In this document: positions 1-64,000 of the stretch, in pieces | Layout: the number at the start of each line of letters is the position of its first letter | Position numbering within the stretch: the stretch's first letter is position 1 | Notes under the pieces: generated by a model | Told to the model about the DNA's origin: nothing | The model's database searches: none | The model's input: the letters and a program-made list of their open reading frames with translations, nothing else | Program-made: the position numbers and the translations under genes | Origin: an uncultured Nitrospiraceae bacterium | GTDB lineage: Bacteria; Nitrospirota; Thermodesulfovibrionia; Thermodesulfovibrionales; Dissulfurispiraceae | Direction of reading: 5' to 3' | Assembly (NCBI GenBank): GCA_903822005.1 | Contig: CAIJNL010000016.1 | Span: 61,184-125,183 of the forward strand | Length of the DNA stretch: 64,000 nt

Positions 1-1133
1 AGATGGATGAAGTTGCGGAGGAAGGTATCGCTGCCCACTGGAGATACAAGGAAAAAGAGGCGGTGGACAAGAAGAACACCCGCTTTGTGGAGTGGTTAAG
101 AGACCTTGTAAAGGAAATATCGGATGCGGAGGAATTTCTTGAGGCTGTAAAAGGGGAGGTCGCGCCCGATACGGTTTATGTTTTTACGCCGGCCGGAGAT
201 ATAAAGGAACTGCCGGTAGATTCCACTCCCATAGATTTTGCCTATAGCATTCATTCGGCGGTCGGTAATAAATGTGTCGGTGCAAAGATAGACGGCAGGA
301 TAGTGCCTCTCAGGTACAAACTTAACAGCGGCGACGTCGTTGAGATACTGACTTCACCTTCCCAGACTCCAAGCAAGGACTGGCTCAAATTTGTAGTAAC
401 GCAGCGAGCCAAGAGCAGGATAAAGCAGTGGACAAGGGCCGAGGAGAGGAAGAAGGGAATAGAACTCGGCACCAAGCTGCTGGAGGAAGAACTCAGACGG
501 CACGGTACTCCCCAGGCCATGCTCAAGTCTCCCAAGATGGAGGAGGTGCTCAAGAGCTTCAGCATTCTGACGATTGAGGACCTTTATGTGCTGATAGGCT
601 ACGGGAAAATATCCGCACATCAGGTGGTCAACAGGTTCGAGCCTGAGAAGGAAGACCAGCCTGTAACAAAGGTCTCAAAGCCCCAAAAGAGCACGCGGGA
701 TGTTATTACCATAAAAGGCGTTGATAATATCCTCTACCGTATAGGCCGCTGCTGCATGCCAGTGCCGGGTGATAATATTGTCGGCTTTATCACAAGAGGG
801 CGCGGGGTGACCATCCACCGCAAGGAATGCACTGACCTGGAGAGGATAGCCGTGGATGCCGAGCGAATGATAGATGTAGAGTGGAAACATGACGGTGATG
901 TGACAACCCAGACGAAGATCTCGGTGGAAGCTCTTGATAAACCTGGAATACTTGCCAACCTGAGCGCGCTCATATCAACCTCCAATGTAAATATCTCCTC
1001 AGTAAAGGCCGAATCGACCTCGGACAGGCGGGCCCTCATAGAGCTTATAGTCGAGATAAGTGACAGAAGCCAGCTGCTCGCCCTGATAAACAAGGTCTCT
1101 CAGATGGAAGGGATCTTGCATGTCAGAAGGTAG
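1..1133 (+). CDS. rel: RelA/SpoT-family (p)ppGpp synthetase/hydrolase, C-terminal part (5' truncated by window)
   Basis: The gene makes or degrades the alarmone (p)ppGpp in the cytoplasm. Only the regulatory half is present, because the window begins inside the gene. The first 20 or so residues hold the AEEGIAAHW motif that closes the synthetase domain. A TGS domain follows at about residues 55-118. A Cys-containing linker domain (GRCCMPVPGD) lies near residue 246, and an ACT domain fills about residues 297-376. The frame is open to the left edge, so the listed ATG at position 3 is internal. Whether the missing half has an active hydrolase domain cannot be seen. The HU gene follows about 100 bp downstream behind its own promoter. 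The family call is certain; RelA versus bifunctional Rel is not decidable here. Confidence 0.95.
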   Translation, partial: MDEVAEEGIAAHWRYKEKEAVDKKNTRFVEWLRDLVKEISDAEEFLEAVKGEVAPDTVYVFTPAGDIKELPVDSTPIDFAYSIHSAVGNKCVGAKIDGRIVPLRYKLNSGDVVEILTSPSQTPSKDWLKFVVTQRAKSRIKQWTRAEERKKGIELGTKLLEEELRRHGTPQAMLKSPKMEEVLKSFSILTIEDLYVLIGYGKISAHQVVNRFEPEKEDQPVTKVSKPQKSTRDVITIKGVDNILYRIGRCCMPVPGDNIVGFITRGRGVTIHRKECTDLERIAVDAERMIDVEWKHDGDVTTQTKISVEALDKPGILANLSALISTSNVNISSVKAESTSDRRALIELIVEISDRSQLLALINKVSQMEGILHVRR

Positions 1134-1164
1134 TATTGGCGCGGAATTACGGTGATTTCATACC

Positions 1165-1193
1165 TTGACAAATACATTTTATCTTGGTATTGT
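1165..1193 (+). promoter_or_regulatory. Putative sigma-70 promoter of the HU gene
   Basis: A perfect -35 box TTGACA (1165-1170) is followed after 17 bp by TATTGT (1188-1193). The expected start site lies near 1200. A strong Shine-Dalgarno (AAGGAAGGAGG) precedes the HU ATG at 1241. Assigned by eye. Confidence 0.6.
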
Positions 1194-1240
1194 TTAAAGC
1201 AACAAGCAACCACTTTACAAAAGGAAGGAGGGATTAAAAC

Positions 1241-1513
1241 ATGACCAAAGCAGATTTGATTGATAAGATCGCAGCAGTGGCAGGCCTTACCAAGGCCGAT
1301 GCAGGCAGAGCGCTCGACGCAACCCTCGATGCAGTTAAGCTTTCTCTTAAAAAAGGACAGAAGGTGACACTGGTTGGTTTCGGAACATTCTCTGTTTCGA
1401 AGAGGAAGGCAAGAAAGGGCCGGAATCCGAGGACAGGGCAGGAGATAAAGATAGCGGCAGCGAAGGTGCCGAAATTTACATCTGGCAAGACCTTGAAAGA
1501 TTTCATAAAATAA
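1241..1513 (+). CDS. hup: HU-family histone-like DNA-binding protein
   Basis: This is a small basic nucleoid protein that bends and compacts DNA as a dimer. Its 90 residues match the usual HU length. The N-terminal helices begin [11 protein letters not shown]. The glycine-rich turn and beta arm read [16 protein letters not shown], and RNPRTGQEI is the classic DNA-intercalating arm tip. It has its own sigma-70 promoter, a strong ribosome binding site and a downstream terminator, so it is a single-gene transcription unit. Nothing unusual is seen. Confidence 0.97.
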
Positions 1514-1527
1514 CAGACATTCCGCGA

Positions 1528-1562
1528 GGGGAGATGGCTTTGCGGGCCGTCTCCCTTTTTTT
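1528..1562 (+). terminator. Rho-independent terminator of the HU gene
   Basis: A hairpin with stem GGGAGA.GGC and its complement is followed directly by a run of eight to nine T residues, 15 bp after the HU stop codon. Confidence 0.85.
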
Positions 1563-1639
1563 ATTGATGCGGGTTATAATTTAAACCGGGTTGCATAGGA
1601 ACGGCATGCTCACAGAGTTCGGCTTTTTCCCGCAAATTA

Positions 1640-2671
1640 ATGATTACTGATACGGCACTATTTATACTGAGTCTTTTTCTGATACTGATCAGCGCCGAGA
1701 TATTTACCAACGGCGTTGAAGCGCTCGGCAAGAGACTCTCTCTTTCACAGGCAGTCGTGGGCAGCATATTTGCGGCTGTGGGTACTGCCATGCCCGAGAC
1801 CATACTGCCATTTGTTGCCATCTTCATTTATGGAGGAGACGCTGGGGCGCATATAGGTGTGGGCGCGATCCTCGGCGCCCCGTTCATGCTCTCCACCCTC
1901 GTTTTTTTCCTCGTTGGTATTACGGTGCTGATCGGTTATCTGAATAAAAAGAGGGGATTTGAGCTGAATGCCGAGGTTGGCAGCCTGAAAAGGGACCTGG
2001 TATTTTTTATCGGGATGTATGGTGCTGCCATAACAATACCGCTTTTCGTGAGCGGCGGCAATATTGTTCTGGCTATTGGGCTTGTGATCGGTTATTTAAT
2101 ATATGTATACATGACCTTCATGGGTGAGAGCGGAGGCGTCGTCAATGTGGATGAACTCTATTTTGGCAGGTTCGTCCGTGTATTAAAGAGGCACCGCAGG
2201 GAGCGGGATACGGACGCTCCTGAAGCAGTCGTACTGATCTGTTTCCAGGTAGTATTCGCGCTCGCGCTTATGCTGGGTGGAGCGCATATTTTTGTGGGAG
2301 AGCTAGAACAGCTTTCATTGGCCTTGGGCCTGAATCCGCTGCTTTTTGCCCTGCTGCTGGCTCCGGTTGCAACAGAACTGCCCGAAAAGTTCAACAGTAT
2401 CAGCTGGACGCTTAAGGGAAAAGATACGCTGGCAGCCGGAAATATCACAGGGGCCATGGTATTTCAGTCAACATTCCCGGTGTCGCTAGGCCTACTGTTT
2501 ACCGACTGGGCAATCTCCGGCATGGCACTCTTTTCGGCCATTCTTGCCATATTGGCAGCGCTGATACTGTTGGCGGACATAACTGTCAGGAAAAAACTCT
2601 CCCCGATAACCATGATGGCGGCAGGAATTCTTTATATCGTATACGCATTTGCATTAGTATTTGGGCAGTGA
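1640..2671 (+). CDS. Sodium/calcium exchanger (CaCA) family membrane protein
   Basis: This integral inner-membrane antiporter is likely to exchange a divalent cation such as Ca2+ for Na+ or H+. The 343 residues are very hydrophobic, with about ten membrane segments. The two diagnostic alpha-repeats are visible: AAVGTAMPETILPF near residue 45-60, and APVATELPEKFNSI near residue 235-250. Each carries the conserved acidic residue (PE) in the ion pathway. A basic cytoplasmic loop (LKRHRRERD) lies between the halves. A TATAAT at 1575-1580 could be its -10 box. No Shine-Dalgarno is seen before the ATG. The gene converges on the hybrid kinase gene with 25 bp between the two stops. The transported ion is not determinable. 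Confidence 0.85.
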   Translation: MITDTALFILSLFLILISAEIFTNGVEALGKRLSLSQAVVGSIFAAVGTAMPETILPFVAIFIYGGDAGAHIGVGAILGAPFMLSTLVFFLVGITVLIGYLNKKRGFELNAEVGSLKRDLVFFIGMYGAAITIPLFVSGGNIVLAIGLVIGYLIYVYMTFMGESGGVVNVDELYFGRFVRVLKRHRRERDTDAPEAVVLICFQVVFALALMLGGAHIFVGELEQLSLALGLNPLLFALLLAPVATELPEKFNSISWTLKGKDTLAAGNITGAMVFQSTFPVSLGLLFTDWAISGMALFSAILAILAALILLADITVRKKLSPITMMAAGILYIVYAFALVFGQ

Positions 2672-2696
2672 GCCACCAGAAGATCAAAAGCAGGAA

Positions 2697-5174
2697 TCAG
2701 GGCTGGCCGGTGTCCAGGATAAGTCTTATCTTTGTCAGCAGCTCTTTAGGCGACACCGGCTTTGATATGAACTGCCTTCCCTCAGCAACTATTCCCTTGC
2801 TTCTCACCACGTCTCCGGTATAGCCGCTCATAAATACGACTCTTGCGCCGGGGCTGATTTTTCTTATCTCATCAAAAGCTTCCCTGCCTCCCTTGTGAGG
2901 CATTACCACATCCATAAGCACGAGGCTGATATGGTCCTTCTGTTCCATGAATTTATTGACGGCGTCCCGCCCATCTCCGGCTTCGAGAACCTTGTATCCG
3001 TATTCTTCGAGCATGCCCTTCAACGACTCTCTTGTCGTCTGTTCATCTTCTGCGACAAGTATGACTTCGGCCCCGCCTTTTAACGGCAGAATATCAGCGG
3101 ATTCGGAGATTGAAGCGTTAATACTCAGCATCGGCAGATACATCCTGAAGGTAGTGCCTTTTTGTGCTTCACTGTATACATCTATATAACCGCCATGCTG
3201 TTTGATAATGCCGTAGACGATGGCAAGGCCGAGCCCGGTGCCCTTGCCGACCTCCTTGGTAGTAAAAAAAGGATCGAATATCTTGTTCCTTGTATTATCA
3301 TCCATGCCCGAACCGGTATCCTCGACCTGTATGAGGGCATAGCGGCCTGGCTTTCCATGGCCATGCAGCTTTATGAATTCGTCATCCATAAACATAACTG
3401 ATGTGCTGATCGACAGGGTCCCGCCTTCGGGCATGGCGTCCCTTGCGTTTGTAGCAAGGTTGACGAGTATCTGATCGAGCTGAATGCTGTCGGTCAGTAT
3501 CACGATGTCATCACCCGACAGGCCGATGTCAAGCTTTATGTCCTCACCTATAACCCTTGCTATCAGCATGCAGGTATTACTTATGATCTCATTCAGTTTC
3601 ATGGGCCGTACGTTGATCACCTGTTTCCTGCTGAACGCAAGCAGGCTGCCTGTGAGTTTTGATGCCTTGTCAGCCAGCTCAAACAGTTTTGAGAGATGTT
3701 TTCTGGCGGGATCATCCTCCTGCATCTTCATCTGGGCAAGCGTGGTGAAGCCTATCATTGCGCTGAGGATATTGTTGAAGTCATGCGCTACTCCCCCAGC
3801 CAGCTGACCGACAGCCTCTGTTTTCTGGGCATGCTGCAGCTGTTCCTCAAGCTTTTTCTGTTCGGTTATATCGTATATGGTGCCCTGGATAAAGGCGGGA
3901 TTCCCGGATTCGTCACATTTGTTCTGGATCAGCTCCTTTATCCATCGCATCTGGCCGTCCTTTCGCAGTATGCGGTACTCACGTTCTATCGAGTAATTGG
4001 GTATGCTTTGCAGATCAGCTATGTTTTCGTAAAGTTTTGGAATATCGTCGGGGTGGACTATCTCGTGCCATCGTACTTTTCTCGACATGAATTCCTCTCC
4101 CGTGTATCCGGTTATCTTCTCGGTAGTGCCATGGAAGAAGAGGGGCTTCAAATCTATAGTGCGCTTAAAGGCCACGCCGGGAAAGTCTTCCAGGAACAGG
4201 CGGTATCGCTCTTCGCTTTCCCTCTGTGCATTTTCGGCATTCTTGCGTTCAGTGATGTCTCTTATCATGCCGTCGTACGCGACGAGCTCAGCCGCTTCAT
4301 TAAAGGAAGGCACGATTGTATTGCGCACCCAGATTACCGTACCGTTTTTGTGAATGAGCCGGTGCTCAAGCGGAATTACAGGATTTCCGGATATTGCGAG
4401 GTTTATCTGCCGCAGAACGGCATCACGGTCTGCTTCATACACCATCTGAAACCACAGGTTGTGGTCGGCATCGTATTCTTCGGATGAATATCCGGTGACA
4501 GCGATACAGGCTGGTCCATGTTTTGTCGAAACGGCCTTACCGGCCTCGACACTGACCGTATATATATAATCTGTGACCGACTCGATCAGGCGCCTGTAAC
4601 GCTCCTCGCTTTTCAGCAGGGACTCTTTTGTCTCGATTACCTTCAAGGCATGTGCGGCGAGGTCTGATATGAAGCGGACGAGTGCCTTGTCGTATGATAT
4701 TATATACTCCACTTTTTCCCGGCTGAATACCGGCGTTTTTTCAAGCGCGGCGATATACGCGTCTTTGTCAAAACCGAACTCATCCGCCTGGCGAATGAAC
4801 TGCTCGCGGTCAATAACTTCATCGTCATAGAAAAATTGTGACAGGAATAGCGTTGCGAGATGGCGTCCTCCAACAATAATGGGCAGTGCTATGTGCCACA
4901 TCCCATTTTTGCATCTGTACTGCATAGAGTCCGCGGCGCCGGGATTCGAATTGATGAGAAGGTCACTCTCCAGGCAGCGTTGATGCGATATTGGATTGGC
5001 ACGATGGAATTGATCACAGATGTCGGAACGTCCGGCAACAATGACAAATGTCGAGTCAATGGCATCGGCAATGCTGATAGGCAACCCGCTGGCACGGAAG
5101 TTGGCATCAGCCAGTTTCCGGATGAGTGACATGTCCAGCAGATCGGGGAGGCGATAGTCACGAGTCTTCATCAT
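2697..5174 (-). CDS. PocR-PAS-PAS hybrid sensor histidine kinase with receiver domain
   Basis: This 825-residue cytoplasmic signalling protein has no clear membrane segment. The order is a PocR-type sensory domain (about 10-180, with several Cys residues), a PAS domain (about 190-312), a second PAS with PAC (about 322-440), HisKA with phospho-acceptor His464 in GGVAHDFNN, a HATPase domain (about 565-685, motifs NARDA, DTGSGM and GTGLGL), and a C-terminal receiver (about 704-820, phosphorylatable Asp755 in VLMDVV). PocR domains sense small molecules such as diols in other systems; the ligand here is unknown. No partner regulator lies beside it. A GGAG site stands 4-5 nt before the first of two ATG codons. 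Confidence 0.93.
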   Translation of the reverse strand: MMKTRDYRLPDLLDMSLIRKLADANFRASGLPISIADAIDSTFVIVAGRSDICDQFHRANPISHQRCLESDLLINSNPGAADSMQYRCKNGMWHIALPIIVGGRHLATLFLSQFFYDDEVIDREQFIRQADEFGFDKDAYIAALEKTPVFSREKVEYIISYDKALVRFISDLAAHALKVIETKESLLKSEERYRRLIESVTDYIYTVSVEAGKAVSTKHGPACIAVTGYSSEEYDADHNLWFQMVYEADRDAVLRQINLAISGNPVIPLEHRLIHKNGTVIWVRNTIVPSFNEAAELVAYDGMIRDITERKNAENAQRESEERYRLFLEDFPGVAFKRTIDLKPLFFHGTTEKITGYTGEEFMSRKVRWHEIVHPDDIPKLYENIADLQSIPNYSIEREYRILRKDGQMRWIKELIQNKCDESGNPAFIQGTIYDITEQKKLEEQLQHAQKTEAVGQLAGGVAHDFNNILSAMIGFTTLAQMKMQEDDPARKHLSKLFELADKASKLTGSLLAFSRKQVINVRPMKLNEIISNTCMLIARVIGEDIKLDIGLSGDDIVILTDSIQLDQILVNLATNARDAMPEGGTLSISTSVMFMDDEFIKLHGHGKPGRYALIQVEDTGSGMDDNTRNKIFDPFFTTKEVGKGTGLGLAIVYGIIKQHGGYIDVYSEAQKGTTFRMYLPMLSINASISESADILPLKGGAEVILVAEDEQTTRESLKGMLEEYGYKVLEAGDGRDAVNKFMEQKDHISLVLMDVVMPHKGGREAFDEIRKISPGARVVFMSGYTGDVVRSKGIVAEGRQFISKPVSPKELLTKIRLILDTGQP

Positions 5175-5391
5175 TGTTCTCCGGCACTACCCTGGATAGT
5201 TAATCCGACCATATATATTATGGTTGCATTGCTACTAAAGGCAAGTGCCGCCGGTCCGAGGGTGCAACGCGGGCTTGCGTCTGTTTTAATATTCCTCATA
5301 CACTTGATATAATCAAAGCAACGGATAAGTCTTTGCAGTCCTGGATTGACCGGATTTTGGCAAATGATATCGTCGTAATAAAGGGGGAGAC

Positions 5392-6321
5392 ATGAAAATA
5401 GCGATTGTCGGAACAGGCGGTGTTGGGGGTTATTATGGAGCATTGCTGGCCAGGGCAGGGCAAGATGTGACATTTATAGCAAGGGGGGCGCATCTCCAGG
5501 CGATCAGGCAAAAAGGTCTCCAGGTAAAGAGCGTGCTTGGAGATTTTCTTATATCCCCCGCGAAAGCGACCGACAAACCGGCAGAAGTCGGGCCAGTTGA
5601 TCTCATCCTTTTTACCACCAAAAGCTACCAGACAGACGACGCAGTAGCGGTAATGATGCCGTTGGTTGGCAAGGATACCGTCGTCGTGCCTTTCCAGAAT
5701 GGGATAGATGCGCTTGAGCGCATAGGCCTGACAGTGGGTATGGAGCATATGATATGTGGAGCCACATGGATATATGCTGAGGTCGAGGCCCCAGGTGTGA
5801 TAAAGCATTCCAGTCAGTTCCACCGTATTGCGATTGGCGAACCAGGAGGCAAGGAGACACAAAGGCTTAAGGCCATTTTTGATGTTCTTAAGTCTTCCGG
5901 CGCGACGGTAGAGACGAGCAGCGACATACAGAAGGTGCTCTGGACCAAGTTTATATTTATATCGGCCATCAGCGCCATTGGCTGTCTTACGCGCCTGGCT
6001 ACGGCAGAATATCGCGGCGTTCCGGAGGCGCGCGCCTTGCTGAAGGCTGCGGTTGCGGAGGTTGCCGCCGTCGGCCGCTCAAGGGGAGTGGCGCTTGACA
6101 CGGATGTGGTCGAGAAGACCATGGCCTTTATCGATGCGGGTGCCACCGGTATGAAGCCCTCGATGCAGCGTGATGTCGAGAGCGGAAAGCGGTCGGAGCT
6201 TGAATCCATGATCGGAGTCGTAGTGCGTATGGGAGAATTACAGAATGTTCCTGTGCCAGTGATGGGATTCGCATATGCCATTCTCAAGCCGCGAGAGCTG
6301 CTTGCCCAGAAGGCGTCATAA
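5392..6321 (+). CDS. panE: 2-dehydropantoate 2-reductase (ketopantoate reductase)
   Basis: The enzyme reduces ketopantoate to pantoate with NADPH in the pantothenate and coenzyme A pathway. The protein starts with a Rossmann motif (GTGGVGGYYGA) at residue 7. It continues with the PFQNG segment and the WTKFIFISAISAIGCL helix that carries the catalytic Lys. The C-terminal half has the ApbA helical fold with a conserved SMQRDVESGKRSE stretch. Length 309 fits the family. A good ribosome binding site (AAGGGGGAGA) precedes the ATG. Close homologues act on other 2-keto acids, so substrate is probable rather than certain. The nth gene begins 19 bp downstream. Confidence 0.85.
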   Translation: MKIAIVGTGGVGGYYGALLARAGQDVTFIARGAHLQAIRQKGLQVKSVLGDFLISPAKATDKPAEVGPVDLILFTTKSYQTDDAVAVMMPLVGKDTVVVPFQNGIDALERIGLTVGMEHMICGATWIYAEVEAPGVIKHSSQFHRIAIGEPGGKETQRLKAIFDVLKSSGATVETSSDIQKVLWTKFIFISAISAIGCLTRLATAEYRGVPEARALLKAAVAEVAAVGRSRGVALDTDVVEKTMAFIDAGATGMKPSMQRDVESGKRSELESMIGVVVRMGELQNVPVPVMGFAYAILKPRELLAQKAS

Positions 6322-6340
6322 AAATTATACGGGTGTGACG

Positions 6341-6973
6341 ATGGACAAAAAAATGCTGATGGGCGTGATTATCAAACGCCTTAAAAAGGAGTTCCCTGTC
6401 CTGAAGTGCGGGCTTGATTTTAACAGCCCGTTTGAATTGCTTGTCTCGACAATTCTGTCGGCACAATCGACTGATGTTCATGTTAACAAGGTCACAAAGA
6501 CAATCTTCATGAAGTACCGCAATGTAAAGGACTTTGCTGCTGCCGATCGGGCGGTCCTTGAAAAGGACGTAAGTTCGGTTAACTTTTACAGAAACAAGGC
6601 ACAGAATATACAGAACGCGGCAAAGATCCTTGTGGAGAAGTTCGGCGGTGCGGTTCCGCAGACCATGGAAGAACTTGTAAGCCTGCCGGGTGTGGCGAGA
6701 AAGACCGCCAACATCGTCCTGTACAATGCGTTCAATATTACTGAAGGGATAGCGGTAGATACGCATGTAATACGCCTTGCCGGAAGGCTCGGGCTCACGG
6801 AAAATACGGACCCTGTGAAGATAGAGCAGGACCTTATGGAGATCACGCCTAAAAAGGAATGGGGCAACATTACGCACCTGCTGATAAATCACGGCAGGAA
6901 GACCTGCCAGGCAAGAAAGATGATGCATGAGGATTGTGTTCTCTTCGATATCTGTCCGTCGAGGGACAGCTGA
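6341..6973 (+). CDS. nth: Endonuclease III (DNA N-glycosylase/AP lyase) with altered Fe-S motif
   Basis: This base-excision repair enzyme removes oxidized pyrimidines and cuts the AP site. Starting at the internal ATG (MDKKML) gives 210 residues, the usual length. The track start at 6275 would add 22 non-conserved residues that overlap panE. The helix-hairpin-helix LPGVARKTAN carries the catalytic Lys121, and Asp140 is in VDTHV. The usual C-terminal C-x6-C-x2-C-x5-C cluster ligands read Cys189, His196, Cys199 and Cys205, so the second cysteine is histidine (codon CAT). The rest of the motif is intact, so the site looks substituted rather than lost. Assignment is certain; cluster status is open. 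Confidence 0.93.
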   Translation: MDKKMLMGVIIKRLKKEFPVLKCGLDFNSPFELLVSTILSAQSTDVHVNKVTKTIFMKYRNVKDFAAADRAVLEKDVSSVNFYRNKAQNIQNAAKILVEKFGGAVPQTMEELVSLPGVARKTANIVLYNAFNITEGIAVDTHVIRLAGRLGLTENTDPVKIEQDLMEITPKKEWGNITHLLINHGRKTCQARKMMHEDCVLFDICPSRDS

Positions 6974-7001
6974 TCGGCAGAAGGGGCATGGGGGTCTGGA
7001 A

Positions 7002-7994
7002 ATGAATAATAAAAAGAAAATTATTCTGATCGGCATTGTCGTTGCGGCGGCAGTCGCTGCGGTCCTTTTCTTTGGCGGCTTCTGGAAGGAAAGCGATGAC
7101 GGGACAATTGCATTATCCGGCAATGTTGAGGTTACCAAGGTAGATACCGGGTTTAAGATAGCCGGTAGAGTTGTCGAGCTTCTGACAGACGAAGGCCACA
7201 AGGTCGAAAAGGGCCAAAAGCTTGCGGTACTGGACAGCGCGGAACTCAGAAACATGGTTGCCCAGAGCAGGGCTTCCGTCAGTGAAGCATTAACAAAGCT
7301 GGAAGAGCTCAGGGCAGGATCCAGGCACCAGGAAATAGCCTATGCGTCAGCGAACGTGAAGGCCGCCGAAGCGGAACTGGTCAAGGCAAGAAAAGATTTT
7401 GAGAGGGCGGAAAGGCTCTTTAGACAGGAAGCAATAGCGGTTTCTCAGCTGGATGCTTACAGGAGCGCGTATGACAGCAGGGCCGAGCAGGTCAAGGCCG
7501 CGCAGGAGCAATTGAGCCTGCTTAAAGAAGGGCCGCGAAAAGAAGTCATCAGGGCTGCTGAGGACCGCGAGAGGCAGGCAAAGGCCGCTCTAGGTGTAAT
7601 AGAGGAGCGGTTTGGTGATACGGTGCTTTATGCACCGGTGTCGGGAGTTGTGCTTAAAAAGAACATAGAGCTGGGAGAAGTTGTGCAGCCCGGCACCCCG
7701 GTCTTTACAGTCGGAGAGGTCGATGATCCCTGGATAAAGGTTTATGTCAAATCAGACAGGATCGGGCTGGTAAAACTCGGGCAGAAGGCTGATATTTCGG
7801 TTGACTCATATAAGGGCAAGGTCTACGAAGGCGTTGTAAGTTATATTTCGGACCAGACCGAATTTACTCCCAAGACAGTGCAGACACAGGAGGAAAGGGT
7901 CAAGCTTGTCTTTGGAGTAAAGGTGCGGGTCAGTAATATCAATCAGGAACTGAAACCGGGTATGCCTGCTGATGTAAAGATTCACGTCAGATGA
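7002..7994 (+). CDS. HlyD/YbhG-family membrane fusion protein of an ABC exporter
   Basis: This periplasmic adaptor is anchored by one N-terminal membrane helix (about residues 7-24, after MNNKKK). It carries a lipoyl-like half motif (AGRVVELLTDEGHKVEKGQK), a long alpha-helical hairpin (about 80-205, rich in Ala, Glu and Arg), and the second half APVSGVVLKKNIELGEVVQPG. It should link the inner-membrane exporter to the outer membrane. The start chosen (7002) follows GGGGTCTGGA; the track start at 6927 lies inside nth. It is the first gene of a five-gene operon and overlaps the next gene by 4 bp (ATGA). Substrate unknown. Confidence 0.88.
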   Translation: MNNKKKIILIGIVVAAAVAAVLFFGGFWKESDDGTIALSGNVEVTKVDTGFKIAGRVVELLTDEGHKVEKGQKLAVLDSAELRNMVAQSRASVSEALTKLEELRAGSRHQEIAYASANVKAAEAELVKARKDFERAERLFRQEAIAVSQLDAYRSAYDSRAEQVKAAQEQLSLLKEGPRKEVIRAAEDRERQAKAALGVIEERFGDTVLYAPVSGVVLKKNIELGEVVQPGTPVFTVGEVDDPWIKVYVKSDRIGLVKLGQKADISVDSYKGKVYEGVVSYISDQTEFTPKTVQTQEERVKLVFGVKVRVSNINQELKPGMPADVKIHVR

Positions 7995-8920
7995 GCGATG
8001 TCGCAATACGGATAGCGGATCTGACCAAGACGTTCGGCGACAATATTGCGGTAGACCACCTTGATCTTGATGTCTTCAAGGGAGAACTCTTCGGCCTCGT
8101 CGGTCCCGACGGGGCAGGCAAGACCACCACCATGAGACTTCTGTCGTCCGTTATGGAGCCTTCCTCAGGTGTGGCTTTTGTCGCGGGCCATTCCATACTC
8201 ACAGAAGGGGAGCGGATCAAGGAAAAGATCGGATATATGTCGCAGCGTTTTGGGCTGTACGAAGACCTGACCGTTATGGAAAACATACTTTTCTACGCCG
8301 ACATTTACGATGTGCCCGGACGCGAACGCCCCGCGCGCATAGAAAAGCTGCTCTCATTCAGTAATCTCACTCCATTCAGGGACCGTCTTGCCGGGAAACT
8401 TTCGGGAGGCATGAAACAGAAGCTCGGACTCGCCTGCGCTCTCATCCATACCCCGGAGGTCCTCTTTCTGGATGAACCTACCAATGGCGTAGACCCGGTC
8501 TCACGCAGGGATTTCTGGCGTATACTCTACGATCTTCTGAAAGAGCAGGTCACCATATTTGTCTCGACGTCCTATCTTGATGAGGCCGAAAGATGCACGC
8601 GCATCGGTCTTATGCATAAAGGGAAACTGCTGATAAAGGACGAGCCGGTCAAGGTCAAAAAATCTCTGGTGTTTCCGATGAGCGAGATATGGTGCGACAA
8701 CCCGAGATCTGCTGCGGAACTTATCAGGGGAGGCGCGGGTGTCAAAAAGGTCAATGTTTACGGCGACCGCATTCATGTTCTGGTTGAGAGTAAGGAGGCC
8801 ATTCCCGGGATCATTCAGAAACTGAAGAGCGGTGCCATAGGAATAAAAGATTATCGGGAAGTTCTGCCTTCCATCGAGGACGTTTTTATTTCGATGGTCG
8901 AAGGAGAAGTGTCAAAATGA
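7991..8920 (+). CDS. ABC exporter ATP-binding protein, first (YbhF N-half-like)
   Basis: This cytoplasmic ATPase of 309 residues powers the linked ABC-2 permeases. Visible motifs are Walker A GPDGAGKTT, signature LSGGMKQK, Walker B VLFLDEPTNGVDP, and a switch region STSYLDEAERC, where Ser-Tyr replaces the usual His. The C-terminal 80 residues form the small domain common in drug and multi-copper ABC ATPases. E. coli YbhF is one protein with two such ATPase halves; here they are two genes overlapping by 4 bp (ATGA). Replacement of the switch His suggests that this half may be the weaker ATPase. That is an inference. Confidence 0.9.
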   Translation: MSDVAIRIADLTKTFGDNIAVDHLDLDVFKGELFGLVGPDGAGKTTTMRLLSSVMEPSSGVAFVAGHSILTEGERIKEKIGYMSQRFGLYEDLTVMENILFYADIYDVPGRERPARIEKLLSFSNLTPFRDRLAGKLSGGMKQKLGLACALIHTPEVLFLDEPTNGVDPVSRRDFWRILYDLLKEQVTIFVSTSYLDEAERCTRIGLMHKGKLLIKDEPVKVKKSLVFPMSEIWCDNPRSAAELIRGGAGVKKVNVYGDRIHVLVESKEAIPGIIQKLKSGAIGIKDYREVLPSIEDVFISMVEGEVSK

Positions 8921-9861
8921 GGCCTGAAGTCATCAGGCCCGGAAATGACAGGGCCGTTACAGTAGAGGGCCTTACCCGCAGATTCGGAGATTTTGTCGCG
9001 GTCGATAATATCAGCCTGGAAATCCGGAAAGGCGAGGTCTTCGGTTTCCTCGGGCCCAACGGAGCGGGTAAATCGACCACCATAAAAATGCTCTGCGGTC
9101 TCATTCTGCCGACTGCCGGTAAGGGCCTGGTGGGCGGGTTCGATATCATGCGCCAGTCAGAGGAGATCAAAAAAAACATTGGGTACATGTCGCAGAAATT
9201 TTCGCTATATGAAGACCTGACTGTCGAGGAGAACATCGATTTTTTCAGCGGCATTTACAGTGTGCCCGCGCAGAAAAGAACCGTGCGAAAGGATTGGGTC
9301 ATTTCTATGGCAGGCCTTGAGAAAAGGAGAGATGCCGTAACGGGTACGCTTCCGGGAGGTTTCAAGCAAAGGCTTGCTCTCGGGTGCGCGATAATCCATG
9401 AACCTCCCATCCTCTTTCTTGATGAACCGACCTCAGGGGTTGATCCCATATCCCGCAGGAATTTCTGGAGCATGATCTATGGCATTTCAAAAGCAGGCAC
9501 TACTGTGTTCGTAACTACTCACTATATGGATGAGGCGGATTACTGCGACCGGCTCGCCCTTATATACCGGGGGAAGATCATCGCTGAAGGCACCCCGAAT
9601 GAACTCAGGCAGGAGCATATGAAACGCAGTGTCCTTGAGATCGAGGCCGACCGTGTTGTTGATGCAGTCGATGTGTTATATAAGGGAGGCATTGAGGCGG
9701 CCATATTTGGCAGTCTTGTGCATGTGACCGTAGAAAATGCGGACGAGGCAATCCCTGAGATAAAAAAGCTATTTCTGCAATCGGGCATCGGGATCAGAAA
9801 GATCGAAAAGATAGTGCCTTCACTTGAAGATGTCTTTGTAACGCTGATCGAAACGTCATGA
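8917..9861 (+). CDS. ABC exporter ATP-binding protein, second (YbhF C-half-like)
   Basis: This second ATPase has 314 residues and strong similarity in layout to its neighbour. Walker A is GPNGAGKST, Walker B is ILFLDEPTSGVDP, and the switch region TTHYMDEADYC keeps the catalytic His. Its signature reads LPGGFKQRL instead of LSGG. The pair is therefore asymmetric: one partner has the normal signature and an altered switch, the other an altered signature and a normal switch. Such pairs can form one good and one degenerate ATP site. The start overlaps the previous stop by 4 bp, and the permease gene follows after 13 bp. Confidence 0.9.
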   Translation: MRPEVIRPGNDRAVTVEGLTRRFGDFVAVDNISLEIRKGEVFGFLGPNGAGKSTTIKMLCGLILPTAGKGLVGGFDIMRQSEEIKKNIGYMSQKFSLYEDLTVEENIDFFSGIYSVPAQKRTVRKDWVISMAGLEKRRDAVTGTLPGGFKQRLALGCAIIHEPPILFLDEPTSGVDPISRRNFWSMIYGISKAGTTVFVTTHYMDEADYCDRLALIYRGKIIAEGTPNELRQEHMKRSVLEIEADRVVDAVDVLYKGGIEAAIFGSLVHVTVENADEAIPEIKKLFLQSGIGIRKIEKIVPSLEDVFVTLIETS

Positions 9862-9874
9862 CGGGGATGCTTAA

Positions 9875-10987
9875 ATGAAATTTGTCAGGATCAGGGCCAT
9901 AGCCAAAAAGGAGACCATCCAGATATGGCGTGATCCGCTCAGTCTTGCCATTGCGTTCCTGATGCCTCTCATCCAGCTCTTCATTTATGGATATGCCATC
10001 ACCTTTGATGTCAACAACATAAGCACGGTTGTATACGACAGGGACCGTAGCGTGGAAAGCAGGGAGCTGGTTTCCGAATTCAGGGAATCCGGCTATTTCA
10101 CCATCGTAGCTTATGTCGAGAGCTATGATGAGATCGATACGCAGATCGGGTCAGACAACGCAAAGGTGGCCCTGATAATACCCGAACGTTTCGCGAGCGA
10201 TATAAAGACAGGTCGGCCGGTCCAGGTCGGGGTTATAATAGACGGCAGCGATTCGAATACTGCCACCATTGCAGAGGGGTACATAACCGGCATCTCTCTG
10301 CTTTTTAGTCAAAGGATAAGCGGCGCAAAGTTCGCTCCGCTTATAGATATCCGCAGCCGCGTCTGGTACAATCCGGAACTTAAGTCCAGGAATTTTATCA
10401 TCCCCGGTCTGATAGTTGTCATAATGGCCGTAATCGTGGCGCTGCTGACCTCGCTTACAATCGCGAGGGAGTGGGAAAGGGGCACCATGGAACAGCTGAT
10501 CTCTACCCCGGTAAAACCGGCAGAGCTTGTAATAGGCAAGCTGATACCTTATTTCGCCATCGGTTTCATTGACCTTATACTGGCAATTGTTACAGGTGTT
10601 TTCTGGTTCGGAGTTCCTATATATGGCAGCGCGCTGCTCCTCATCGCCCTTTCATGCATATTTCTGTTCGGCGGCGTATGTTTCGGTATCCTGATCTCGA
10701 TCAAGGCGAAAGGGTCGCAGGCAGTAGCGAGCCAGATGGCATTGCTGTCTTCTTTCCTGCCCGCAATTCTCCTTTCCGGTTTTATGTTTGCGATCTCAAA
10801 TATGCCGAAGCCGCTGCAGATAATCACCCATATAATCCCGGCACGTTATTTTGTGACGATATCAAAGGGAATTTTCATGAAAGGAAGTTCGTTAGAGATA
10901 CTGTGGGTCGAGACACTCCTGCTCAGCCTGTTTGGCGCAATCGTCTTCGCCGCTGCAATCAGGAGTTTCAGGAAGAGGATTGACTGA
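9875..10987 (+). CDS. ABC-2 type permease (YbhS-like)
   Basis: This inner-membrane subunit of 370 residues has one N-terminal membrane helix (about 25-42), a large periplasmic domain (about 45-175), and five C-terminal helices (about 180-365). The conserved EWERGTMEQLISTPVKP segment marks the ABC-2 coupling region. It is paralogous to the next gene, with shared segments such as RVWYNPELKSRNF. The two probably form a heterodimer. A likely start follows GACGGGGATG. Substrate is unknown; relatives export drugs or envelope components. Confidence 0.9.
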   Translation: MKFVRIRAIAKKETIQIWRDPLSLAIAFLMPLIQLFIYGYAITFDVNNISTVVYDRDRSVESRELVSEFRESGYFTIVAYVESYDEIDTQIGSDNAKVALIIPERFASDIKTGRPVQVGVIIDGSDSNTATIAEGYITGISLLFSQRISGAKFAPLIDIRSRVWYNPELKSRNFIIPGLIVVIMAVIVALLTSLTIAREWERGTMEQLISTPVKPAELVIGKLIPYFAIGFIDLILAIVTGVFWFGVPIYGSALLLIALSCIFLFGGVCFGILISIKAKGSQAVASQMALLSSFLPAILLSGFMFAISNMPKPLQIITHIIPARYFVTISKGIFMKGSSLEILWVETLLLSLFGAIVFAAAIRSFRKRID

Positions 10988-10988
10988 G

Positions 10989-12101
10989 ATGTTCGGACGG
11001 ATCAAACATATGATCATCAAGGAGTTCATCCAGACCTTTCGCAACAGGAAGAACTGGGTGTTGCTCTTCGGGTTCCCCATTATTCAGCTCTTTATGTTCG
11101 GTTATGTTGTTACCACCGACGTAAACAACATCTCAACGGCCTTCTATGACCGGGACAAGTCGCAGGAAAGCAGGGAACTTGCACGGAGGCTTGAGGCATC
11201 CGGTTATTTCAGCATCACCCATTATCCGCAGTCAGCGGACGAGATAAGGGACCTGCTTGACCGGGGCAAGGTGCTTTGCGCCATACAGATAAACGAAAGA
11301 TTCGCGAGCGATATATCAAAACGGAAGCCCACAGAAGTCCAGGTAATCGTTGATGGGACCGACTCGAACACTGCCATGATTGCGATGAATTATGCTTCGA
11401 AGATCATTGCCGGATATGCCGCGGACCGCGCTGCTCCGGCAGTTCAGACGCGCCTGTCTGCAATAGAGTTCCGGACCAGGTTCTGGTACAATCCGGATCT
11501 CAAGAGCCGAAATTATAATGTGCCCGGGGTCATCGCTTCCATAATCATGCTGATTTGTCTCATGCTTACCTCAATGTCCATTGTGCGTGAAAGGGAGATG
11601 GGAACAATCGAGCAGCTCATGGTATCCCCCATCAGTCCTTTTGAATTGATGCTCGGCAAGACCCTGCCTTTTGCCGCCATCAGTTTTTTTGACATGCTTG
11701 TTGTTATTGTTGTCGGGACCCTGTGGTTCGGTATTACCATCAAAGGCTCGCTTTTGCTTCTTTTCCTCGGCACCACAGTCTATCTGCTCTCTGTGCTCGG
11801 CATCGGTCTGTTCATCTCGACAATCCTGAGGACCCAGCAGCAGGCCCTGATGGCAACCATGTTCTTCTTTATGCCTGCACTGCTGCTTTCGGGCTTCATG
11901 TTCCCCATCGATAATATGCCGGAGGGCTTTCAGTATCTTACTTATCTTAATCCGCTCAGATACTTTCTCATTATTATAAGGGGCGTGTTTCTGAAGGGCA
12001 GCGGGTTTGATGTCCTCTGGCCCCAGATGGCCGCGCTCCTGTTCCTTGGATTAATCATAATAACCCTGAGCTCACTAAGGTTTAGAAAAAGACTCGGATA
12101 G
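10989..12101 (+). CDS. ABC-2 type permease (YbhR-like)
   Basis: This is the second permease, also 370 residues, with the same topology as its neighbour: one N-terminal helix, a large periplasmic loop and five C-terminal helices. Motifs REREMGTIEQLMVSPISP and RFWYNPDLKSRNY align with the first permease. The start at 10989 (MFGRIKHMI) lies directly after the upstream TGA. The track start at 10932 is inside the previous gene and would add 19 unrelated residues. It is the last gene of the exporter operon. No terminator hairpin is evident in the 80 bp behind it. Confidence 0.9.
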   Translation: MFGRIKHMIIKEFIQTFRNRKNWVLLFGFPIIQLFMFGYVVTTDVNNISTAFYDRDKSQESRELARRLEASGYFSITHYPQSADEIRDLLDRGKVLCAIQINERFASDISKRKPTEVQVIVDGTDSNTAMIAMNYASKIIAGYAADRAAPAVQTRLSAIEFRTRFWYNPDLKSRNYNVPGVIASIIMLICLMLTSMSIVREREMGTIEQLMVSPISPFELMLGKTLPFAAISFFDMLVVIVVGTLWFGITIKGSLLLLFLGTTVYLLSVLGIGLFISTILRTQQQALMATMFFFMPALLLSGFMFPIDNMPEGFQYLTYLNPLRYFLIIIRGVFLKGSGFDVLWPQMAALLFLGLIIITLSSLRFRKRLG

Positions 12102-12139
12102 TCGGGATGCTAATATGCAGTGATTGTGTGCAAAATCAC

Positions 12140-12168
12140 GTTTATTATACGAATAAAAGGAGTATAAT
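12140..12168 (+). promoter_or_regulatory. Putative promoter and small inverted repeat before a short ORF
   Basis: TATAAT at 12163-12168 is a consensus -10 box, but the -35 region (about TTTATT) is poor. Just upstream, TTTATTatacgAATAAA (12141-12157) is a perfect 6-bp inverted repeat covering the -35 region. It could bind a repressor or activator. Seen by eye only. Confidence 0.35.
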
Positions 12169-12189
12169 AGGTGTGTACCGGGGGTGTTT

Positions 12190-12408
12190 ATGTCTATACA
12201 AGCCGTTCATAATCATGCGCATGCAGCAGTTTCGAACATTCCGAACTCAGGAACGAACAAGGCTGCAAAGATTAAACTTCCGCCGCCAAAGAAAGAGCAG
12301 GATGAGGCTGTGTCTGTCAGCATCAGCTCTGCTGCCAGGGAAAAGAGCAAAACCAGTCGGCTGCATGCTTCGGGTGCTATACAGAATGGAAATGTGCAGA
12401 CGAAATAA
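12190..12408 (+). CDS. Small hypothetical protein, 72 residues
   Basis: I do not recognise this protein. It is hydrophilic, with a basic Pro-Lys stretch (KIKLPPPKKEQDE) followed by a Ser-rich segment (VSVSISSAAREKSK). It has no Cys, no membrane segment and no signal peptide, and looks intrinsically disordered. The ATG at 12190 (MSIQAV) stands 5 nt behind GGGGG and about 22 nt behind a TATAAT box. The track start is a GTG two codons earlier. Short flagellar-linked proteins have similar composition, but that link is not supported here. The gene lies alone between the exporter operon and an oppositely oriented gene. Confidence 0.45.
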   Translation: MSIQAVHNHAHAAVSNIPNSGTNKAAKIKLPPPKKEQDEAVSVSISSAAREKSKTSRLHASGAIQNGNVQTK

Positions 12409-12432
12409 CAGCTAATTATTTAATGGCCTTCT

Positions 12433-13188
12433 CTATTTTTTCATTGCCCCACATAGCCTGAGATTGGTGCGCGTCGCCTTTATGACGGGAAGATAATTCT
12501 CAGCATCTGTCGGAGGGTAATTATCGCGGAGATCTTCATCCGTTTTTGCCGCATCCGCTGCGAGGGGGGCCAGGATCTGCTGACATGCTGCCATGTTGCC
12601 GAGCTTGTATTCGGTAATGGCAAGATCATTGCGTATACGCCCGGCCTCGGTCCAGTACAATGTCTTTTCGCAGCCCGGGATTATCGACGTCAATTCAGCT
12701 TTTGCCTGTTCATATGCCTTCTTGTCATATAGGCGCTTAAATGCCGCCCGTGTTTTTTTGATGGCTGATGAATCGCAACCCCTGGCCGGTTTCAGGTAAA
12801 GTCCTTCGAATCCGGCGCGCGCACCGCAATAGCTGCGGCATTCTTCAAAGGGCGAGGCTGAAACTTCGATGTCATACACTTTTTGCCGGAAGGTGACCAT
12901 GCAGGGTTTGTCTTTGTCAGATTCCGCAAGCCTGGCCTGCCCGTTTTTTATCTCTCCGTCGAGGGTGCATGTGTGCCCGTTGGCGCCCAGGGCCATTATC
13001 GAAAAAGTTGCTGCTCCCGATTTAGGGCTTTTGACAATCAGATTGCCCCATCCATTTTCGGTTATATATTCACCCGCTGGCGGAGACGCCTGCGCCGATA
13101 CGACAAGAGGAAAAGCCATGAACAGAAAAAATGCGATGAACACCAGACTTAATCGTACCTGCACGGGTTTCATTGATTTTATAGGCAT
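12433..13188 (-). CDS. Secreted hypothetical protein with cysteine-rich centre and helical-repeat tail
   Basis: I do not recognise a named family. The 251-residue product has a long signal peptide (about 1-33, hydrophobic core LVFIAFFLFMAFPLVVSA). It should be periplasmic or exported. Residues 35-130 look like a beta domain with Cys residues in HTCTLD, KPCMVTF and FEECRSYCGARAG. The C-terminal half (about 145-250) is helical, resembling one or two TPR-like units (AYEQAKAELTSIIPGCE, DLAITEYKLGNMAACQ). The ATG has a good GAGGAG site. Role unknown. Confidence 0.7.
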   Translation of the reverse strand: MPIKSMKPVQVRLSLVFIAFFLFMAFPLVVSAQASPPAGEYITENGWGNLIVKSPKSGAATFSIMALGANGHTCTLDGEIKNGQARLAESDKDKPCMVTFRQKVYDIEVSASPFEECRSYCGARAGFEGLYLKPARGCDSSAIKKTRAAFKRLYDKKAYEQAKAELTSIIPGCEKTLYWTEAGRIRNDLAITEYKLGNMAACQQILAPLAADAAKTDEDLRDNYPPTDAENYLPVIKATRTNLRLCGAMKK

Positions 13189-13323
13189 ATGACACTCCTC
13201 TATTATTTTAGCAGTTTCACCTATTCATAATCGTATCCTCAAGCAGGACATTAGTCAAGCTGAAATTCGGGAATCAGATAATATGTTTATGAACAACCGA
13301 AAATCTGCTTTAAACTCTGGTGG

Positions 13324-14256
13324 ATGGCGGGGTATTATAAATATAAGGTGGAACGGTCGATCTATTTTCACTTATTAACGGTCTCTTTCTTGTGGGGCAC
13401 ATCATTCGCTGCGGCTAAAATCGGGCTGCGCGAACTGGGCCCGCTCGAGCTTGTCATCGTGCGTTTTACTATCGTATCCGCCATTTACTGCGCCATTCTG
13501 CCTTTCATGCAGGGCAGCAGGATAGAAAAAAAAGATCTCCCGACTTTCTTCGTGCTCGGCTTTTTCGGTATTGCATCCTATTTCTACATCCAGTTCTTCG
13601 GCCTGCAGTATACAACCACCATCAATTCGGCCCTTATCATAGCGACTATCCCGATAATCGTAGGGATGATGGGGCTGGCCCTGAAAATAGAGAAGATCAA
13701 CAGGGCGATGACGCTGGGAATAGTGACCGCTTTTTCGGGGGTCACTCTCATTATTTCACACGGGGACCTGGGCAGTATCTTCAGGTCGAATACTCTGATT
13801 GGCGACCTGGCGCTGCTTCTCAATGCTATTGTCTGGTCTGCCATGACGCTTTACGGGAAAACGCTTATGCAGAAGTACAGGCCGATGGTGGCCATGGGCT
13901 ACATGCACATATGCGGCACATTGCTGCTGCTGCCGCTCGCCTTTTTGCCGATTGCCGGGCCACCCCTCTTTATGGGCGGTAAGGTATTCAGCCTTTCCTG
14001 GCAGACTTTTGCGGCCATCCTCTATCTGGCTGTGCTATGCTCCGTCTATGCATACTACGTGTGGTATCTGGCCATCGCCAGGATTGGTGCCGTGCGCACA
14101 TCTGTATTCACCTATTTCAACCCGCTCTTTGCACTTATCACGGGGGTCGCTCTGCTTGGAGAGAGCATCTACATTACGACCCTGGTCGGCGGTTGCATGG
14201 TCATAGGTGGTGTTTATATTACAAACAGATTCAGGCAAAAGGAAATGGCAAAATAG
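13324..14256 (+). CDS. EamA/DMT-superfamily transporter
   Basis: This inner-membrane permease of the drug/metabolite transporter superfamily has 310 residues and ten predicted helices arranged as two EamA repeats. The first repeat begins SFLWGTSFAAAKIGLRELGP, and the second covers about residues 165-300 with PLFALITGVALLGE. Substrates of relatives include amino acids and metabolites; none can be assigned. The start is uncertain. The ATG at 13324 has no clear Shine-Dalgarno and lies 7 nt behind a possible -10 box (TAAACT), and a GTG eight codons later is an alternative. A terminator follows the stop. Confidence 0.87.
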   Translation: MAGYYKYKVERSIYFHLLTVSFLWGTSFAAAKIGLRELGPLELVIVRFTIVSAIYCAILPFMQGSRIEKKDLPTFFVLGFFGIASYFYIQFFGLQYTTTINSALIIATIPIIVGMMGLALKIEKINRAMTLGIVTAFSGVTLIISHGDLGSIFRSNTLIGDLALLLNAIVWSAMTLYGKTLMQKYRPMVAMGYMHICGTLLLLPLAFLPIAGPPLFMGGKVFSLSWQTFAAILYLAVLCSVYAYYVWYLAIARIGAVRTSVFTYFNPLFALITGVALLGESIYITTLVGGCMVIGGVYITNRFRQKEMAK

Positions 14257-14260
14257 GTAT

Positions 14261-14292
14261 AAAAAAGGGGACGTAAAAACGGCCCCTTTTTA
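14261..14292 (+). terminator. Rho-independent terminator after the EamA gene
   Basis: AAAAAGGGG and CCCCTTTTT form a stem around a 12-nt loop a few bases after the stop codon. The T-rich arm serves as the release run. The A-rich left arm means it may also act on the opposite strand. Confidence 0.75.
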
Positions 14293-14400
14293 TATCATCT
14301 GCAATTTTTAAGGCAATTCCTCTTATCCCTTTCGATGGGGTCTTAACAGGCTTTTGCTGTTCATATACATGTTGTCTTCAAAACTTCATTGATGCCAATG

Positions 14401-14700
14401 TTAATGTGAAGCTGCATATAATTTCCAAAATGCGTATACGGACAAGATGCCTATAGACAGCGAAAAGAGCCCCAAAAGAAGATTGAATATCCTGTATACG
14501 ACCGGGCCAAACTTTGAGCTGAGCCCTTCGATTATCGAGGATAAAATATCATTTAAAAAACTGCTCTTATTCAATTCAGGTCTGAATTCGGGTCTGAAGA
14601 TGGCGCAGAAAATATATTTAATGCCGTAGTAGAAAAGCGCCAAAACTAATAAACCGACCATCAGCATTATGAATATCTTAAACAGCTGGTCTTTATCCAT
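14401..14700 (-). CDS. Small membrane protein, two predicted helices
   Basis: I do not recognise this 99-residue protein. It has a hydrophobic N-terminal helix (about 8-34, IFIMLMVGLLVLALFYYGI) and a second helix near the C-terminus (about 70-95). A polar loop with the repeated dipeptides RPEFRPEL lies between. It is upstream-oriented like the next three minus-strand genes, and 53 bp separate it from the secreted-protein gene before it. Function unknown. Confidence 0.55.
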   Translation of the reverse strand: MDKDQLFKIFIMLMVGLLVLALFYYGIKYIFCAIFRPEFRPELNKSSFLNDILSSIIEGLSSKFGPVVYRIFNLLLGLFSLSIGILSVYAFWKLYAASH

Positions 14701-14753
14701 TATTATCCATACCCCCGTTTATTTATGCTTACAATTCAAAGCATCAACCATTA

Positions 14754-15266
14754 TTACTCGGTGAAGTTATATGTAAGCCCTTCATTCTTTTTTTGGGACC
14801 CTCCTTCACTCTGATGTTTAGCCAGGCCTGAAAGAAGTGTATTGCGTGCAGAACTATTGGGATAATTCTTTATGTCGGCCTTAACTGCTTCTATAATCGC
14901 GGCATAGTCAGGAAAGTAGGATGCCCGTATCTGTACCCATGTGGCTGATTTGGTTTTATTGGAGGCCTTTCTTACTGTCAGTTCAACGACCTTTGTCGAT
15001 CCTTCGGCCAGATCACCTATTTTGACGCCGGAATTTGAGCCTTTCAAGTTTGGGGAGTAGTTAAAAAAAAGTTCCAAATCCTTCAATGTGCCGACAACCG
15101 CTTTTACAGAAACCAGAACTATAACATCTGTCTTAAAAGATTCGGCCCCTTTTGTTTCAATCTTTAACTTAATCTCCTTCGGGGCAAAGTACCGGGCGGG
15201 CATGGTTGCAAAGGCAGACACGGAGATTATAATAAAACAGCATACCAGCCAGATCACCTTCTTCAT
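14754..15266 (-). CDS. Secreted hypothetical protein, 170 residues
   Basis: This is an exported protein of unknown function. The start at 15266 is preferred because GGAGGG stands 6 nt before it and the product then opens with a clear signal peptide (MKKVIWLVCCFIIISVSAFA). The track start adds 13 unconvincing residues. The mature part looks like an immunoglobulin-type beta domain (about 30-120, for example SVKAVVGTLKDLELFFNYSP), as in bacterial adhesion or FixG-like accessory domains. A polar tail with YPNSSARNTLLSGL follows. No family named. Confidence 0.65.
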   Translation of the reverse strand: MKKVIWLVCCFIIISVSAFATMPARYFAPKEIKLKIETKGAESFKTDVIVLVSVKAVVGTLKDLELFFNYSPNLKGSNSGVKIGDLAEGSTKVVELTVRKASNKTKSATWVQIRASYFPDYAAIIEAVKADIKNYPNSSARNTLLSGLAKHQSEGGSQKKNEGLTYNFTE

Positions 15267-15405
15267 CTTTCCCTCCATAAATAATGTTAATGAGTTAAGC
15301 TGCATTATTGCTCAAGGGCCCATCAGGGCCTGTGTTGACACCAAAAAATCGATAATGATAACGTAACGGCCATAATACTGTGATCGAATATCTCGATTAA
15401 GCGTG

Positions 15406-15525
15406 TTATTGTGCCGCGATCTTCCTTTTCAGAATTTCAAGATGTTTTCTTGCATTCTCATAATTAGGGTTTACGTCGAGGGCATACTCGAAATCCAGAC
15501 GCGCACCCAATTTATGACCTGGTGC
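15406..15525 (-). pseudogene. TPR-like C-terminal remnant
   Basis: Directly behind the stop of the membrane-protein gene, the next frame reads LDFEYALDVNPNYENARKHL and ends in ILKRKIAAQ and a TAA at 15406-15408. The pattern (ALdvNPNYENARKHL) is typical of the last TPR unit of a protein. The frame is closed by a stop only a few codons upstream, so this is a fragment without a start. It may be the end of a lost gene or the product of a frameshift at the fusion point. Seen directly; origin inferred. Confidence 0.5.
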
Positions 15526-16093
15526 CGGAATATGCCTTTACTGCGGCAGCAATTTGCTCGTAATTCTCCTGTGAGCAGTATAGACGCACCACAACGCGCC
15601 AGCCGTTTTTTATTGAGATCACCCTGGCATCCGGATAGTAGTTAACTTTTCTGACCTCTGCCCACGAAATTCTCTTGGCCTCTTCAGACATGGCAAGCAA
15701 ACCGGTCCCGGCAGCTGCCATGTTTCCGCTCAATATTCCCAGCACAACGGCAAGTCGGCTCGCCGCCTTGTCCCGGCTTCTTGCAACCTCAGCCATCGCC
15801 CCTTCGCAGTTTATCGCAAATAGCGCATGGAACCGATTGCCAAACCAGATGAGACTGATAAGTATGGTGAGGACCGCAAAAGAGAGCACTATTCCGCAGA
15901 TCAGGAGAGTCAATGGAATGATGGCGCGGGCATTGCCGGCAAATACGAGCATAACGGAAAGCAAAAGAGAGCCTATAAGTCCGGACAGGAAAAAAACCTT
16001 GCCCATGTCCCACAGGAAAAAACGGTTTGTAAGAAGAGGGAAAGAGAAGTTCCAGGCGAACTGAGGCGAGCCGGCTGCCTTAGGAGCATCCAT
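15512..16093 (-). CDS. Membrane protein with two helices and a cytoplasmic beta domain (hypothetical)
   Basis: I do not assign a function. The 193-residue product has two strong membrane helices (about 33-54 and 60-85). A soluble domain of about 100 residues follows, containing ISWAEVRKVNYYPDARVISI, which resembles the YcxB or PH-like membrane-associated folds. A GGAGG site lies 7 nt before the ATG, and an extended -10 box is upstream. The C-terminus (YSGTRS) may be artificial, because a TPR-like tail in another frame follows at once. A junction or frameshift at about 15515-15525 is likely. Confidence 0.6.
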   Translation of the reverse strand: MDAPKAAGSPQFAWNFSFPLLTNRFFLWDMGKVFFLSGLIGSLLLSVMLVFAGNARAIIPLTLLICGIVLSFAVLTILISLIWFGNRFHALFAINCEGAMAEVARSRDKAASRLAVVLGILSGNMAAAGTGLLAMSEEAKRISWAEVRKVNYYPDARVISIKNGWRVVVRLYCSQENYEQIAAAVKAYSGTRS

Positions 16094-16395
16094 AAATACC
16101 TCCAGAATAACAGGATTATCTGCAGGGAATTAAGCCATTATACCATAGTTTGATACGAGCAAGAGCACTTAATTTATAGCACGCGGACACAGTGCGTATT
16201 CAGAGGCATTCAGTTCTATTAAGTTGATAGAGGCCTTTAAGACCACTAATCCTAAATGTGAAGGTGATGATAAAAATTGCCCGGAATAGGCATTCCTGGC
16301 ATCTGTTCCCAGTATTTTAAAACGGGCTTAAAGCAAGTGTTGTTAATTTCCAGCCGTGATGCCGATACTTTAACCTTTAGGCCTGTTTTCCACTG
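16094..16395. other. Intergenic stretch with a promoter on its left side only
   Basis: About 300 bp between two minus-strand genes. Near its left end the minus strand has TGGTATAAT (-10 at 16137-16142), an extended -10 promoter for the gene ending at 15512; its -35 is poor. In the remainder I see no ORF, RNA, repeat or convincing hairpin. Confidence 0.5.
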
Positions 16396-16950
16396 TCACT
16401 TGTCACTGCCACTATCTCCACCTCTTAATATGTTTTTCACCTTTTCATCGAGATTGACCCGCACCTCGACCATGTTATTTTCTTTAAGCAGGTAGTTGAT
16501 TGTTATAAGATCTTCCTGGCCGAAGCGGGTCAGCTTAAAGAGGGGCCGTACTTCATAGCCGATAACTTCACCACCAGCGTTGACTATACCGCTGATACGG
16601 GTTCGTGCAAATTCCGGATGTCGTCCGAGGAATGTTCCGGCCAGATCCAGCGCCTGTTTAGCTGACAGCCTGCTCGATGAACGAACTTCGAAATCAGGTT
16701 TGTATATCTCAAAGGTATAGCTGCCGCTGTCAGGGACAATGAGGGCAAAGGCGTCATAATCATCATAACTGCTGGACCCATAGCGTATTGCAGTATATGT
16801 GCCGGAGGGCTCTATTGCCCCTATACTCTGTGTCATGAGCGTGCCCTTGTAAGTTGCACACCCGGTCAGCAGGAGGGTTGGCAGGAATACGCTTATCAAC
16901 AGGCAGATAATTGCCCGCATACCTGAACCCGGTAATTTTCTGTACTTCAT
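16396..16950 (-). CDS. Putative lipoprotein, 184 residues
   Basis: This is an envelope lipoprotein of unknown role. Starting at 16950 gives MKYRKLPGSGMRAII, 7 nt behind AAGGAGG. It has a hydrophobic core and the lipobox LLTGC at about residue 30-34. The mature domain (about 35-175) is beta-rich with GTYTAIRYGSSSYDDYDAFA and ends in a Lys/Asp-rich tail. No Asp at +2 is seen (Ala follows Cys), so outer-membrane sorting is possible. The gene stands alone, minus strand. Confidence 0.65.
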   Translation of the reverse strand: MKYRKLPGSGMRAIICLLISVFLPTLLLTGCATYKGTLMTQSIGAIEPSGTYTAIRYGSSSYDDYDAFALIVPDSGSYTFEIYKPDFEVRSSSRLSAKQALDLAGTFLGRHPEFARTRISGIVNAGGEVIGYEVRPLFKLTRFGQEDLITINYLLKENNMVEVRVNLDEKVKNILRGGDSGSDK

Positions 16951-17094
16951 ATTTAAACCTCCTTGCATTGAGATAACTACATTATATTTATGAATCGACT
17001 GTTACGGAATAGGTTGATTTCTGAAAATAATGTAGGCTATGCGATATCTGAGGTAGGTGTTTGTCCCACAACTCCAGTCTATATCAGGTTCGAT

Positions 17095-17125
17095 AAAAAA
17101 ACCGGGCAACCATAAGATTGCCCGG
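17095..17125 (-). terminator. Terminator of the MFS/oxidoreductase cassette (copy 1 of a duplicated hairpin)
   Basis: On the minus strand a GC-rich hairpin (CCGGGCAA and TTGCCCGG around an 8-nt loop) is followed by seven T residues. The 24-bp hairpin, loop included, is identical to the one at 19614-19637. Confidence 0.85.
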
Positions 17126-17187
17126 CAAGTACGGAGAGGAAAAAAACTGCTGACTTCATGTTAAAAGCTGACCTCATCAAGGTTACG

Positions 17188-18498
17188 CTACTGCACTTTT
17201 TCTTTGGCATGATGCTTCCTTGTCAACAAAAGTACGCTGGTGGCGCCAATCGCAGTCAGGAGCACCAAAGGCATGAGACCGAGCGGAAAGCTGCCGGTTA
17301 ATCCCTTGATCCAGCCCACAAGCGAGATCGCTCCGCCGCCGACCAGATTAGAAATAGCATTGATGCCGGCCAGACCGGCTGCAGCTGTTTTCGGCGACAT
17401 CCATACCGATGTGAGTGCCCAGAATGGACCTTTGAACGAATAAGCGCCAATCAGGGCAAAGCTCAGCACAAGGACTGTTGGCAGCAGCATGCCCTCGATT
17501 AAAGACATAGAGCCTAGGCCGACCGCAATCAACAGCAGGGCCAGCGCAGTATGCCAGCGTCGCTCACCCGTGCGGTCCGAGTGGCGCCCCCACAAAATCA
17601 TCAGAACCGAGGCAATGCCGTAAGGAACCGAATTGAGAAAACCTGTTTCCATTATGCTGAGCCCGAAGCCTTTCAGTATCTGCGGCTGCCATATGGACAG
17701 CGCAGTTCCGGTCGCAGATGCGCCCGCGCAAACCATGGCCATAACAAGAAAATGTCTGTTGCGCAGCAGCTGCCAGATTGAGAGGTGGCCAATCGCAGCT
17801 TTCTTACCGGCGTCAGATTCAATGCGGCCAGTCAACCACTCGCGCTGTTCCGCGGTCAGCCATTTAGCGGTCGCCGGCTTGTCTGTCAGAAGATAGAGGC
17901 ATGCAAAGCCGAACAGCACGGTCGGAAGCGCTTCCATTATAAACAGCCACTGCCAGCCTCTGAGGCCGAGCAGGCCATTCAGGCCGAGCAGCATGGCCGA
18001 AAGAGGCGATCCGAGAAAGCTGGCAACCGGAATTGAGACCATGAACACCGCTATGATTCGGGCCCGGTACGCGGCCGGAAACCAGTACGTAAGGAACAGC
18101 ACTACGCCCGGGAAGAATCCGGCCTCGGCTGCGCCCAGCAAAAAGCGCAGCACATAAAACGAATACGGTCCTACTACCAGACACATGCTCATAGAAATGA
18201 TACCCCAGGTAATCATGATACGTGCGATCCAGCGGCGCGCTCCGAATTTCTCAAGCGCGAGATTGCTCGGCACTTCACACAGGAAATATGATACAAAAAA
18301 CATGCTGGCGCCCAGTCCGAATACTGCCGGCGACAGGCTCAGATCCTGGTTCATCTGCAATGCAGCAAAGCCGACGTTTACACGGTCGAGGAGCGCAAAG
18401 AAGTAACATACCATCAGAAACGGCACCATGCGCAGCGTAACACGCCGCATAGTGGCTTTCTCCAGGGATGATACGGCTGCTTTTGTGTCTGTTTGCAT
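17188..18498 (-). CDS. MFS transporter, anion:cation symporter (ACS) family
   Basis: This inner-membrane proton symporter, probably for an organic acid, has 436 residues and 12 predicted helices. The start MQTDTKAAV has a strong GGAGGTGA site. Features typical of the ACS family (hexuronate, galactonate, phthalate and tartrate carriers) are RVNVGFAALQMNQDLSLSP in the first loop, the GARRWIARIMITWG segment, and a central loop beginning LTDKPATAKWL. It lies 70 bp downstream of an NAD(P)-dependent oxidoreductase in the same orientation. The two probably form a small uptake-and-oxidation unit for one hydroxy-acid substrate. The substrate is unknown. Confidence 0.88.
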   Translation of the reverse strand: MQTDTKAAVSSLEKATMRRVTLRMVPFLMVCYFFALLDRVNVGFAALQMNQDLSLSPAVFGLGASMFFVSYFLCEVPSNLALEKFGARRWIARIMITWGIISMSMCLVVGPYSFYVLRFLLGAAEAGFFPGVVLFLTYWFPAAYRARIIAVFMVSIPVASFLGSPLSAMLLGLNGLLGLRGWQWLFIMEALPTVLFGFACLYLLTDKPATAKWLTAEQREWLTGRIESDAGKKAAIGHLSIWQLLRNRHFLVMAMVCAGASATGTALSIWQPQILKGFGLSIMETGFLNSVPYGIASVLMILWGRHSDRTGERRWHTALALLLIAVGLGSMSLIEGMLLPTVLVLSFALIGAYSFKGPFWALTSVWMSPKTAAAGLAGINAISNLVGGGAISLVGWIKGLTGSFPLGLMPLVLLTAIGATSVLLLTRKHHAKEKVQ

Positions 18499-18568
18499 TA
18501 ATTCACCTCCGTTTGTACAGGGCCGCTATATTTAATAACAGTCTTCAATGTTTCAGAGCCCTTTTCTT

Positions 18569-19441
18569 TCAGCTTTCCCAGGCGGTAACGACATCACGCC
18601 ATTCTTTTGGGGTCTTGCCCCCGAATTTTTCTTTCATATTCTTGGATGCCAGCCACATAAGCCTTTCAAAGGTTGCCTTTGACATTGTCGGCTCGACATG
18701 CAGGCCTTCAAGCATCTCAATAACATTCTCCATCTCATGTGCCCGTCTCTCGGCATGGAAAGCAGTCCCGGTCACAAGCCGGTTGAAGGTCTCCTCAAAG
18801 GGACAGGCATTCATGGTACTGGCGAGGGATTTCAGGATCAGATGGTCTACCTTCATCAGGGACGCTGCCTCGAGAGCCTCTACAAACAGGGCAGGCATGC
18901 CCTTCATTATTATGCTGCGAACAAGCTTTATTCCGGTAGCCTCTCCAGGCACATCGCTCACCTTCTCGAGGTCCATATGATACGGAAGCATTGATTCCAG
19001 TAATTTGTCGCTGCCGTTTCCGCTGACGAGTGTGGGAACCTTGTGTTTGTATAAAGGCAATGAGCCAAGCATTGCAGCATCAACAAAAGAGACTCCCGTC
19101 TCCTTGATTGTTTCCCATATTTGGCGTTTGACTTCGGGTGACGATGCCGAAACATCTACATACAGTGTTCCATTTTTCAGGAAATCCTTTAACTCTGCGG
19201 CAGTCTGCAGCGCTCTTGCACCTGGGACTGCCGCTATGACAACATCCGCCTGATCAAGAACTTCTTTTGCTGAAGCCGCGAGTCTGACCCCTGACAGCTG
19301 GACTCTTTCACTTATCACAGGCCCGAATACGGCATCATCTTTCATTATGTCATAGACAGAGATGCCTCCAAGTCCTTCGCTTCTGAAGCCCTTGGCCATT
19401 TCAAACCCTACCTCGCCGAAACCTATGAATCCAAGCTTCAT
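18569..19441 (-). CDS. NAD(P)-dependent 3-hydroxyacid dehydrogenase-like protein (NAD-binding domain plus DUF1932-type C-domain)
   Basis: This cytoplasmic oxidoreductase belongs to the beta-hydroxyacid dehydrogenase superfamily. From the ATG at 19441 (AAGGAGG 8 nt before) it has 290 residues. The Rossmann motif is GFIGFGEVG (residues 5-13). The substrate-binding segment is DVSASSPEVK, and the helix GIKLVRSIIMKG contains the conserved Lys. The helical C-terminal half (about 170-285, FEETFNRLVTGTAFHAERR) resembles DUF1932 rather than classic 3-hydroxyisobutyrate dehydrogenase. It is cotranscribed with the ACS-family transporter. The track start at 19537 is not supported by a ribosome binding site. 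Confidence 0.82.
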   Translation of the reverse strand: MKLGFIGFGEVGFEMAKGFRSEGLGGISVYDIMKDDAVFGPVISERVQLSGVRLAASAKEVLDQADVVIAAVPGARALQTAAELKDFLKNGTLYVDVSASSPEVKRQIWETIKETGVSFVDAAMLGSLPLYKHKVPTLVSGNGSDKLLESMLPYHMDLEKVSDVPGEATGIKLVRSIIMKGMPALFVEALEAASLMKVDHLILKSLASTMNACPFEETFNRLVTGTAFHAERRAHEMENVIEMLEGLHVEPTMSKATFERLMWLASKNMKEKFGGKTPKEWRDVVTAWES

Positions 19442-19605
19442 TTTCAGATCCTCCTTAAGACAATAATAGACTAACGGTACCGCCGGTGATTGTCCGGCTG
19501 CGGATTCGGGAAGGGCATAGAAGCGTTTTGCCGCCATTGGCTCTCTTTTCCCCCAGAAATATTATATATAATATATGTTCAAAATGCCAGATGAAGCAAA
19601 ACCAC

Positions 19606-19638
19606 AAAAAAGGCCGGGCAACCATAAGATTGCCCGGC
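19606..19638 (-). terminator. Terminator of the tpx-sod operon (copy 2 of a duplicated hairpin)
   Basis: Just after the superoxide dismutase stop, the minus strand forms a hairpin GCCGGGCAA/TTGCCCGGC followed by CC and six T residues. The 24-bp core is identical to 17102-17125. Confidence 0.85.
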
Positions 19639-19661
19639 AGGGTGGGAGGGGGAGACAGGTG

Positions 19662-20240
19662 CTACTTGATTCTCGCTTCTATGGCGGCCCAGTTAATATT
19701 CTTGAAGAACGATTCGATGTAATCTGCCCTCTTAAGGCCGTAATCAAGCATAAAGGCATGTTCGAACACATCCATTATCAGAAGGGGCTTGCATCCTGCA
19801 GGATGGGACACGTCATGCTCGTTAACCCAGAAGTTGATTAGCCGTTTGCTTGCACAGTCGCAATAAAGCACTGCCCAGCCTATGCCTCTCATTGCACCTA
19901 CAGCTTTGAAGTCCTTTTCCCAGGCCTCATAGCTGCCGAAGCTCTCCACTATTTTTTTGACCAGAGTTCCGTTCTTGTCCATAGCGGCTTTGCCGCCGAG
20001 ATTTTCGAAGTAATATTCATGCAGCCTCATGCCGTTGAATTCCCAGCCGAGTCTTCTCTTGAGTTCAGCGAATTCCGGAACAGCTGTCTTTCCTTCCTTC
20101 AGCATTGCTTCAAGAGTGTCGAGCACCTTGTTTGTGTTGGTAACATACCCCTGATAAAGGGTGAAGTGGTTCTTGAGAAGGGTTTCGCTGAAACCCTCCA
20201 TACCTACCAGCGCTGAAAAGTCTTTTGCCGTGTACGCCAT
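19662..20240 (-). CDS. sodB: Iron/manganese superoxide dismutase
   Basis: The enzyme converts superoxide to hydrogen peroxide and oxygen. The 192-residue protein has the two-domain Fe/Mn-SOD layout. N-terminal helices include LLKNHFTLYQGYVTNTN, with a His likely to be the first metal ligand. The second ligand is in MRLHEYYF. The C-terminal motif is MDVFEHAFMLDYG, with the Asp and His ligands and Phe where many family members have Trp. The metal cannot be deduced safely; the gene symbol is provisional. It follows tpx by 50 bp on the same strand and ends at a terminator, so the two form an oxidative-stress operon. Confidence 0.88.
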   Translation of the reverse strand: MAYTAKDFSALVGMEGFSETLLKNHFTLYQGYVTNTNKVLDTLEAMLKEGKTAVPEFAELKRRLGWEFNGMRLHEYYFENLGGKAAMDKNGTLVKKIVESFGSYEAWEKDFKAVGAMRGIGWAVLYCDCASKRLINFWVNEHDVSHPAGCKPLLIMDVFEHAFMLDYGLKRADYIESFFKNINWAAIEARIK

Positions 20241-20290
20241 GTTATTTTCTCCTTTTGAGGTATAATTTATTCCGCGGGAAGTTAATCCGC

Positions 20291-20800
20291 TTACATGCCT
20301 TTTACGAAACTGATCACTTTGTCGTAGTTAGGGGCATCGCTTACTTCAGGAACGAGCTCGACATACCGAACTACGTCATTCTTGTCTATCACGAAGATGG
20401 ACCGCGCGAGCAGCCTGAGTTCTTTTATAAGGACCCCGTATGCGTTGCCGAAGGAGGCGTCTCGGTGATCAGATAGAGACGTGACCTTGTCTATGCCTGC
20501 GGCAGCACAAAACCTGGCTATTGCAAAGGGCAGGTCCATGCTGATGTTGATAACAACAACGTCAGCGCCGAACTCTGCTGCCTCCTTATTGAACTTGTTG
20601 ATCTGTATATCACAGACAGGTGTATCAAGCGATGGGGTCACGCTTATGATCCTGATTTTGCCGGCGAAATCAGAAGATTTAACCTCTTTAAGGTCTTTGT
20701 CGAGTGCCGAGAATGCTGGGGCCTTGCTGCCGACTGTAATCTCGGGCCCGATCAGTGTGAGCGGGTTTCCGTGGATTGTAATTTTGCCTGTTCTTTCCAT
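20291..20800 (-). CDS. tpx: Thiol peroxidase (atypical 2-Cys peroxiredoxin)
   Basis: The enzyme reduces hydrogen peroxide and alkyl peroxides with thioredoxin. It has 169 residues, the usual Tpx length. The peroxidatic cysteine is in TPSLDTPVCDIQ and the resolving cysteine in ARFCAAAGID, about 35 residues later as in Tpx. SLSDHRDASFGNAYGV is the conserved middle segment. A GGAGG site lies before the ATG, with TATATATAAT upstream as a likely -10 box. It is the first gene of the tpx-sod pair. A MITE-like repeat lies upstream, at 20875-21015. Confidence 0.95.
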   Translation of the reverse strand: MERTGKITIHGNPLTLIGPEITVGSKAPAFSALDKDLKEVKSSDFAGKIRIISVTPSLDTPVCDIQINKFNKEAAEFGADVVVINISMDLPFAIARFCAAAGIDKVTSLSDHRDASFGNAYGVLIKELRLLARSIFVIDKNDVVRYVELVPEVSDAPNYDKVISFVKGM

Positions 20801-20874
20801 ACTGCCTCCTTATAATATTATCTTGTATTATATATACCAATTTTCCGGTAAATCTCAAATATTTAGAGGGACGG

Positions 20875-21015
20875 CATGGACAACCGATTCGATGTCTCGG
20901 TGTGACCTTCCTATTGTCTCTATGTGTCATATACAACGGCGACGCTGCGCTGTCGATACGGCCGCCATTGACGGCTTTCAAGTATAATAGCTGTCGCGGA
21001 AGGCGGTTGTCTTTG
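20875..21015 (-). repeat. MITE-like element, copy 3 (inverted orientation)
   Basis: This 141-bp intergenic element is related to two copies near 34.6-35.0 kb. On the plus strand it begins CATGGACAACCGATTC and continues GATGTCTCGGTGTGACC, the same end sequence as the others with about 28 of 33 bases matching. The opposite end reads CAAAGACAACCGCC on the minus strand, so imperfect terminal inverted repeats are present. Its interior contains a 34-bp core (GTATCGACAGCGC.GCGTCG) also found at 34752-34785. Confidence 0.6.
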
Positions 21016-21038
21016 CCAGCATATCCCGGTGAGAATCC

Positions 21039-22205
21039 TTAGGCTTCCCGCAGGGCATCGACAATATTCATGCGAGATGCTCTGATTGCGGGCAGCAGAC
21101 CTCCCGCAAAGCCCATGAAGAGGGCAAAACCGAGGGCCTGGAGAGCGAGGCCCGGCGTAAGATTAAAAGAAAAGGCCAGCTCTGAAAAGGTCTGGAAGTT
21201 CATTGTAGAGACAGTAAAAAACTGGAGGAACGAGGCGATAAAAAGTCCGATAACACCTCCGAAAAACCCGAGAAGAAGCGACTCGATCAGAAACGCCGCA
21301 AGTATATTCCTGCGACGGAAGCCGAGAGCCCTGAGGGTGCCTATCTCGCTTACCCTGTTGGCGACAGCGGCATACATTGTAATCATGGCACCGATCACAG
21401 CGCCCAAAGAAAATATAATAGTCAGTGATATACCGAGTATGCGCAGGAACTTGGCCATCATCTCGGACTGCTTGGCATAGTAGACCGTCTCCTTCATCGC
21501 CTCGACTGTGAGCCGCGGGTCGCTCTCAATGCGCTGTTTGTAGGCTTGAAATACAGAGGGGTCCTTTATGCGGAATATCACGGAGGAATAGGCCCGTCTG
21601 CGAAAGGCCTGCATAAGCTGGTCCGCATCGCCCCAGATTTCGGAACTGAAGCCGGTGTTGCCCGCGTCGAATATTCCTACGACTGTCCAGTCGCGCATTC
21701 CGAAGTGGAGCGTCTCGCCTATGCCGCCACCCGTAAACCTTCTGGCAATGCTCGCTCCCGCCATGATTTCGGATGAGCCCGGCCTCGGCAGACGGCCCTC
21801 TACAATCTTCATCTGCTCACGTAAAGCCATGGAGCTTTCCCCTGTACCCCTGATCACGATATTGGATAACTTGTCGGTACCGCGTTTCGGGAGCGAGATG
21901 ACGACGACGACCTCCTTAGCGAACATCGGACGTCCGGTGGTCCCAATCGAGACCTCAGATTGTGTTTCTAGCTTTGAGGCCTGAAGGCGTTCGACTCCGC
22001 TCTGTACCTCAGCATCAGACCCTTTGCGGATCAACACAACATTGTCCGGAGTGCCGGTTTCCACCAACGTCTTTTTCAGACCTTCTGCGAGCATGAGCAT
22101 TGCTGAAAAGACGAATACCACAAGCGCCATTCCGCCTACCGTCAGAATTGTGGTGAGCCTCCTGGTCCAGAGGTTTTTCAGATTGTATGAAAGCGGAATC
22201 TTCAT
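21039..22205 (-). CDS. FtsX-like ABC transporter permease (MacB/LolC type), second
   Basis: This inner-membrane permease of 388 residues has an N-terminal helix (about 20-40), a large periplasmic MacB-type domain (about 45-250), and three C-terminal helices (about 265-380) with the FtsX signature VANRVSEIGTLRALGFRRRNI. It is the last gene of a four-gene operon that includes a periplasmic adaptor, an ATPase and another permease. It lies 1 bp behind the first permease. In relatives such systems move lipoproteins, antibiotics or peptides out of the inner membrane. The substrate here is unknown. Confidence 0.88.
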   Translation of the reverse strand: MKIPLSYNLKNLWTRRLTTILTVGGMALVVFVFSAMLMLAEGLKKTLVETGTPDNVVLIRKGSDAEVQSGVERLQASKLETQSEVSIGTTGRPMFAKEVVVVISLPKRGTDKLSNIVIRGTGESSMALREQMKIVEGRLPRPGSSEIMAGASIARRFTGGGIGETLHFGMRDWTVVGIFDAGNTGFSSEIWGDADQLMQAFRRRAYSSVIFRIKDPSVFQAYKQRIESDPRLTVEAMKETVYYAKQSEMMAKFLRILGISLTIIFSLGAVIGAMITMYAAVANRVSEIGTLRALGFRRRNILAAFLIESLLLGFFGGVIGLFIASFLQFFTVSTMNFQTFSELAFSFNLTPGLALQALGFALFMGFAGGLLPAIRASRMNIVDALREA

Positions 22206-22206
22206 C

Positions 22207-23364
22207 TCATCCGATTCTCCTGAGCCCGTCCGCTATCCTGATCCTGATCGAGCGCCAGGTCGGGAAAATACCGGCTATCAGGCCGACGACAATGGCTGCG
22301 GAAATGTCCATAATGATGGTTTCGTCAGAAACCAGGAATACAGGGAAGAAGATGCTCAGTTCAGCGCCAAAGGCCTTTGCTGCCGGAAAGGTAAGGGCTA
22401 TGCCGCAGGCGCAGCCAATCAGGCTGATCAGCAGAGACTCCCCGAATATAAGACCCGCAATATGCCACCTGCCGAAACCCAGTGTCTTGAATACCGCGTA
22501 TTCACCGATCCTCTCGCGTGCAGTCATGGCCATGGTATTTGCCATCACTGCCATAATGATAAAGATTACGACAAAAGATACGAGCCTGATGGCTATTACA
22601 ATCGCCTCGCTCATGGTTATCCAGCTCATCTGGAAGGCTTTTTCTGTTTCGGTAAGTGTTTCTGCAATAGAATTCTTGAAGGCCTTATCAATATTGGCCG
22701 CCACATCCGCCGCGATGGAAGGGTTTGTGACGCCTATCATATAGAATCCCACCTGTTCGGAACGCAGCGGCGCGCTCTTTTTTATCGACTCGTTAAGATA
22801 GGCCCATTGAAAGAAAAACTGGGACTCGTCAACAGTATGGTCCCTGCCTTTGTAGATGCCGCGCATAACCATGTCCCACTGGCCCGGGAATATGGTGCCT
22901 CTCAGGGTAACTGTATCTCCCGGTTTCCAGCCGTATTTTGCGGCGAGCTTGCGGCCGGCGACAAAGCCTTTGCGGTCCCTGAAAAAAGCGGCCTTCTGGT
23001 CCTCCGGCAGCACGAACTCAGGATAAAGCTCAAGATATGATTTGGGATCAACGGCAAAATTGGGAAAGAAATTTTTCTCGTCTATATAAACCCCTCCAAA
23101 CCAGTTACCCCATGACACGAGCTGTACCCCGGCAATCTGCCTGATTTTGTCTTTATGCGAGACAGGAAGCGGAAATATTAGTGAGATCGCATTTCTGGTC
23201 ACTAGGCGCGTGGACGATGAAGCCTCTACCCCTGCATAAAAAGCATCAATGACTGTTCTCAGCAGGCCGAATGACAGTATCGCTATGGTGATGCCGAGGA
23301 TGGTGAGTCCTGTCCTCAGTTTGTGACGAAAGATATTCCTGAAGATGAGATTAAGAAGGTACAT
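22207..23364 (-). CDS. FtsX-like ABC transporter permease, first
   Basis: This permease has 385 residues and the same topology as its downstream neighbour: one N-terminal helix (LRTGLTILGITIAILSFGLL), a large extracytoplasmic domain, and three helices at the C-terminus with MTARERIGEYAVFKTLGFGR. The start overlaps the ATPase gene by 14 bp, which suggests translational coupling. Two different permeases imply a LolC/LolE-like heterodimer rather than a MacB homodimer. Confidence 0.88.
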   Translation of the reverse strand: MYLLNLIFRNIFRHKLRTGLTILGITIAILSFGLLRTVIDAFYAGVEASSSTRLVTRNAISLIFPLPVSHKDKIRQIAGVQLVSWGNWFGGVYIDEKNFFPNFAVDPKSYLELYPEFVLPEDQKAAFFRDRKGFVAGRKLAAKYGWKPGDTVTLRGTIFPGQWDMVMRGIYKGRDHTVDESQFFFQWAYLNESIKKSAPLRSEQVGFYMIGVTNPSIAADVAANIDKAFKNSIAETLTETEKAFQMSWITMSEAIVIAIRLVSFVVIFIIMAVMANTMAMTARERIGEYAVFKTLGFGRWHIAGLIFGESLLISLIGCACGIALTFPAAKAFGAELSIFFPVFLVSDETIIMDISAAIVVGLIAGIFPTWRSIRIRIADGLRRIG

Positions 23365-24061
23365 CCGCGAAAATGCCCTTGTCCAGATGCAGTATAATGC
23401 GCGCCTTTTCAGCGGCCCTTGGATCGTGAGTTACCATGATGATGGTCTTGCCGAGTTCCCTGTTCAGCCTGCTGATAAGGTCCAGGATCTCGGCAGCCGA
23501 AACCCGGTCAAGATCGCCTGTAGGTTCATCGGCAACGAGTATGACCGGATCGGTCACAACGGCCCGGGCTATGGCGACCCGCTGTTGCTGCCCGCCCGAC
23601 AGCTGTCCCGGGTAATGGTCCATCCGGTCGGCAAGCCCGACGACTCTCAATGCCATCTCAACATGCTCACGCCGCTCTTTTTTTGTAAGCGTGGTCAGGA
23701 CCAGAGGCAGTTCCACATTTCCAAAAGCTGTCAGCACAGGTATCAGGTTGTAAAACTGGAAGATAAACCCGACGTTCACGGCACGCCAGCCGGCCAGATC
23801 GGTCTCGGAAAGTTTTGTTATGTCTATGCCGCCGATGGTCACAGAACCGCTGTCAACACTGTCTATTCCAGCGAGCAGGTTCAGCAGGGTACTCTTGCCC
23901 GAACCGGACGGCCCCATAAGGGCGAGGAACTCTCCTTCTTTGATATCGAGGGAGATATTCTCAAGCACCTTGATGGCCTGGCTGCCGCGACGGTATGTCT
24001 TGCTTACATTTCTGATCTGGACGATCGGGGCCGTTTCCGATGACATGGTGTTTGGCCTCAC
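23351..24061 (-). CDS. ABC transporter ATP-binding protein (LolD/MacB type)
   Basis: The cytoplasmic ATPase of the MacB/Lol-like system has 236 residues. Walker A is GPSGSGKST, the signature is [15 protein letters not shown], Walker B is [12 protein letters not shown], and the switch is VTHDPRAAE. These are the classic LolD-family motifs, with no altered catalytic residue. It overlaps the adaptor gene by 4 bp and the first permease gene by 14 bp. Confidence 0.93.
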
Positions 24062-25278
24062 TTTTCGTCTGTCTTTATCCTGGAGCCGTTATGCAGATCT
24101 TCGGACGGTTTCAGTACTACTTTGTCGCCCGCTTTCACTCCATCCAGTATTTCGACCATATCGCCGAACTGCCTGCCGGTTTTTACGGTCACAGCTGTTG
24201 CGACGTCTCCCTTGACAATGAATACCCTGGCCGTATTGTTCGATAGTATGACTGCGGATTTGTTCACGGCGATAAATGCCTTCATCTCATCTGCCCCGGG
24301 CTCGCGGGAGAGGAAGGCCACCTTGGCGCTCATCTCGGGCAGGACTCTGGGGTCAGTGTCCACAAAGCGCACTTTCACCATGACAGTCGCCTTTGACCTG
24401 TCCGCCGTGGGCACAATTATTTTTGCCATGCCCCGGAACCTTTTGTCAGGCAGCGCGTCAAGCTGTATGTCGCAGGGCTGGCCTATCTTTATCTTGCCGA
24501 TATTCGCTTCCGAGACATCGACCTCGACCATAAGGGAATTCATGTCAGCGATTGTAACGACCGCAGACTGCACATTTACGGTTGCCCCTATCGGTGTCAC
24601 GATGTCTCCTATGTCCGCATTCTTGGTCAGCACCACCGCATCAAACGGGGCGCGGAGTACGGTGTAATCTATGGCTACGGCGGCGCCCCTCAAGGCAGCG
24701 GAGCTTGCCTTTATAGATGACGTGGCGGCTTCAACCGCGGCATTGGCGCTCTTGTAATGGGCCTCTGAAGTATCATACTCCGCCCTGGCTATATAACCTT
24801 TTTTTATCAGTTCGCTGTTCCTGTTAAGGGCCAGTGTGGCGTCCTGCAGGTCAGCCTTTGCCTTGTCGAGATTGTAACGGGCAACACCAAGATTGGCGCT
24901 TGCCTGGTCTCTGGATGCCATGACGTCATTGCTTTCGAGACGGGCAATTATTTCGCCCTTTTTGACCTTGCTGCCTTCAGCGACGTTCAGTTCGATGATG
25001 CGGCCGGTGATCTTGGAGGCAAGGGCTGATTTGCGCTGGGCCACGACATACCCGCTCGCATTAAGGAGGGAAAAAGTCTGGGACGGATAAATCTCTGAGA
25101 CAGAAGCCAGCTGGACCTTCACGGACGGGCTCAATAAACCGCTCATGAAGAGAAAAGATGCGATAATGACAAGCGCGGCGGCTGCTGCAATATAGACAAG
25201 CTTCTTCCTGTTTTTAGCAGGCGCACTGAAGACCGCTGATTTGTTTATTTTAAGTTTTGAAAGGTCTTCACCTGACAT
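24058..25278 (-). CDS. Efflux periplasmic adaptor subunit (MacA/HlyD family)
   Basis: This adaptor is anchored by one N-terminal membrane helix (about 23-47, LVYIAAAAALVIIASFLF). It has the biotinyl-lipoyl motif GRIIELNVAEGSKVKKGE, a coiled hairpin (about 105-200), a beta-barrel and a membrane-proximal domain ending LKPSEDLHNGSRIK. From the ATG at 25278 (AGGTAGG before it) the length is 406. It is the first gene of the operon with the LolD-type ATPase and two permeases. No outer-membrane TolC partner gene is in the window. Confidence 0.9.
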   Translation of the reverse strand: MSGEDLSKLKINKSAVFSAPAKNRKKLVYIAAAAALVIIASFLFMSGLLSPSVKVQLASVSEIYPSQTFSLLNASGYVVAQRKSALASKITGRIIELNVAEGSKVKKGEIIARLESNDVMASRDQASANLGVARYNLDKAKADLQDATLALNRNSELIKKGYIARAEYDTSEAHYKSANAAVEAATSSIKASSAALRGAAVAIDYTVLRAPFDAVVLTKNADIGDIVTPIGATVNVQSAVVTIADMNSLMVEVDVSEANIGKIKIGQPCDIQLDALPDKRFRGMAKIIVPTADRSKATVMVKVRFVDTDPRVLPEMSAKVAFLSREPGADEMKAFIAVNKSAVILSNNTARVFIVKGDVATAVTVKTGRQFGDMVEILDGVKAGDKVVLKPSEDLHNGSRIKTDEK

Positions 25279-25406
25279 TTTCCTACCTCGCATACGAGCC
25301 GCATGTTTAGCGTAATTATAACAGATAAAAGGGAGAGGCTGAAATTTCGGGCAGACGAGAAAGAATGACTTACAAAAAAGGCGAGGGTAGCCGATGCGAT
25401 GTCCGA

Positions 25407-26156
25407 CTAATCCTCGTAGCGTTTCCTCCAGAAAATTGCAAAGGCAAAATGAGACATGGCGAGCCAGCCTGATACTGCCATATTTTTCAAGGATAATTCA
25501 GTCCCGTACAGATCGTGCCAGATCAGCGGGATAAAAATGCCGATGACTATTATCAAGAATCCGAGGATAAAGGCAGCAGGTTTTGCACCTGTATCACTTT
25601 CGCGTAAAAGATAAAACCATATAAAAATCCATATAGCGGCCGGTATAAATGAACCCAAAAAAATTCTGCTTGTAAAAGGACCCCATTTAGCTCTTATTGC
25701 CGATGCATTGAGCAGGACATCACTAGCATTGTAGGCATTGATTGCTATGAATATCCAGACAGATGCAACGAAGTTCAGCCATAAAAGTTGCGGGAAGCCG
25801 AATCGGGCTAAATAATCGGTAAATCTCCGCGAAATCGAGATGTTTTCACCTGCAATCATACTGTTAAAGCTACTGTTATTAGCAGATGTTGCATCGCCCG
25901 GTGTTTTGTTATTGTGTTCCGGTCTATAATGGCGTAGAGGCGCGGCCTTGATTTTGTCAAAGGCCATATTGATTTCCTGAAGTCTGGTAGTCGCCTTTGC
26001 CTGTTCAGGAGAACCCTGCTCGTAGCGGTCGGGATGCCATCTCCGGACAAGCCCTCTGAACTCTTTTTTTATATGCGATGCAGCTGCGTCGAGAGGCATA
26101 TTGAGGATCAAATATGCCTGTTTTATTTCATGCAGATCTTCAGGCGAATAATTCAT
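25407..26156 (-). CDS. J-domain membrane protein
   Basis: The first 70 residues form a DnaJ J-domain: helices around EIKQAYLILNMPLDA and the HPD tripeptide in RRWHPDRYEQG, which stimulates DnaK ATPase. A polar linker follows. The C-terminal half (about 115-245) has four membrane helices. The protein is thus a membrane-bound co-chaperone that may recruit DnaK to the inner membrane. Length 249. It lies alone on the minus strand between the ABC system and the toxin-antitoxin pair. Its target is unknown. Confidence 0.82.
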   Translation of the reverse strand: MNYSPEDLHEIKQAYLILNMPLDAAASHIKKEFRGLVRRWHPDRYEQGSPEQAKATTRLQEINMAFDKIKAAPLRHYRPEHNNKTPGDATSANNSSFNSMIAGENISISRRFTDYLARFGFPQLLWLNFVASVWIFIAINAYNASDVLLNASAIRAKWGPFTSRIFLGSFIPAAIWIFIWFYLLRESDTGAKPAAFILGFLIIVIGIFIPLIWHDLYGTELSLKNMAVSGWLAMSHFAFAIFWRKRYED

Positions 26157-26282
26157 GAATCACCCCAATAAACGAACAAAATGAGACCACATAAATTGTT
26201 CCCGGTAAAGGCATGGTTAAGTTTATAGCAGAAATAAGGCGATTTGGCAGGGAGAAATTTGGATCGAAGCATGGCGATAACA

Positions 26283-26471
26283 TTAAAACTTCTGATAAAG
26301 TCCGGCCTGTTTGCATAATTCGTTGGCGGTTATTCTGTCGATAGAGCCATGTCTTTTAATGGGAATTATCTTGCGGTCGTTTGTGTAAATTGAATGATTG
26401 CCGCCTTCACGCAGGAGTCTATAGCCGTTCTCTTCGAAATATTTGACAAGATCACGGCGCTTAACGGACAC
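26283..26471 (-). CDS. hicA: HicA-type mRNA interferase toxin
   Basis: This is a small double-stranded-RNA-binding-like ribonuclease toxin. From the GTG at 26471 (GAGG 6-7 nt upstream) it has 62 residues, the usual HicA length. The motif LLREGGNHSIYTN holds the catalytic His. IPIKRHGSIDRITANELCKQAGL is a typical C-terminal end. The track ATG at 26507 would add 12 residues and overlap hicB by 35 bp. The toxin gene follows the antitoxin gene, opposite to the common order. Confidence 0.82.
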   Translation of the reverse strand: MSVKRRDLVKYFEENGYRLLREGGNHSIYTNDRKIIPIKRHGSIDRITANELCKQAGLYQKF

Positions 26472-26472
26472 C

Positions 26473-26691
26473 TTATACCTCTGCCGGAAGTTGCTCGAAT
26501 AAAACACGTCCGACGGGTATATCTTTTTTTTGCTGTTTGTGTGCCTTGATCATTTCCTTCAGGGCGTCCTGCAACATTTCTCTGCATTTTTCTATTGTTT
26601 TTCCCTCTGTGACCACTTCAGGCCATTCAATAAGTTGCCCCATATAACCGGACGGGATTTGTGTATATTTTGCAGTGTATGTTTTGGTCAT
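26473..26691 (-). CDS. hicB: HicB-type antitoxin (short form)
   Basis: This partial-RNase-H-fold antitoxin has 72 residues. It matches the HicB N-terminal domain (YTAKYTQIPSGYMGQLIEWP and VVTEGKTIEKCREMLQDAL). It has no C-terminal DNA-binding domain, so autoregulation would need another factor. Upstream a GGAGGAG-like site precedes the ATG. The stop is next to the GTG of hicA, so the two genes are likely translated together. Confidence 0.82.
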   Translation of the reverse strand: MTKTYTAKYTQIPSGYMGQLIEWPEVVTEGKTIEKCREMLQDALKEMIKAHKQQKKDIPVGRVLFEQLPAEV

Positions 26692-26800
26692 GTTATCTCC
26701 TCCTCTTTCATGAATTATACCACAGTTAATGGTGCTGCAAAGGTATCATTTGTAGGCAAAGGAGGCGTTGTTTAGGGTGAAAATGATGAGAAGTATGCTA

Positions 26801-27361
26801 TTACTCGGGAACAACCCGTATTTTCACAGGTGTATTTTCCTGCATGGTCCTGCCGGTGTATTCAATATAGTTGACCGTTGACATGCCGAAGAGGTCTTCT
26901 TTTGTATTTACGTAAACTTTTTCGAGAACGATTTCCCTGTTATTAATGGAGGTTGAGGCCCTGTATTTTCCGTTGATCTTTTCGACAGAGATAGTGTTCT
27001 TCGCACAGGCTACAATTGAGAATCTATAGTTATTGCTTTGAAAGTCCATTGGTTTGATCCCAAAGGCGTATTTTTTCTCAAGGGAGCTAAGCACTTCTTT
27101 TTTCCCGCCGTGCAGAATCCAGTATGCTGTCACAGGATTTGGTGCGCACAACGTATTATTGCCATCGTGGCAGATATCGTAGTAAACAATATTCTTGTTC
27201 TTGCTGCGCTCTATAAAGAAGAGATGTTCATTCTTCTCGGCAGAAGCGTGACTGATAATACCGCTAAAGGCCGTCAGCATTAATGCAAAAGCGGCAATAA
27301 GCATTCCTTTTACTGAGCATAGGCAGTAAATTCTGCCGCTGCGATGGTGCCTGTTCTTCAT
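26801..27361 (-). CDS. Exported DUF4833-like protein
   Basis: The function is unknown. The preferred start (27361, MKNRHHRSGR, behind GGGAGATTACC) gives 186 residues, with a signal peptide ending near HASA at residue 40. The mature part has the pattern FFIERSKNKNIVYYDI and PVTAYWILHGGKK, which I associate with DUF4833, ending in a beta-rich segment. The track start at 27583 is 74 codons longer without support. The gene lies alone on the minus strand. Confidence 0.7.
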   Translation of the reverse strand: MKNRHHRSGRIYCLCSVKGMLIAAFALMLTAFSGIISHASAEKNEHLFFIERSKNKNIVYYDICHDGNNTLCAPNPVTAYWILHGGKKEVLSSLEKKYAFGIKPMDFQSNNYRFSIVACAKNTISVEKINGKYRASTSINNREIVLEKVYVNTKEDLFGMSTVNYIEYTGRTMQENTPVKIRVVPE

Positions 27362-27655
27362 TTGGTAATCTCCCTGGGAATATGCTGATCTTGCTGCTGC
27401 GGTTAGAGGTGCCTCTGCGAAAGCGGAACATGAGATGTGCAAAGAAGAAGCTGCCCTGCTGAGATCTGAATAACGTTGTTTATGCGAATTGTACGTCAGA
27501 CGCATACTGTCTACTGCTTTATTATACCTGTCCTGGTACCATTTAAGCAAAGAAACAATGATGAGCAAGCCGTGCCTGTTCACTGTTTTGTCTCAATATG
27601 ATATTCTATTGCTGATTTCAAATTTTATCTTAATTGCTCAGAAAAGGAGTAAGGG

Positions 27656-28966
27656 ATGAAGGCAATAAGCAGATACTTTGATTTCGCAATGCATAATACG
27701 ACGTTCCGGCAGGAAATCCTGGCGGGTATAACGACCTTTCTCACCATGGCTTACATCATCATAATCAATCCTGCGATACTCGAGGCAGCAGGCATTCCCA
27801 AAGGCCCGTCCATGACCGCCACCATCCTCTCGGCTGCCTTTGGCACCCTGATAATGGGAGTTTATGCAAAACGTCCCTTTGCCATTGCGCCTTATATGGG
27901 GGAGAATGCGTTCATAGCTTATACGGTGGTAAAGGTGCTGGGCTATCCGTGGCAGACGGCTTTGGGTGCGATCTTTATCGCCGGCGTTATCTTTACATTG
28001 CTTACAGTATTCAAGATAAGGAGCTGGCTTGCAGCCGCGATACCTGTTTCACTCAAGTATAGCTTCGCTGTCGGAATCGGCCTCTTCCTGACTTTTATCG
28101 GCCTGAACGAGACCGGCATCGTGTCTCTGGGGGTTGCCGGGGCGCCTGTCTGCCTCGGACGGATGAGCGATGCGCCGGTGCTTCTCTCAATCCTCGGTTT
28201 CTTCATAATCTCATGGCTTATTGTGAAGCGGATACATGGCGCAGTAATTATCGGAATACTTGCGGTCACAATAATCTCGATCATGACCGGTATTGCCCCT
28301 TTGCCGAAAGATATTGTCTCGATGCCGCCTGATGTAACGCCCATATTCATGCAGCTTGATATAATAGGCGCCCTGTCACCCAAGGCATTCCCTATAGTGC
28401 TGATAATTTTTGTTATGGCATTTGTTGACACCATCGGCACCGTCATCGGCCTTTCAGCGAGGGCCGGACTTCTCGATGAAAATGGGGACCTGCCCGAAAT
28501 CGAAAAGCCGATGATGGCGGATGCGCTTGCCAACCTGTTCGCTCCGGTCTTCGGCACGACCACCACAGGGGCCTATATCGAATCGGCAACCGGAATAGAG
28601 GAGGGCGGACGCACAGGTTTCACCGCGCTTGTAGTGGCCGCGCTTTTTCTTTTTGCGCTTTTCTTTGCGCCCCTGGCTGCCGCGGTCCCTGCTCACGCAT
28701 ACGGCACAGCGCTAATTGTGATAGGTATTTTCATGATCGCACCCATCGCGAAGATAGACTTCGGGGACTATACAGAGCTGATTCCAGCCTTTCTGACAAT
28801 AGTCCTTATCAGTTTTACCTACAATATCGGCGTCGGGATGACGGCCGGACTCATTTCGTATCCTTTGCTGAAGACCATCACAGGACGGCATAAAGAGGTG
28901 CCTTATGCCCTATGGCTGCTTGCTGCCATGTCGCTCTCATTTTATATTTTTTATCCATACAGGTAA
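27656..28966 (+). CDS. NCS2/AzgA-family purine permease (guanine/hypoxanthine type)
   Basis: This inner-membrane proton-coupled nucleobase importer has 436 residues and about 12-14 helices. The N-terminal signature is RQEILAGITTFLTMAYIII. Further conserved segments are PYMGENAFIAYTVV and FGTTTTGAYIESATGIEEGGRTG, which are typical of the AzgA/PbuG branch. The ATG has AAAGGAGTAAGGG before it. No purine riboswitch-like structure was seen in the 70 bp upstream. The CBM9-like gene follows 10 bp later. Confidence 0.9.
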   Translation: MKAISRYFDFAMHNTTFRQEILAGITTFLTMAYIIIINPAILEAAGIPKGPSMTATILSAAFGTLIMGVYAKRPFAIAPYMGENAFIAYTVVKVLGYPWQTALGAIFIAGVIFTLLTVFKIRSWLAAAIPVSLKYSFAVGIGLFLTFIGLNETGIVSLGVAGAPVCLGRMSDAPVLLSILGFFIISWLIVKRIHGAVIIGILAVTIISIMTGIAPLPKDIVSMPPDVTPIFMQLDIIGALSPKAFPIVLIIFVMAFVDTIGTVIGLSARAGLLDENGDLPEIEKPMMADALANLFAPVFGTTTTGAYIESATGIEEGGRTGFTALVVAALFLFALFFAPLAAAVPAHAYGTALIVIGIFMIAPIAKIDFGDYTELIPAFLTIVLISFTYNIGVGMTAGLISYPLLKTITGRHKEVPYALWLLAAMSLSFYIFYPYR

Positions 28967-28976
28967 GATCGGGTAA

Positions 28977-29648
28977 TTGTCAGTGTATACAGTTAAAGCC
29001 GCAAAAAAACGGCCTGAATTGCAGGGCTTATGGGACGGACCGGCATGGTCCCGTGCAGATACGCTGGAGCTTGAGAGTTTCAGACCCGAAGGCAGCGAAA
29101 ACCGGCCAAAGACGTCGGTGAGGCTGCTATATAACGAGGAAGGCATCTTCGGCATATTCCGCGTTGATGACCGTTATGTCCGCTGCGTGCATACGCGTTA
29201 TGGCGCGCCTGTTTATAAAGACAGTTGCGTTGAGTTCTTCGTAAAGCCGAAACCTGGAAAAGGATATTTTAATTTCGAATTTAACTGCGGCGGCGCGCTC
29301 CTTTGCAGCTACATCACAAATCCGGAAAGAACGGCCGATGGTTTTAAGGAATATGTGCTGATACCGGAATCTGAGGGAAGGGTGGTCGGGATTTTCCATT
29401 CGATGCCTGCTGTCGTCGATCCCGAGATTACTGAACCGGTCACCTGGACGCTCGAATTCTTCATACCGTTCAGCCTGCTCGGAAAATATGCCGGACCAAT
29501 TGGTGATATCCATGGTCAGGAATGGGCGGCCAATTTCTATAAGTGCGGTGACGAGACGTCCCATCCACACTGGGTCTCGTGGCGGCCCCTGCCCCAATTG
29601 AATTTTCATATGCCTGAATATTTCGGGACTGTCAGGTTTGCCGGCTGA
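28977..29648 (+). CDS. Carbohydrate-binding family 9-like domain protein
   Basis: The 223-residue soluble protein matches the CBM9-like (DOMON-related) beta sandwich seen in bacterial proteins of unknown role. Segments include WDGPAWSRADTLEL near the start, VRLLYNEEGIFGIFRVDD, YKDSCVEFFVKP, and WTLEFFIPFSLLGKY. There is no signal peptide, so it is probably cytoplasmic. The start is a TTG at 28977, with a GTG two codons later as alternative. It lies 10 bp behind the purine permease gene, but a functional link is not implied. Confidence 0.7.
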   Translation: MSVYTVKAAKKRPELQGLWDGPAWSRADTLELESFRPEGSENRPKTSVRLLYNEEGIFGIFRVDDRYVRCVHTRYGAPVYKDSCVEFFVKPKPGKGYFNFEFNCGGALLCSYITNPERTADGFKEYVLIPESEGRVVGIFHSMPAVVDPEITEPVTWTLEFFIPFSLLGKYAGPIGDIHGQEWAANFYKCGDETSHPHWVSWRPLPQLNFHMPEYFGTVRFAG

Positions 29649-29656
29649 TTCCTGCG

Positions 29657-30817
29657 CTACAAAGGTGTACTGTCAATTCTTATCGGACAGGCGTCCCTGT
29701 CACTGGTGAGGCCGCGGGCCAGAAAAAGAGCAGCAAAAATCACAATGAGCAGGCCATAGATATAATAATTCCAGCCCAGGTTTGTGTAAACCCAGCCGGG
29801 CAGATATGAGCCCAGAGACCCGCCGGTATAATAAATCGATAAGTAGAGTCCGTTGGCCACACCTTTTCTGGTGGTGGCCAGTTTATTGATGTAACCCGAG
29901 CAGGTCGACTGGAGCAGCGCCATGCCGGCTGAGAACACGAACATTCCTGCGAATATCACGGACGTGCTTTCAGAAAGAAAGAACAGGCTGCCCGCAAGGA
30001 AAAAACAGAGTCCGGCCCGAATTGTCTTTGCTTCGCTTCCCAGCAGGTTGACCAGTTTGTGGCAATTGAGCGCAACGACTATCCCCATCAGCAGACCCGA
30101 GTATGCTATGCCTATACGGAATTCGGAAATACCGCCTGTTATTTCGGCGAGGCGGAATGGCAGGAAGTTTGGGATAGAGACAAATACAAAGAAAGCGCAT
30201 GAGACCAGGAGGTAGACCCTGAGGCAGCGCGGTCGTCTCAGAGTGTCCATAATGTCACGCGGGGTTAGCCGCTCAAAATCGGCCTTGGGTGCCGGGCTGA
30301 GCCTTTGAAGGACAATCAGGCAGATAAGCAATAAGATAAAGAGTGCGAGGAAAGCATATCTCCAGCCAAACATGGTAGAAACCGCGCCTGATGCAAGTCG
30401 CCCCACAAAAGCACCCATGATGTTAGATGCGATATAAACACCAAAGCCATACTGCATCTCCCTGCCGTGGTACATGGTAGAGATATAGGTCATAATAGCG
30501 GTGAGTATGGCCGGAATTATAAGTCCCTGGCAGAAGCGCAGCCCCAGGATCAGCCAGAAATGTTCGGCAAAAAAAATGGCCAGGGCCGTTGCAGCCAGAA
30601 GAGAGACGGACCAGAGCAGTAGTTTTTTTGTCGGGACAGATTCGAGAAGATAGCCATACAGCAGAGGCGCGATGCCGAGAGGGATAAGCACAGATGTGAT
30701 CATGAGTGAAGTCGTGGCTTCGCTCGTGCCGAACTCGGACCTCAGTACAAGCAGCAGGGACTGCGACCCATAGATGGAAAAATAGACGATGGCAGCTGTG
30801 TATGCGAGGATGAACAA
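29657..30817 (-). CDS. MFS transporter
   Basis: This major facilitator permease has 386 residues and 12 helices. The likely start is a TTG at 30817, about 9 nt behind AGGGA. Segments include YGSQSLLLVLRSEFG in the first helix pair, YGYLLESVPTKKLLLW in the loop-2 motif region, and GNRGVANGLYLSIYYTGGSLGS-like packing near helix 11. The closest pattern is YbfB/YnfM-like. The substrate is unknown. It converges on the CBM9-like gene with 8 bp between the stops. Confidence 0.8.
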   Translation of the reverse strand: MFILAYTAAIVYFSIYGSQSLLLVLRSEFGTSEATTSLMITSVLIPLGIAPLLYGYLLESVPTKKLLLWSVSLLAATALAIFFAEHFWLILGLRFCQGLIIPAILTAIMTYISTMYHGREMQYGFGVYIASNIMGAFVGRLASGAVSTMFGWRYAFLALFILLLICLIVLQRLSPAPKADFERLTPRDIMDTLRRPRCLRVYLLVSCAFFVFVSIPNFLPFRLAEITGGISEFRIGIAYSGLLMGIVVALNCHKLVNLLGSEAKTIRAGLCFFLAGSLFFLSESTSVIFAGMFVFSAGMALLQSTCSGYINKLATTRKGVANGLYLSIYYTGGSLGSYLPGWVYTNLGWNYYIYGLLIVIFAALFLARGLTSDRDACPIRIDSTPL

Positions 30818-30918
30818 GTGGCTTTCCCTGGTCCCTGAACAAGAACTTTTTTATTAGGGTACATCATACTGCGCCAAGTGCGCAAGGACGGAAGGGGAGG
30901 GAAGGCAGCCGATTACAT

Positions 30919-31776
30919 CTAATAGAATTCTTTAAGCATGCTGTCGATCTTCGACATGTCCAATGACTGGGCCTGTTGAGCTAACGCTTTTTCCCTGATC
31001 AACGGTATCCTTTCATCAAAGGTCGGGCGTTCGTTTCTGTAAATAATGCCCAGGGGTATCCGGTCTCCAAATTCGAGTGCCCTGCCGAACGCTCCGGTAC
31101 GGTCTTCGGGATTATATTCCTTTTCGAGATGATATACCCTCTGTTTATACCATTCATATGTGTTGACCTTGTTAAAGCTGACGCAGGGCTGGAATATGTC
31201 GACAAGCGAAAACCCCTTGTGGCCTATGGCGGCCTTGACCATCTCCTTAAGATGTTCCATGTCACCGGCGAATGAGCGAGCGACGAAACTGCAGTCCATG
31301 GCGACCGCGAGGGCCATTGGATTAAGGCCTTCTGAAAGGACGCCGAAAGGCAGGTTATTTTTATGAGTGCCTTCGAGTGTTGTGGGAGAGGCCTGCCCTT
31401 TTGTAAGGCCGTATATCTGGTTGTCATGAACAAAGAGTTTGACATTGATATTTCTTCTCATGGCATGGAGCAGATGGTTTCCGCCCTCGCCGTAACAGTC
31501 TCCGTCGCCGGCCACCGCGATCACAATCTGGCCGCTGTTTGCGAGTTTGAGAGCTGTTGCAACGGGCAGGGACCTGCCGTGAAGTCCATTGAAGGTATTG
31601 CATTTCAGGTAATGCGGGAATTTTGCGGCCTGGCCGATCCCCGACACGATGGTGAACTGGTGAGGCTCTATCCCGAGTTCGAGCATGGCCTCTTTGAAGG
31701 TCTTTAGTATGATGATATTGCCGCATCCGGGGCACCATGACGGGGTCTCGCCTTTATAGTCATCCAATGAGGGCAT
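30919..31776 (-). CDS. korB: 2-oxoacid:ferredoxin oxidoreductase, beta subunit
   Basis: This is the thiamine-diphosphate-binding subunit of an enzyme that oxidatively decarboxylates a 2-oxoacid (2-oxoglutarate or another) to acyl-CoA with reduced ferredoxin. It has 285 residues, with CPGCGN near residue 15-20 (Fe-S ligand region), the TPP motif GDGDCYGEGGNH, and VHDNQIYGLTKGQ. It overlaps the alpha subunit gene by 17 bp. The exact substrate (2-oxoglutarate versus pyruvate versus branched-chain) is not decided by the motifs, so the symbol is provisional. Confidence 0.88.
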   Translation of the reverse strand: MPSLDDYKGETPSWCPGCGNIIILKTFKEAMLELGIEPHQFTIVSGIGQAAKFPHYLKCNTFNGLHGRSLPVATALKLANSGQIVIAVAGDGDCYGEGGNHLLHAMRRNINVKLFVHDNQIYGLTKGQASPTTLEGTHKNNLPFGVLSEGLNPMALAVAMDCSFVARSFAGDMEHLKEMVKAAIGHKGFSLVDIFQPCVSFNKVNTYEWYKQRVYHLEKEYNPEDRTGAFGRALEFGDRIPLGIIYRNERPTFDERIPLIREKALAQQAQSLDMSKIDSMLKEFY

Positions 31777-33478
31777 CGATCTCTCCTGTCAATTCTTCAA
31801 GCAGGTAAGGCCTGCCGTCAAAACGGTTAAGCAGTTTATCAAAGGAATAACCGGTCTCGGCCTTTAAAAGCCGCGCGAACTGTCCGGTCGCGTTCTGTTC
31901 AAAACATATGCTCAGCGAGGCTTGGCTGAGCAATCCGAGGTAATCAAATTTGTCTGTAGCCGGCAATGGGTATATCTCACTGAAATGGAGCATGGCGATA
32001 TCATGTTTACCTGACAGGGCATCCACGGCTTCTTTCATGAGCCCGTATGAAGAGCCCCAGCCGGTTATAATGACCTTCGGTTCTTTGTTGCCGTAAAAGA
32101 GTGGTGGAGCTATTTCATTCGTTATCAGGGGCATTTTTTTGAAGAGGCGTTTATTGGTCATCCGGATGCGTGTTTCCGCATCTTCGATTATATGGCCTTC
32201 TTCGCTGTGCTCATCGCTGTCCGTAACCACAACATGTTTGGCATCTCCCGGGACACCAAATGGCGTCACCCCGTTTTCAGTATAAGCATGCCGCTTGTAC
32301 TCATTTAATGAGGCAAATGATTCTCCCCGAAGTCTGTAATCAGTGAACACGAGTTTCCCGGTATCGAAACCCGTATATGTCCATTGTGTATCGCCAAGAT
32401 ACTGGTCGAACATAACGATTGCCGGTATCTGATATTTTTCTGCCAAATCGAACGCCTTGTTGGTAAGGTAAAAGGCCTGCTCGGGGCTGCCCGGCGCAAA
32501 GACAAGCCGCGGGAATTCACCATGGGCGGTATAGAGGGCAAACTGCAGGTCGCCCTGTTCGGTCCTTGTGGGTAATCCGGTTGCCGGGCCGGGTCTCTGC
32601 CCGAGGGCGATTACAACAGGAGTTTCAGTCATGGCAGCAAGAGATATGCCCTCGCTCATAAGCGCAAAGCCTCCACCCGAAGAGCCTGTCATGGATCTGA
32701 CGCCGCCGAAAGAAGCGCCGATGGCCATATTGATTGCGGCTATCTCATCTTCGGCCTGCTCGACAATAATGCCGAATTTATCCGCCTTCCCTGCAATGTA
32801 ATTCATGACGCCGGTTGCCGGAGTCATGGGGTAAGCTGCATAAAACTTTACGCCTGAGGATATGGCGCCGAGCGCTAATGCCTCGACCCCGGTAATAAGC
32901 ATCTTGGGTTCAGAGGCGGGGGATGTTGAAAAGGAGCAGGACGGGCAATTGGCTGCCGCAAATTTGTATCCGGCTGTGGCGAGGGTGATATTCAACCGTA
33001 CCATTTCTTCGCCTTTGTCCCTGAATGTCTCTTCAATAGTCCCGAAAAGGATATCGGTATTCATGCCCGTGATGCCCAGTATGGCGCCTGTCGCGACGAT
33101 ATTTTCCATAATCCGGCTGCCGCCGTTTTCTGCGGCAAGGCGCGCAAACGGAACATCGAGAAACCGCTTTCCTTCAGGGCGTTCCTTTAAGGTTTCGGAA
33201 TCATATATGAGCCGGCCGGTTTCGGAGAGTTCGCCGACATGCCTGTGTATAGTCTCTCTGTCGAGGGCGACAATAATATCGATCTGTTTTCTTGAAGACA
33301 TGACAGGCTTGTCAGCGAAGCGTATCTGATAGAAATTATGACCGCCCCTTATGCGCGATTCATAATCCTGGTGGGAAAAAACATGATATCCGGAACGCGA
33401 AAAAACCTTTGCCAGCGCATCGCCGATGGTCTGCGAGCCCTGCCCAGCCTCTCCGCCGATTTTTATAGAATAGTCCAT
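31760..33478 (-). CDS. korA: 2-oxoacid:ferredoxin oxidoreductase, fused gamma-alpha subunit
   Basis: This 572-residue subunit pairs with the beta subunit just downstream. The gamma domain (about 1-185) begins IGGEAGQGSQTIGDALAK. The alpha domain (about 190-570) has KFYAAYPMTPATGVMNYIA, the EQAEDEIAAINMAIGASFGG segment, and GQRPGPATGLPTRTEQGDL. The arrangement of fused gamma-alpha plus beta, without a separate delta ferredoxin gene, is the two-subunit type common in KorAB enzymes. It points to anaerobic, ferredoxin-based central metabolism. Confidence 0.9.
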   Translation of the reverse strand: MDYSIKIGGEAGQGSQTIGDALAKVFSRSGYHVFSHQDYESRIRGGHNFYQIRFADKPVMSSRKQIDIIVALDRETIHRHVGELSETGRLIYDSETLKERPEGKRFLDVPFARLAAENGGSRIMENIVATGAILGITGMNTDILFGTIEETFRDKGEEMVRLNITLATAGYKFAAANCPSCSFSTSPASEPKMLITGVEALALGAISSGVKFYAAYPMTPATGVMNYIAGKADKFGIIVEQAEDEIAAINMAIGASFGGVRSMTGSSGGGFALMSEGISLAAMTETPVVIALGQRPGPATGLPTRTEQGDLQFALYTAHGEFPRLVFAPGSPEQAFYLTNKAFDLAEKYQIPAIVMFDQYLGDTQWTYTGFDTGKLVFTDYRLRGESFASLNEYKRHAYTENGVTPFGVPGDAKHVVVTDSDEHSEEGHIIEDAETRIRMTNKRLFKKMPLITNEIAPPLFYGNKEPKVIITGWGSSYGLMKEAVDALSGKHDIAMLHFSEIYPLPATDKFDYLGLLSQASLSICFEQNATGQFARLLKAETGYSFDKLLNRFDGRPYLLEELTGEIDALIG

Positions 33479-33552
33479 ATGATTACTGAATTAATATATC
33501 AACAACGCGAGAATGCTGCAAGGGAGTCAGGAGCTCATTATGTAAGTATGTT

Positions 33553-34332
33553 TTATGCGTGGCTTAATGCAGGGCGAAGGTCCTGGTTCTGCTGTCCGTA
33601 AACCACTCTGTTGCGGCCGGTTTTTTTGGCGGTATACAGTGCATTGTCGGCGCGCTGGACTACCTGGATGGGATCGTCATCAAGCGCGGATATTGTGGCG
33701 ATGCCGATGCTGATGGATACGGGAATCTGATAGCCCTGATAGGCATATTTATTTTTTGAAAGCCTGCTGCGCAGTCTGTCGAGCGGCATGGCTGCTGTCT
33801 TGCTGCTTGTTTCGGGAAGCAGTATGAGAAATTCCTCGCCGCCGTATCTGATCACCACGTCACATTCCCGTAGGCCTGCCCTGAGGGTGGCTGCTATGTG
33901 TGTCAAAATATTGTCACCTGCTATATGGCCATAAGTATCATTGATTTTCTTGAAGTAATCGGCATCTACCATCGCAACCGAAAAGGTCGAATTATTTCTT
34001 TTTGCCCTTGCAAACTCCTCATTAAGTCTTATCAGGCCAGCCCTGCGATTATAGACCTGTGTCAGTTCATCATAAAGATAGTCATTCTGCATGGATTCAT
34101 AGGAAGAGGTAAGGGTATCCTCGGTCTTGCGCACGCAGTAGTTACTTATGAACAGGAAATTGACTGCACAAAGGATAAAGCCGGATGTCGCTGTAATCAA
34201 GGCTATTTTTGATGTCTCAACACCCAGTGCCAGTAAAACGAACGGAATTATTAGTGTCAGGACGAGCATATTTACGAATATCATCCGTCTCAGAGACTTC
34301 GCAAGGTCGTTTATCGCTGATTTAAATCCCAT
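33553..34332 (-). CDS. Membrane-anchored GGDEF diguanylate cyclase
   Basis: The protein makes cyclic di-GMP. It has 259 residues, two N-terminal membrane helices (about 17-65, LVLTLIIPFVLLALG and ITATSGFILCAVNFLFI), and a GGDEF domain (about 90-255). The active site reads RYGGEEF. The inhibitory site RxxD (RECD) lies 5 residues upstream, so product inhibition is likely. DELTQVYNRRAGL begins the domain as in the family. TAAGGAGGGC precedes the ATG. No separate sensory domain is present beyond the membrane anchor. Confidence 0.92.
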   Translation of the reverse strand: MGFKSAINDLAKSLRRMIFVNMLVLTLIIPFVLLALGVETSKIALITATSGFILCAVNFLFISNYCVRKTEDTLTSSYESMQNDYLYDELTQVYNRRAGLIRLNEEFARAKRNNSTFSVAMVDADYFKKINDTYGHIAGDNILTHIAATLRAGLRECDVVIRYGGEEFLILLPETSSKTAAMPLDRLRSRLSKNKYAYQGYQIPVSISIGIATISALDDDPIQVVQRADNALYTAKKTGRNRVVYGQQNQDLRPALSHA

Positions 34333-34571
34333 ATGCCCTCCTTAATTCTTTCAACAAGTAACTGATGCTATAGAAACAGAATATAGCAAAATGCGTGCCT
34401 CTCGTAAATATCATTGAATAATAAGGATAAAATAATAGTGCGGGTACAGGAGGCGCGGCAAAGCGTCATTATATTGGCATTATTTTCCTACTATATTTCA
34501 ACGAGAAGGCAAAAATTTCCGCTATTTTGTGATTTTGGTTACACTTCACAACGGCTTTTGTTTATCTACGT

Positions 34572-34708
34572 CAAGGGCAATTGCCTCTTGTCTCGCTGAA
34601 TTAGACCACTTTGCCTAAACAACCGCATAGTCACAAAGACGCACACCAATATAGCCTGTTTATAATCTAAGGGAGGGTCACACCGAGACATCGAGTCAGC
34701 TGCCCTTG
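34572..34708 (+). repeat. MITE-like element, copy 1 (137 bp, terminal inverted repeats)
   Basis: It begins CAAGGGCAATTGCCTCTTG and ends with the complement of CAAGGGCAGCTGACTC. The two ends agree over about 27 bp with one short gap: CAAGGGCA, TG, CTC, TGTCTCG and TG are shared. It contains no ORF. Copy 2 (34909-35045) has the same length and orientation. No target-site duplication is evident. Confidence 0.65.
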
Positions 34709-34732
34709 CCTTGTCACATGGTGTCTAAGTTT

Positions 34733-34790
34733 ATAGCCGGGAATGGCGGCAGTATCGACAGCGCCGCGTCGCCGTTGTATATGACAAATG
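34733..34790 (+). repeat. Conserved core shared with the element at 20.9 kb
   Basis: The stretch TATCGACAGCGCCGCGTCG and the following CCGTTGTATATGACA recur on the minus strand inside 20875-21015, with about four differences over about 45 bp. It contains a short hairpin CGAC/GTCG. Reading left to right, the frame NGGSIDSAASPLYMT is open here, and NGGRIDSAASPLYMT in the other copy, but no start or ribosome binding site supports translation. Confidence 0.55.
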
Positions 34791-34908
34791 TAGAAGAATT
34801 GTTAGCGTTCTGTCTGATCCGGCGTGTATAGAAGATACCCACGATGATTCAGCAAGCCGAGATGCGGCTGCCATTTTCGGCATGATTATTAAGATATGAA
34901 CAGGCTGC

Positions 34909-35045
34909 CAAGTGCAACTGCCTCTTGTCTCGCTGAATGAGATCACTTTGACGGATTTACCGCATTATCTGAAAGGCGCATTATATATTTTGCTGTTCAG
35001 TCTCGCAAGGAAGGTCACACCGAGACATCGAGTCAGCTGCCCTTG
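34909..35045 (+). repeat. MITE-like element, copy 2 (137 bp, terminal inverted repeats)
   Basis: It begins CAAGTGCAACTGCCTCTTG and ends GACATCGAGTCAGCTGCCC followed by TTG. Both ends match copy 1 almost perfectly. The interior has diverged but keeps ACCGCAT and AAAG.CGCA at the same places. Length is exactly 137 bp, as in copy 1. Confidence 0.65.
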
Positions 35046-35099
35046 TCAGCATCATATTTTTGTCCATATTATCTTTTAATTCCTATTTTTTATGCGAAT

Positions 35100-35113
35100 A
35101 TGATCTATATCAT
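35100..35113 (+). promoter_or_regulatory. FNR/HcpR-type binding site before the FrdX-like gene
   Basis: ATGATctatATCAT is a perfect inverted repeat containing TGAT-N4-ATCA, the core of the FNR/DNR consensus. A weak -10 box (TAAACT, 35136-35141) would place the start site near 35148. The palindrome centre would then be at about -41.5, the class II activator position. A second perfect palindrome, ATCAGCTGAT (35120-35129), lies just downstream. Confidence 0.5.
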
Positions 35114-35174
35114 GGCGTGATCAGCTGATATCCATTAAACTGTAGATACAAGGATTAAAATTCTGGAGGAAATA

Positions 35175-35912
35175 ATGAAAACCCTGAGAAAAATTATTGA
35201 GATCGACGAAGACCTTTGTGACGGATGCGGACAGTGTGTCACTTCCTGTGCAGAGGGCGCGCTTCAGATAGTTGACGGCAAAGCCAAGGTGATAGCAGAG
35301 GTATTCTGCGACGGGCTCGGGGCATGTATCGGAGAATGCCCGCGCAATGCGCTGAAAATAATCGAAAGAGAGGCTGACCCGTTTGATGAAGAGGCGGTTG
35401 AGGAACACATGAAAGGCAGCAAGCCTGCAGCGCATGTTGCGCCTTCGCACGGCGGATGCCCTGGCAGCCGCATGCAGACCTTCAGTTCACCATGCTGCGA
35501 CAGCATGAAGCCGGCGGCCGGTACGGGCGGACCTTCTGCTCTTACTCACTGGCCTGTGCAGATAAGCCTGGTATCTCCGGCAGCGCCTTTTCTCAAAGGC
35601 GCCCACCTGCTCGTAGCTGCTGACTGTACAGCGTTCGCTTATCCCGATTTTCATGGCAGCCTGCTCAAAGGCAAGGTGCTCATGGTCGGATGCCCGAAAC
35701 TTGATGACGGGCAGGCTTATCTGAACAAGTTTGTGGATATCTTCAAAAACGCGGGCGTAAATAAGGTCACGGTAGCAGAGATGGAAGTGCCCTGCTGCTC
35801 AAAGCTGCCGATGATCATTAAAAAGGCGATGGAGATCTCGGGTGCAACCATACCGATGGAAGAGGTGGTCATCGGGATACAGGGCGATATCAAGAAAAGG
35901 ATAGTTCACTAA
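35175..35912 (+). CDS. 4Fe-4S ferredoxin-type protein (FrdX-like, hybrid-cluster-associated family)
   Basis: This cytoplasmic iron-sulfur protein of 245 residues has two N-terminal ferredoxin motifs. The first (CDGCGQCVTSC) is complete. The second (CDGLGACIGECP) lacks one of the usual cysteines. About 160 more residues follow, with further cysteines (GCPGSR, SPCCDSM, GCPKLDD and PCCSKLP) that could hold another centre. The pattern recalls FrdX proteins found beside hybrid cluster protein genes and controlled by HcpR under nitrosative stress. Here no hcp gene is adjacent. GGAGG lies 6 nt before the ATG, and a clear terminator follows. Confidence 0.8.
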   Translation: MKTLRKIIEIDEDLCDGCGQCVTSCAEGALQIVDGKAKVIAEVFCDGLGACIGECPRNALKIIEREADPFDEEAVEEHMKGSKPAAHVAPSHGGCPGSRMQTFSSPCCDSMKPAAGTGGPSALTHWPVQISLVSPAAPFLKGAHLLVAADCTAFAYPDFHGSLLKGKVLMVGCPKLDDGQAYLNKFVDIFKNAGVNKVTVAEMEVPCCSKLPMIIKKAMEISGATIPMEEVVIGIQGDIKKRIVH

Positions 35913-35955
35913 ACAATAGCGGATCAGCGGATGACGGCGTAACGTTAGTTATATA

Positions 35956-35996
35956 AAACAAAACAGGGGACTGGGAATCGTCCCCTGTTTTGTTTT
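35956..35996 (+). terminator. Strong terminator after the FrdX-like gene
   Basis: AAACAAAACAGGGGAC and GTCCCCTGTTTTGTTT form a near-perfect 16-bp stem around an 8-nt loop, with further T residues behind it. Confidence 0.9.
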
Positions 35997-36011
35997 TGGA
36001 AAAGAAGCCTT

Positions 36012-36042
36012 TTGGCATTTTTCTTTTTTGTACTGCTATAAT
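36012..36042 (+). promoter_or_regulatory. Extended -10 promoter of the J-domain/MshEN-like gene
   Basis: TGcTATAAT has the -10 box at 36037-36042 with the TG of an extended -10. TTGGCA lies 19 bp upstream. Transcription should begin about 4 nt before the ATG at 36053, leaving no room for a Shine-Dalgarno. Confidence 0.55.
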
Positions 36043-36052
36043 TAAATACATT

Positions 36053-36817
36053 ATGGCTCCAGTTCCCGACGTAACGGTAATCCGCGCATGTCGTATACTC
36101 TTCGGAAATGAACTTGCCGTCAGTCTTGATTTCCTTAGATCTCTTGAATCACTCAGCATTAAAAGCGCATTTCGCAAACGCGCGCTCGAAACCCATCCCG
36201 ACCGCTTTATCAATTTCGGCCCAGTTGCTGTGAGCGATCAGACCGTGCGGTTTGTCGAGGTCACAACAGCGTATGAGCGGCTGAATGCGTTTCTTGCCGA
36301 ACGTGAGCGGACCACTCGCGATCCTTTTGCCAGGACAGCGCAGACAGAATCTCCCCGGCGGAAGCCCGAACCGGCAGCTGCACGGCCGCGACCGCCGCGT
36401 TTTTTTGAGGGCAGCATCCCGCAGCGCAGCCTGCTTTTCGGAGAATATTTGTATTACACCCGTACTATTCCCCAATATGTGTTGACCGAAGCGATCGTAT
36501 GGCAGCGCGGCCAGCGTCCACGGTTTGGAGACATCGCCCTTCGATGGAGACTGCTGTCTGATGAAGCGCTGGATGAAGTCGTCCGGAGCAAACGTTTCGG
36601 GGAGATGCTCGGAGAATCCGCTATCAGGCTCATGAAGCTGAACCGTTTTCATGTAAATACCATTCTCTTTTTTCAGAGGAAGCAGCAGCGTCCGATAGGG
36701 GAATATTTTACGAGCCAGGGCCATATAATGCAGTTCATGCTCAGGCGACTGCTGCATGAAAATCAGCTACACAACGAACAGTTTCGATCTCTTTCCGCTT
36801 TCCGCAAGGCGGACTAA
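36053..36817 (+). CDS. J-domain-like protein with MshEN-like helical repeats
   Basis: I do not know this protein by name. The start at 36053 (MAPVPDV) is chosen because the upstream 63 bases of the track ORF hold the promoter and terminator arm. Residues 15-75 resemble a J-domain (SIKSAFRKRALETHPDRF), with HPD present. A Pro/Arg linker follows (about 100-120). The rest contains two similar units: FGEYLYYTRTIPQYVLTEAI with a following RPRFGDIA, and FGEMLGESAIRLMKLNRFHV with RPIGEYF. These recall the MshEN domain of type II/IV ATPases, which binds cyclic di-GMP in known cases. Length 254. No ribosome binding site is seen. Confidence 0.7.
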   Translation: MAPVPDVTVIRACRILFGNELAVSLDFLRSLESLSIKSAFRKRALETHPDRFINFGPVAVSDQTVRFVEVTTAYERLNAFLAERERTTRDPFARTAQTESPRRKPEPAAARPRPPRFFEGSIPQRSLLFGEYLYYTRTIPQYVLTEAIVWQRGQRPRFGDIALRWRLLSDEALDEVVRSKRFGEMLGESAIRLMKLNRFHVNTILFFQRKQQRPIGEYFTSQGHIMQFMLRRLLHENQLHNEQFRSLSAFRKAD

Positions 36818-36850
36818 AACAGATATTCTCTTGTAAAAAGCCCGCGCAGG

Positions 36851-37603
36851 TCACTCGGTCAGCTGGTTGCTGGTCGATTCCTCTTCCAGGTTTGTCTTCC
36901 AATCCCCCATAGTAGTGTAAATCGTCTCAACACTGCACTTGTGTCTTGTGACCAGATGCCGGACGGCCGCTTCATAGGAGGATGGGCTCGAAGGCCCTGT
37001 TGATGCATGATATATAAGGTCTGGAAAGACATGGCTTTTATAACCTTTACGCCGAAGATCCAGACAGTAGCCTGCTACATACAGATACCAGCCCTTGAGG
37101 GACTCATCAAAAGGAACTCTTTCAAATATTTTTCTCGGCACAATGAGGAGGCATCCATCGAGAGTCTGAACTTCAACGGGCTTGCAGGAATCTCTTGGGC
37201 CTGCATGGCAGGGAGGATCCCCGTGGATCACGGAGGCCCACAGCATCCCCTTGTCGGTTTTCCCAGCCACACCGACGACGCCCGGATGCCGAAGAGAAGA
37301 CAGTCTGTTCTGTACATCAATCAGCCATGTATCGGACAAAAGGGCTACGTCCTGGTGAACAAACAGGATATGATCATATTGTGCCTGATGCGCCGTTCGG
37401 TTAAGAATCGGGGCTGCTGATGAATACAGTCCCTTTTGATTGTCGATGATAAGCATCTCATAGGGTGAATGCTGTCTGCGCAGGCTCGCCATAAGATATT
37501 TCTCCAGCTTTTCATAATCATTGCAGGCACAGATGATGGAAACCCCTGTGTTTATTGAATCCCCCTTTTCCCCGGGGAATATTTTGCGAAATAACCCGGA
37601 CAT
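36851..37603 (-). CDS. Glycosyltransferase family 2-like protein
   Basis: This protein is likely to transfer a sugar onto an envelope or secreted glycan. The 250 residues have a GT-A style start (VSIICACNDYEKLEKYLMAS), a nucleotide-binding region (MLIIDNQKGLYSSAAPIL), and an HQDVAL motif in the place of the usual DxD (FVHQDVALLSDTWL). Later come TLDGCLLIVPRKIFERVPFD and a C-terminal helix. The layout resembles the glycosyltransferase-like StrF group. The start overlaps the stop of the next gene upstream by one base (TAATG), so the two are coupled. Acceptor and donor unknown. Confidence 0.75.
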   Translation of the reverse strand: MSGLFRKIFPGEKGDSINTGVSIICACNDYEKLEKYLMASLRRQHSPYEMLIIDNQKGLYSSAAPILNRTAHQAQYDHILFVHQDVALLSDTWLIDVQNRLSSLRHPGVVGVAGKTDKGMLWASVIHGDPPCHAGPRDSCKPVEVQTLDGCLLIVPRKIFERVPFDESLKGWYLYVAGYCLDLRRKGYKSHVFPDLIYHASTGPSSPSSYEAAVRHLVTRHKCSVETIYTTMGDWKTNLEEESTSNQLTE

Positions 37604-38883
37604 TACTGAATGCCTCTGCTCATCATGACCTTCTTTGATTGTTCCAGGGTTTTTTCATACAGTCGCCAATCGGCACGCGTGCTATCAAAAACGACGTCTT
37701 CAAGGCCGATTCTTTCATCTCTCATGACAGGGCGCTTCAGAACCATGTCTTCTGCGAGACAGACAGGAATGCCGGCATGGGTTTTATTCTCAGCGCAGTT
37801 CTCTATTTTCCCGTAGCATGTATAACCACCGATACCGTCAAGGCTAAAACCTGCAGGAAGGTCTCTCTTGGCATAGGCATAGACATTTGTCTGCAAGCCG
37901 CAACGCGGAGTGAGTAAACAATTATTATGTAATACAGCATTGAAGACCGTTCCCATTGCCTCGATGTGACAGAGATGGTAGGGCCGGTAAAAAAGGTAAT
38001 AGGGGCCATTTCCCATCTTGTAGTAAGAAAGCATGTCCTTCTGGTAAGGATTGTCACAGTAACCTACTGTAAAAACACCTCCGCCAGGTTCAGCGCCGAG
38101 TATGTAATCAACAAAAGGCGTACGGCCATCCCAGAGCCGTTCGAAATTATAGCAATTCATAACCTGTTGAACCCGATCCATCGGGTAGCCGTGCATGCCG
38201 GGCACGAGGGTTGCCAAGCCATAGGCATTGGCAATAATGGCCATCTCGATATTAAGTTTGGTGCCATCAGTGTAGGAAGTACACATGCGGTAATCAAGAT
38301 TCCGTTTATCCGCTTCAGGGATGATGGTTGAGGGATTGGCATATCGGTCAAGAAATCCCTTGATGTTTCCAACCATGACCAGTTCAAAACCCCAGCTGAC
38401 AATGTCGTCTACAAGGTGTTTCATAACTCCATACTGATCTCCATCACAACTGGTGCATACAACCATGTTCTCAGCCGCTATATTCGACAGAAGAGGACCG
38501 TATATGAGATCAATTTCAGAGTTCATCAGAATAACATGCTTGTGATGTTCAAGGGCCGTGATTGCATATTCGGCTGCCAGAGTTATTGAATTGGAGGCTT
38601 CGATGACAGCATTGATACAATCTGCTGCCGATATCCATCGACCTTCATCGCATAAGGCTATAATACCCTGGCTTATGACACTATTCAGGGCATCGAGACT
38701 TTCGACTATCCGATACGGTAAATTGAGCCATTCCAGTACATTTTTACACCGTTCGATATCTTTGTCACAAACTGCGACACATTCTATTCCTGGGGTGATG
38801 CAGCTTTGATAAAAAAGCCCCTTCCCCATCGAGCCAATACCAATGATTCCAATTTTAATAATTTCCGCCTTGTCGTTTTTCAT
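37603..38883 (-). CDS. Homoserine-dehydrogenase-like NAD(P)-dependent oxidoreductase (COG4091/SAF-like)
   Basis: This probable cytoplasmic NAD(P)-binding enzyme has 426 residues. The Rossmann motif is GIIGIGSMGKG (about 12-22). Residues 90-250 resemble the catalytic part of homoserine dehydrogenase-like proteins (TLAAEYAITALEHHKHVILM). A C-terminal part (about 330-426, LPAGFSLDGIGGYTCYG) resembles SAF domains, which bind sugars or acids. The substrate is unknown; an amino-sugar or acidic-sugar precursor would fit the coupled glycosyltransferase. The gene pair lies 200 bp from tRNA-Leu. Codon use looks somewhat more A/T-rich than in the housekeeping blocks (visual impression). Confidence 0.75.
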   Translation of the reverse strand: MKNDKAEIIKIGIIGIGSMGKGLFYQSCITPGIECVAVCDKDIERCKNVLEWLNLPYRIVESLDALNSVISQGIIALCDEGRWISAADCINAVIEASNSITLAAEYAITALEHHKHVILMNSEIDLIYGPLLSNIAAENMVVCTSCDGDQYGVMKHLVDDIVSWGFELVMVGNIKGFLDRYANPSTIIPEADKRNLDYRMCTSYTDGTKLNIEMAIIANAYGLATLVPGMHGYPMDRVQQVMNCYNFERLWDGRTPFVDYILGAEPGGGVFTVGYCDNPYQKDMLSYYKMGNGPYYLFYRPYHLCHIEAMGTVFNAVLHNNCLLTPRCGLQTNVYAYAKRDLPAGFSLDGIGGYTCYGKIENCAENKTHAGIPVCLAEDMVLKRPVMRDERIGLEDVVFDSTRADWRLYEKTLEQSKKVMMSRGIQ

Positions 38884-39078
38884 TTTGTTTCATGCCCCAT
38901 CATTTGTGCCCGGACTGACAACAACTTAATGCCTGGAATGGCAATAAATATGTTGAGGAGCATGGTCTGACTCGCGTCTTGATTGTTCTTGCTCACGGCG
39001 TTACCTATTGTTTGACAGATTTGTAATCACTGAAGAAGTTTACCATAATCAATATCAGAGGGATGTCATGTATAACGG

Positions 39079-39161
39079 TGGTGCGAGAGAAGGGATTCGA
39101 ACCCTCACGATTGCTCACTGGCTCCTAAGGCCAGCGCGTCTGCCAGTTCCGCCACTCTCGC
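39079..39161 (-). tRNA. tRNA-Leu (anticodon UAG)
   Basis: On the minus strand the acceptor stem is GCGAGAG/CTCTCGC with discriminator A and an encoded CCA end. The anticodon arm CTGGC-CTTAGGA-GCCAG gives the anticodon UAG. The long variable arm (class II) and the T arm GGTTCGAATCCC confirm tRNA-Leu. It lies between the oxidoreductase gene and the JAMM peptidase gene. Confidence 0.93.
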
Positions 39162-39339
39162 AACGTGTTAATAATAAAGGATTAGCGGGCTGTTTGTCTA
39201 TTCAGTTAACGGCGCTCCCAAATAGCGGTCAGGCCAACCGAAACGGACTCCAATGGTGTTATATTTTGAAGTAATCCCATGTAAAATATGAACAGTTTGA
39301 TGTAGGCAGGGATTCTGCGGCCGGAAGAAGAAACAGCGG
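39162..39339. other. Spacer between tRNA-Leu and JAMM gene
   Basis: I see no gene, repeat or strong hairpin here. No clear promoter for the following gene is visible, and no Shine-Dalgarno precedes its ATG. Confidence 0.4.
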
Positions 39340-39738
39340 ATGTTAAGGATAAAAAGAAAAATAGTCGAAAGCATTATTGCTCATGCGCTGAGGGAAATGC
39401 CCATGGAGGCGTGTGGTTATCTGGCCGGCACAGGAGGGATTGTTACCCTGTGCCAGAAGATGACGAATGTTGATGCTTCCGCGGAGCATTTCTCATTCGA
39501 TGCGCAGGAGCAGTTTGACTTTCTGAAGGCCGTCCGCGCGAGAGGGCTCAAGATACTGGCCGTCTATCACTCGCACCCAGCCGCACCGGCAAGTCCGTCC
39601 ATGGAAGATATCATACTTGCGAATGACCCTGATCTTTATCATGTGATAGTGTCACTTGCCGGAGACAGACCCGTTGTCAGGTCATACAGGATAGAAAACG
39701 GGGCGGCTGAAGAAATCGGTCTTGAGATAACGGAATAG
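39340..39738 (+). CDS. JAMM/MPN (M67) family metallopeptidase
   Basis: This zinc isopeptidase-like protein has 132 residues and a single JAB/MPN domain. The metal site is complete: Glu in MEACGYLAG, His-Ser-His-Pro in VYHSHPAAP, and Ser-x-x-Asp in SMED. Such proteins usually cut ubiquitin-like sulfur carriers such as ThiS or CysO and are often beside moeB. No such partner gene is in this window. The start codon has no good Shine-Dalgarno site. Confidence 0.9.
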   Translation: MLRIKRKIVESIIAHALREMPMEACGYLAGTGGIVTLCQKMTNVDASAEHFSFDAQEQFDFLKAVRARGLKILAVYHSHPAAPASPSMEDIILANDPDLYHVIVSLAGDRPVVRSYRIENGAAEEIGLEITE

Positions 39739-39805
39739 GCAATAATTCAGCAGGGAAAGATCCCGGGGCGTCCAGGCTTGTCAGACAGAGAATGAATACT
39801 ATCAA

Positions 39806-39836
39806 TTGCACTATCGTCACGGTTTTGCCTTATAAT
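39806..39836 (+). promoter_or_regulatory. Putative promoter of the HEAT-repeat gene
   Basis: TTGCAC (39806-39811) and TATAAT (39831-39836) are spaced 19 bp apart. The expected start site is 4-6 nt before the ATG at 39848. No Shine-Dalgarno fits between them, so a leaderless transcript is likely. Confidence 0.55.
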
Positions 39837-39847
39837 ATGTATTAGTT

Positions 39848-41497
39848 ATGCTTACTCAATCCGAAAGAAATTTATCAGCCGGGAAGGTAATTGAGTATCT
39901 CTTGCGGGCCCGCAAGGCCGTGCGCCTCTATCCCGATCGCAGCCCTGTTACGGAAAAGGCCGTCGATGATCTCTACCAGGGAATAATGCGGCTTCTATCG
40001 GTCCAGGACAGGATTGCATTCGAGATCAGGCAGGACTCTATTCTGTTCGAAATAGAAGAAATATTCAGATCTGACTCGGCCGAAAACGATATGGCGCATT
40101 TTCTTTTTAGGGACGGACTGAGGGAGATATCTTTCAGGAAAGGCCTTACAATTGACGAGGTGCTTGGCCTTGTTCATGTCCTGTCAATCGATTTTGTGAG
40201 CGAGTTTGCCGTAGAGGACGTTGTAACGAGGATATGGGAAAAGAATTTCAGTCATATACGCTGCATTATTTACGAACCCGGCCTCTTTGACCCGATAGAA
40301 TCGAGGGACTCGCTCCAGTCCTTCCCGCTCGATGCCGCAGGACTTTCCGACGAACTCAAAAGGGTCTACCGTAACGCGGTTGCGAGGCGTGATGAAATAT
40401 GCACGCTGACTGATACGATCGAATTCACCGATGAGGAATTGCTTTCCCTGAGAAGGGACGTGGACAACAACCGTATTGACCGCACCGGTAAAGTGCTTGC
40501 AATCGCCCTGGAGCTGTTGCTTCTGGCGAAGACCGAAGATTTCGGCCCTCTTGAGGCAGGTATGAAACAGGCGGTAGAATACGCTCTCGCCAGGAGGAAG
40601 CTGGATGTACTGGCAGATTTCTTCATCAGGGTAAAGGCCGCGTATATGGATGGCACAAGGGATTCGGATTTCAGTCGCAGTCTGCAGCATATTTTTTCGT
40701 TTTTCAGCTCCGAAAAATTTCTTATAAAAGTCGGGTCTGCCCTGGACGAAGGCGTGAGGCTGGACGAAGACACCTTCGAAAAATTCACGCGGCTGCTCGA
40801 TGGCAGCTCGGTGCCCGGACTGATAAGACTGCTTGGTTATCTGGACACAATAGCCGCGAGAAAAACGGTAATGAACCTGCTTGCGGCCATAGGCAGCGCT
40901 GATTTGCCGGCCCTCACAGCGGCCCTCCATGACGGAAGATGGTATGTTGTAAGGAACATTGTGATAGTTCTAAGGCGCATTGGTGACAGACAGGCAAAAA
41001 AACATCTGCTCAGTATTCTCGATCACAAAGACGGAAGGGTGCGCAGGGAGGCCATCAAGGCGATGGCCCAGCTTGGAGGGAATGAGGCGTTTGACCTTAT
41101 CAGGAACGCCCTGGACGATCCGGACATTTCGGTCAGGCAATTTGCGCTTGGTTCTCTGTCCAGACTCGAAGCCGTATTGGCAAAGAGACTGCTTCTCGAA
41201 AAGGTGACCGACAGGGCATTCCGGGACAGGGACTATGCCGAAAAACGGGAGTTTTACTGCGCGTTGCTAAGTTATGAAGATGCGGATGTTGTGAGGCTGC
41301 TTGGAAACATGCTGCTTAAGAAGACTTTTTTCAAACGCGCGGCAAATGAGGAAAGCAGGGCTGCCATAGCCCATTGTGCGGGAATGCATAAAAACAGCGC
41401 TTTTTTGCCGTTTCTCCGCATGATAGAGTACAGGGGAAGCGAATTTTTGCAGCATAGCGTAAGCGAGGCCATAAGGAAGATTGAACATGAATACTGA
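39848..41497 (+). CDS. HEAT-repeat protein
   Basis: This cytoplasmic all-helical protein of 549 residues has no signal peptide. The first 200 residues form an N-terminal region of unknown type, with a beta segment (DRIAFEIRQDSILFEIEEIF). The C-terminal part (about 325-545) contains HEAT or PBS-lyase repeats such as VPGLIRLLGYLDTIAARKTV, WYVVRNIVIVLRRIGDRQAK and RREAIKAMAQLGGNEAFDLI. The downstream HD-GYP-like gene starts inside its 3' end. The two proteins may act together, possibly as scaffold and sensor. The partner and pathway are unknown. Confidence 0.82.
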   Translation: MLTQSERNLSAGKVIEYLLRARKAVRLYPDRSPVTEKAVDDLYQGIMRLLSVQDRIAFEIRQDSILFEIEEIFRSDSAENDMAHFLFRDGLREISFRKGLTIDEVLGLVHVLSIDFVSEFAVEDVVTRIWEKNFSHIRCIIYEPGLFDPIESRDSLQSFPLDAAGLSDELKRVYRNAVARRDEICTLTDTIEFTDEELLSLRRDVDNNRIDRTGKVLAIALELLLLAKTEDFGPLEAGMKQAVEYALARRKLDVLADFFIRVKAAYMDGTRDSDFSRSLQHIFSFFSSEKFLIKVGSALDEGVRLDEDTFEKFTRLLDGSSVPGLIRLLGYLDTIAARKTVMNLLAAIGSADLPALTAALHDGRWYVVRNIVIVLRRIGDRQAKKHLLSILDHKDGRVRREAIKAMAQLGGNEAFDLIRNALDDPDISVRQFALGSLSRLEAVLAKRLLLEKVTDRAFRDRDYAEKREFYCALLSYEDADVVRLLGNMLLKKTFFKRAANEESRAAIAHCAGMHKNSAFLPFLRMIEYRGSEFLQHSVSEAIRKIEHEY

Positions 41498-42491
41498 GCA
41501 TAAGGAAACAGCTCCATCCGGAGGCGATTTCGGGGTCAGGGACCGGGTCATGGGGCTGTATGACAACATAGCTTCCCTGATTGCCGACATGCCGCGAAGG
41601 TTTGCTTCGGGTGAAGATATCAAAATGAAGAGGCTCAGGAGGCTTGTTCAGTATGCGATAGACATGGTCGAGGACGACGAGCCGTTGCTTCTCGGCATGG
41701 CCCTTAACAACAACAGGCACCAGTATGCCGACCGGCACCCGGTAAATGTCTGTATTCTTTCGGTAAAATTGGGTCATCGCCTCGGCCTCTCCAAAAATGA
41801 GCTGGCCGAGCTTGGGCAGGTGGCTCTTTTGTATGATATTTGCCTCCCTTTTGTGCCGGCAGAGGTCCTTGAGAAAAAGGGCGCGTACAGTGATGAGGAT
41901 TGGCGGGCAATGGAGCAGCATACCATCCAGGGTTTCCGTACCCTGTTCGGGCTAAAGAATGTTGATGAGATGCTGATGAGGGCGGCCATTGTCGCTTTCG
42001 AGCACCATCTGCGATATGATCTTTCGGGATATCCCCAGGCCCAGCATTTGCCTTCGCAGGATTTTTACACGAGGATAGTAGCTATCGCGGAATGGTATGA
42101 CGCTCTTGCATCTTCAAGGGCATATGCGGAAGGCGGGCGTTCTCCTGACTATGCCGTCAAGACCCTGCTTGAACAGTCCGGTACTGAACTCGACCCTGTG
42201 CTGGTGAAGGTTTTTGTTTCGATGATGGGGGTATATCCCGTGGGTTCCCTCGTAGTGCTGGACAGCGGAGAGATCGGCATTGTCATGCAGCCCCACGGCG
42301 TACTGATCAAAAGGCCGAGGGTAATCGTTATCTCCGACGAGGTAAAGCCGTTTGTGGCCGATCTGAGCAAAAGGGGCGATGACGGGCAATATCTTCGGAC
42401 AGTAAAGAAGACACTTGACCCTAATGAATACAGGATAGATTATTCCTCATATTTTTTCGGCAGGCCCCGCCGGTACGGAGAAAACAATTAA
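41487..42491 (+). CDS. Degenerate HD-GYP domain protein
   Basis: Its family usually hydrolyses cyclic di-GMP. Numbering from the ATG at 41487 (334 residues), the first His (His84, ADRHPVN), the later His145 and the two His of EHHLRYD are kept. The HD pair reads YD (LLYDICLP), so the key metal-binding His is Tyr, and the usual Lys after it is gone. The GYP region is EHHLRYDLSGYP instead of HHERxDGxGYP. The enzyme is therefore probably inactive and may serve as a binding or sensing protein. It overlaps the HEAT gene by 11 bp. Confidence 0.8.
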   Translation: MNTEHKETAPSGGDFGVRDRVMGLYDNIASLIADMPRRFASGEDIKMKRLRRLVQYAIDMVEDDEPLLLGMALNNNRHQYADRHPVNVCILSVKLGHRLGLSKNELAELGQVALLYDICLPFVPAEVLEKKGAYSDEDWRAMEQHTIQGFRTLFGLKNVDEMLMRAAIVAFEHHLRYDLSGYPQAQHLPSQDFYTRIVAIAEWYDALASSRAYAEGGRSPDYAVKTLLEQSGTELDPVLVKVFVSMMGVYPVGSLVVLDSGEIGIVMQPHGVLIKRPRVIVISDEVKPFVADLSKRGDDGQYLRTVKKTLDPNEYRIDYSSYFFGRPRRYGENN

Positions 42492-42515
42492 ACCTGCCGT
42501 ATATCCCGTCGCCGG

Positions 42516-42545
42516 TTGACTCGTAATATGCCACGGCTGTAAACT
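42516..42545 (+). promoter_or_regulatory. Putative promoter of gmhA
   Basis: TTGACT (42516-42521) and TAAACT (42540-42545) are spaced 18 bp apart. The expected start site coincides with the ATG at 42552. No ribosome binding site is seen, so the message could be leaderless. Confidence 0.5.
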
Positions 42546-42551
42546 AATCCG

Positions 42552-43151
42552 ATGGAAAAAAAGATAATAAAGGCCTTTTCAGACAGCGCGGCGGTCAAAG
42601 ATAAATTTGTTAAGTCCCATCTTTCTCTCATCAGCGAAGTATCTGCAATGATAGCCGAGACTTTCAATGAGGGAAATAAGCTTTTTCTTTTTGGCAACGG
42701 GGGCAGCGCCTGTGACGCGTCACATATTGCCGCTGAATTTGTAAACCGTTTCAAGAAGGAAAGGCCCGGGCTTCCGGCCATCGCCCTCAATACAGATATC
42801 GCTGTCCTGACCTCAATAGCCAATGATTACGATTATTCGGACATATTCGCGCGTCAGCTCAAGACGCTGTCGGCTCCCGGAGATCTGGCCCTCGCGATCA
42901 GCACCAGCGGCAATTCCAAGAATATTCTCAAGGCCGTTGATGTGGCCAAAAAGAAGGGCCTCAAGACGATTGCCTTTACCGGCCTTAAGGGGACCAAGTT
43001 TGCCGCCAAGTGCGACTATGCTTTCATAGTGCCCTCCGAGGACACTCCGCGCGTGCAGGAAGTCCATATAACCCTCGGTCATGTGATCTGCCAGATCGTG
43101 GAAGAAATACTTTTTGAATCCCCGAGGGAAGCCGCCTCATCCAGGGGTTGA
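42552..43151 (+). CDS. gmhA: Phosphoheptose isomerase (sedoheptulose 7-phosphate isomerase)
   Basis: The enzyme converts sedoheptulose 7-phosphate to D-glycero-manno-heptose 7-phosphate, the first step to the LPS inner-core heptose. It has 199 residues with the SIS fold. Key segments are LFGNGGSACDASHIAAEFVNR, ALNTDIAVLTSIANDY, ISTSGNSKNILKAV and the zinc-site region QEVHITLGHVICQIVEE. It overlaps a possible TTG of ruvC by 4 bp. It supports an LPS-containing envelope. Confidence 0.95.
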   Translation: MEKKIIKAFSDSAAVKDKFVKSHLSLISEVSAMIAETFNEGNKLFLFGNGGSACDASHIAAEFVNRFKKERPGLPAIALNTDIAVLTSIANDYDYSDIFARQLKTLSAPGDLALAISTSGNSKNILKAVDVAKKKGLKTIAFTGLKGTKFAAKCDYAFIVPSEDTPRVQEVHITLGHVICQIVEEILFESPREAASSRG

Positions 43152-43162
43152 GCCCCGGCCTG

Positions 43163-43726
43163 ATGAAGATCCTCGGCATCGATCCGGGAAGCGTCAACTG
43201 CGGTTACGGACTTATCAGCGCAAAAGAGACCTGCACGGCAGGCCGGAACAACGAAGGCGGCAGAAGCATGGGCGGGCCTGTCTGCCTCTCGTCCGGACGC
43301 ATTGTGATGGCGGCATCAAAACCACTTCACGAGAGGCTGAAAGAACTCTTCTCATCCCTGTCTGATGTTATCTCGGAGCTGCGGCCTGATGAAATAGTTA
43401 TTGAGAAGATATTCTTTGCAAAAGGGATAAAGGCCGCCTTCGGTCTTGGCCATACGAGGGGGGTTGTTCTGCTTGCTGCCTCTCTTGCATGCATACCGAT
43501 CCATGAATACAGCGCGCTCGAGGTCAAACAGGCCGTGGTCGGGTACGGACGGGCTGACAAAAGGCAGGTACAGATGATGGTGCGTCAGATACTGAACATA
43601 CAGCATCAGCTTTCGCCTGACGGGGCCGATGCCCTGGCAATAGCGCTCTGCCACATGAACATGCAGGGCCCGTATTCCAGTGTATCCACCGGCATTATAA
43701 GAAGGGGAAGGAGGGCCGCAAGATGA
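43163..43726 (+). CDS. ruvC: Holliday junction endonuclease RuvC
   Basis: The nuclease resolves Holliday junctions together with RuvAB. Acidic catalytic residues are visible: Asp in ILGIDPGS, Glu in VIEKIFFAKG, and two Asp in SPDGADALAIA. Length 187. Compared with E. coli RuvC there is an extra stretch of about 14 residues after GYGLI (containing CTAGRNNEGG), which is probably a surface loop. The ATG at 43163 is preferred over the TTG at 43148. It overlaps ruvA by 4 bp. Confidence 0.93.
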   Translation: MKILGIDPGSVNCGYGLISAKETCTAGRNNEGGRSMGGPVCLSSGRIVMAASKPLHERLKELFSSLSDVISELRPDEIVIEKIFFAKGIKAAFGLGHTRGVVLLAASLACIPIHEYSALEVKQAVVGYGRADKRQVQMMVRQILNIQHQLSPDGADALAIALCHMNMQGPYSSVSTGIIRRGRRAAR

Positions 43727-44292
43727 TAGCATCACTCAGGGGCAGGCTGTTGTCAAAGAGGCCGGACCATCTTATCGTTGAGGTCAATGGTGTCGGGTAC
43801 AGCGTCAATGTGCCGGTTTCGACACTCTCTTCGCTTCCCGAAGAATTGTCGGAGGTCTTTCTTTTCACGCATACGCATGTGCGCGAAGACATCCTGCAGC
43901 TCTTCGGCTTCCGTTCCGAAGAGGACAAACGGATATTCATCACGCTCATCGGGGTGTCCGGCATAGGACCGAAGATAGCCCTCAACATATTATCGACCAT
44001 CCCTTCCGAGGTCTTTTACGGTCTTGTCCATTCTGAAGATGTCGAAGCCCTATGCCGTGTGCCGGGACTCGGCAAAAAGACCGCGCAGAGGATCATACTC
44101 GAACTCAGGGAAAAACTGCCTGCGATGAAAGAGAAGAAAGACCTTCTTTATGAGGACACCCTTTCGGCGCTTGTTAATCTTGGTTACAGGAAGAACATCG
44201 CCCAGGATGCCCTGGACAAGGCATATGGCAGCGGCAACAGGGACATTGAGAGTTTGCTTAAAGAGACATTAAAATATCTGACAAAGGAATAA
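43723..44292 (+). CDS. ruvA: Holliday junction helicase subunit RuvA
   Basis: RuvA binds the four-way junction and loads RuvB. It has 189 residues: an OB fold at the N-terminus (MIASLRGRLLSKRPDHLIVE), two helix-hairpin-helix motifs (LIGVSGIGPKIALNIL and LCRVPGLGKKTAQRII) and a C-terminal RuvB-binding domain (YEDTLSALVNLGYRKNIAQD). It sits in the usual ruvC-ruvA-ruvB operon, overlapping ruvC by 4 bp and spaced 18 bp from ruvB. Confidence 0.96.
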   Translation: MIASLRGRLLSKRPDHLIVEVNGVGYSVNVPVSTLSSLPEELSEVFLFTHTHVREDILQLFGFRSEEDKRIFITLIGVSGIGPKIALNILSTIPSEVFYGLVHSEDVEALCRVPGLGKKTAQRIILELREKLPAMKEKKDLLYEDTLSALVNLGYRKNIAQDALDKAYGSGNRDIESLLKETLKYLTKE

Positions 44293-44310
44293 ACAGGCGG
44301 ATATTTATTT

Positions 44311-45333
44311 ATGAAGATAGAAGACGGATCAATAGGGCCGATTTCACCCGAGATCACACCTGAAGAGGTAATGTTCGAGGTCAATCTCAGGCCGAGGAGG
44401 CTCGATGAATTTATCGGGCAGCCGAAGATAAAGGAAAACCTGAAGGTATTTATCGACGCGGCCCTCATGAGAAAAGAGCCGCTCGATCATGTGCTTTTTT
44501 TCGGGCCTCCCGGACTCGGGAAAACGACGCTGGCCACGATCATTGCCAATGAACTCAAGGTGAATATAAAGACCACTTCAGGCCCGGTGCTCGAAAGGCC
44601 GGGAGACCTTGCGGCCATACTCACCAACCTGTCCGACCGCGATATTCTCTTTGTTGACGAGATACACCGCATGTCAAGAGTGGTGGAGGAAGTGCTTTAT
44701 CCGGCGATGGAGGACTACAGTCTCGATATCATTATAGGCCAGGGGCCGAACGCGCGGACTCTGAAGCTCAACCTGCCGCGCTTTACCCTGGTTGGAGCAA
44801 CAACCCGCACCGGGCTCCTTACTTCGCCTCTAAGGGACCGCTTTGGTGTGATCAGCCGGCTCGAATTTTATAACGGCCCGGACCTTATGGAGATCGCATG
44901 CAGATCGGCACGGCTGCTCGGCACAGAGATGCATGATGATGCTGCGGAGGAAATTGCGCGAAGGTCGCGCGGCACGCCCAGGATCGCGAACAGGATATTG
45001 AAGCGCATAAGAGACTTTGCGCAGGTGCGGGGGGACGGCACAATCGATATGAAGATAACCCGTGAGGCCCTCGAAGCACTGGATATAGACAAACTCGGGC
45101 TCGACGATGTGGACAGACAGCTGATCACTGTGATCATCGAGAAGTTCGGCGGGGGGCCCGCCGGGATAGAGGCGATTGCCGCAACGCTGAGAGAAGACAG
45201 AGAGACCATTGAAGATGTTTATGAGCCCTATCTTCTCCAGGAAGGCCTGATTGAGCGGACTGCGCGGGGCAGGCTTGCCACAAGGCGCGCGTATGAGCAC
45301 CTCGGCAAGGCAGCGCCAAAAGGGCTCTTTTAA
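44311..45333 (+). CDS. ruvB: Holliday junction branch-migration ATPase RuvB
   Basis: RuvB is the AAA+ motor for branch migration. It has 340 residues: [18 protein letters not shown] at the start, Walker [10 protein letters not shown], Walker B LFVDEIHR, the sensor [16 protein letters not shown], and a winged-helix C-terminus ([19 protein letters not shown]). No unusual residue is seen. Confidence 0.97.
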
Positions 45334-45344
45334 GGCGCTAAAGC

Positions 45345-45899
45345 ATGAAAATGGTGATGCACATCTGCTGCTCCAACTGTGCCGTCTATCCTGTGCAGAC
45401 TCTTCTCGGACGTGGTGTCGATATCGTTGGCCTCTGGTACAATCCGAACATCCATCCATACACCGAATATCAGAACAGACTCGGGGCAGTGCACAGGCTT
45501 CATGAACTTTGGGGCCTCGAAATGGAATATACAGATTATTATGGACTTACCGGGTTCCTGCGGAATGTTGTCAACAACGAGGGAAAACGCTGCGAATACT
45601 GTTATTCCGTGAGGCTTGAAGCAGCAGCTGTTAAGGCAAAAGAGCTTAAGGCCGATGCCTTTACCACGTCGCTCCTTGTGAGCCCATATCAGGATTTTGG
45701 TATCATAAAAGAGATGGGTCAGCGCATGCAGGAAAAGCATTCTGTTGAATTTCACTTTGAGGATTTCAGGAACGGCTTTAATGAAGGCCGAAGGATATCC
45801 GGGGAACTCGGTCTTTACAGGCAGAAATACTGCGGGTGCATTTATTCGGAGATGGAGAGGTTCAACGGCCGAATGCAGAAGAAAGAAATGAAAAGCTGA
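45345..45899 (+). CDS. queH: Epoxyqueuosine reductase QueH
   Basis: QueH reduces epoxyqueuosine to queuosine at position 34 of tRNAs, the last step of Q synthesis, and replaces the cobalamin-type QueG. The 184-residue protein has MHICCSNCAVYPVQTL at the start and further cysteine pairs (GKRCEYCYSVRLE and RQKYCGCIYSE) that can hold the Fe-S and Fe sites. YNPNIHPYTEYQNRL is the conserved loop. It lies 11 bp behind ruvB. QueA, two genes downstream, supplies its substrate. Confidence 0.93.
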   Translation: MKMVMHICCSNCAVYPVQTLLGRGVDIVGLWYNPNIHPYTEYQNRLGAVHRLHELWGLEMEYTDYYGLTGFLRNVVNNEGKRCEYCYSVRLEAAAVKAKELKADAFTTSLLVSPYQDFGIIKEMGQRMQEKHSVEFHFEDFRNGFNEGRRISGELGLYRQKYCGCIYSEMERFNGRMQKKEMKS

Positions 45900-45937
45900 A
45901 GATGGTGCAGTTCGGAAAGCTGATTGGGAGGAAGTGA

Positions 45938-46990
45938 GTGAATATAAAGTGGCATCGGGAAGCCGGAAACCGGAATAAAAGGTCGCGGATTGTCTTGTTA
46001 TTGTCCCTGCTTGGTGTACTGGCATCCGGGTTTTGTTTTATAACTCATGCAAATGCCGAAATGAAAATGCGGATACTGCTCCTGGACAACAAGGATTTCA
46101 AGGTCCCGCAGAAAAATGATAAATTCACGCGTCTCGGCGACAACTCCGGGGACGTGCTGATGGGCGGGGTGAAGTATTCCGGCAGTGTAGAGGTATGGAA
46201 GGGAGAGAAGTCCCTTTACATTATCAACGAAGTTCCGATAGAAGAGTACATAAAGGGAGTCGTATCTGCCGAGGTGCGGGAAAACTGGGACATGGAGGCG
46301 CTAAAGGCCCAGGCTGTAGTGGCAAGGACATACGCGATATATCAGAAAGAGCATGCCGGCAAGGACCTTCCCTATGATCTTACTTCAACTGTTTTGAGCC
46401 AGGTATACAAGGGCGCAAATCTTTCGCCCCTGATAGCAAAGGCGGTAGATGCAACCAGGAGCGAGATACTGACCTGGCAGGGAAAGCCTATCGTCGCGTT
46501 TTACCACTCGACCAGCGGCGGCATGACTGAGGATGCAGGCGAAGTCTTTAGTGAAAGCCTCCCCTATCTGAAACCGGTCAAGACCGATTGCGAACTCTCA
46601 CCATACTACATGTGGGAAAAGGTCATACCCCTCGCCGAACTCGAAAAAGTGCTGGGCATCAAGGGGATCGCCGATATAAAGATCGATGCATACACGGTTT
46701 CCGGACGGGTAAAGGAGTTCAGGGTGCTTGTCGAAAAGGCCCTTGACCCTGTTATCGTGCCGGCAATAGAACTGAGGAAAAAGCTTGGCTGGGACCGCCT
46801 TCCCAGTACCCTGATAACGGCACTATCCAGAAATGACGGTTCCTTTGTTTTTGAGGGCAGGGGGTATGGGCATGGCGTGGGCATGTGTCAGTGGAGCGCA
46901 CTGCAGATGGCGAGAGATGGAAAGACCTATCGGGAGATACTCCAATATTTCTACCCCGGGACAGCTCTCCTGAAATATGAAGACCGCTGA
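45938..46990 (+). CDS. SpoIID/LytB-domain protein (peptidoglycan-associated)
   Basis: In sporulating bacteria SpoIID is a lytic transglycosylase for denuded glycan. In Gram-negatives such proteins are probably amidase enhancers or hydrolases acting in the periplasm. The 350-residue product has an N-terminal signal-anchor (about 18-40, IVLLLSLLGVLASGFCF). It has EVPIEEYIKGVVSAEV, the core LKAQAVVARTYAIYQK, STSGGMTEDAGEVF and a C-terminal GHGVGMCQWSALQMA. The start is a GTG with a strong GGGAGG site. It overlaps queA by 14 bp. Confidence 0.88.
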   Translation: MNIKWHREAGNRNKRSRIVLLLSLLGVLASGFCFITHANAEMKMRILLLDNKDFKVPQKNDKFTRLGDNSGDVLMGGVKYSGSVEVWKGEKSLYIINEVPIEEYIKGVVSAEVRENWDMEALKAQAVVARTYAIYQKEHAGKDLPYDLTSTVLSQVYKGANLSPLIAKAVDATRSEILTWQGKPIVAFYHSTSGGMTEDAGEVFSESLPYLKPVKTDCELSPYYMWEKVIPLAELEKVLGIKGIADIKIDAYTVSGRVKEFRVLVEKALDPVIVPAIELRKKLGWDRLPSTLITALSRNDGSFVFEGRGYGHGVGMCQWSALQMARDGKTYREILQYFYPGTALLKYEDR

Positions 46991-48023
46991 ATTCGACTTC
47001 GATCTTCCCCCTGAACTCATAGCTTTAAGGCCTGCTCTGCAAAGGGACGGATCACGTCTGCTTGTCCTCAACAGGGACGGCAGTATTGAGCATAAGTCCT
47101 TCAGCGCCATAACGGACTATCTCCGGAAGGGCGATATGCTCGTTCTCAATGATACCAAAGTCCTTCCCGTGCGGCTTATCGGCACAAAAACGACCGGCGG
47201 CAAGGCGGATATAATCCTTGTAAGAGAGGGTACAAAAGGAGTATGGGACGTCCTATGCAAGGGCAGATACGAGGGGCTGGTACATTTCAGGGGTGGGGTT
47301 ACCGCTGAATTGTCCCGCGGTCACTCAGGTTTGTCTGAAGGAAACAATAGTCAGCTCATCTTTATCGGACCGGATTCTTCTGATATCCATGGAATTCTCG
47401 GGCGCTGCGGAGCGATGCCGCTGCCTCCATATATAAAGAGGATGCCCGATGAGGATGACAGACAGCGGTATCAGACAGTGTATGCCGACAAGCCGGGGTC
47501 GATAGCCGCGCCGACCGCCGGTCTCCATTTCACTCCGGAACTGCTCGATATAATTGCGTCCAGGGGGGTACTCATAAGAAAGATCACCCTCCATGTCGGC
47601 CCAGGCACTTTCATGCCCATAAAGGCAGCGGAGATTTGCGACCACGAAATGCAGTCGGAATATTTTGAAGTCGAAGAGCGGCTTCCTGGCGAGATACAGG
47701 CGGTCAAGGCGGCGGGAAAGAGGGTCGTTACTGTAGGCACTACAGCCACGAGGGCGCTCGAGGGATTGCTCGGAGGAAATTATAGTCCGGATGAGAGCCG
47801 GGATAAGGGGCATTTCAGAGGGCACACAGGCATTTTTATCTGTCCGGGGCACAAGTTTATAGCAGCCGACGGGCTGCTCACTAATTTTCACCTGCCGCGT
47901 TCTACCCCCTTGATGCTCGCGTCCGCTTTCTGCGGTCTTGAAAAATTAATGTCCGCATATCGTGCGGCCATAGCCAGGGGTTATAGATTTTTCTCATACG
48001 GTGATGCTATGCTCATTTTATGA
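46977..48023 (+). CDS. queA: S-adenosylmethionine:tRNA ribosyltransferase-isomerase
   Basis: QueA transfers the ribosyl part of SAM to preQ1-34 of tRNA to make epoxyqueuosine. It has 348 residues. Visible signatures are FDFDLPPELIALRPALQRDG, MLVLNDTKVLPVRLIG, CGAMPLPPYIKR, AAPTAGLHFTPELL, LHVGPGTFMPIKAAEI and LLTNFHLPRSTPLMLASAF. The start overlaps the SpoIID gene by 14 bp, and its stop overlaps the SPOR gene by 4 bp. With queH this gives two of the last queuosine steps in one operon-like block. Confidence 0.96.
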   Translation: MKTAEFDFDLPPELIALRPALQRDGSRLLVLNRDGSIEHKSFSAITDYLRKGDMLVLNDTKVLPVRLIGTKTTGGKADIILVREGTKGVWDVLCKGRYEGLVHFRGGVTAELSRGHSGLSEGNNSQLIFIGPDSSDIHGILGRCGAMPLPPYIKRMPDEDDRQRYQTVYADKPGSIAAPTAGLHFTPELLDIIASRGVLIRKITLHVGPGTFMPIKAAEICDHEMQSEYFEVEERLPGEIQAVKAAGKRVVTVGTTATRALEGLLGGNYSPDESRDKGHFRGHTGIFICPGHKFIAADGLLTNFHLPRSTPLMLASAFCGLEKLMSAYRAAIARGYRFFSYGDAMLIL

Positions 48024-48895
48024 TTAAAAAAGTGACCGAAAGGTCCTCTGCTTTTGTTGTTGTCAGCAGAAAGACGCTGATCAGCGGTATGGCCGGGATA
48101 GCGGTCCTCAGTTTTGCGTTCGGCTATTTCCTCGGTTATGGCGGGCCTTCTTCGGAAAAGATGGTGCGTAATGTACAGGCCGACAACAAGGTAGTAGTAT
48201 CAGAAGAAAAGACAGTACTGGACTCGTCCGGGAAACCTACCATCGTTATGCCGCCTTCGACTCCCGATGCTATTCCGAAAGAACCTTTGACGAGGCCGGC
48301 TGAACAGAACAAAGCAGCAGCCAAACCCGAAGAATCCCAGAAAAAAACCGAGGCGGCTGTCCCTGCAAAAGTTGAGTTAAAGGAAGTGAAAAAGGATGTG
48401 CCCGGCAGTCAGAACAAGGTTGAGGCAGCGCCGGCACAAACCACACAGAAGCCTCAGGATAAAATGGCTGACAAGCCGCAGGGCACGAATAAAGGAAGGC
48501 GGACAGACTTCACGCCGCGTCAGGATAAGCAGGCCCCGGCAGCAGAAATAACAAAAGAAAAACCGGAGCAGATCGTGGCTGAACCTCCTCCTGCCAAGCC
48601 AAAGGGAAAAACAAAGGGAAAGGCCAAAGTTCATGCCAAAGAGAAAAAGCACCCCGGCAAATCTTACGCGCTTCAGGTGGGCTCATTCCAGGATGCCAGG
48701 AAGGCCAGGCAGCTTAAAGAGCGGCTTGATGAAAAGGGCTACAAGTCTTATATAATGATCTACTCACCCTCCCGGGGCAAGATATTCTCACGGGTCAGGA
48801 TTGGGTCCTTCGGGTCCAAAGAAGAGGCTGAGGGCATTATCTCTGAGCTTAAGGAAATGGGACTTGAAGGCATCATTGTTCCCGGGCCGAAGTAA
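48020..48895 (+). CDS. SPOR-domain membrane protein
   Basis: This 291-residue bitopic protein has one N-terminal membrane helix (about 19-42). A long, charged, Pro/Lys/Glu/Gln-rich linker (about 50-210) should span the periplasm. The C-terminal SPOR domain (about 215-288, SYALQVGSFQDARKARQLKE) binds denuded glycan strands at the division septum. It probably acts in cell division or envelope maintenance. It overlaps queA by 4 bp. Confidence 0.88.
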   Translation: MIKKVTERSSAFVVVSRKTLISGMAGIAVLSFAFGYFLGYGGPSSEKMVRNVQADNKVVVSEEKTVLDSSGKPTIVMPPSTPDAIPKEPLTRPAEQNKAAAKPEESQKKTEAAVPAKVELKEVKKDVPGSQNKVEAAPAQTTQKPQDKMADKPQGTNKGRRTDFTPRQDKQAPAAEITKEKPEQIVAEPPPAKPKGKTKGKAKVHAKEKKHPGKSYALQVGSFQDARKARQLKERLDEKGYKSYIMIYSPSRGKIFSRVRIGSFGSKEEAEGIISELKEMGLEGIIVPGPK

Positions 48896-48956
48896 GACCG
48901 GGATATCCAACATCAAATAAAGAACGATTGCGGAGGCGTTTACGAAGACTATAGAG

Positions 48957-49907
48957 TTGGTACTGGATGAAGAAAAGGAGTATCCTTTCATCCATGGCGG
49001 AGCTGATAAAGTACTTAAGTCTGTTGAAGAATCGCTGGGAGTTACCATAAGCGTCCGCGGAAACAGGCTGCTGATTCAGGGAGAGGCGGGGATTGCAGAT
49101 TCTGCCGAGAAGCTGATCAGTGAAATACGCGAGGTCAACAGAAACGGATATACGTTAAAACCTGAGGACGTAACCTATGCCGTAAAATCGGTGTCAGAAG
49201 GCAAAGAGGTCTCCATAAAGCAGCTCTTTTCGAGTAATATCCCTGTTTCATCCAAAAAGCGCTTTATCATCCCAAAGACCGAGATGCAGAGGCAGTATAT
49301 CGAGGCGATCCACAACACAGACATTGTTTTCGGTATAGGTCCTGCCGGCACAGGGAAAACATATCTTGCTATGGCCATGGCAATACATGCGTTCATGCAA
49401 AAACAGGTGTCACGCATTGTTCTTGTCAGACCTGCTGTTGAGGCCGGTGAAAAACTCGGCTTTCTGCCTGGTGATATAGCCGAAAAGGTCAGCCCCTATC
49501 TCAGGCCGCTGTACGATGCGCTTTTCGACATGATGGACATTGACAAAGCATTAAAGCTCATAGAAAGGGGCACAGTCGAAATCGCCCCGCTTGCGTTCAT
49601 GCGCGGAAGGACCCTGAATGATTCGTTCATCATCCTGGACGAGGCCCAGAATACTACGAGCGAGCAGATGAAGATGTATCTCACCCGGCTCGGTTTTGGC
49701 TCCAAAACCGTGATAACAGGGGACATAACCCAGATCGACCTGCCGGCCGGCAGGACTTCAGGCCTTGTCGAGGCCGCGCGGATACTCAAGGATGTGGATG
49801 ACATTATGATGATATATTTTTCTGAAAGGGATGTTGTCAGGCACAGGCTGGTGCAGAAGATAGTACAGGCCTATGACAGATATGAAAAACGGGACACAGA
49901 AGAATAA
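48957..49907 (+). CDS. phoH: PhoH-family ATPase (YbeZ-like)
   Basis: This cytoplasmic RNA-linked NTPase of the PhoH/YbeZ group often pairs with YbeY in ribosome and rRNA quality control. Walker A is GIGPAGTGKT, Walker B is FIILDEAQNTTSEQ, and a KH-like N-terminal region precedes them (GVTISVRGNRLLIQGEAG). The only canonical start in frame nearby is a TTG at 48957. A strong GGAGG stands 5 nt before an ACG codon at 48942, so the true start may be that ACG (reading TKTIELVLDEE). Length about 316. It is followed by the 7TM-HD gene, with a 35-bp overlap. Confidence 0.9.
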   Translation: MVLDEEKEYPFIHGGADKVLKSVEESLGVTISVRGNRLLIQGEAGIADSAEKLISEIREVNRNGYTLKPEDVTYAVKSVSEGKEVSIKQLFSSNIPVSSKKRFIIPKTEMQRQYIEAIHNTDIVFGIGPAGTGKTYLAMAMAIHAFMQKQVSRIVLVRPAVEAGEKLGFLPGDIAEKVSPYLRPLYDALFDMMDIDKALKLIERGTVEIAPLAFMRGRTLNDSFIILDEAQNTTSEQMKMYLTRLGFGSKTVITGDITQIDLPAGRTSGLVEAARILKDVDDIMMIYFSERDVVRHRLVQKIVQAYDRYEKRDTEE

Positions 49908-51456
49908 ACCCCGGACATTCGGGGAATATCTTGCCGCTTTTACGGCCCGGAGAAAGGAATACTCATCCCAGTCGGAGAGCATGACCTTTCTGCTGATACT
50001 CGGACTGCTTTCAGCGGTCATTATGCAGCATGAGGTTGATCCCAGTTTCTTCATGGGGTGCCTGCTGATCGCCTTGACCCTTTACTTTATATTTTTCAAG
50101 GACATCAGGCGGTACAAGCCGGTATTTATGAATGAGCGGAAGATGGTTTATCTGCTCGGCATGCTCCTGGTCTCTACGCTTCTTGTCGGAAAGTCATTTG
50201 ACTATCTGACTTCGAGTCTCAACAGGGGCTTTGGTTTTACCGATAGCATTGCGTCGATGTTCGGCACTCCCATACCGGTCGGGGCAATGCTTGTGGCCCT
50301 TATATTCGATTTTCATACTGCCCTTATATTCGCGCTCGTCATAAGTCTGCTCACCGGAATATCTTTTCATGACCCGTATCTGGCGGTATATGTTTACATC
50401 GGCAGCCTTACCGCCGCTTTCAGCGTAATGCGCTGCAAAAAAAGGTCCGCGCTTATCAAGGGAGGCCTGCATGTAAGCCTCGTGAGCATTGTGGTTGCGG
50501 GCATGGTACTGCTCCTTACTTCGAATTTATTTACGGCAGCCGCGCCCGCCGCATTCCTGTTCGCGGCCATGTCAGGCTTTTTCGTCATCGCCATCGTCTC
50601 AATCTCCCTTCCCGTGATCGAATATATCTTCGGCATCAGCACAGACATCAGCCTGCTCGAACTGCTCGATCTTGACCAGCCCCTGATGAGGAACATGATG
50701 ATAAGCGCGCCAGGGACCTATCATCACAGCTTCATAGTGGGCAATCTTGCCGAGGCTGCCGCAGAAGGCGTTGGCGCCAATCCGCTGCTTGCGAGGGTAA
50801 GCTCGTACTTCCATGATATCGGGAAGATGAGGATGCCGGAATATTTCATAGAAAACCAGCAGAGCGGAGACAGCAAACACGAAAGGCTTGCCCCGCACAT
50901 GAGCAGTATCATACTCATATCTCATGTGAAGGAAGGAGTCGAACTCGCCAGGCAGTACAAACTGCCGCAGGTTGTAATCGACATCATACAGCAGCACCAT
51001 GGCACCAGGATGATGGCATATTTCTACCAGAAGGCCAGAGACCAGGCCGGGCGCGCGCCTGTCAATGATGAGGACTACCGTTATCCGGGTCCAAAGCCTC
51101 GCACGAGGGTTGCGGCCCTGGTAATGATGGCCGACGCAATAGAGGCTTCTGCAAGGGCGCTTACAGACCCCACTCCTGCCCGGATATCGGCACTTGTCGA
51201 AAAGATCATAAACGAGATATTCATCGACGGCCAGATTGCCGAGTGCGAACTCACTCTCAAGGACATCTCCGAGATCAAGAGACGTTTTACTCATGTGCTT
51301 ATAAGCATATTCCACAGAAGGATTGAATACCCGGACCCTGAAATCAGGGTGTTGCAGCACAAGGCAGAAAATATTACGGGCAAAGGCAGTCAGGGTAATG
51401 GAAGTATCAATAAGGAACAGACAAAGAACGATAAAGACAGATCTGTCAAGGATTGA
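49873..51456 (+). CDS. pgpH: 7TM-HD cyclic-di-AMP phosphodiesterase, short PgpH form
   Basis: PgpH-type enzymes hydrolyse cyclic di-AMP. The 527-residue protein has an N-terminal cytoplasmic tail, about seven membrane helices (about 36-260), and a cytoplasmic HD domain (about 275-500). That domain contains TYHHSFIVGNLAEAAAEGV, YFHDIGKMRMPEYF, and the His pairs in KHERLAPH and QHHGTRMM. The usual large extracellular 7TMR-HDED domain (about 250 residues in YqfF) is missing. The gene order phoH-pgpH-ybeY-dgkA matches that of Firmicutes and related groups. Confidence 0.87.
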   Translation: MTDMKNGTQKNKPRTFGEYLAAFTARRKEYSSQSESMTFLLILGLLSAVIMQHEVDPSFFMGCLLIALTLYFIFFKDIRRYKPVFMNERKMVYLLGMLLVSTLLVGKSFDYLTSSLNRGFGFTDSIASMFGTPIPVGAMLVALIFDFHTALIFALVISLLTGISFHDPYLAVYVYIGSLTAAFSVMRCKKRSALIKGGLHVSLVSIVVAGMVLLLTSNLFTAAAPAAFLFAAMSGFFVIAIVSISLPVIEYIFGISTDISLLELLDLDQPLMRNMMISAPGTYHHSFIVGNLAEAAAEGVGANPLLARVSSYFHDIGKMRMPEYFIENQQSGDSKHERLAPHMSSIILISHVKEGVELARQYKLPQVVIDIIQQHHGTRMMAYFYQKARDQAGRAPVNDEDYRYPGPKPRTRVAALVMMADAIEASARALTDPTPARISALVEKIINEIFIDGQIAECELTLKDISEIKRRFTHVLISIFHRRIEYPDPEIRVLQHKAENITGKGSQGNGSINKEQTKNDKDRSVKD

Positions 51457-51895
51457 GGCCGTGCTGCAGGCGGCAATGTGCCGTCTGACCGCGGGCGGTA
51501 AAGTTAGAGGCCGCAATCTTGCTGCCGGACGCTCCTTTGATCCGATGAAAGCTAGCGTGGGCGTGATGCTGGTGGGAGACCGGGAGATGAGAAACCTTAA
51601 CCGGGTCTATCGCGGCAGGGACAGCACTACCGATGTACTCTCGTTTTCACAACTCGAAGGCGCGCCATCCCCCGCTTATACACCCGAACTCGGCGATATC
51701 GTGATAAGCCCTGCACAGGCTTCCAGCCAGGCCGTGGAGCGCGGGAATACCCTTGAGCAGGAGATCGATCTGCTTCTCATCCATGGCCTGCTGCATCTCG
51801 TCGGGTACGATCACGAAAAAAACAGGTATCAGGAAAAAAAGATGAAGGCCATGGAAAAGGAGCTGGCTGGTGCCGTTAAGAAGATGGTCGGATAG
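51398..51895 (+). CDS. ybeY: Endoribonuclease YbeY
   Basis: The zinc ribonuclease takes part in 16S rRNA 3' maturation and ribosome quality control. From the ATG at 51398 (MEVSIRNRQ) it has 165 residues. The metal motif is intact: HGLLHLVGYDH (His-x3-His-x5-His). The preceding segment RGRDSTTDVLSFSQLEG is also typical. The track start at 51323 lies inside pgpH. It overlaps pgpH by about 60 bp and the next gene by 26 bp. Confidence 0.93.
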   Translation: MEVSIRNRQRTIKTDLSRIEAVLQAAMCRLTAGGKVRGRNLAAGRSFDPMKASVGVMLVGDREMRNLNRVYRGRDSTTDVLSFSQLEGAPSPAYTPELGDIVISPAQASSQAVERGNTLEQEIDLLLIHGLLHLVGYDHEKNRYQEKKMKAMEKELAGAVKKMVG

Positions 51896-52568
51896 CGCCA
51901 ATAACGCGATCGAGGGAATACTCTTCGCGGCGAAGAACGAACGCCACCTCCGCTATCATCTTTATGCCGCAGTACTGGTGCTGCTGCTGAGTTATCTGCT
52001 AGGCATTCCGCGCACGGAATTCCTTATCATCTCTGTCTTCGTAATACTTGTTCTTTTGGCAGAGATGGTAAACACCGCTATTGAATACCTCGTTGATATG
52101 GTCTCTGCTGAATACAGTGAAAAGGCGCGCATAGCAAAAGATGTATCTGCCGGCGCGGTCCTTATTACGGCTTTTGGAGCTGTTATAGCAGGTTATATTA
52201 TACTTTTCCCTTATCTTGAGGCGGTATTTGATTCGGGGGTGCTGATCGCAAAACATCCTGCAAATGAGATAGTCCTCCTTTCTGTGGTGATAGTCCTTAT
52301 CACGGTGGTTATTCTCAAAGCCGGTTTCAGCAGGGGGCATCCGCTGAGAGGCGGGATGCCGAGCGGCCACAGTGCGCTCGCTTTCTCGCTATGGCTTGCA
52401 ATGACCTTTATCACAGGCATGTTTGTAGTGTCGGTTATAGGACTTGTAATGGCGGCGCTTATCGCTCAGAGCAGGGTTGCGGTAAATGTGCATACTCATA
52501 CCGAAGTCATAATCGGAGCGCTGCTGGGGATCGGCATTACCCTTGGGTTATTTCTGGTCTTCAGGTAA
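51870..52568 (+). CDS. dgkA: DgkA (diacylglycerol/undecaprenol kinase) fused to a PAP2 phosphatase domain
   Basis: The first 115 residues are a DgkA-type integral kinase with three helices. It has AIEGILFAAKNERHLRYH, the catalytic segment LAEMVNTAIEYLVDM and ARIAKDVSAGAVLI. The rest (about 125-232) is a PAP2 phosphatase: GMPSGHSA is the second motif and SRVAVNVHTHTE the third. The final Asp of the usual HxxxD is Glu. Kinase and phosphatase in one membrane protein could tune the level of a phosphorylated lipid carrier such as undecaprenyl phosphate. A GTG start is likely. It converges on mtgA, overlapping it by 21 bp. Confidence 0.87.
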   Translation: MPLRRWSDSANNAIEGILFAAKNERHLRYHLYAAVLVLLLSYLLGIPRTEFLIISVFVILVLLAEMVNTAIEYLVDMVSAEYSEKARIAKDVSAGAVLITAFGAVIAGYIILFPYLEAVFDSGVLIAKHPANEIVLLSVVIVLITVVILKAGFSRGHPLRGGMPSGHSALAFSLWLAMTFITGMFVVSVIGLVMAALIAQSRVAVNVHTHTEVIIGALLGIGITLGLFLVFR

Positions 52569-53342
52569 CGGTTGGTCCTGCGCGCCTCTTTGCCCGCCTT
52601 CGTCATCACTGGAGGGGCTTTTCATTATGTCCTCGTATTCTTCAACGACAATGCCTCTTTTTATCATTATCTCATAGATGAAGCGTGAACGCGCAGTTAT
52701 GTAGTCCGAATTTCCGACGGCGTTGTATCGCCTGGGATTGGGAAGCACAGTAGCAAGGCGTGCCGCCTCCATCGCGGTCAGGTCCGCCGCCGGTTTGCCG
52801 AAGTAATGATGCGAAGCAGCCTCGACCCCGAAAATCCCCTCGCCCCACTCAGCCACATTCAGGTAGAGCTCGAGAATCCGCCGCTTGGAAAGGTTCTGTT
52901 CAAGTCTCCATGTAAGTATGGCTTCCCTGATTTTTCTCAGCGGATTCTTTGAGGGCGACAGAAAGAGGTTTTTGGCGAGCTGCTGGCTGATTGTGCTGCC
53001 GCCGAACTTGAATTTCTTTTCCTTGATATCTTTTTCGAGGGATTTTTCCATTGCCTGAAAATCGAAACCCCTGTGCTGCCAGAACTTGTCATCCTCGGCA
53101 ATGATAACGGCTTTGGTCATATAGTCTGAAATGCGGGAGATCGGGACCCATTGCTGACGGATCGTTATTTTCTTGTGTTGTTCCTTCCACTGTTCTTCCC
53201 GGTATTCCATAAAAGAGGTTTTTTGGGGATTCTGTTTTTTTAGTCCGGCTACGTCCGGGTAAAAAAAGCAGACAGCTATCGGGACCGCAATAGCTGCGAT
53301 TACCAGCAGGACCGCTGCCTTAATGATAACGCTTTTGTTCAT
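52548..53342 (-). CDS. mtgA: Monofunctional biosynthetic peptidoglycan transglycosylase
   Basis: The enzyme polymerises lipid II into glycan strands at the outer face of the inner membrane. It has 264 residues, one N-terminal membrane helix (about 5-28) and a GT51 domain. The catalytic Glu is in IIAEDDKFWQHRGFD, followed by GGSTISQQLAKNLFLSP, RKIREAILTWRLEQNLSK and ELYLNVAEWGEGIFGVEAA. The C-terminal tail is acidic and Gln-rich. It lies 4 bp behind typA on the same strand. Confidence 0.93.
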   Translation of the reverse strand: MNKSVIIKAAVLLVIAAIAVPIAVCFFYPDVAGLKKQNPQKTSFMEYREEQWKEQHKKITIRQQWVPISRISDYMTKAVIIAEDDKFWQHRGFDFQAMEKSLEKDIKEKKFKFGGSTISQQLAKNLFLSPSKNPLRKIREAILTWRLEQNLSKRRILELYLNVAEWGEGIFGVEAASHHYFGKPAADLTAMEAARLATVLPNPRRYNAVGNSDYITARSRFIYEIMIKRGIVVEEYEDIMKSPSSDDEGGQRGAQDQPLPEDQK

Positions 53343-53346
53343 ATGA

Positions 53347-55152
<1,806 letters not shown>

Positions 55153-55287
55153 TTTCTACCTCTTCATGATCGCTATAAAGTTTTGATAAGATATCCGGCC
55201 TTTACTGTTTTTGTTCGATCATAGCGAAATATGAAAGAGTGGTAACGAGCAGGACGATGACCCAATTAACTCAAACAACCTGTTATT

Positions 55288-56070
55288 TTAACCGATTGGA
55301 TACGGAAAAAACCAATTAAAAATCAGATTGCCGAGGAAGATCGTAATAAGAGAGCCGAGGGCGAGAAACGGGCCGAAGGGGACTTTCGTCTTTCTTCCGG
55401 CGCCGGTAAAAACCATAAGGCCTATGCCGATCAGCGATCCTGCAACGCTTCCGATCAGGGTTGTGAGGAAAACGCCCTTCCAGCCGGTAAAAGCGCCGAC
55501 CATCGCCATCATCTTCACATCACCCCCGCCCATGCCTCCCCGGCTCAGGATTACAATGAGCCAGAAGATCACTCCGCCTGACAGGCAGCCGATAAGCGAA
55601 TTAAGAAAGCCCAGGACCGAATGCGCAGAGAATGGGTCTGCCACATAAAACTGCGCGGCAACAAGACCGAGCACAATGCAGGGCAGGGTTATGACATCAG
55701 GGATAATCTGGAATTCAAGATCTATAAAGGTTATCACTATCATGGCCGAAACGAAAAGAAACAGCAGGGGCAGGTGCCACCCCGGTCCATAGGTCAGATA
55801 GACGCACGCGTACAGAAGCCCGTTAAGCAGTTCGACCGCGGGATATATCAGGGATATTTTTTCGCCGCACTGCCTGCACTTGCCGGCCAGGATTATATAG
55901 CTGATAATCGGGATGTTGTCCCATGGCTGAATAGGGGTCTTGCATGCCGTGCAGGAAGAGCCCGGACTGATTATAGAATAATTGCGCGGGATGCGGAATA
56001 TGCAGACATTAAGGAACGAGCCGATTATCAGGCCGAGTATGACCGAGACCGCCAAATAACCTGCCATCAA
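55288..56070 (-). CDS. pilD: Type IV prepilin peptidase / A24 leader peptidase
   Basis: This integral membrane peptidase cleaves and methylates prepilin-like proteins for type IV pili or type II secretion. It has 260 residues. The N-terminal segment GSFLNVCIFRIPRN and the zinc-like cysteine pairs CTACKTP and CRQCGEK form the methyltransferase part. The catalytic Asp residues are in FIDLEFQIIPD and GGGDVKMMA. The number of helices (about 7-8) fits. It overlaps the small coiled-coil gene by 4 bp (ATGA). Confidence 0.92.
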   Translation of the reverse strand: MMAGYLAVSVILGLIIGSFLNVCIFRIPRNYSIISPGSSCTACKTPIQPWDNIPIISYIILAGKCRQCGEKISLIYPAVELLNGLLYACVYLTYGPGWHLPLLFLFVSAMIVITFIDLEFQIIPDVITLPCIVLGLVAAQFYVADPFSAHSVLGFLNSLIGCLSGGVIFWLIVILSRGGMGGGDVKMMAMVGAFTGWKGVFLTTLIGSVAGSLIGIGLMVFTGAGRKTKVPFGPFLALGSLITIFLGNLIFNWFFPYPIG

Positions 56071-56372
56071 GCCCTGCTGATCTCAGAGACCTTCTCGTCT
56101 GTCTCTTTTATTGTCGGATCAAGCCCCTCAATTTCTTTCAGCGCGTCGAGTATCTCCCTGTTGGCATGGATGCCCTTTTCGCTCTTTCTCATCAGATAGA
56201 CCTCTTCGCCGATTTTCATCAGCAGGGTATTGCGCTTTTTCTTCAGTTCTTCCGACTGATAGGTGAGCCTGAAAACAGCCAGCTCTATCTTCACCCTGTC
56301 CGAAAGCAGCCGGGCGAACCATTTTATTTTGTTTGTACCCTCTTCGAAGTCGTTTTTTATCTTTGCGTACAT
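56067..56372 (-). CDS. Small coiled-coil protein, 101 residues
   Basis: I do not assign a function. It is a charged helical protein with a Lys/Glu-rich heptad-like region (RVKIELAVFRLTYQSEELKK) and a second helix (EKGIHANREILDALKEIEGL). There are no membrane segments. The ATG at 56372 has AAGGGACGG before it; the track ORF adds 13 residues. It is translationally coupled to pilD and lies 60 bp behind recG. It could be an accessory pilus factor or an unrelated small protein. Confidence 0.55.
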   Translation of the reverse strand: MYAKIKNDFEEGTNKIKWFARLLSDRVKIELAVFRLTYQSEELKKKRNTLLMKIGEEVYLMRKSEKGIHANREILDALKEIEGLDPTIKETDEKVSEISRA

Positions 56373-56432
56373 ATACCGTCCCTTAGTCTTTAATTGTAAT
56401 GCCCGAGGCAATAATTTCTCAACCCTGACATG

Positions 56433-58520
56433 TCATGCTGTCTTGAAGATCTCGATTTTCTTGCCCCAGAAATCTTCAAGCGCTCTTCGCAGTTTGGCAT
56501 GACCGGAAAGGGAAGGGTCCTTGTCGATAAGGGCAAAGGCCTCTTTTCTTGCTGTTTCGATCAGCTTATAATCACGCAGAAGGTTGGCTGCTTTCAGGTC
56601 AGGCAGTCCGGATTGCCTTGTGCCGAAGAATTCGCCGGGCCCCCTGATATTCAGGTCCTCTTCAGCGATTCTGAAACCGTCATTCGTTTTCGCCATTATA
56701 TCAAGCCTCTTTCTCGCATCAATGGAACCGCCGTAATTCATCAGAACGCAGTATGAGCGCTCAGCTCCGCGTCCGACCCTTCCCCTCAGCTGGTGGAGCT
56801 GCGGCAGCCCGAAGCGTTCCGCATGGATTATCAGCATAAGGGTCGCGTTCGGCACATCCACTCCCACTTCTATGACGGTTGTTGATACGAGTATGTTCAT
56901 CTCGCCGCGCTTGAAATCGCGCATGATCTCTTCCCTGGCGGCGGATGTCAGCCGGCCATGAATAAGGCCTGTTTTAAGTTCCGGAAATTTTTTCTTGAGG
57001 GCCTCGGCGCCGGTAATAGCGTCTTTCAGGCTTATCTTTTCGGACTCTTCTATAAGAGGATATACGACATACACCTGCCTGCCCGCCGAGGTTTCGCGGC
57101 TGATCATCTCGTACACCGAATCCTTCTGGCTTTCGCGGACCACTTTTGTATCCACCGGCTTCCTGTTCGGGGGCAGTTCGTCAATAAGGGAATAATCGAG
57201 GTCGCCATAAAGAGTCATGGCAAGGGTGCGCGGTATCGGGGTGGCCGTCATAATAATTGTGTCTGGATTCATGCCTTTCTTCCGCAGCGCGGCCCTCTGC
57301 ATGACCCCGAACCTGTGCTGTTCGTCGATCACTATCAGCCCGAGTTTTTTGAAAGAGACTGCCTCCTGTATAAGGGCATGCGTTCCTACAATAATGTCGG
57401 CCTCGCCGGATGCAATGGCCGCGTATTCCTTCTCCTTCTTGCTGCCTGTCAGCAACTGTATCTTCAAACCCAGGAAATCGGCCATTCCCTGGATATTCAG
57501 ATAGTGCTGCTCTGCCAGTATTTCGGTAGGGGCCATAATAGCTGCCTGATAACCGCTCTCAACCGCCGCAAGCATTGCAACAAAGGCCACTATGGTCTTG
57601 CCGGAGCCGACATCGCCCTGAATAAGCCTGCTCATAGGCGCCGGGGCCTTCATGTCCTTCATGATGTCTTCAATTACCCTCTTCTGGGCGTCTGTAAGCT
57701 TAAAAGGCAGCCTTTCGAGCAATTGCCCGGTAAGTTTACCTGTTGGTCCAAAAGAGATGCCTTTTTGGGCGGTTTCCCTGTTTTTCAGGGCTGCCAGGCC
57801 AAGTTGGAGCGCAAATAGTTCGTCAAAAGAGAGCCTTTGATGTACGGGGCTTGTACCGCTGTTCAGGTCCGCAAGGGCCATTTCAGGAGGCGGGAAATGC
57901 ACCGCTTCTATGCTCTCTTTCAGGCCGGGAAGTCCGAGCCTGGCTATGATTTCCGCCGGCATAGGGTCCGAAATGTGGGGCAGGGCGTTTTTCAGGCAGG
58001 AATTGATGATTGTGCGCAACTGTCTCTGGCTCAGGCCCTCTGTCAGGCCGTATACCGGAACAATCCTTCCGGTGCTGAGAAAGTCGGTATCCTCATCCTC
58101 ATCGTCGATTATTTCGAATTCAGGGTTCATCATTTCGAACCCGTTGCCCCGAAAGCCGACCTTGACCGGGCCATAAAATATGACATTTTGAGAAGGCTTG
58201 AATATTTTGGCCAGATATGACTGATTGAACCACTTTGCGGTAAGCGAGCCACTGTCATCCGCGATAACTACCGATAGGAGCTTCAGGCGGGGCCTTCTGG
58301 GGCTGGCAGGATGGACTTCGGTCTTTAATACCCTGCCGCTTACTGTCTGGACTTCACCAAAAGAGAGGTTGATGATTTTTTTTATTGCCTTGCGGTCTTC
58401 ATAGCGGACAGGCAGGTAAAACAGGGCGTCTTTTAAGGTCTCTATCCCCAGCTTTTGGAGCAGAAATGCCCTTCGGGGACCGACGCCCTTGATATACTGG
58501 ATTGGTGAGAGAAGGTCCAT
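56433..58520 (-). CDS. recG: ATP-dependent DNA helicase RecG
   Basis: RecG remodels stalled replication forks and Holliday junctions. From MDLLSPIQYIKG it has 695 residues, close to the usual length. A wedge OB domain comes first (about 50-170), then the helicase with Walker A GDVGSGKT, the DEQHR box in VIDEQHRFGV, TATPIPRTLAMTLYGDLDYS, QLRGRVGRGAERSYCVLM and the RecG-typical end LNIRGPGEFFGTRQSGLPDL. It lies 110 bp behind nusA. Confidence 0.96.
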   Translation of the reverse strand: MDLLSPIQYIKGVGPRRAFLLQKLGIETLKDALFYLPVRYEDRKAIKKIINLSFGEVQTVSGRVLKTEVHPASPRRPRLKLLSVVIADDSGSLTAKWFNQSYLAKIFKPSQNVIFYGPVKVGFRGNGFEMMNPEFEIIDDEDEDTDFLSTGRIVPVYGLTEGLSQRQLRTIINSCLKNALPHISDPMPAEIIARLGLPGLKESIEAVHFPPPEMALADLNSGTSPVHQRLSFDELFALQLGLAALKNRETAQKGISFGPTGKLTGQLLERLPFKLTDAQKRVIEDIMKDMKAPAPMSRLIQGDVGSGKTIVAFVAMLAAVESGYQAAIMAPTEILAEQHYLNIQGMADFLGLKIQLLTGSKKEKEYAAIASGEADIIVGTHALIQEAVSFKKLGLIVIDEQHRFGVMQRAALRKKGMNPDTIIMTATPIPRTLAMTLYGDLDYSLIDELPPNRKPVDTKVVRESQKDSVYEMISRETSAGRQVYVVYPLIEESEKISLKDAITGAEALKKKFPELKTGLIHGRLTSAAREEIMRDFKRGEMNILVSTTVIEVGVDVPNATLMLIIHAERFGLPQLHQLRGRVGRGAERSYCVLMNYGGSIDARKRLDIMAKTNDGFRIAEEDLNIRGPGEFFGTRQSGLPDLKAANLLRDYKLIETARKEAFALIDKDPSLSGHAKLRRALEDFWGKKIEIFKTA

Positions 58521-58629
58521 ACTGCACCCCGCATTCATTGCTGTGCGACCATTTAACTTATTAGCAAATGGAGAAGAGAGAATCTTCTTTTGCTAATCAC
58601 GGAAAGGCAATACCGTCACCAATTCGTGA

Positions 58630-59748
58630 TCAGATTTTTTCCCCGATCTTTCCGGGTTCTTTTTTCAGGGTATCGTCAAAGGCCTTGTCTGCCTCTTCGA
58701 GCTTCAGCTTTGAATATTCGGATTCGCTGAGTATATCGATCTCCCAGCCGGTGAGCTTGGAGGCGAGCTTGATATTTACGCCCCTTTTGCCGATAGCCAG
58801 AGACAGCTGCTGGTCGTCCGCAATGACCATGGCGCTCTTTTCAGCGCCGGTTTCGTTGATGCCCACCCGGTCTACACTCGCAGGGGTAAGCGCCCGCGCG
58901 ATAAAAATGCGCGGATCTTCGTTCCACGGGATAATATCGATCCGCTCCCCGCGCACTTCCCTTACTATTGACTGCACGCGCGTTCCCTTCATGCCCACGC
59001 AGGCCCCCACCGGGTCCACCGAGCTGTCTTTTGACGCGACCGCTATCTTTGTACGTTCTCCGGGTTCTCTTGCGATGTCCTTGATTATGACGATACCGTC
59101 GTGGATCTCCGGCACCTCCATCCTGAAGAGGCCGGCAATAAATCTCGGGTCGTTTCTCGAAAGGACAATGACCGGGCCTTTTGATGTCTGCTTGACGTCG
59201 GAGAGAAAGGCCTTTACTATGTCGCCGCGCTTCAGCGTTTCACTCGGCAGGGTTTCCCTCTGCGGGAGCACTGCCTCGGCTTTTCCAAGCGCTACAAAAT
59301 AAAATCCCTTTTCTTTTCTGATGATGGTGCCGCTGATAATCTGGCCCATCTTGTCCTTGTATTCCTCAAATATAATGTCCCGTTCCGCCTCTCTCACTTT
59401 CTGAAAGAGGACCTGCTTTGCGGTCTGCGCAGCTATGCGCCCGAAGTCCTGCAGCTGGACCGGGATTTCAACGCTTTCCCCAAGCGCCCTGTCCGGGAAT
59501 TGTACCTTTGCATCTGAGACGGATATCTCTTCCTGGGGACTGGCCACTGTTTCAACAATGATCTTGACTTCAAAAACCTGTATGTCGCAAGTCTTCAGGT
59601 CAATCCGCAGGTTTATATTCGGTTTGGTGGTGAATCTTTTTCTGGCTGCCGAAAGCAGCGCTGCTTCAAGCAGTCTCACGATCGTCTCGCGAGAGATGCC
59701 TTTTTCTCTTCCAATCTGGTCTATTACCAAGCAGAGTTCTTTTGACAT
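58630..59748 (-). CDS. nusA: Transcription termination/antitermination factor NusA
   Basis: NusA binds RNA polymerase and RNA and controls pausing and termination. It has 372 residues: the NusA N-terminal domain (about 1-125), an S1 domain (about 135-200, GTIIRKEKGFYFVALGKAEA), and two KH domains (about 205-345, containing VGMKGTRVQSIVREVRGERI and LAIGKRGVNIKLASKLTGW). It has a short acidic tail instead of extra repeats. It is 11 bp behind rimP. The usual next gene infB is not found here; recG follows. Confidence 0.96.
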   Translation of the reverse strand: MSKELCLVIDQIGREKGISRETIVRLLEAALLSAARKRFTTKPNINLRIDLKTCDIQVFEVKIIVETVASPQEEISVSDAKVQFPDRALGESVEIPVQLQDFGRIAAQTAKQVLFQKVREAERDIIFEEYKDKMGQIISGTIIRKEKGFYFVALGKAEAVLPQRETLPSETLKRGDIVKAFLSDVKQTSKGPVIVLSRNDPRFIAGLFRMEVPEIHDGIVIIKDIAREPGERTKIAVASKDSSVDPVGACVGMKGTRVQSIVREVRGERIDIIPWNEDPRIFIARALTPASVDRVGINETGAEKSAMVIADDQQLSLAIGKRGVNIKLASKLTGWEIDILSESEYSKLKLEEADKAFDDTLKKEPGKIGEKI

Positions 59749-59759
59749 ATCGATACCCC

Positions 59760-60287
59760 TTATTGCTCTATTTCGAGTCTTGCCCTGGAAATCTTTTCAA
59801 AAGGAATGAAGACATCATTGTGCTCCTCATCCGGCTTTTTTTTCGGCATGCGTCCCTTGAGCGGCTTCTCCTCAAAACGCAGCCTTATCCAGTTGTCGCC
59901 TGTATCAATAATTCTGCCGATAAAAATTGTATCGTTGCCCACTTTCTCGCATGTGATCACCTTTGCCAGCTTGCCGATACTCCTCTCAAAGTCCCTCATC
60001 TGCATGAGCGGCCTGTCAAGCCCCGGTGAAGAGACCTCCAGCATATAAGCCATAGGGAAGATATCCTCAACATCAAGCAGCGTCTCGAGGCCCCTGCTCA
60101 TGCGTTCGCAGTCGCTGATACTGACCCCGCCTTCCTTGTCAATAATGACCTTTACGAGTTTCTTTCTGCCCGCGCCAAGTATGGATATGCTGACAAGCTC
60201 AACCTGCTCGTCTTCGGCCACATTGGCCGCAAGCTCCTGGACCTTATCCTTTATTTCCTGTGCGTCTATCATTTTCAAAGTTTCCAT
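59760..60287 (-). CDS. rimP: Ribosome maturation factor RimP
   Basis: RimP is needed for 30S subunit maturation. It has 175 residues: the RimP N-terminal domain (about 1-85, with VKVIIDKEGGVSISDCERMS), VSSPGLDRPL in the middle and a C-terminal Sm-like domain. Two starts are possible (60287 and the ATG five codons later at 60272). Neither has a strong Shine-Dalgarno. It leads the rimP-nusA pair. Confidence 0.92.
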   Translation of the reverse strand: METLKMIDAQEIKDKVQELAANVAEDEQVELVSISILGAGRKKLVKVIIDKEGGVSISDCERMSRGLETLLDVEDIFPMAYMLEVSSPGLDRPLMQMRDFERSIGKLAKVITCEKVGNDTIFIGRIIDTGDNWIRLRFEEKPLKGRMPKKKPDEEHNDVFIPFEKISRARLEIEQ

Positions 60288-60367
60288 AAAACAAAAGAGT
60301 GGGATGGCCCACTCTCGAACATTTGCGTCGCGGAAAATTAACTGCTTTATGATATCATCGGTGTACG

Positions 60368-60413
60368 AAAAAAAGCAACACCATGAGAGGCATTGCTGTC
60401 CCTCATGGTGTTC
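60368..60413 (-). terminator. Terminator after the small lipoprotein gene
   Basis: On the minus strand AACACCATGAGGG and its inverted partner CTCTCATGGTGTT form a stem around about 10 nt, followed by GC and seven T residues. It separates the lipoprotein unit from rimP. Confidence 0.85.
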
Positions 60414-60431
60414 TTCAGCCGTAAGGCCATG

Positions 60432-60620
60432 TTATTTCTTCGGAGCCTCAGCCTTCTTCTCAGGAGCCTTCTCAGCTGCCTTCTCAGGAGCCGGAGCTGC
60501 CGGAGCTGCCGGAGCTGCTGCAGGAGCAGGAGCAGGAGCAGGAGTCTCAGCCTTCTTGCAACCAACTGCGAATACTACGAGCAGCATGAGTGAAAGAACG
60601 ATTGCCAATACCTTTGTCAT
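60432..60620 (-). CDS. Small Pro/Ala/Lys-rich lipoprotein, 62 residues
   Basis: The start at 60620 is fixed by GGAGGTGA 6-7 nt upstream. The product has a signal peptide (MTKVLAIVLSLMLLVVFAVG) and a lipobox VGC. The rest is low complexity: Lys-Lys, then Ala-Pro repeats (about 28-46), then Glu/Lys/Ala units (EKAAEKAPEKKAEAPKK). It could be a short envelope tether or a charged lipoprotein. The DNA has a GC-rich repeat (GGAGCC, GGAGCA), so slippage may change its length. Function unknown. Confidence 0.65.
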   Translation of the reverse strand: MTKVLAIVLSLMLLVVFAVGCKKAETPAPAPAPAAAPAAPAAPAPEKAAEKAPEKKAEAPKK

Positions 60621-60770
60621 TATTGAGTCACCTCCTTCCACGTCTGAAATAGTGCCAAAAAAAGAGATCTCTGCGAAACACTAGTATCAATTATTAACAC
60701 AGACGGCCAAAGTTGTCAAGAGCAAAATCAAGGCTGCTGAAAATATATGCAGCATTACGGCAGCAAGAAG

Positions 60771-62438
60771 TCAACGATACCATTCGCCGCTGTCCTTCGG
60801 CACATACCAGCGGATGAAGTCATAGGTTATCCCGAGGGGCGCTTTTTCTATGCCGCGGAACCTTTTATGTATCAGTGTTAGGGCGTCCGGGACATACAAA
60901 AATATGGTCGGCTGCTCTTCCGAGAGTATCTGGTGAATGCGCCGGTAAATCTGTTTCCTCTTCCCGATATCAAAGGTCTGCCTACCGGCAATAAGCAGCC
61001 GGTCGACCTCGGCATTGTTGTAGGATATGAAGTTGAATTCACCTTCCTTCGTCTTGGACGAATGCCAGATGTCAAAGAGGTCGGGATCGCGCGAGAGGCC
61101 CCAGCCCATGAGCACTGCCTCAAACCTCTTTTTATGGATGAACTCATGAAGCATGGCCTGCCATTCGAGCACCTTGATCTTCATCTCTATGCCGACACGT
61201 CTCAATTGTTCCTTCATTATCTGGGCCGCTTTTAGGCGGGCTTCATTGCCCTGATTAGTAATGACGGTAAATGAGAAGGTCCGGCCACCTTTTTCCAACA
61301 GACCATGCTGGTTCTTCACCCAACCGATGGAAGACAGGATTTCGGACGCCCGGGCCGGGTTGAAATCTATATCAGCCACATCGCTGTTATAGGCCCAGGA
61401 TTCGGGAGGGAAGGGACCTGTACAGGGAGCTCCATAGCCAAGAAGCACTCCCGCTATTATTTCCTTCTTGTTGATGGCATGACCGATTGCCCGACGGACC
61501 GTCTTGTCAGCGAATAGCGGGTGCAGGAGATTGAAGCCGAGATAAGTATATCCGAATGAGGGATAACGGAATTTCTGGAAATACTTGTTGAAGAAGTCGG
61601 AGCGGTCTACCTGCAGCTTGTACTGCGCCGGCGTCACAGATGAAAAATCAATGCCGCCGAATTTCAGTTCAAGGAATGTTGTGGCCGGGTCGGGGATGAT
61701 CCTGGCAATTATACGGTCTATCTTCGGCCTGCCTTCGAAATAGTTGTCAAAGGCATCCAGCACAATCTTCTGTCCCGTGACCCACTCTTTCAGCCGGTAC
61801 GGCCCGGTGCCGATCGGGTTGCGGCTCACGGCATCGGACGCAAGGTCTTTGCCCTCAAATATGTGTTTAGGGATTATTCCCATGCCCCAGGATTCGAGAG
61901 CGGGCGCATAAGGCTCCTTATAAGTCACGCGCACCGTATATTTGTTCGGGGTCTCGACATCCTTTACCGGACCGTAATTACTGCTGTAGGGCGTCGGAAC
62001 CTTGGGGTTTATCAGGGTTTGATAGGTGAAAAGCACATCCGCAGAGGTGAACTCTTCGCCGTCATGCCATTTAACGCCCTTCCGCAGGTGAAAGATGATG
62101 GTGAGCCCGTTGTCGCGTATGTCCCATGACTCAGCAAGATCGCCGATAGTCCTGATGTTTTTGTCGTATTTGGTGAGGCCGTTAAAGATATAGCCGCTGA
62201 TCTGGCCTGAGGCCGAATCGGAGGCGAGCATAGGCAGAAGCCGCTTTGCGTCAGCGCCGAAAGCTATGGTTATGGCATTCGGATATTTGACCTCAGGTTC
62301 TTTGGCGCATCCGGCAAGCATGAGAAGAATCAATGAAAATAAAATGATATAAGCTGACTTGCGGATATGCTTATGGATTGATAGACCGGGTTGCTGCTGA
62401 TTGAACGGGTAAAAAAGGTTTATAAATCTTTCGCGCAT
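60771..62438 (-). CDS. Extracellular solute-binding lipoprotein, family 5 (peptide type)
   Basis: This is the periplasmic binding component of a peptide-type ABC importer, although no permease or ATPase gene is nearby. It has 555 residues with a long N-terminal extension before the signal. The hydrophobic segment YIILFSLILLMLAGCAKEP has the lipobox LAGC at about residue 44. The mature domain shows the SBP_bac_5 pattern: YIFNGLTKYDKNI, HLRKGVKWHDGEEFTSADVL, NPIGTGPYRLKEWVTGQKIV and LGYGAPCTGPFPPESWAY. The true start may be an internal codon. It follows secG by about 30 bp. Ligand unknown; nickel-, oligopeptide- and dipeptide-binding relatives exist. Confidence 0.85.
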   Translation of the reverse strand: MRERFINLFYPFNQQQPGLSIHKHIRKSAYIILFSLILLMLAGCAKEPEVKYPNAITIAFGADAKRLLPMLASDSASGQISGYIFNGLTKYDKNIRTIGDLAESWDIRDNGLTIIFHLRKGVKWHDGEEFTSADVLFTYQTLINPKVPTPYSSNYGPVKDVETPNKYTVRVTYKEPYAPALESWGMGIIPKHIFEGKDLASDAVSRNPIGTGPYRLKEWVTGQKIVLDAFDNYFEGRPKIDRIIARIIPDPATTFLELKFGGIDFSSVTPAQYKLQVDRSDFFNKYFQKFRYPSFGYTYLGFNLLHPLFADKTVRRAIGHAINKKEIIAGVLLGYGAPCTGPFPPESWAYNSDVADIDFNPARASEILSSIGWVKNQHGLLEKGGRTFSFTVITNQGNEARLKAAQIMKEQLRRVGIEMKIKVLEWQAMLHEFIHKKRFEAVLMGWGLSRDPDLFDIWHSSKTKEGEFNFISYNNAEVDRLLIAGRQTFDIGKRKQIYRRIHQILSEEQPTIFLYVPDALTLIHKRFRGIEKAPLGITYDFIRWYVPKDSGEWYR

Positions 62439-62469
62439 AAACCCCTTTACCCGTTAATCCATTTAATCG

Positions 62470-62796
62470 TTATTTTGCTGCGGGCTGCTGGGAAAGCGGC
62501 TGTGCCGGAAGCTGCTGCGGCGCCGCCGTACCCTGCTCGGACGGTATGTTCTTTATAATCGACGAAGAAGCCTTGCTCTGAGCCATGGTCAGAAACAGCG
62601 AGGTCAGCATGAAGAGAACTGCCGCCACTGTGGTCAGCTTATTTAAAAAAGTCGCCGCTCCCCTGCTGCCAAAAAGAGTCTGGCTCGATCCGCCGAATGC
62701 CGCGCCCATCTCCGCGCCTTTGCCGCTCTGGAGAAGAACGATGCATATCAGGAAAAAGCATACGAGCACATGAATTATAAGTAAAAAGATTGTCAC
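62470..62796 (-). CDS. secG: Protein translocase subunit SecG
   Basis: SecG is the small membrane subunit of the SecYEG channel. It has 108 residues: helix 1 (about 2-23, FLLIIHVLVCFFLICIVLLQ), the conserved GKGAEMGAAFGGSSQTLFGS loop, helix 2 (about 50-71), and a Pro/Gln-rich tail. tpiA precedes it by 36 bp, the usual tpiA-secG arrangement. Confidence 0.93.
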   Translation of the reverse strand: MTIFLLIIHVLVCFFLICIVLLQSGKGAEMGAAFGGSSQTLFGSRGAATFLNKLTTVAAVLFMLTSLFLTMAQSKASSSIIKNIPSEQGTAAPQQLPAQPLSQQPAAK

Positions 62797-62832
62797 TACT
62801 GCCTCCTATTGCCCGCAACCGGGCCTTCTGTT

Positions 62833-63582
62833 TTATTTATTATACTTGACGATTCTCGCGAAGCTGTCTGCCTTGAGGCTTGCGCCTCCGACGAGCGCGC
62901 CGTCGACGTCGGGGCAGGCCATGAGAGTGTCGATGCTTTCGGGGGTCACGCTGCCGCCGTAAAGGATGCGGGTTTCGTCTGCCGCCTTGCCATAAAGGTC
63001 TGCCAGTCTGGCGCGTACGAATTCGTGGGCCTCCTGGGCCTCGGCCGTAGTCGCTGTCTTGCCGGTGCCGATTGCCCAGACAGGCTCATAGGCCACAATG
63101 ATTCCATTATGCGGAATTTCCTTCAGGCCCGCCTGGATCTGTTTCTTCAATACATCAAAAGTTTTGCCTGCCTCTCTCTCGGCAAGAGTCTCTCCTATGC
63201 AGAAGATGACCTCAAGTCCAAAATTCCGGGCAGCGCCAATCTTCCTGTTAATAAGCTCGTCGGATTCTCCGAATATGGCCCGTCTCTCTGAATGTCCCAA
63301 TATGACATGAGTGCAGCCGATATCCGTAAGCATGGCCGGTGAGATCTCGCCAGTAAAGGCTCCTTTTTCCTCAAAATACATGTTCTGGGCAGCAAGGCTT
63401 ACGCTGGTTATTTTCAACAGATTCGCGACCGTGTGAAGTACCGTAAACGGAGGCGCGATTACGATATCGATTTCCTTTTCATTCCATACCAGTGGGATGA
63501 ACTGGTCAAGGAATGCCTGCGCGTCGTCCACCTTCTTGTTCATCTTCCAGTTTGCTGCTATTACCGGTTTTCTCATAGACAT
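62833..63582 (-). CDS. tpiA: Triosephosphate isomerase
   Basis: The glycolytic enzyme interconverts dihydroxyacetone phosphate and glyceraldehyde 3-phosphate. It has 249 residues with the complete TIM barrel. AANWKMNKK carries the Lys, ILGHSERR the His, AYEPVWAIGTG the catalytic Glu, and ILYGGSVTPESI the phosphate grip. MSMRKPV or the internal M may be the start. It leads the tpiA-secG unit. Confidence 0.97.
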   Translation of the reverse strand: MSMRKPVIAANWKMNKKVDDAQAFLDQFIPLVWNEKEIDIVIAPPFTVLHTVANLLKITSVSLAAQNMYFEEKGAFTGEISPAMLTDIGCTHVILGHSERRAIFGESDELINRKIGAARNFGLEVIFCIGETLAEREAGKTFDVLKKQIQAGLKEIPHNGIIVAYEPVWAIGTGKTATTAEAQEAHEFVRARLADLYGKAADETRILYGGSVTPESIDTLMACPDVDGALVGGASLKADSFARIVKYNK

Positions 63583-63707
63583 ATAATTTATTGCAAAAAG
63601 GGGCGATTAGTCAAGGAGAGAGGGGCTAAATTCAGGATTTATATTGAACTGAGGTGATATAATAAAACAACGATTGCAATGCAGAAAGGTGTGAACAGGA
63701 GGTTTTT

Positions 63708-63947
63708 ATGAAAACAGCGACTTCCGAACTTGCAGAGAAGATCAAGGCGTTACCGGATGTTGATAAGGTTAAACTTGTGGATAGTATATTACTGCAACTT
63801 GATAAGCCTGACCCTGAAATTGACCGCATTTGGGCTGATGAGGCACGCAAACGCTGGCAGGTGTCACGTCCCAGGTATTTGGTACCAGTTCAATCCCAGG
63901 TAATGGAGACCACCATTGTTAGTATATTATTGCTTCCTTATTTTTAA
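63708..63947 (+). CDS. Addiction-module-type antitoxin (PF09720-like), truncated C-terminus
   Basis: The 79-residue product starts with the pattern of the unstable-antitoxin family: LAEKIKALPDVDKVKLVDSI, then DPEIDRIWADEARKRW. After RKRWQ the sequence becomes unlike the family, which usually ends in a Lys-rich stretch with Gly-x. It ends instead in a hydrophobic segment (METTIVSILLLPYF). A CAGGAGG site precedes the ATG. No toxin gene (RelE/ParE type) is visible to the window end. The gene may be a remnant or frameshifted. Confidence 0.55.
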   Translation: MKTATSELAEKIKALPDVDKVKLVDSILLQLDKPDPEIDRIWADEARKRWQVSRPRYLVPVQSQVMETTIVSILLLPYF

Positions 63948-64000
63948 GTCAACGTTTTTGACCTCAATTTTCCCTTTCAGTCTGTAGCTTCTTCCCTTGA

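Follow-up and report, generated by a model that had tools for sequence, protein, structure and literature searches.

The window, by which we mean the whole 64,000-nucleotide stretch of uncultured Nitrospiraceae DNA analyzed here, contains a patch in which two copies of an element, A, flank an inverted homologous unit, S1. We think it rather probable that these are structure-selected, non-autonomous elements of ~180 bp that are widespread in one Nitrospirota family and spread in trans as a folded single strand. As judged from the alignments, what is preserved by evolution is the fold rather than the letters: the stems stay paired while both of their sides change.

Results

The sequence-only reading of this patch had described two 137-bp copies in direct orientation at 34572-34708 and 34909-35045, and this was borne out (start-to-start spacing 337; 78% identity over 137 bp, E 4e-23). 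With the paired outer arm added to these cores, A copy 1 occupies 34565..34715 and A copy 2 34902..35052, both on the minus strand. The former is assigned by the A-family profile (38 full copies), by arm pairing and by a covariance model of A, R1 (143.6 bits on the minus strand vs 23.4 on the plus), and the latter by its identity to copy 1, the profile, the covariance model and the tree. The patch had been read as two elements, but the stretch between them is a third, inverted and homologous unit: S1, on the plus strand at 34731..34886, was identified by nhmmer and the covariance model R2 (match 34735-34882, 155.9 bits), its reverse complement is homologous to A, and it is also matched by R1 (33 bits, E 3e-7). 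Positions 34735-34882 match many other loci in the same genome. S1 stands head-to-head with A copy 1, with 26 bp between the units. We define as R the strand that reads S1 as written and A reverse-complemented; in the window, this folded strand is the minus strand for both A copies and the plus strand for S1. In the family tree the two A copies do not group as sisters, and they therefore probably arrived independently of each other instead of arising by duplication on the spot.

At 20865..20980 on the minus strand, elsewhere in the window, an S1 5' arm and an A 5' arm have been joined and the core is gone (R2, 57 bits), which looks like a deletion inside a former doublet. A separate feature lies at 35955-35996, directly after a ferredoxin-domain gene, where a perfect 17-nt inverted repeat (AAAACAAAACAGGGGAC / GTCCCCTGTTTTGTTTT) coincides with a sub-threshold match to Rfam sraA and is probably a terminator.

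Used as a query, the patch aligned to 45 places in its own genome (3.23 Mb in 48 contigs, rated 100% complete). An iterated nhmmer profile search over the stretches around these places gathered 39 near full-length A copies, 38 of which were taken into an alignment with almost no indels and a mean column identity of 80%; the resulting tree is starlike. A profile seeded with S1 recovers A copies too, on the opposite strand, and another partner family, S2 (as at L037:1220-1370), pairs with A at other loci. Since R2, built from S1 copies alone, matches A copies at E ~1e-9, and R1 conversely finds S1, we regard A, S1 and S2 as homologous.

At most paired loci of this genome, A and S lie head-to-head with their R 5' ends facing, the exceptions being two tail-to-tail loci (L011 and L028). 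The distance from A to S1 in the head-to-head doublets is 32-36 bp, with 26 bp in the window, and this near-constant spacing suggests that new units insert selectively next to a copy already there or that the doublet has a function as such. The idea that S1 and S2 each travel with an A lineage of their own was rejected, as partner labels are unclustered on the A tree (values as low arose in 162 and 437 of 500 shuffles). Together with the separate placement of the two window copies, this indicates that doublets have been repeatedly assembled or reshuffled.

Among 100 relatives, the A model matched the window's own genome alone, and the exact A core motif had no match in 84,980 other species genomes or in IMG/VR; the wide distribution is thus shown by the covariance models and by a second core pattern. 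The S1 model gave one match in a same-genus genome, G001, which led to a G001 subfamily with copies of its own. The model of this subfamily, R3, produced 17 matching rows in G001 (some of them the reverse strand of the same copy), seven in G002 and others in G005, G006, G010, G011 and G013, all of the same family, so that related elements occur in at least six further genomes of that family. R3 also detects one diverged copy in the window's own genome (L159), where in addition a truncated G001-type core adjoins an A-like element (L088:1990-2031), meaning that both subfamilies coexist there. The core pattern of the G010/G013/G006 type, which we call the F family, was found in 20 stretches among the 84,980 species genomes and in none of IMG/VR. 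All titles naming a lineage give Nitrospirae or Thermodesulfovibrionales, mostly the latter, and one metagenome-assembled genome is labeled "uncultured bacterium". The copies in G010 and G013 have the same sequences as copies in the isolates Yes70-02 and FK1.bin72, which would make the window's genome, being of the same family, a member of the Thermodesulfovibrionales. No Rfam 15 covariance model matched the elements at gathering threshold, the weak matches being to hairpin-driven miRNA models only, and nothing on point was found in the literature on this bacterial group and on mobile structured RNAs. The elements are a previously uncatalogued hairpin class, spread between genes in one Nitrospirota group.

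The inverted ends, earlier put at about 27 bp, do exist, but they are longer than that: they are the two arms of one interrupted stem of ~35 bp, which runs beyond the ends first reported (in the window to about 34565/34715 and 34902/35052) and is broken by single-nucleotide mismatches whose places are fixed. This stem closes a partly conserved core of ~85-110 nt. The ends had also been thought better conserved than the inside, but conservation does not peak at the tips first reported; these drift in a paired fashion, and it is the inner arm, TGTCTCG/CGAGACA, that is invariant or nearly so. The letters of the outer arm vary from copy to copy and yet pair, and some ~34-bp arms are near-perfect but unrelated in sequence between copies. 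Double-sided changes were counted in 16 of 31 pairs in A (shuffle mean 9.8), 13 of 29 in S1 (5.1) and 24 of 34 in the G001 family (11.9); in each case none of 500 shuffles was as high, and the counts are far above those of slid controls. Folded singly, the window copies have only a moderate advantage over shuffles (z -1.7 to -2.7; S1 -2.74).

The two strands are not equivalent. The ratio of G-U to A-C pairs on strand R is 79:31 for A, 47:5 for S1, 35:2 for S2 and 49:3 for the F family. For the last three, the pairs had been picked from folds of R, a procedure that favors G-U; those of A alone were set by hand. RNAalifold likewise favors R over the opposite strand for S1 and S2. Such an excess on one strand argues that the fold of that strand is selected, and it thus appears that the R-strand fold, as RNA or as single-stranded DNA, is what is kept.

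Empty sites, for which a search had been proposed, were found in the same-genus genome: at tRNA-Leu/glnS, at larB/rimI and upstream of gpsA, A or A with S1 is present in the window's own genome and absent from the orthologous G001 site, while at L128 the situation is reversed. These are differences of presence and absence, to be read as gain or loss alike, and they imply that copies have moved. Insertion of each core into a pre-existing palindrome was considered and is not supported at the glnS empty site. The F family presents a contrast: several of its elements lie at one shared site in different species, flanked by proteins with 76-90% identity, a pattern suggestive of long retention and perhaps of some function for the host. 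In one gap, between phosphodiesterase-like and metallo-beta-lactamase-like genes, the elements at L189 and at L198/L207 have a common core with different outer arms, each of them paired; this could mean rewriting of the arms on the spot or two separate arrivals in this gap. Two metagenome-assembled genomes look almost identical in the element and the sequence next to it (L198:5285-5505 and L207:6400-6620) in spite of flanking proteins that are only ~80% identical, for which strong constraint, conversion or transfer may be responsible.

All 38 loci examined in the window's own genome lie in gaps between open reading frames. A gene is called to the left and to the right of 37 of them; 21 of these gene pairs are co-directional, 10 are convergent and 6 are divergent, and no orientation rule was detected for the elements of this genome (28/24 vs 9/11, p 0.6). 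In the F family, the stop codon is the end turned toward the element in 20 of 24 neighbors on its R 3' side, in most cases within ~10 bp (gap near 0), as compared with 10 of 24 on its R 5' side; where the gene pair is co-directional, R mostly runs antisense to the gene that it abuts. This stop-codon adjacency is a lead pointing to a possible 3'-end role or insertion preference in that family. A recurring neighbor gene was sought at 20 F-family loci, and only orthologous sites recur.

Neither a transposase whose ends match nor a target duplication or an intermediate came to light. Target duplications were looked for by eye around the copies, whose ends are hard to fix since the arms pair outwards, and at the L010 locus only host genes lie between neighboring copies. 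The window's own genome encodes two full-length RAYT-like Y1 proteins, scoring just below the NCBIfam cut-off. Inspection of 18 RAYT loci (these 2 and 16 in relatives) revealed an element near none of them, and many are bracketed by inverted repeats of their own, of the GGGGTCAGGTCTTG or GGGGACAG type, so that RAYT is not supported as the driver. The RAYT-flanking repeats of this bacterial family are a separate REP-like system; examples of the GGGGTCAGGTCTTG or GGGGACAG/GGGGACGG type are found at L155:2950-3019 and 3825-3893 and at L209, L211, L212, L215, L216, L221 and L223. A perfect 14-bp inverted repeat near a RAYT gene (L155:1461-1510; ACCCCGTTAGAGAT / ATCTCTAACGGGGT) is unrelated to the elements. 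Y1 matches are weakly associated with them, occurring in 7 of 8 genomes with R3 matches (E<0.001) vs 8 of 16 other genomes of the same family.

Discussion

Starting from the dispersed homologous subfamilies, the site differences, the paired change of the arms and the strand bias observed above, we infer that the elements would be copied in trans while R is single-stranded (as DNA or as a transcript) and folded. A foreign enzyme would then recognize their shape and inner core, and not the sequences of the tips. If so, the arms would be free to drift for as long as pairing holds, perhaps aided by template-switch correction during replication. Against this model count the transposase, target duplication and intermediate that were looked for in vain, the copies kept at shared sites between species, the moderate folding advantage of the single window copies and the choice of S1, S2 and F pairs from folds of R. 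It is also possible, albeit doubtful, that they represent a new class of mobile element in one Nitrospirota group, recognized by its three-dimensional shape, with a ~35-bp stem that is free in sequence, a mobilizing enzyme outside the known ones and doublets that arise by insertion at a measured distance from an existing copy.

Other explanations have to be weighed against this model. That these are REP/REPIN-type elements, moved by RAYT or another Y1 transposase acting on folded single-stranded DNA, would agree with their inverted doublets, known from REPINs (PMC3116915), with the two RAYT-like proteins of the genome and with the weak association of Y1 matches with R3-positive genomes; we nevertheless consider it unlikely, given the 0/18 RAYT loci with an element, the GGGGTCAGGTCTTG or GGGGACAG-type repeats that many of these loci carry instead, the unit size of ~180 bp rather than 20-40 bp, and the fixed unpaired foot, which is not seen here. 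A SINE-like retroposon, which a reverse transcriptase copies from RNA, could likewise produce dispersed copies without an open reading frame and a bias toward one folded strand. It was rejected, and we regard it as very improbable indeed, because a genome rated 100% complete has no match to the reverse transcriptase domain (RVT_1, PF00078).

Alternatively, the elements could be maintained by the host as an RNA or 3'-end element (a boundary, an antisense RNA or a control of termination or decay) that duplicates only occasionally. The strand-specific fold, the F-family copies abutting stop codons and the several copies at orthologous sites across species are all consistent with such a role, to which we assign a low probability, since R mostly lies antisense to the gene next to it in F-family co-directional pairs, the window's own genome follows no orientation rule and same-genus genomes differ in their sets of copies. 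Replication itself offers a further explanation, in that template switching can create and maintain hairpins (PMC8794818) and could keep palindromes perfect in the absence of any selection on the fold. This would account for near-perfect arms that are unrelated between copies; it predicts no one-strand excess of G-U over A-C, however, and leaves the conservation of the core across species unexplained, and we therefore find it decidedly improbable.

How do the elements relate to systems already described? The proposal that they are non-autonomous mobile elements or a structured intergenic repeat family stands, in view of 39 A copies, empty sites and covariation; neither a lack of further copies nor ends at chance level, either of which had been named as counting against it, was encountered. 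The label MITE-like fits less well: inverted arms exist, but the tips vary with compensation, the best conserved part is internal, a third member occupies the gap and no matching transposase was found. With REPINs and BIMEs (PMC3116915, PMC3733652) the elements share an intergenic location, non-autonomy, inverted doublets, single-strand hairpins and lineage-specific subfamilies. A REP, in contrast, is a palindrome of 20-40 bp with an unpaired GTAG or CGTC foot, whereas here units of ~137-180 bp have a core and no fixed unpaired foot, the outermost arm being paired and variable (a G/CCGTC-like tip is common in A but is paired), doublet partners come from different subfamilies, and a link to RAYT genes is lacking. 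The bcr1-type repeats of Bacillus cereus (PMC6542083, PMC2267715), with a unit listed as 147-167 bp, are similar in size, tens of copies, group specificity, lack of coding capacity, predicted common RNA structure and mobile features. They differ, by description, in belonging to another phylum and in their TTTAT target motif, which was not noticed at the flanks here, and the present elements stand apart in their long stem with paired sequence turnover and in homologous subfamilies across a bacterial family. The enterobacterial ERIC and RU-1 (127 bp) repeats (PMC2759123) are alike in length, imperfect palindrome, MITE-like character and intergenic position; here, unlike there, arm sequence turns over between copies and species with pairing kept. 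Our best reading is thus that the elements are analogous to REPINs and bcr1 and, by the features tested (for bcr1 by description), are members of neither. What is new is that homology extends across the clade while the arms are free in sequence and the doublets mix subfamilies.

Taken together, an unannotated structured family is present in many genomes of this group. It constitutes a natural experiment, with numerous independent copies whose stems are free in sequence but bound to pair, and it permits direct tests on two questions: whether selection or template switching during replication lets long hairpins persist, and how non-autonomous elements spread when no partner can be identified.
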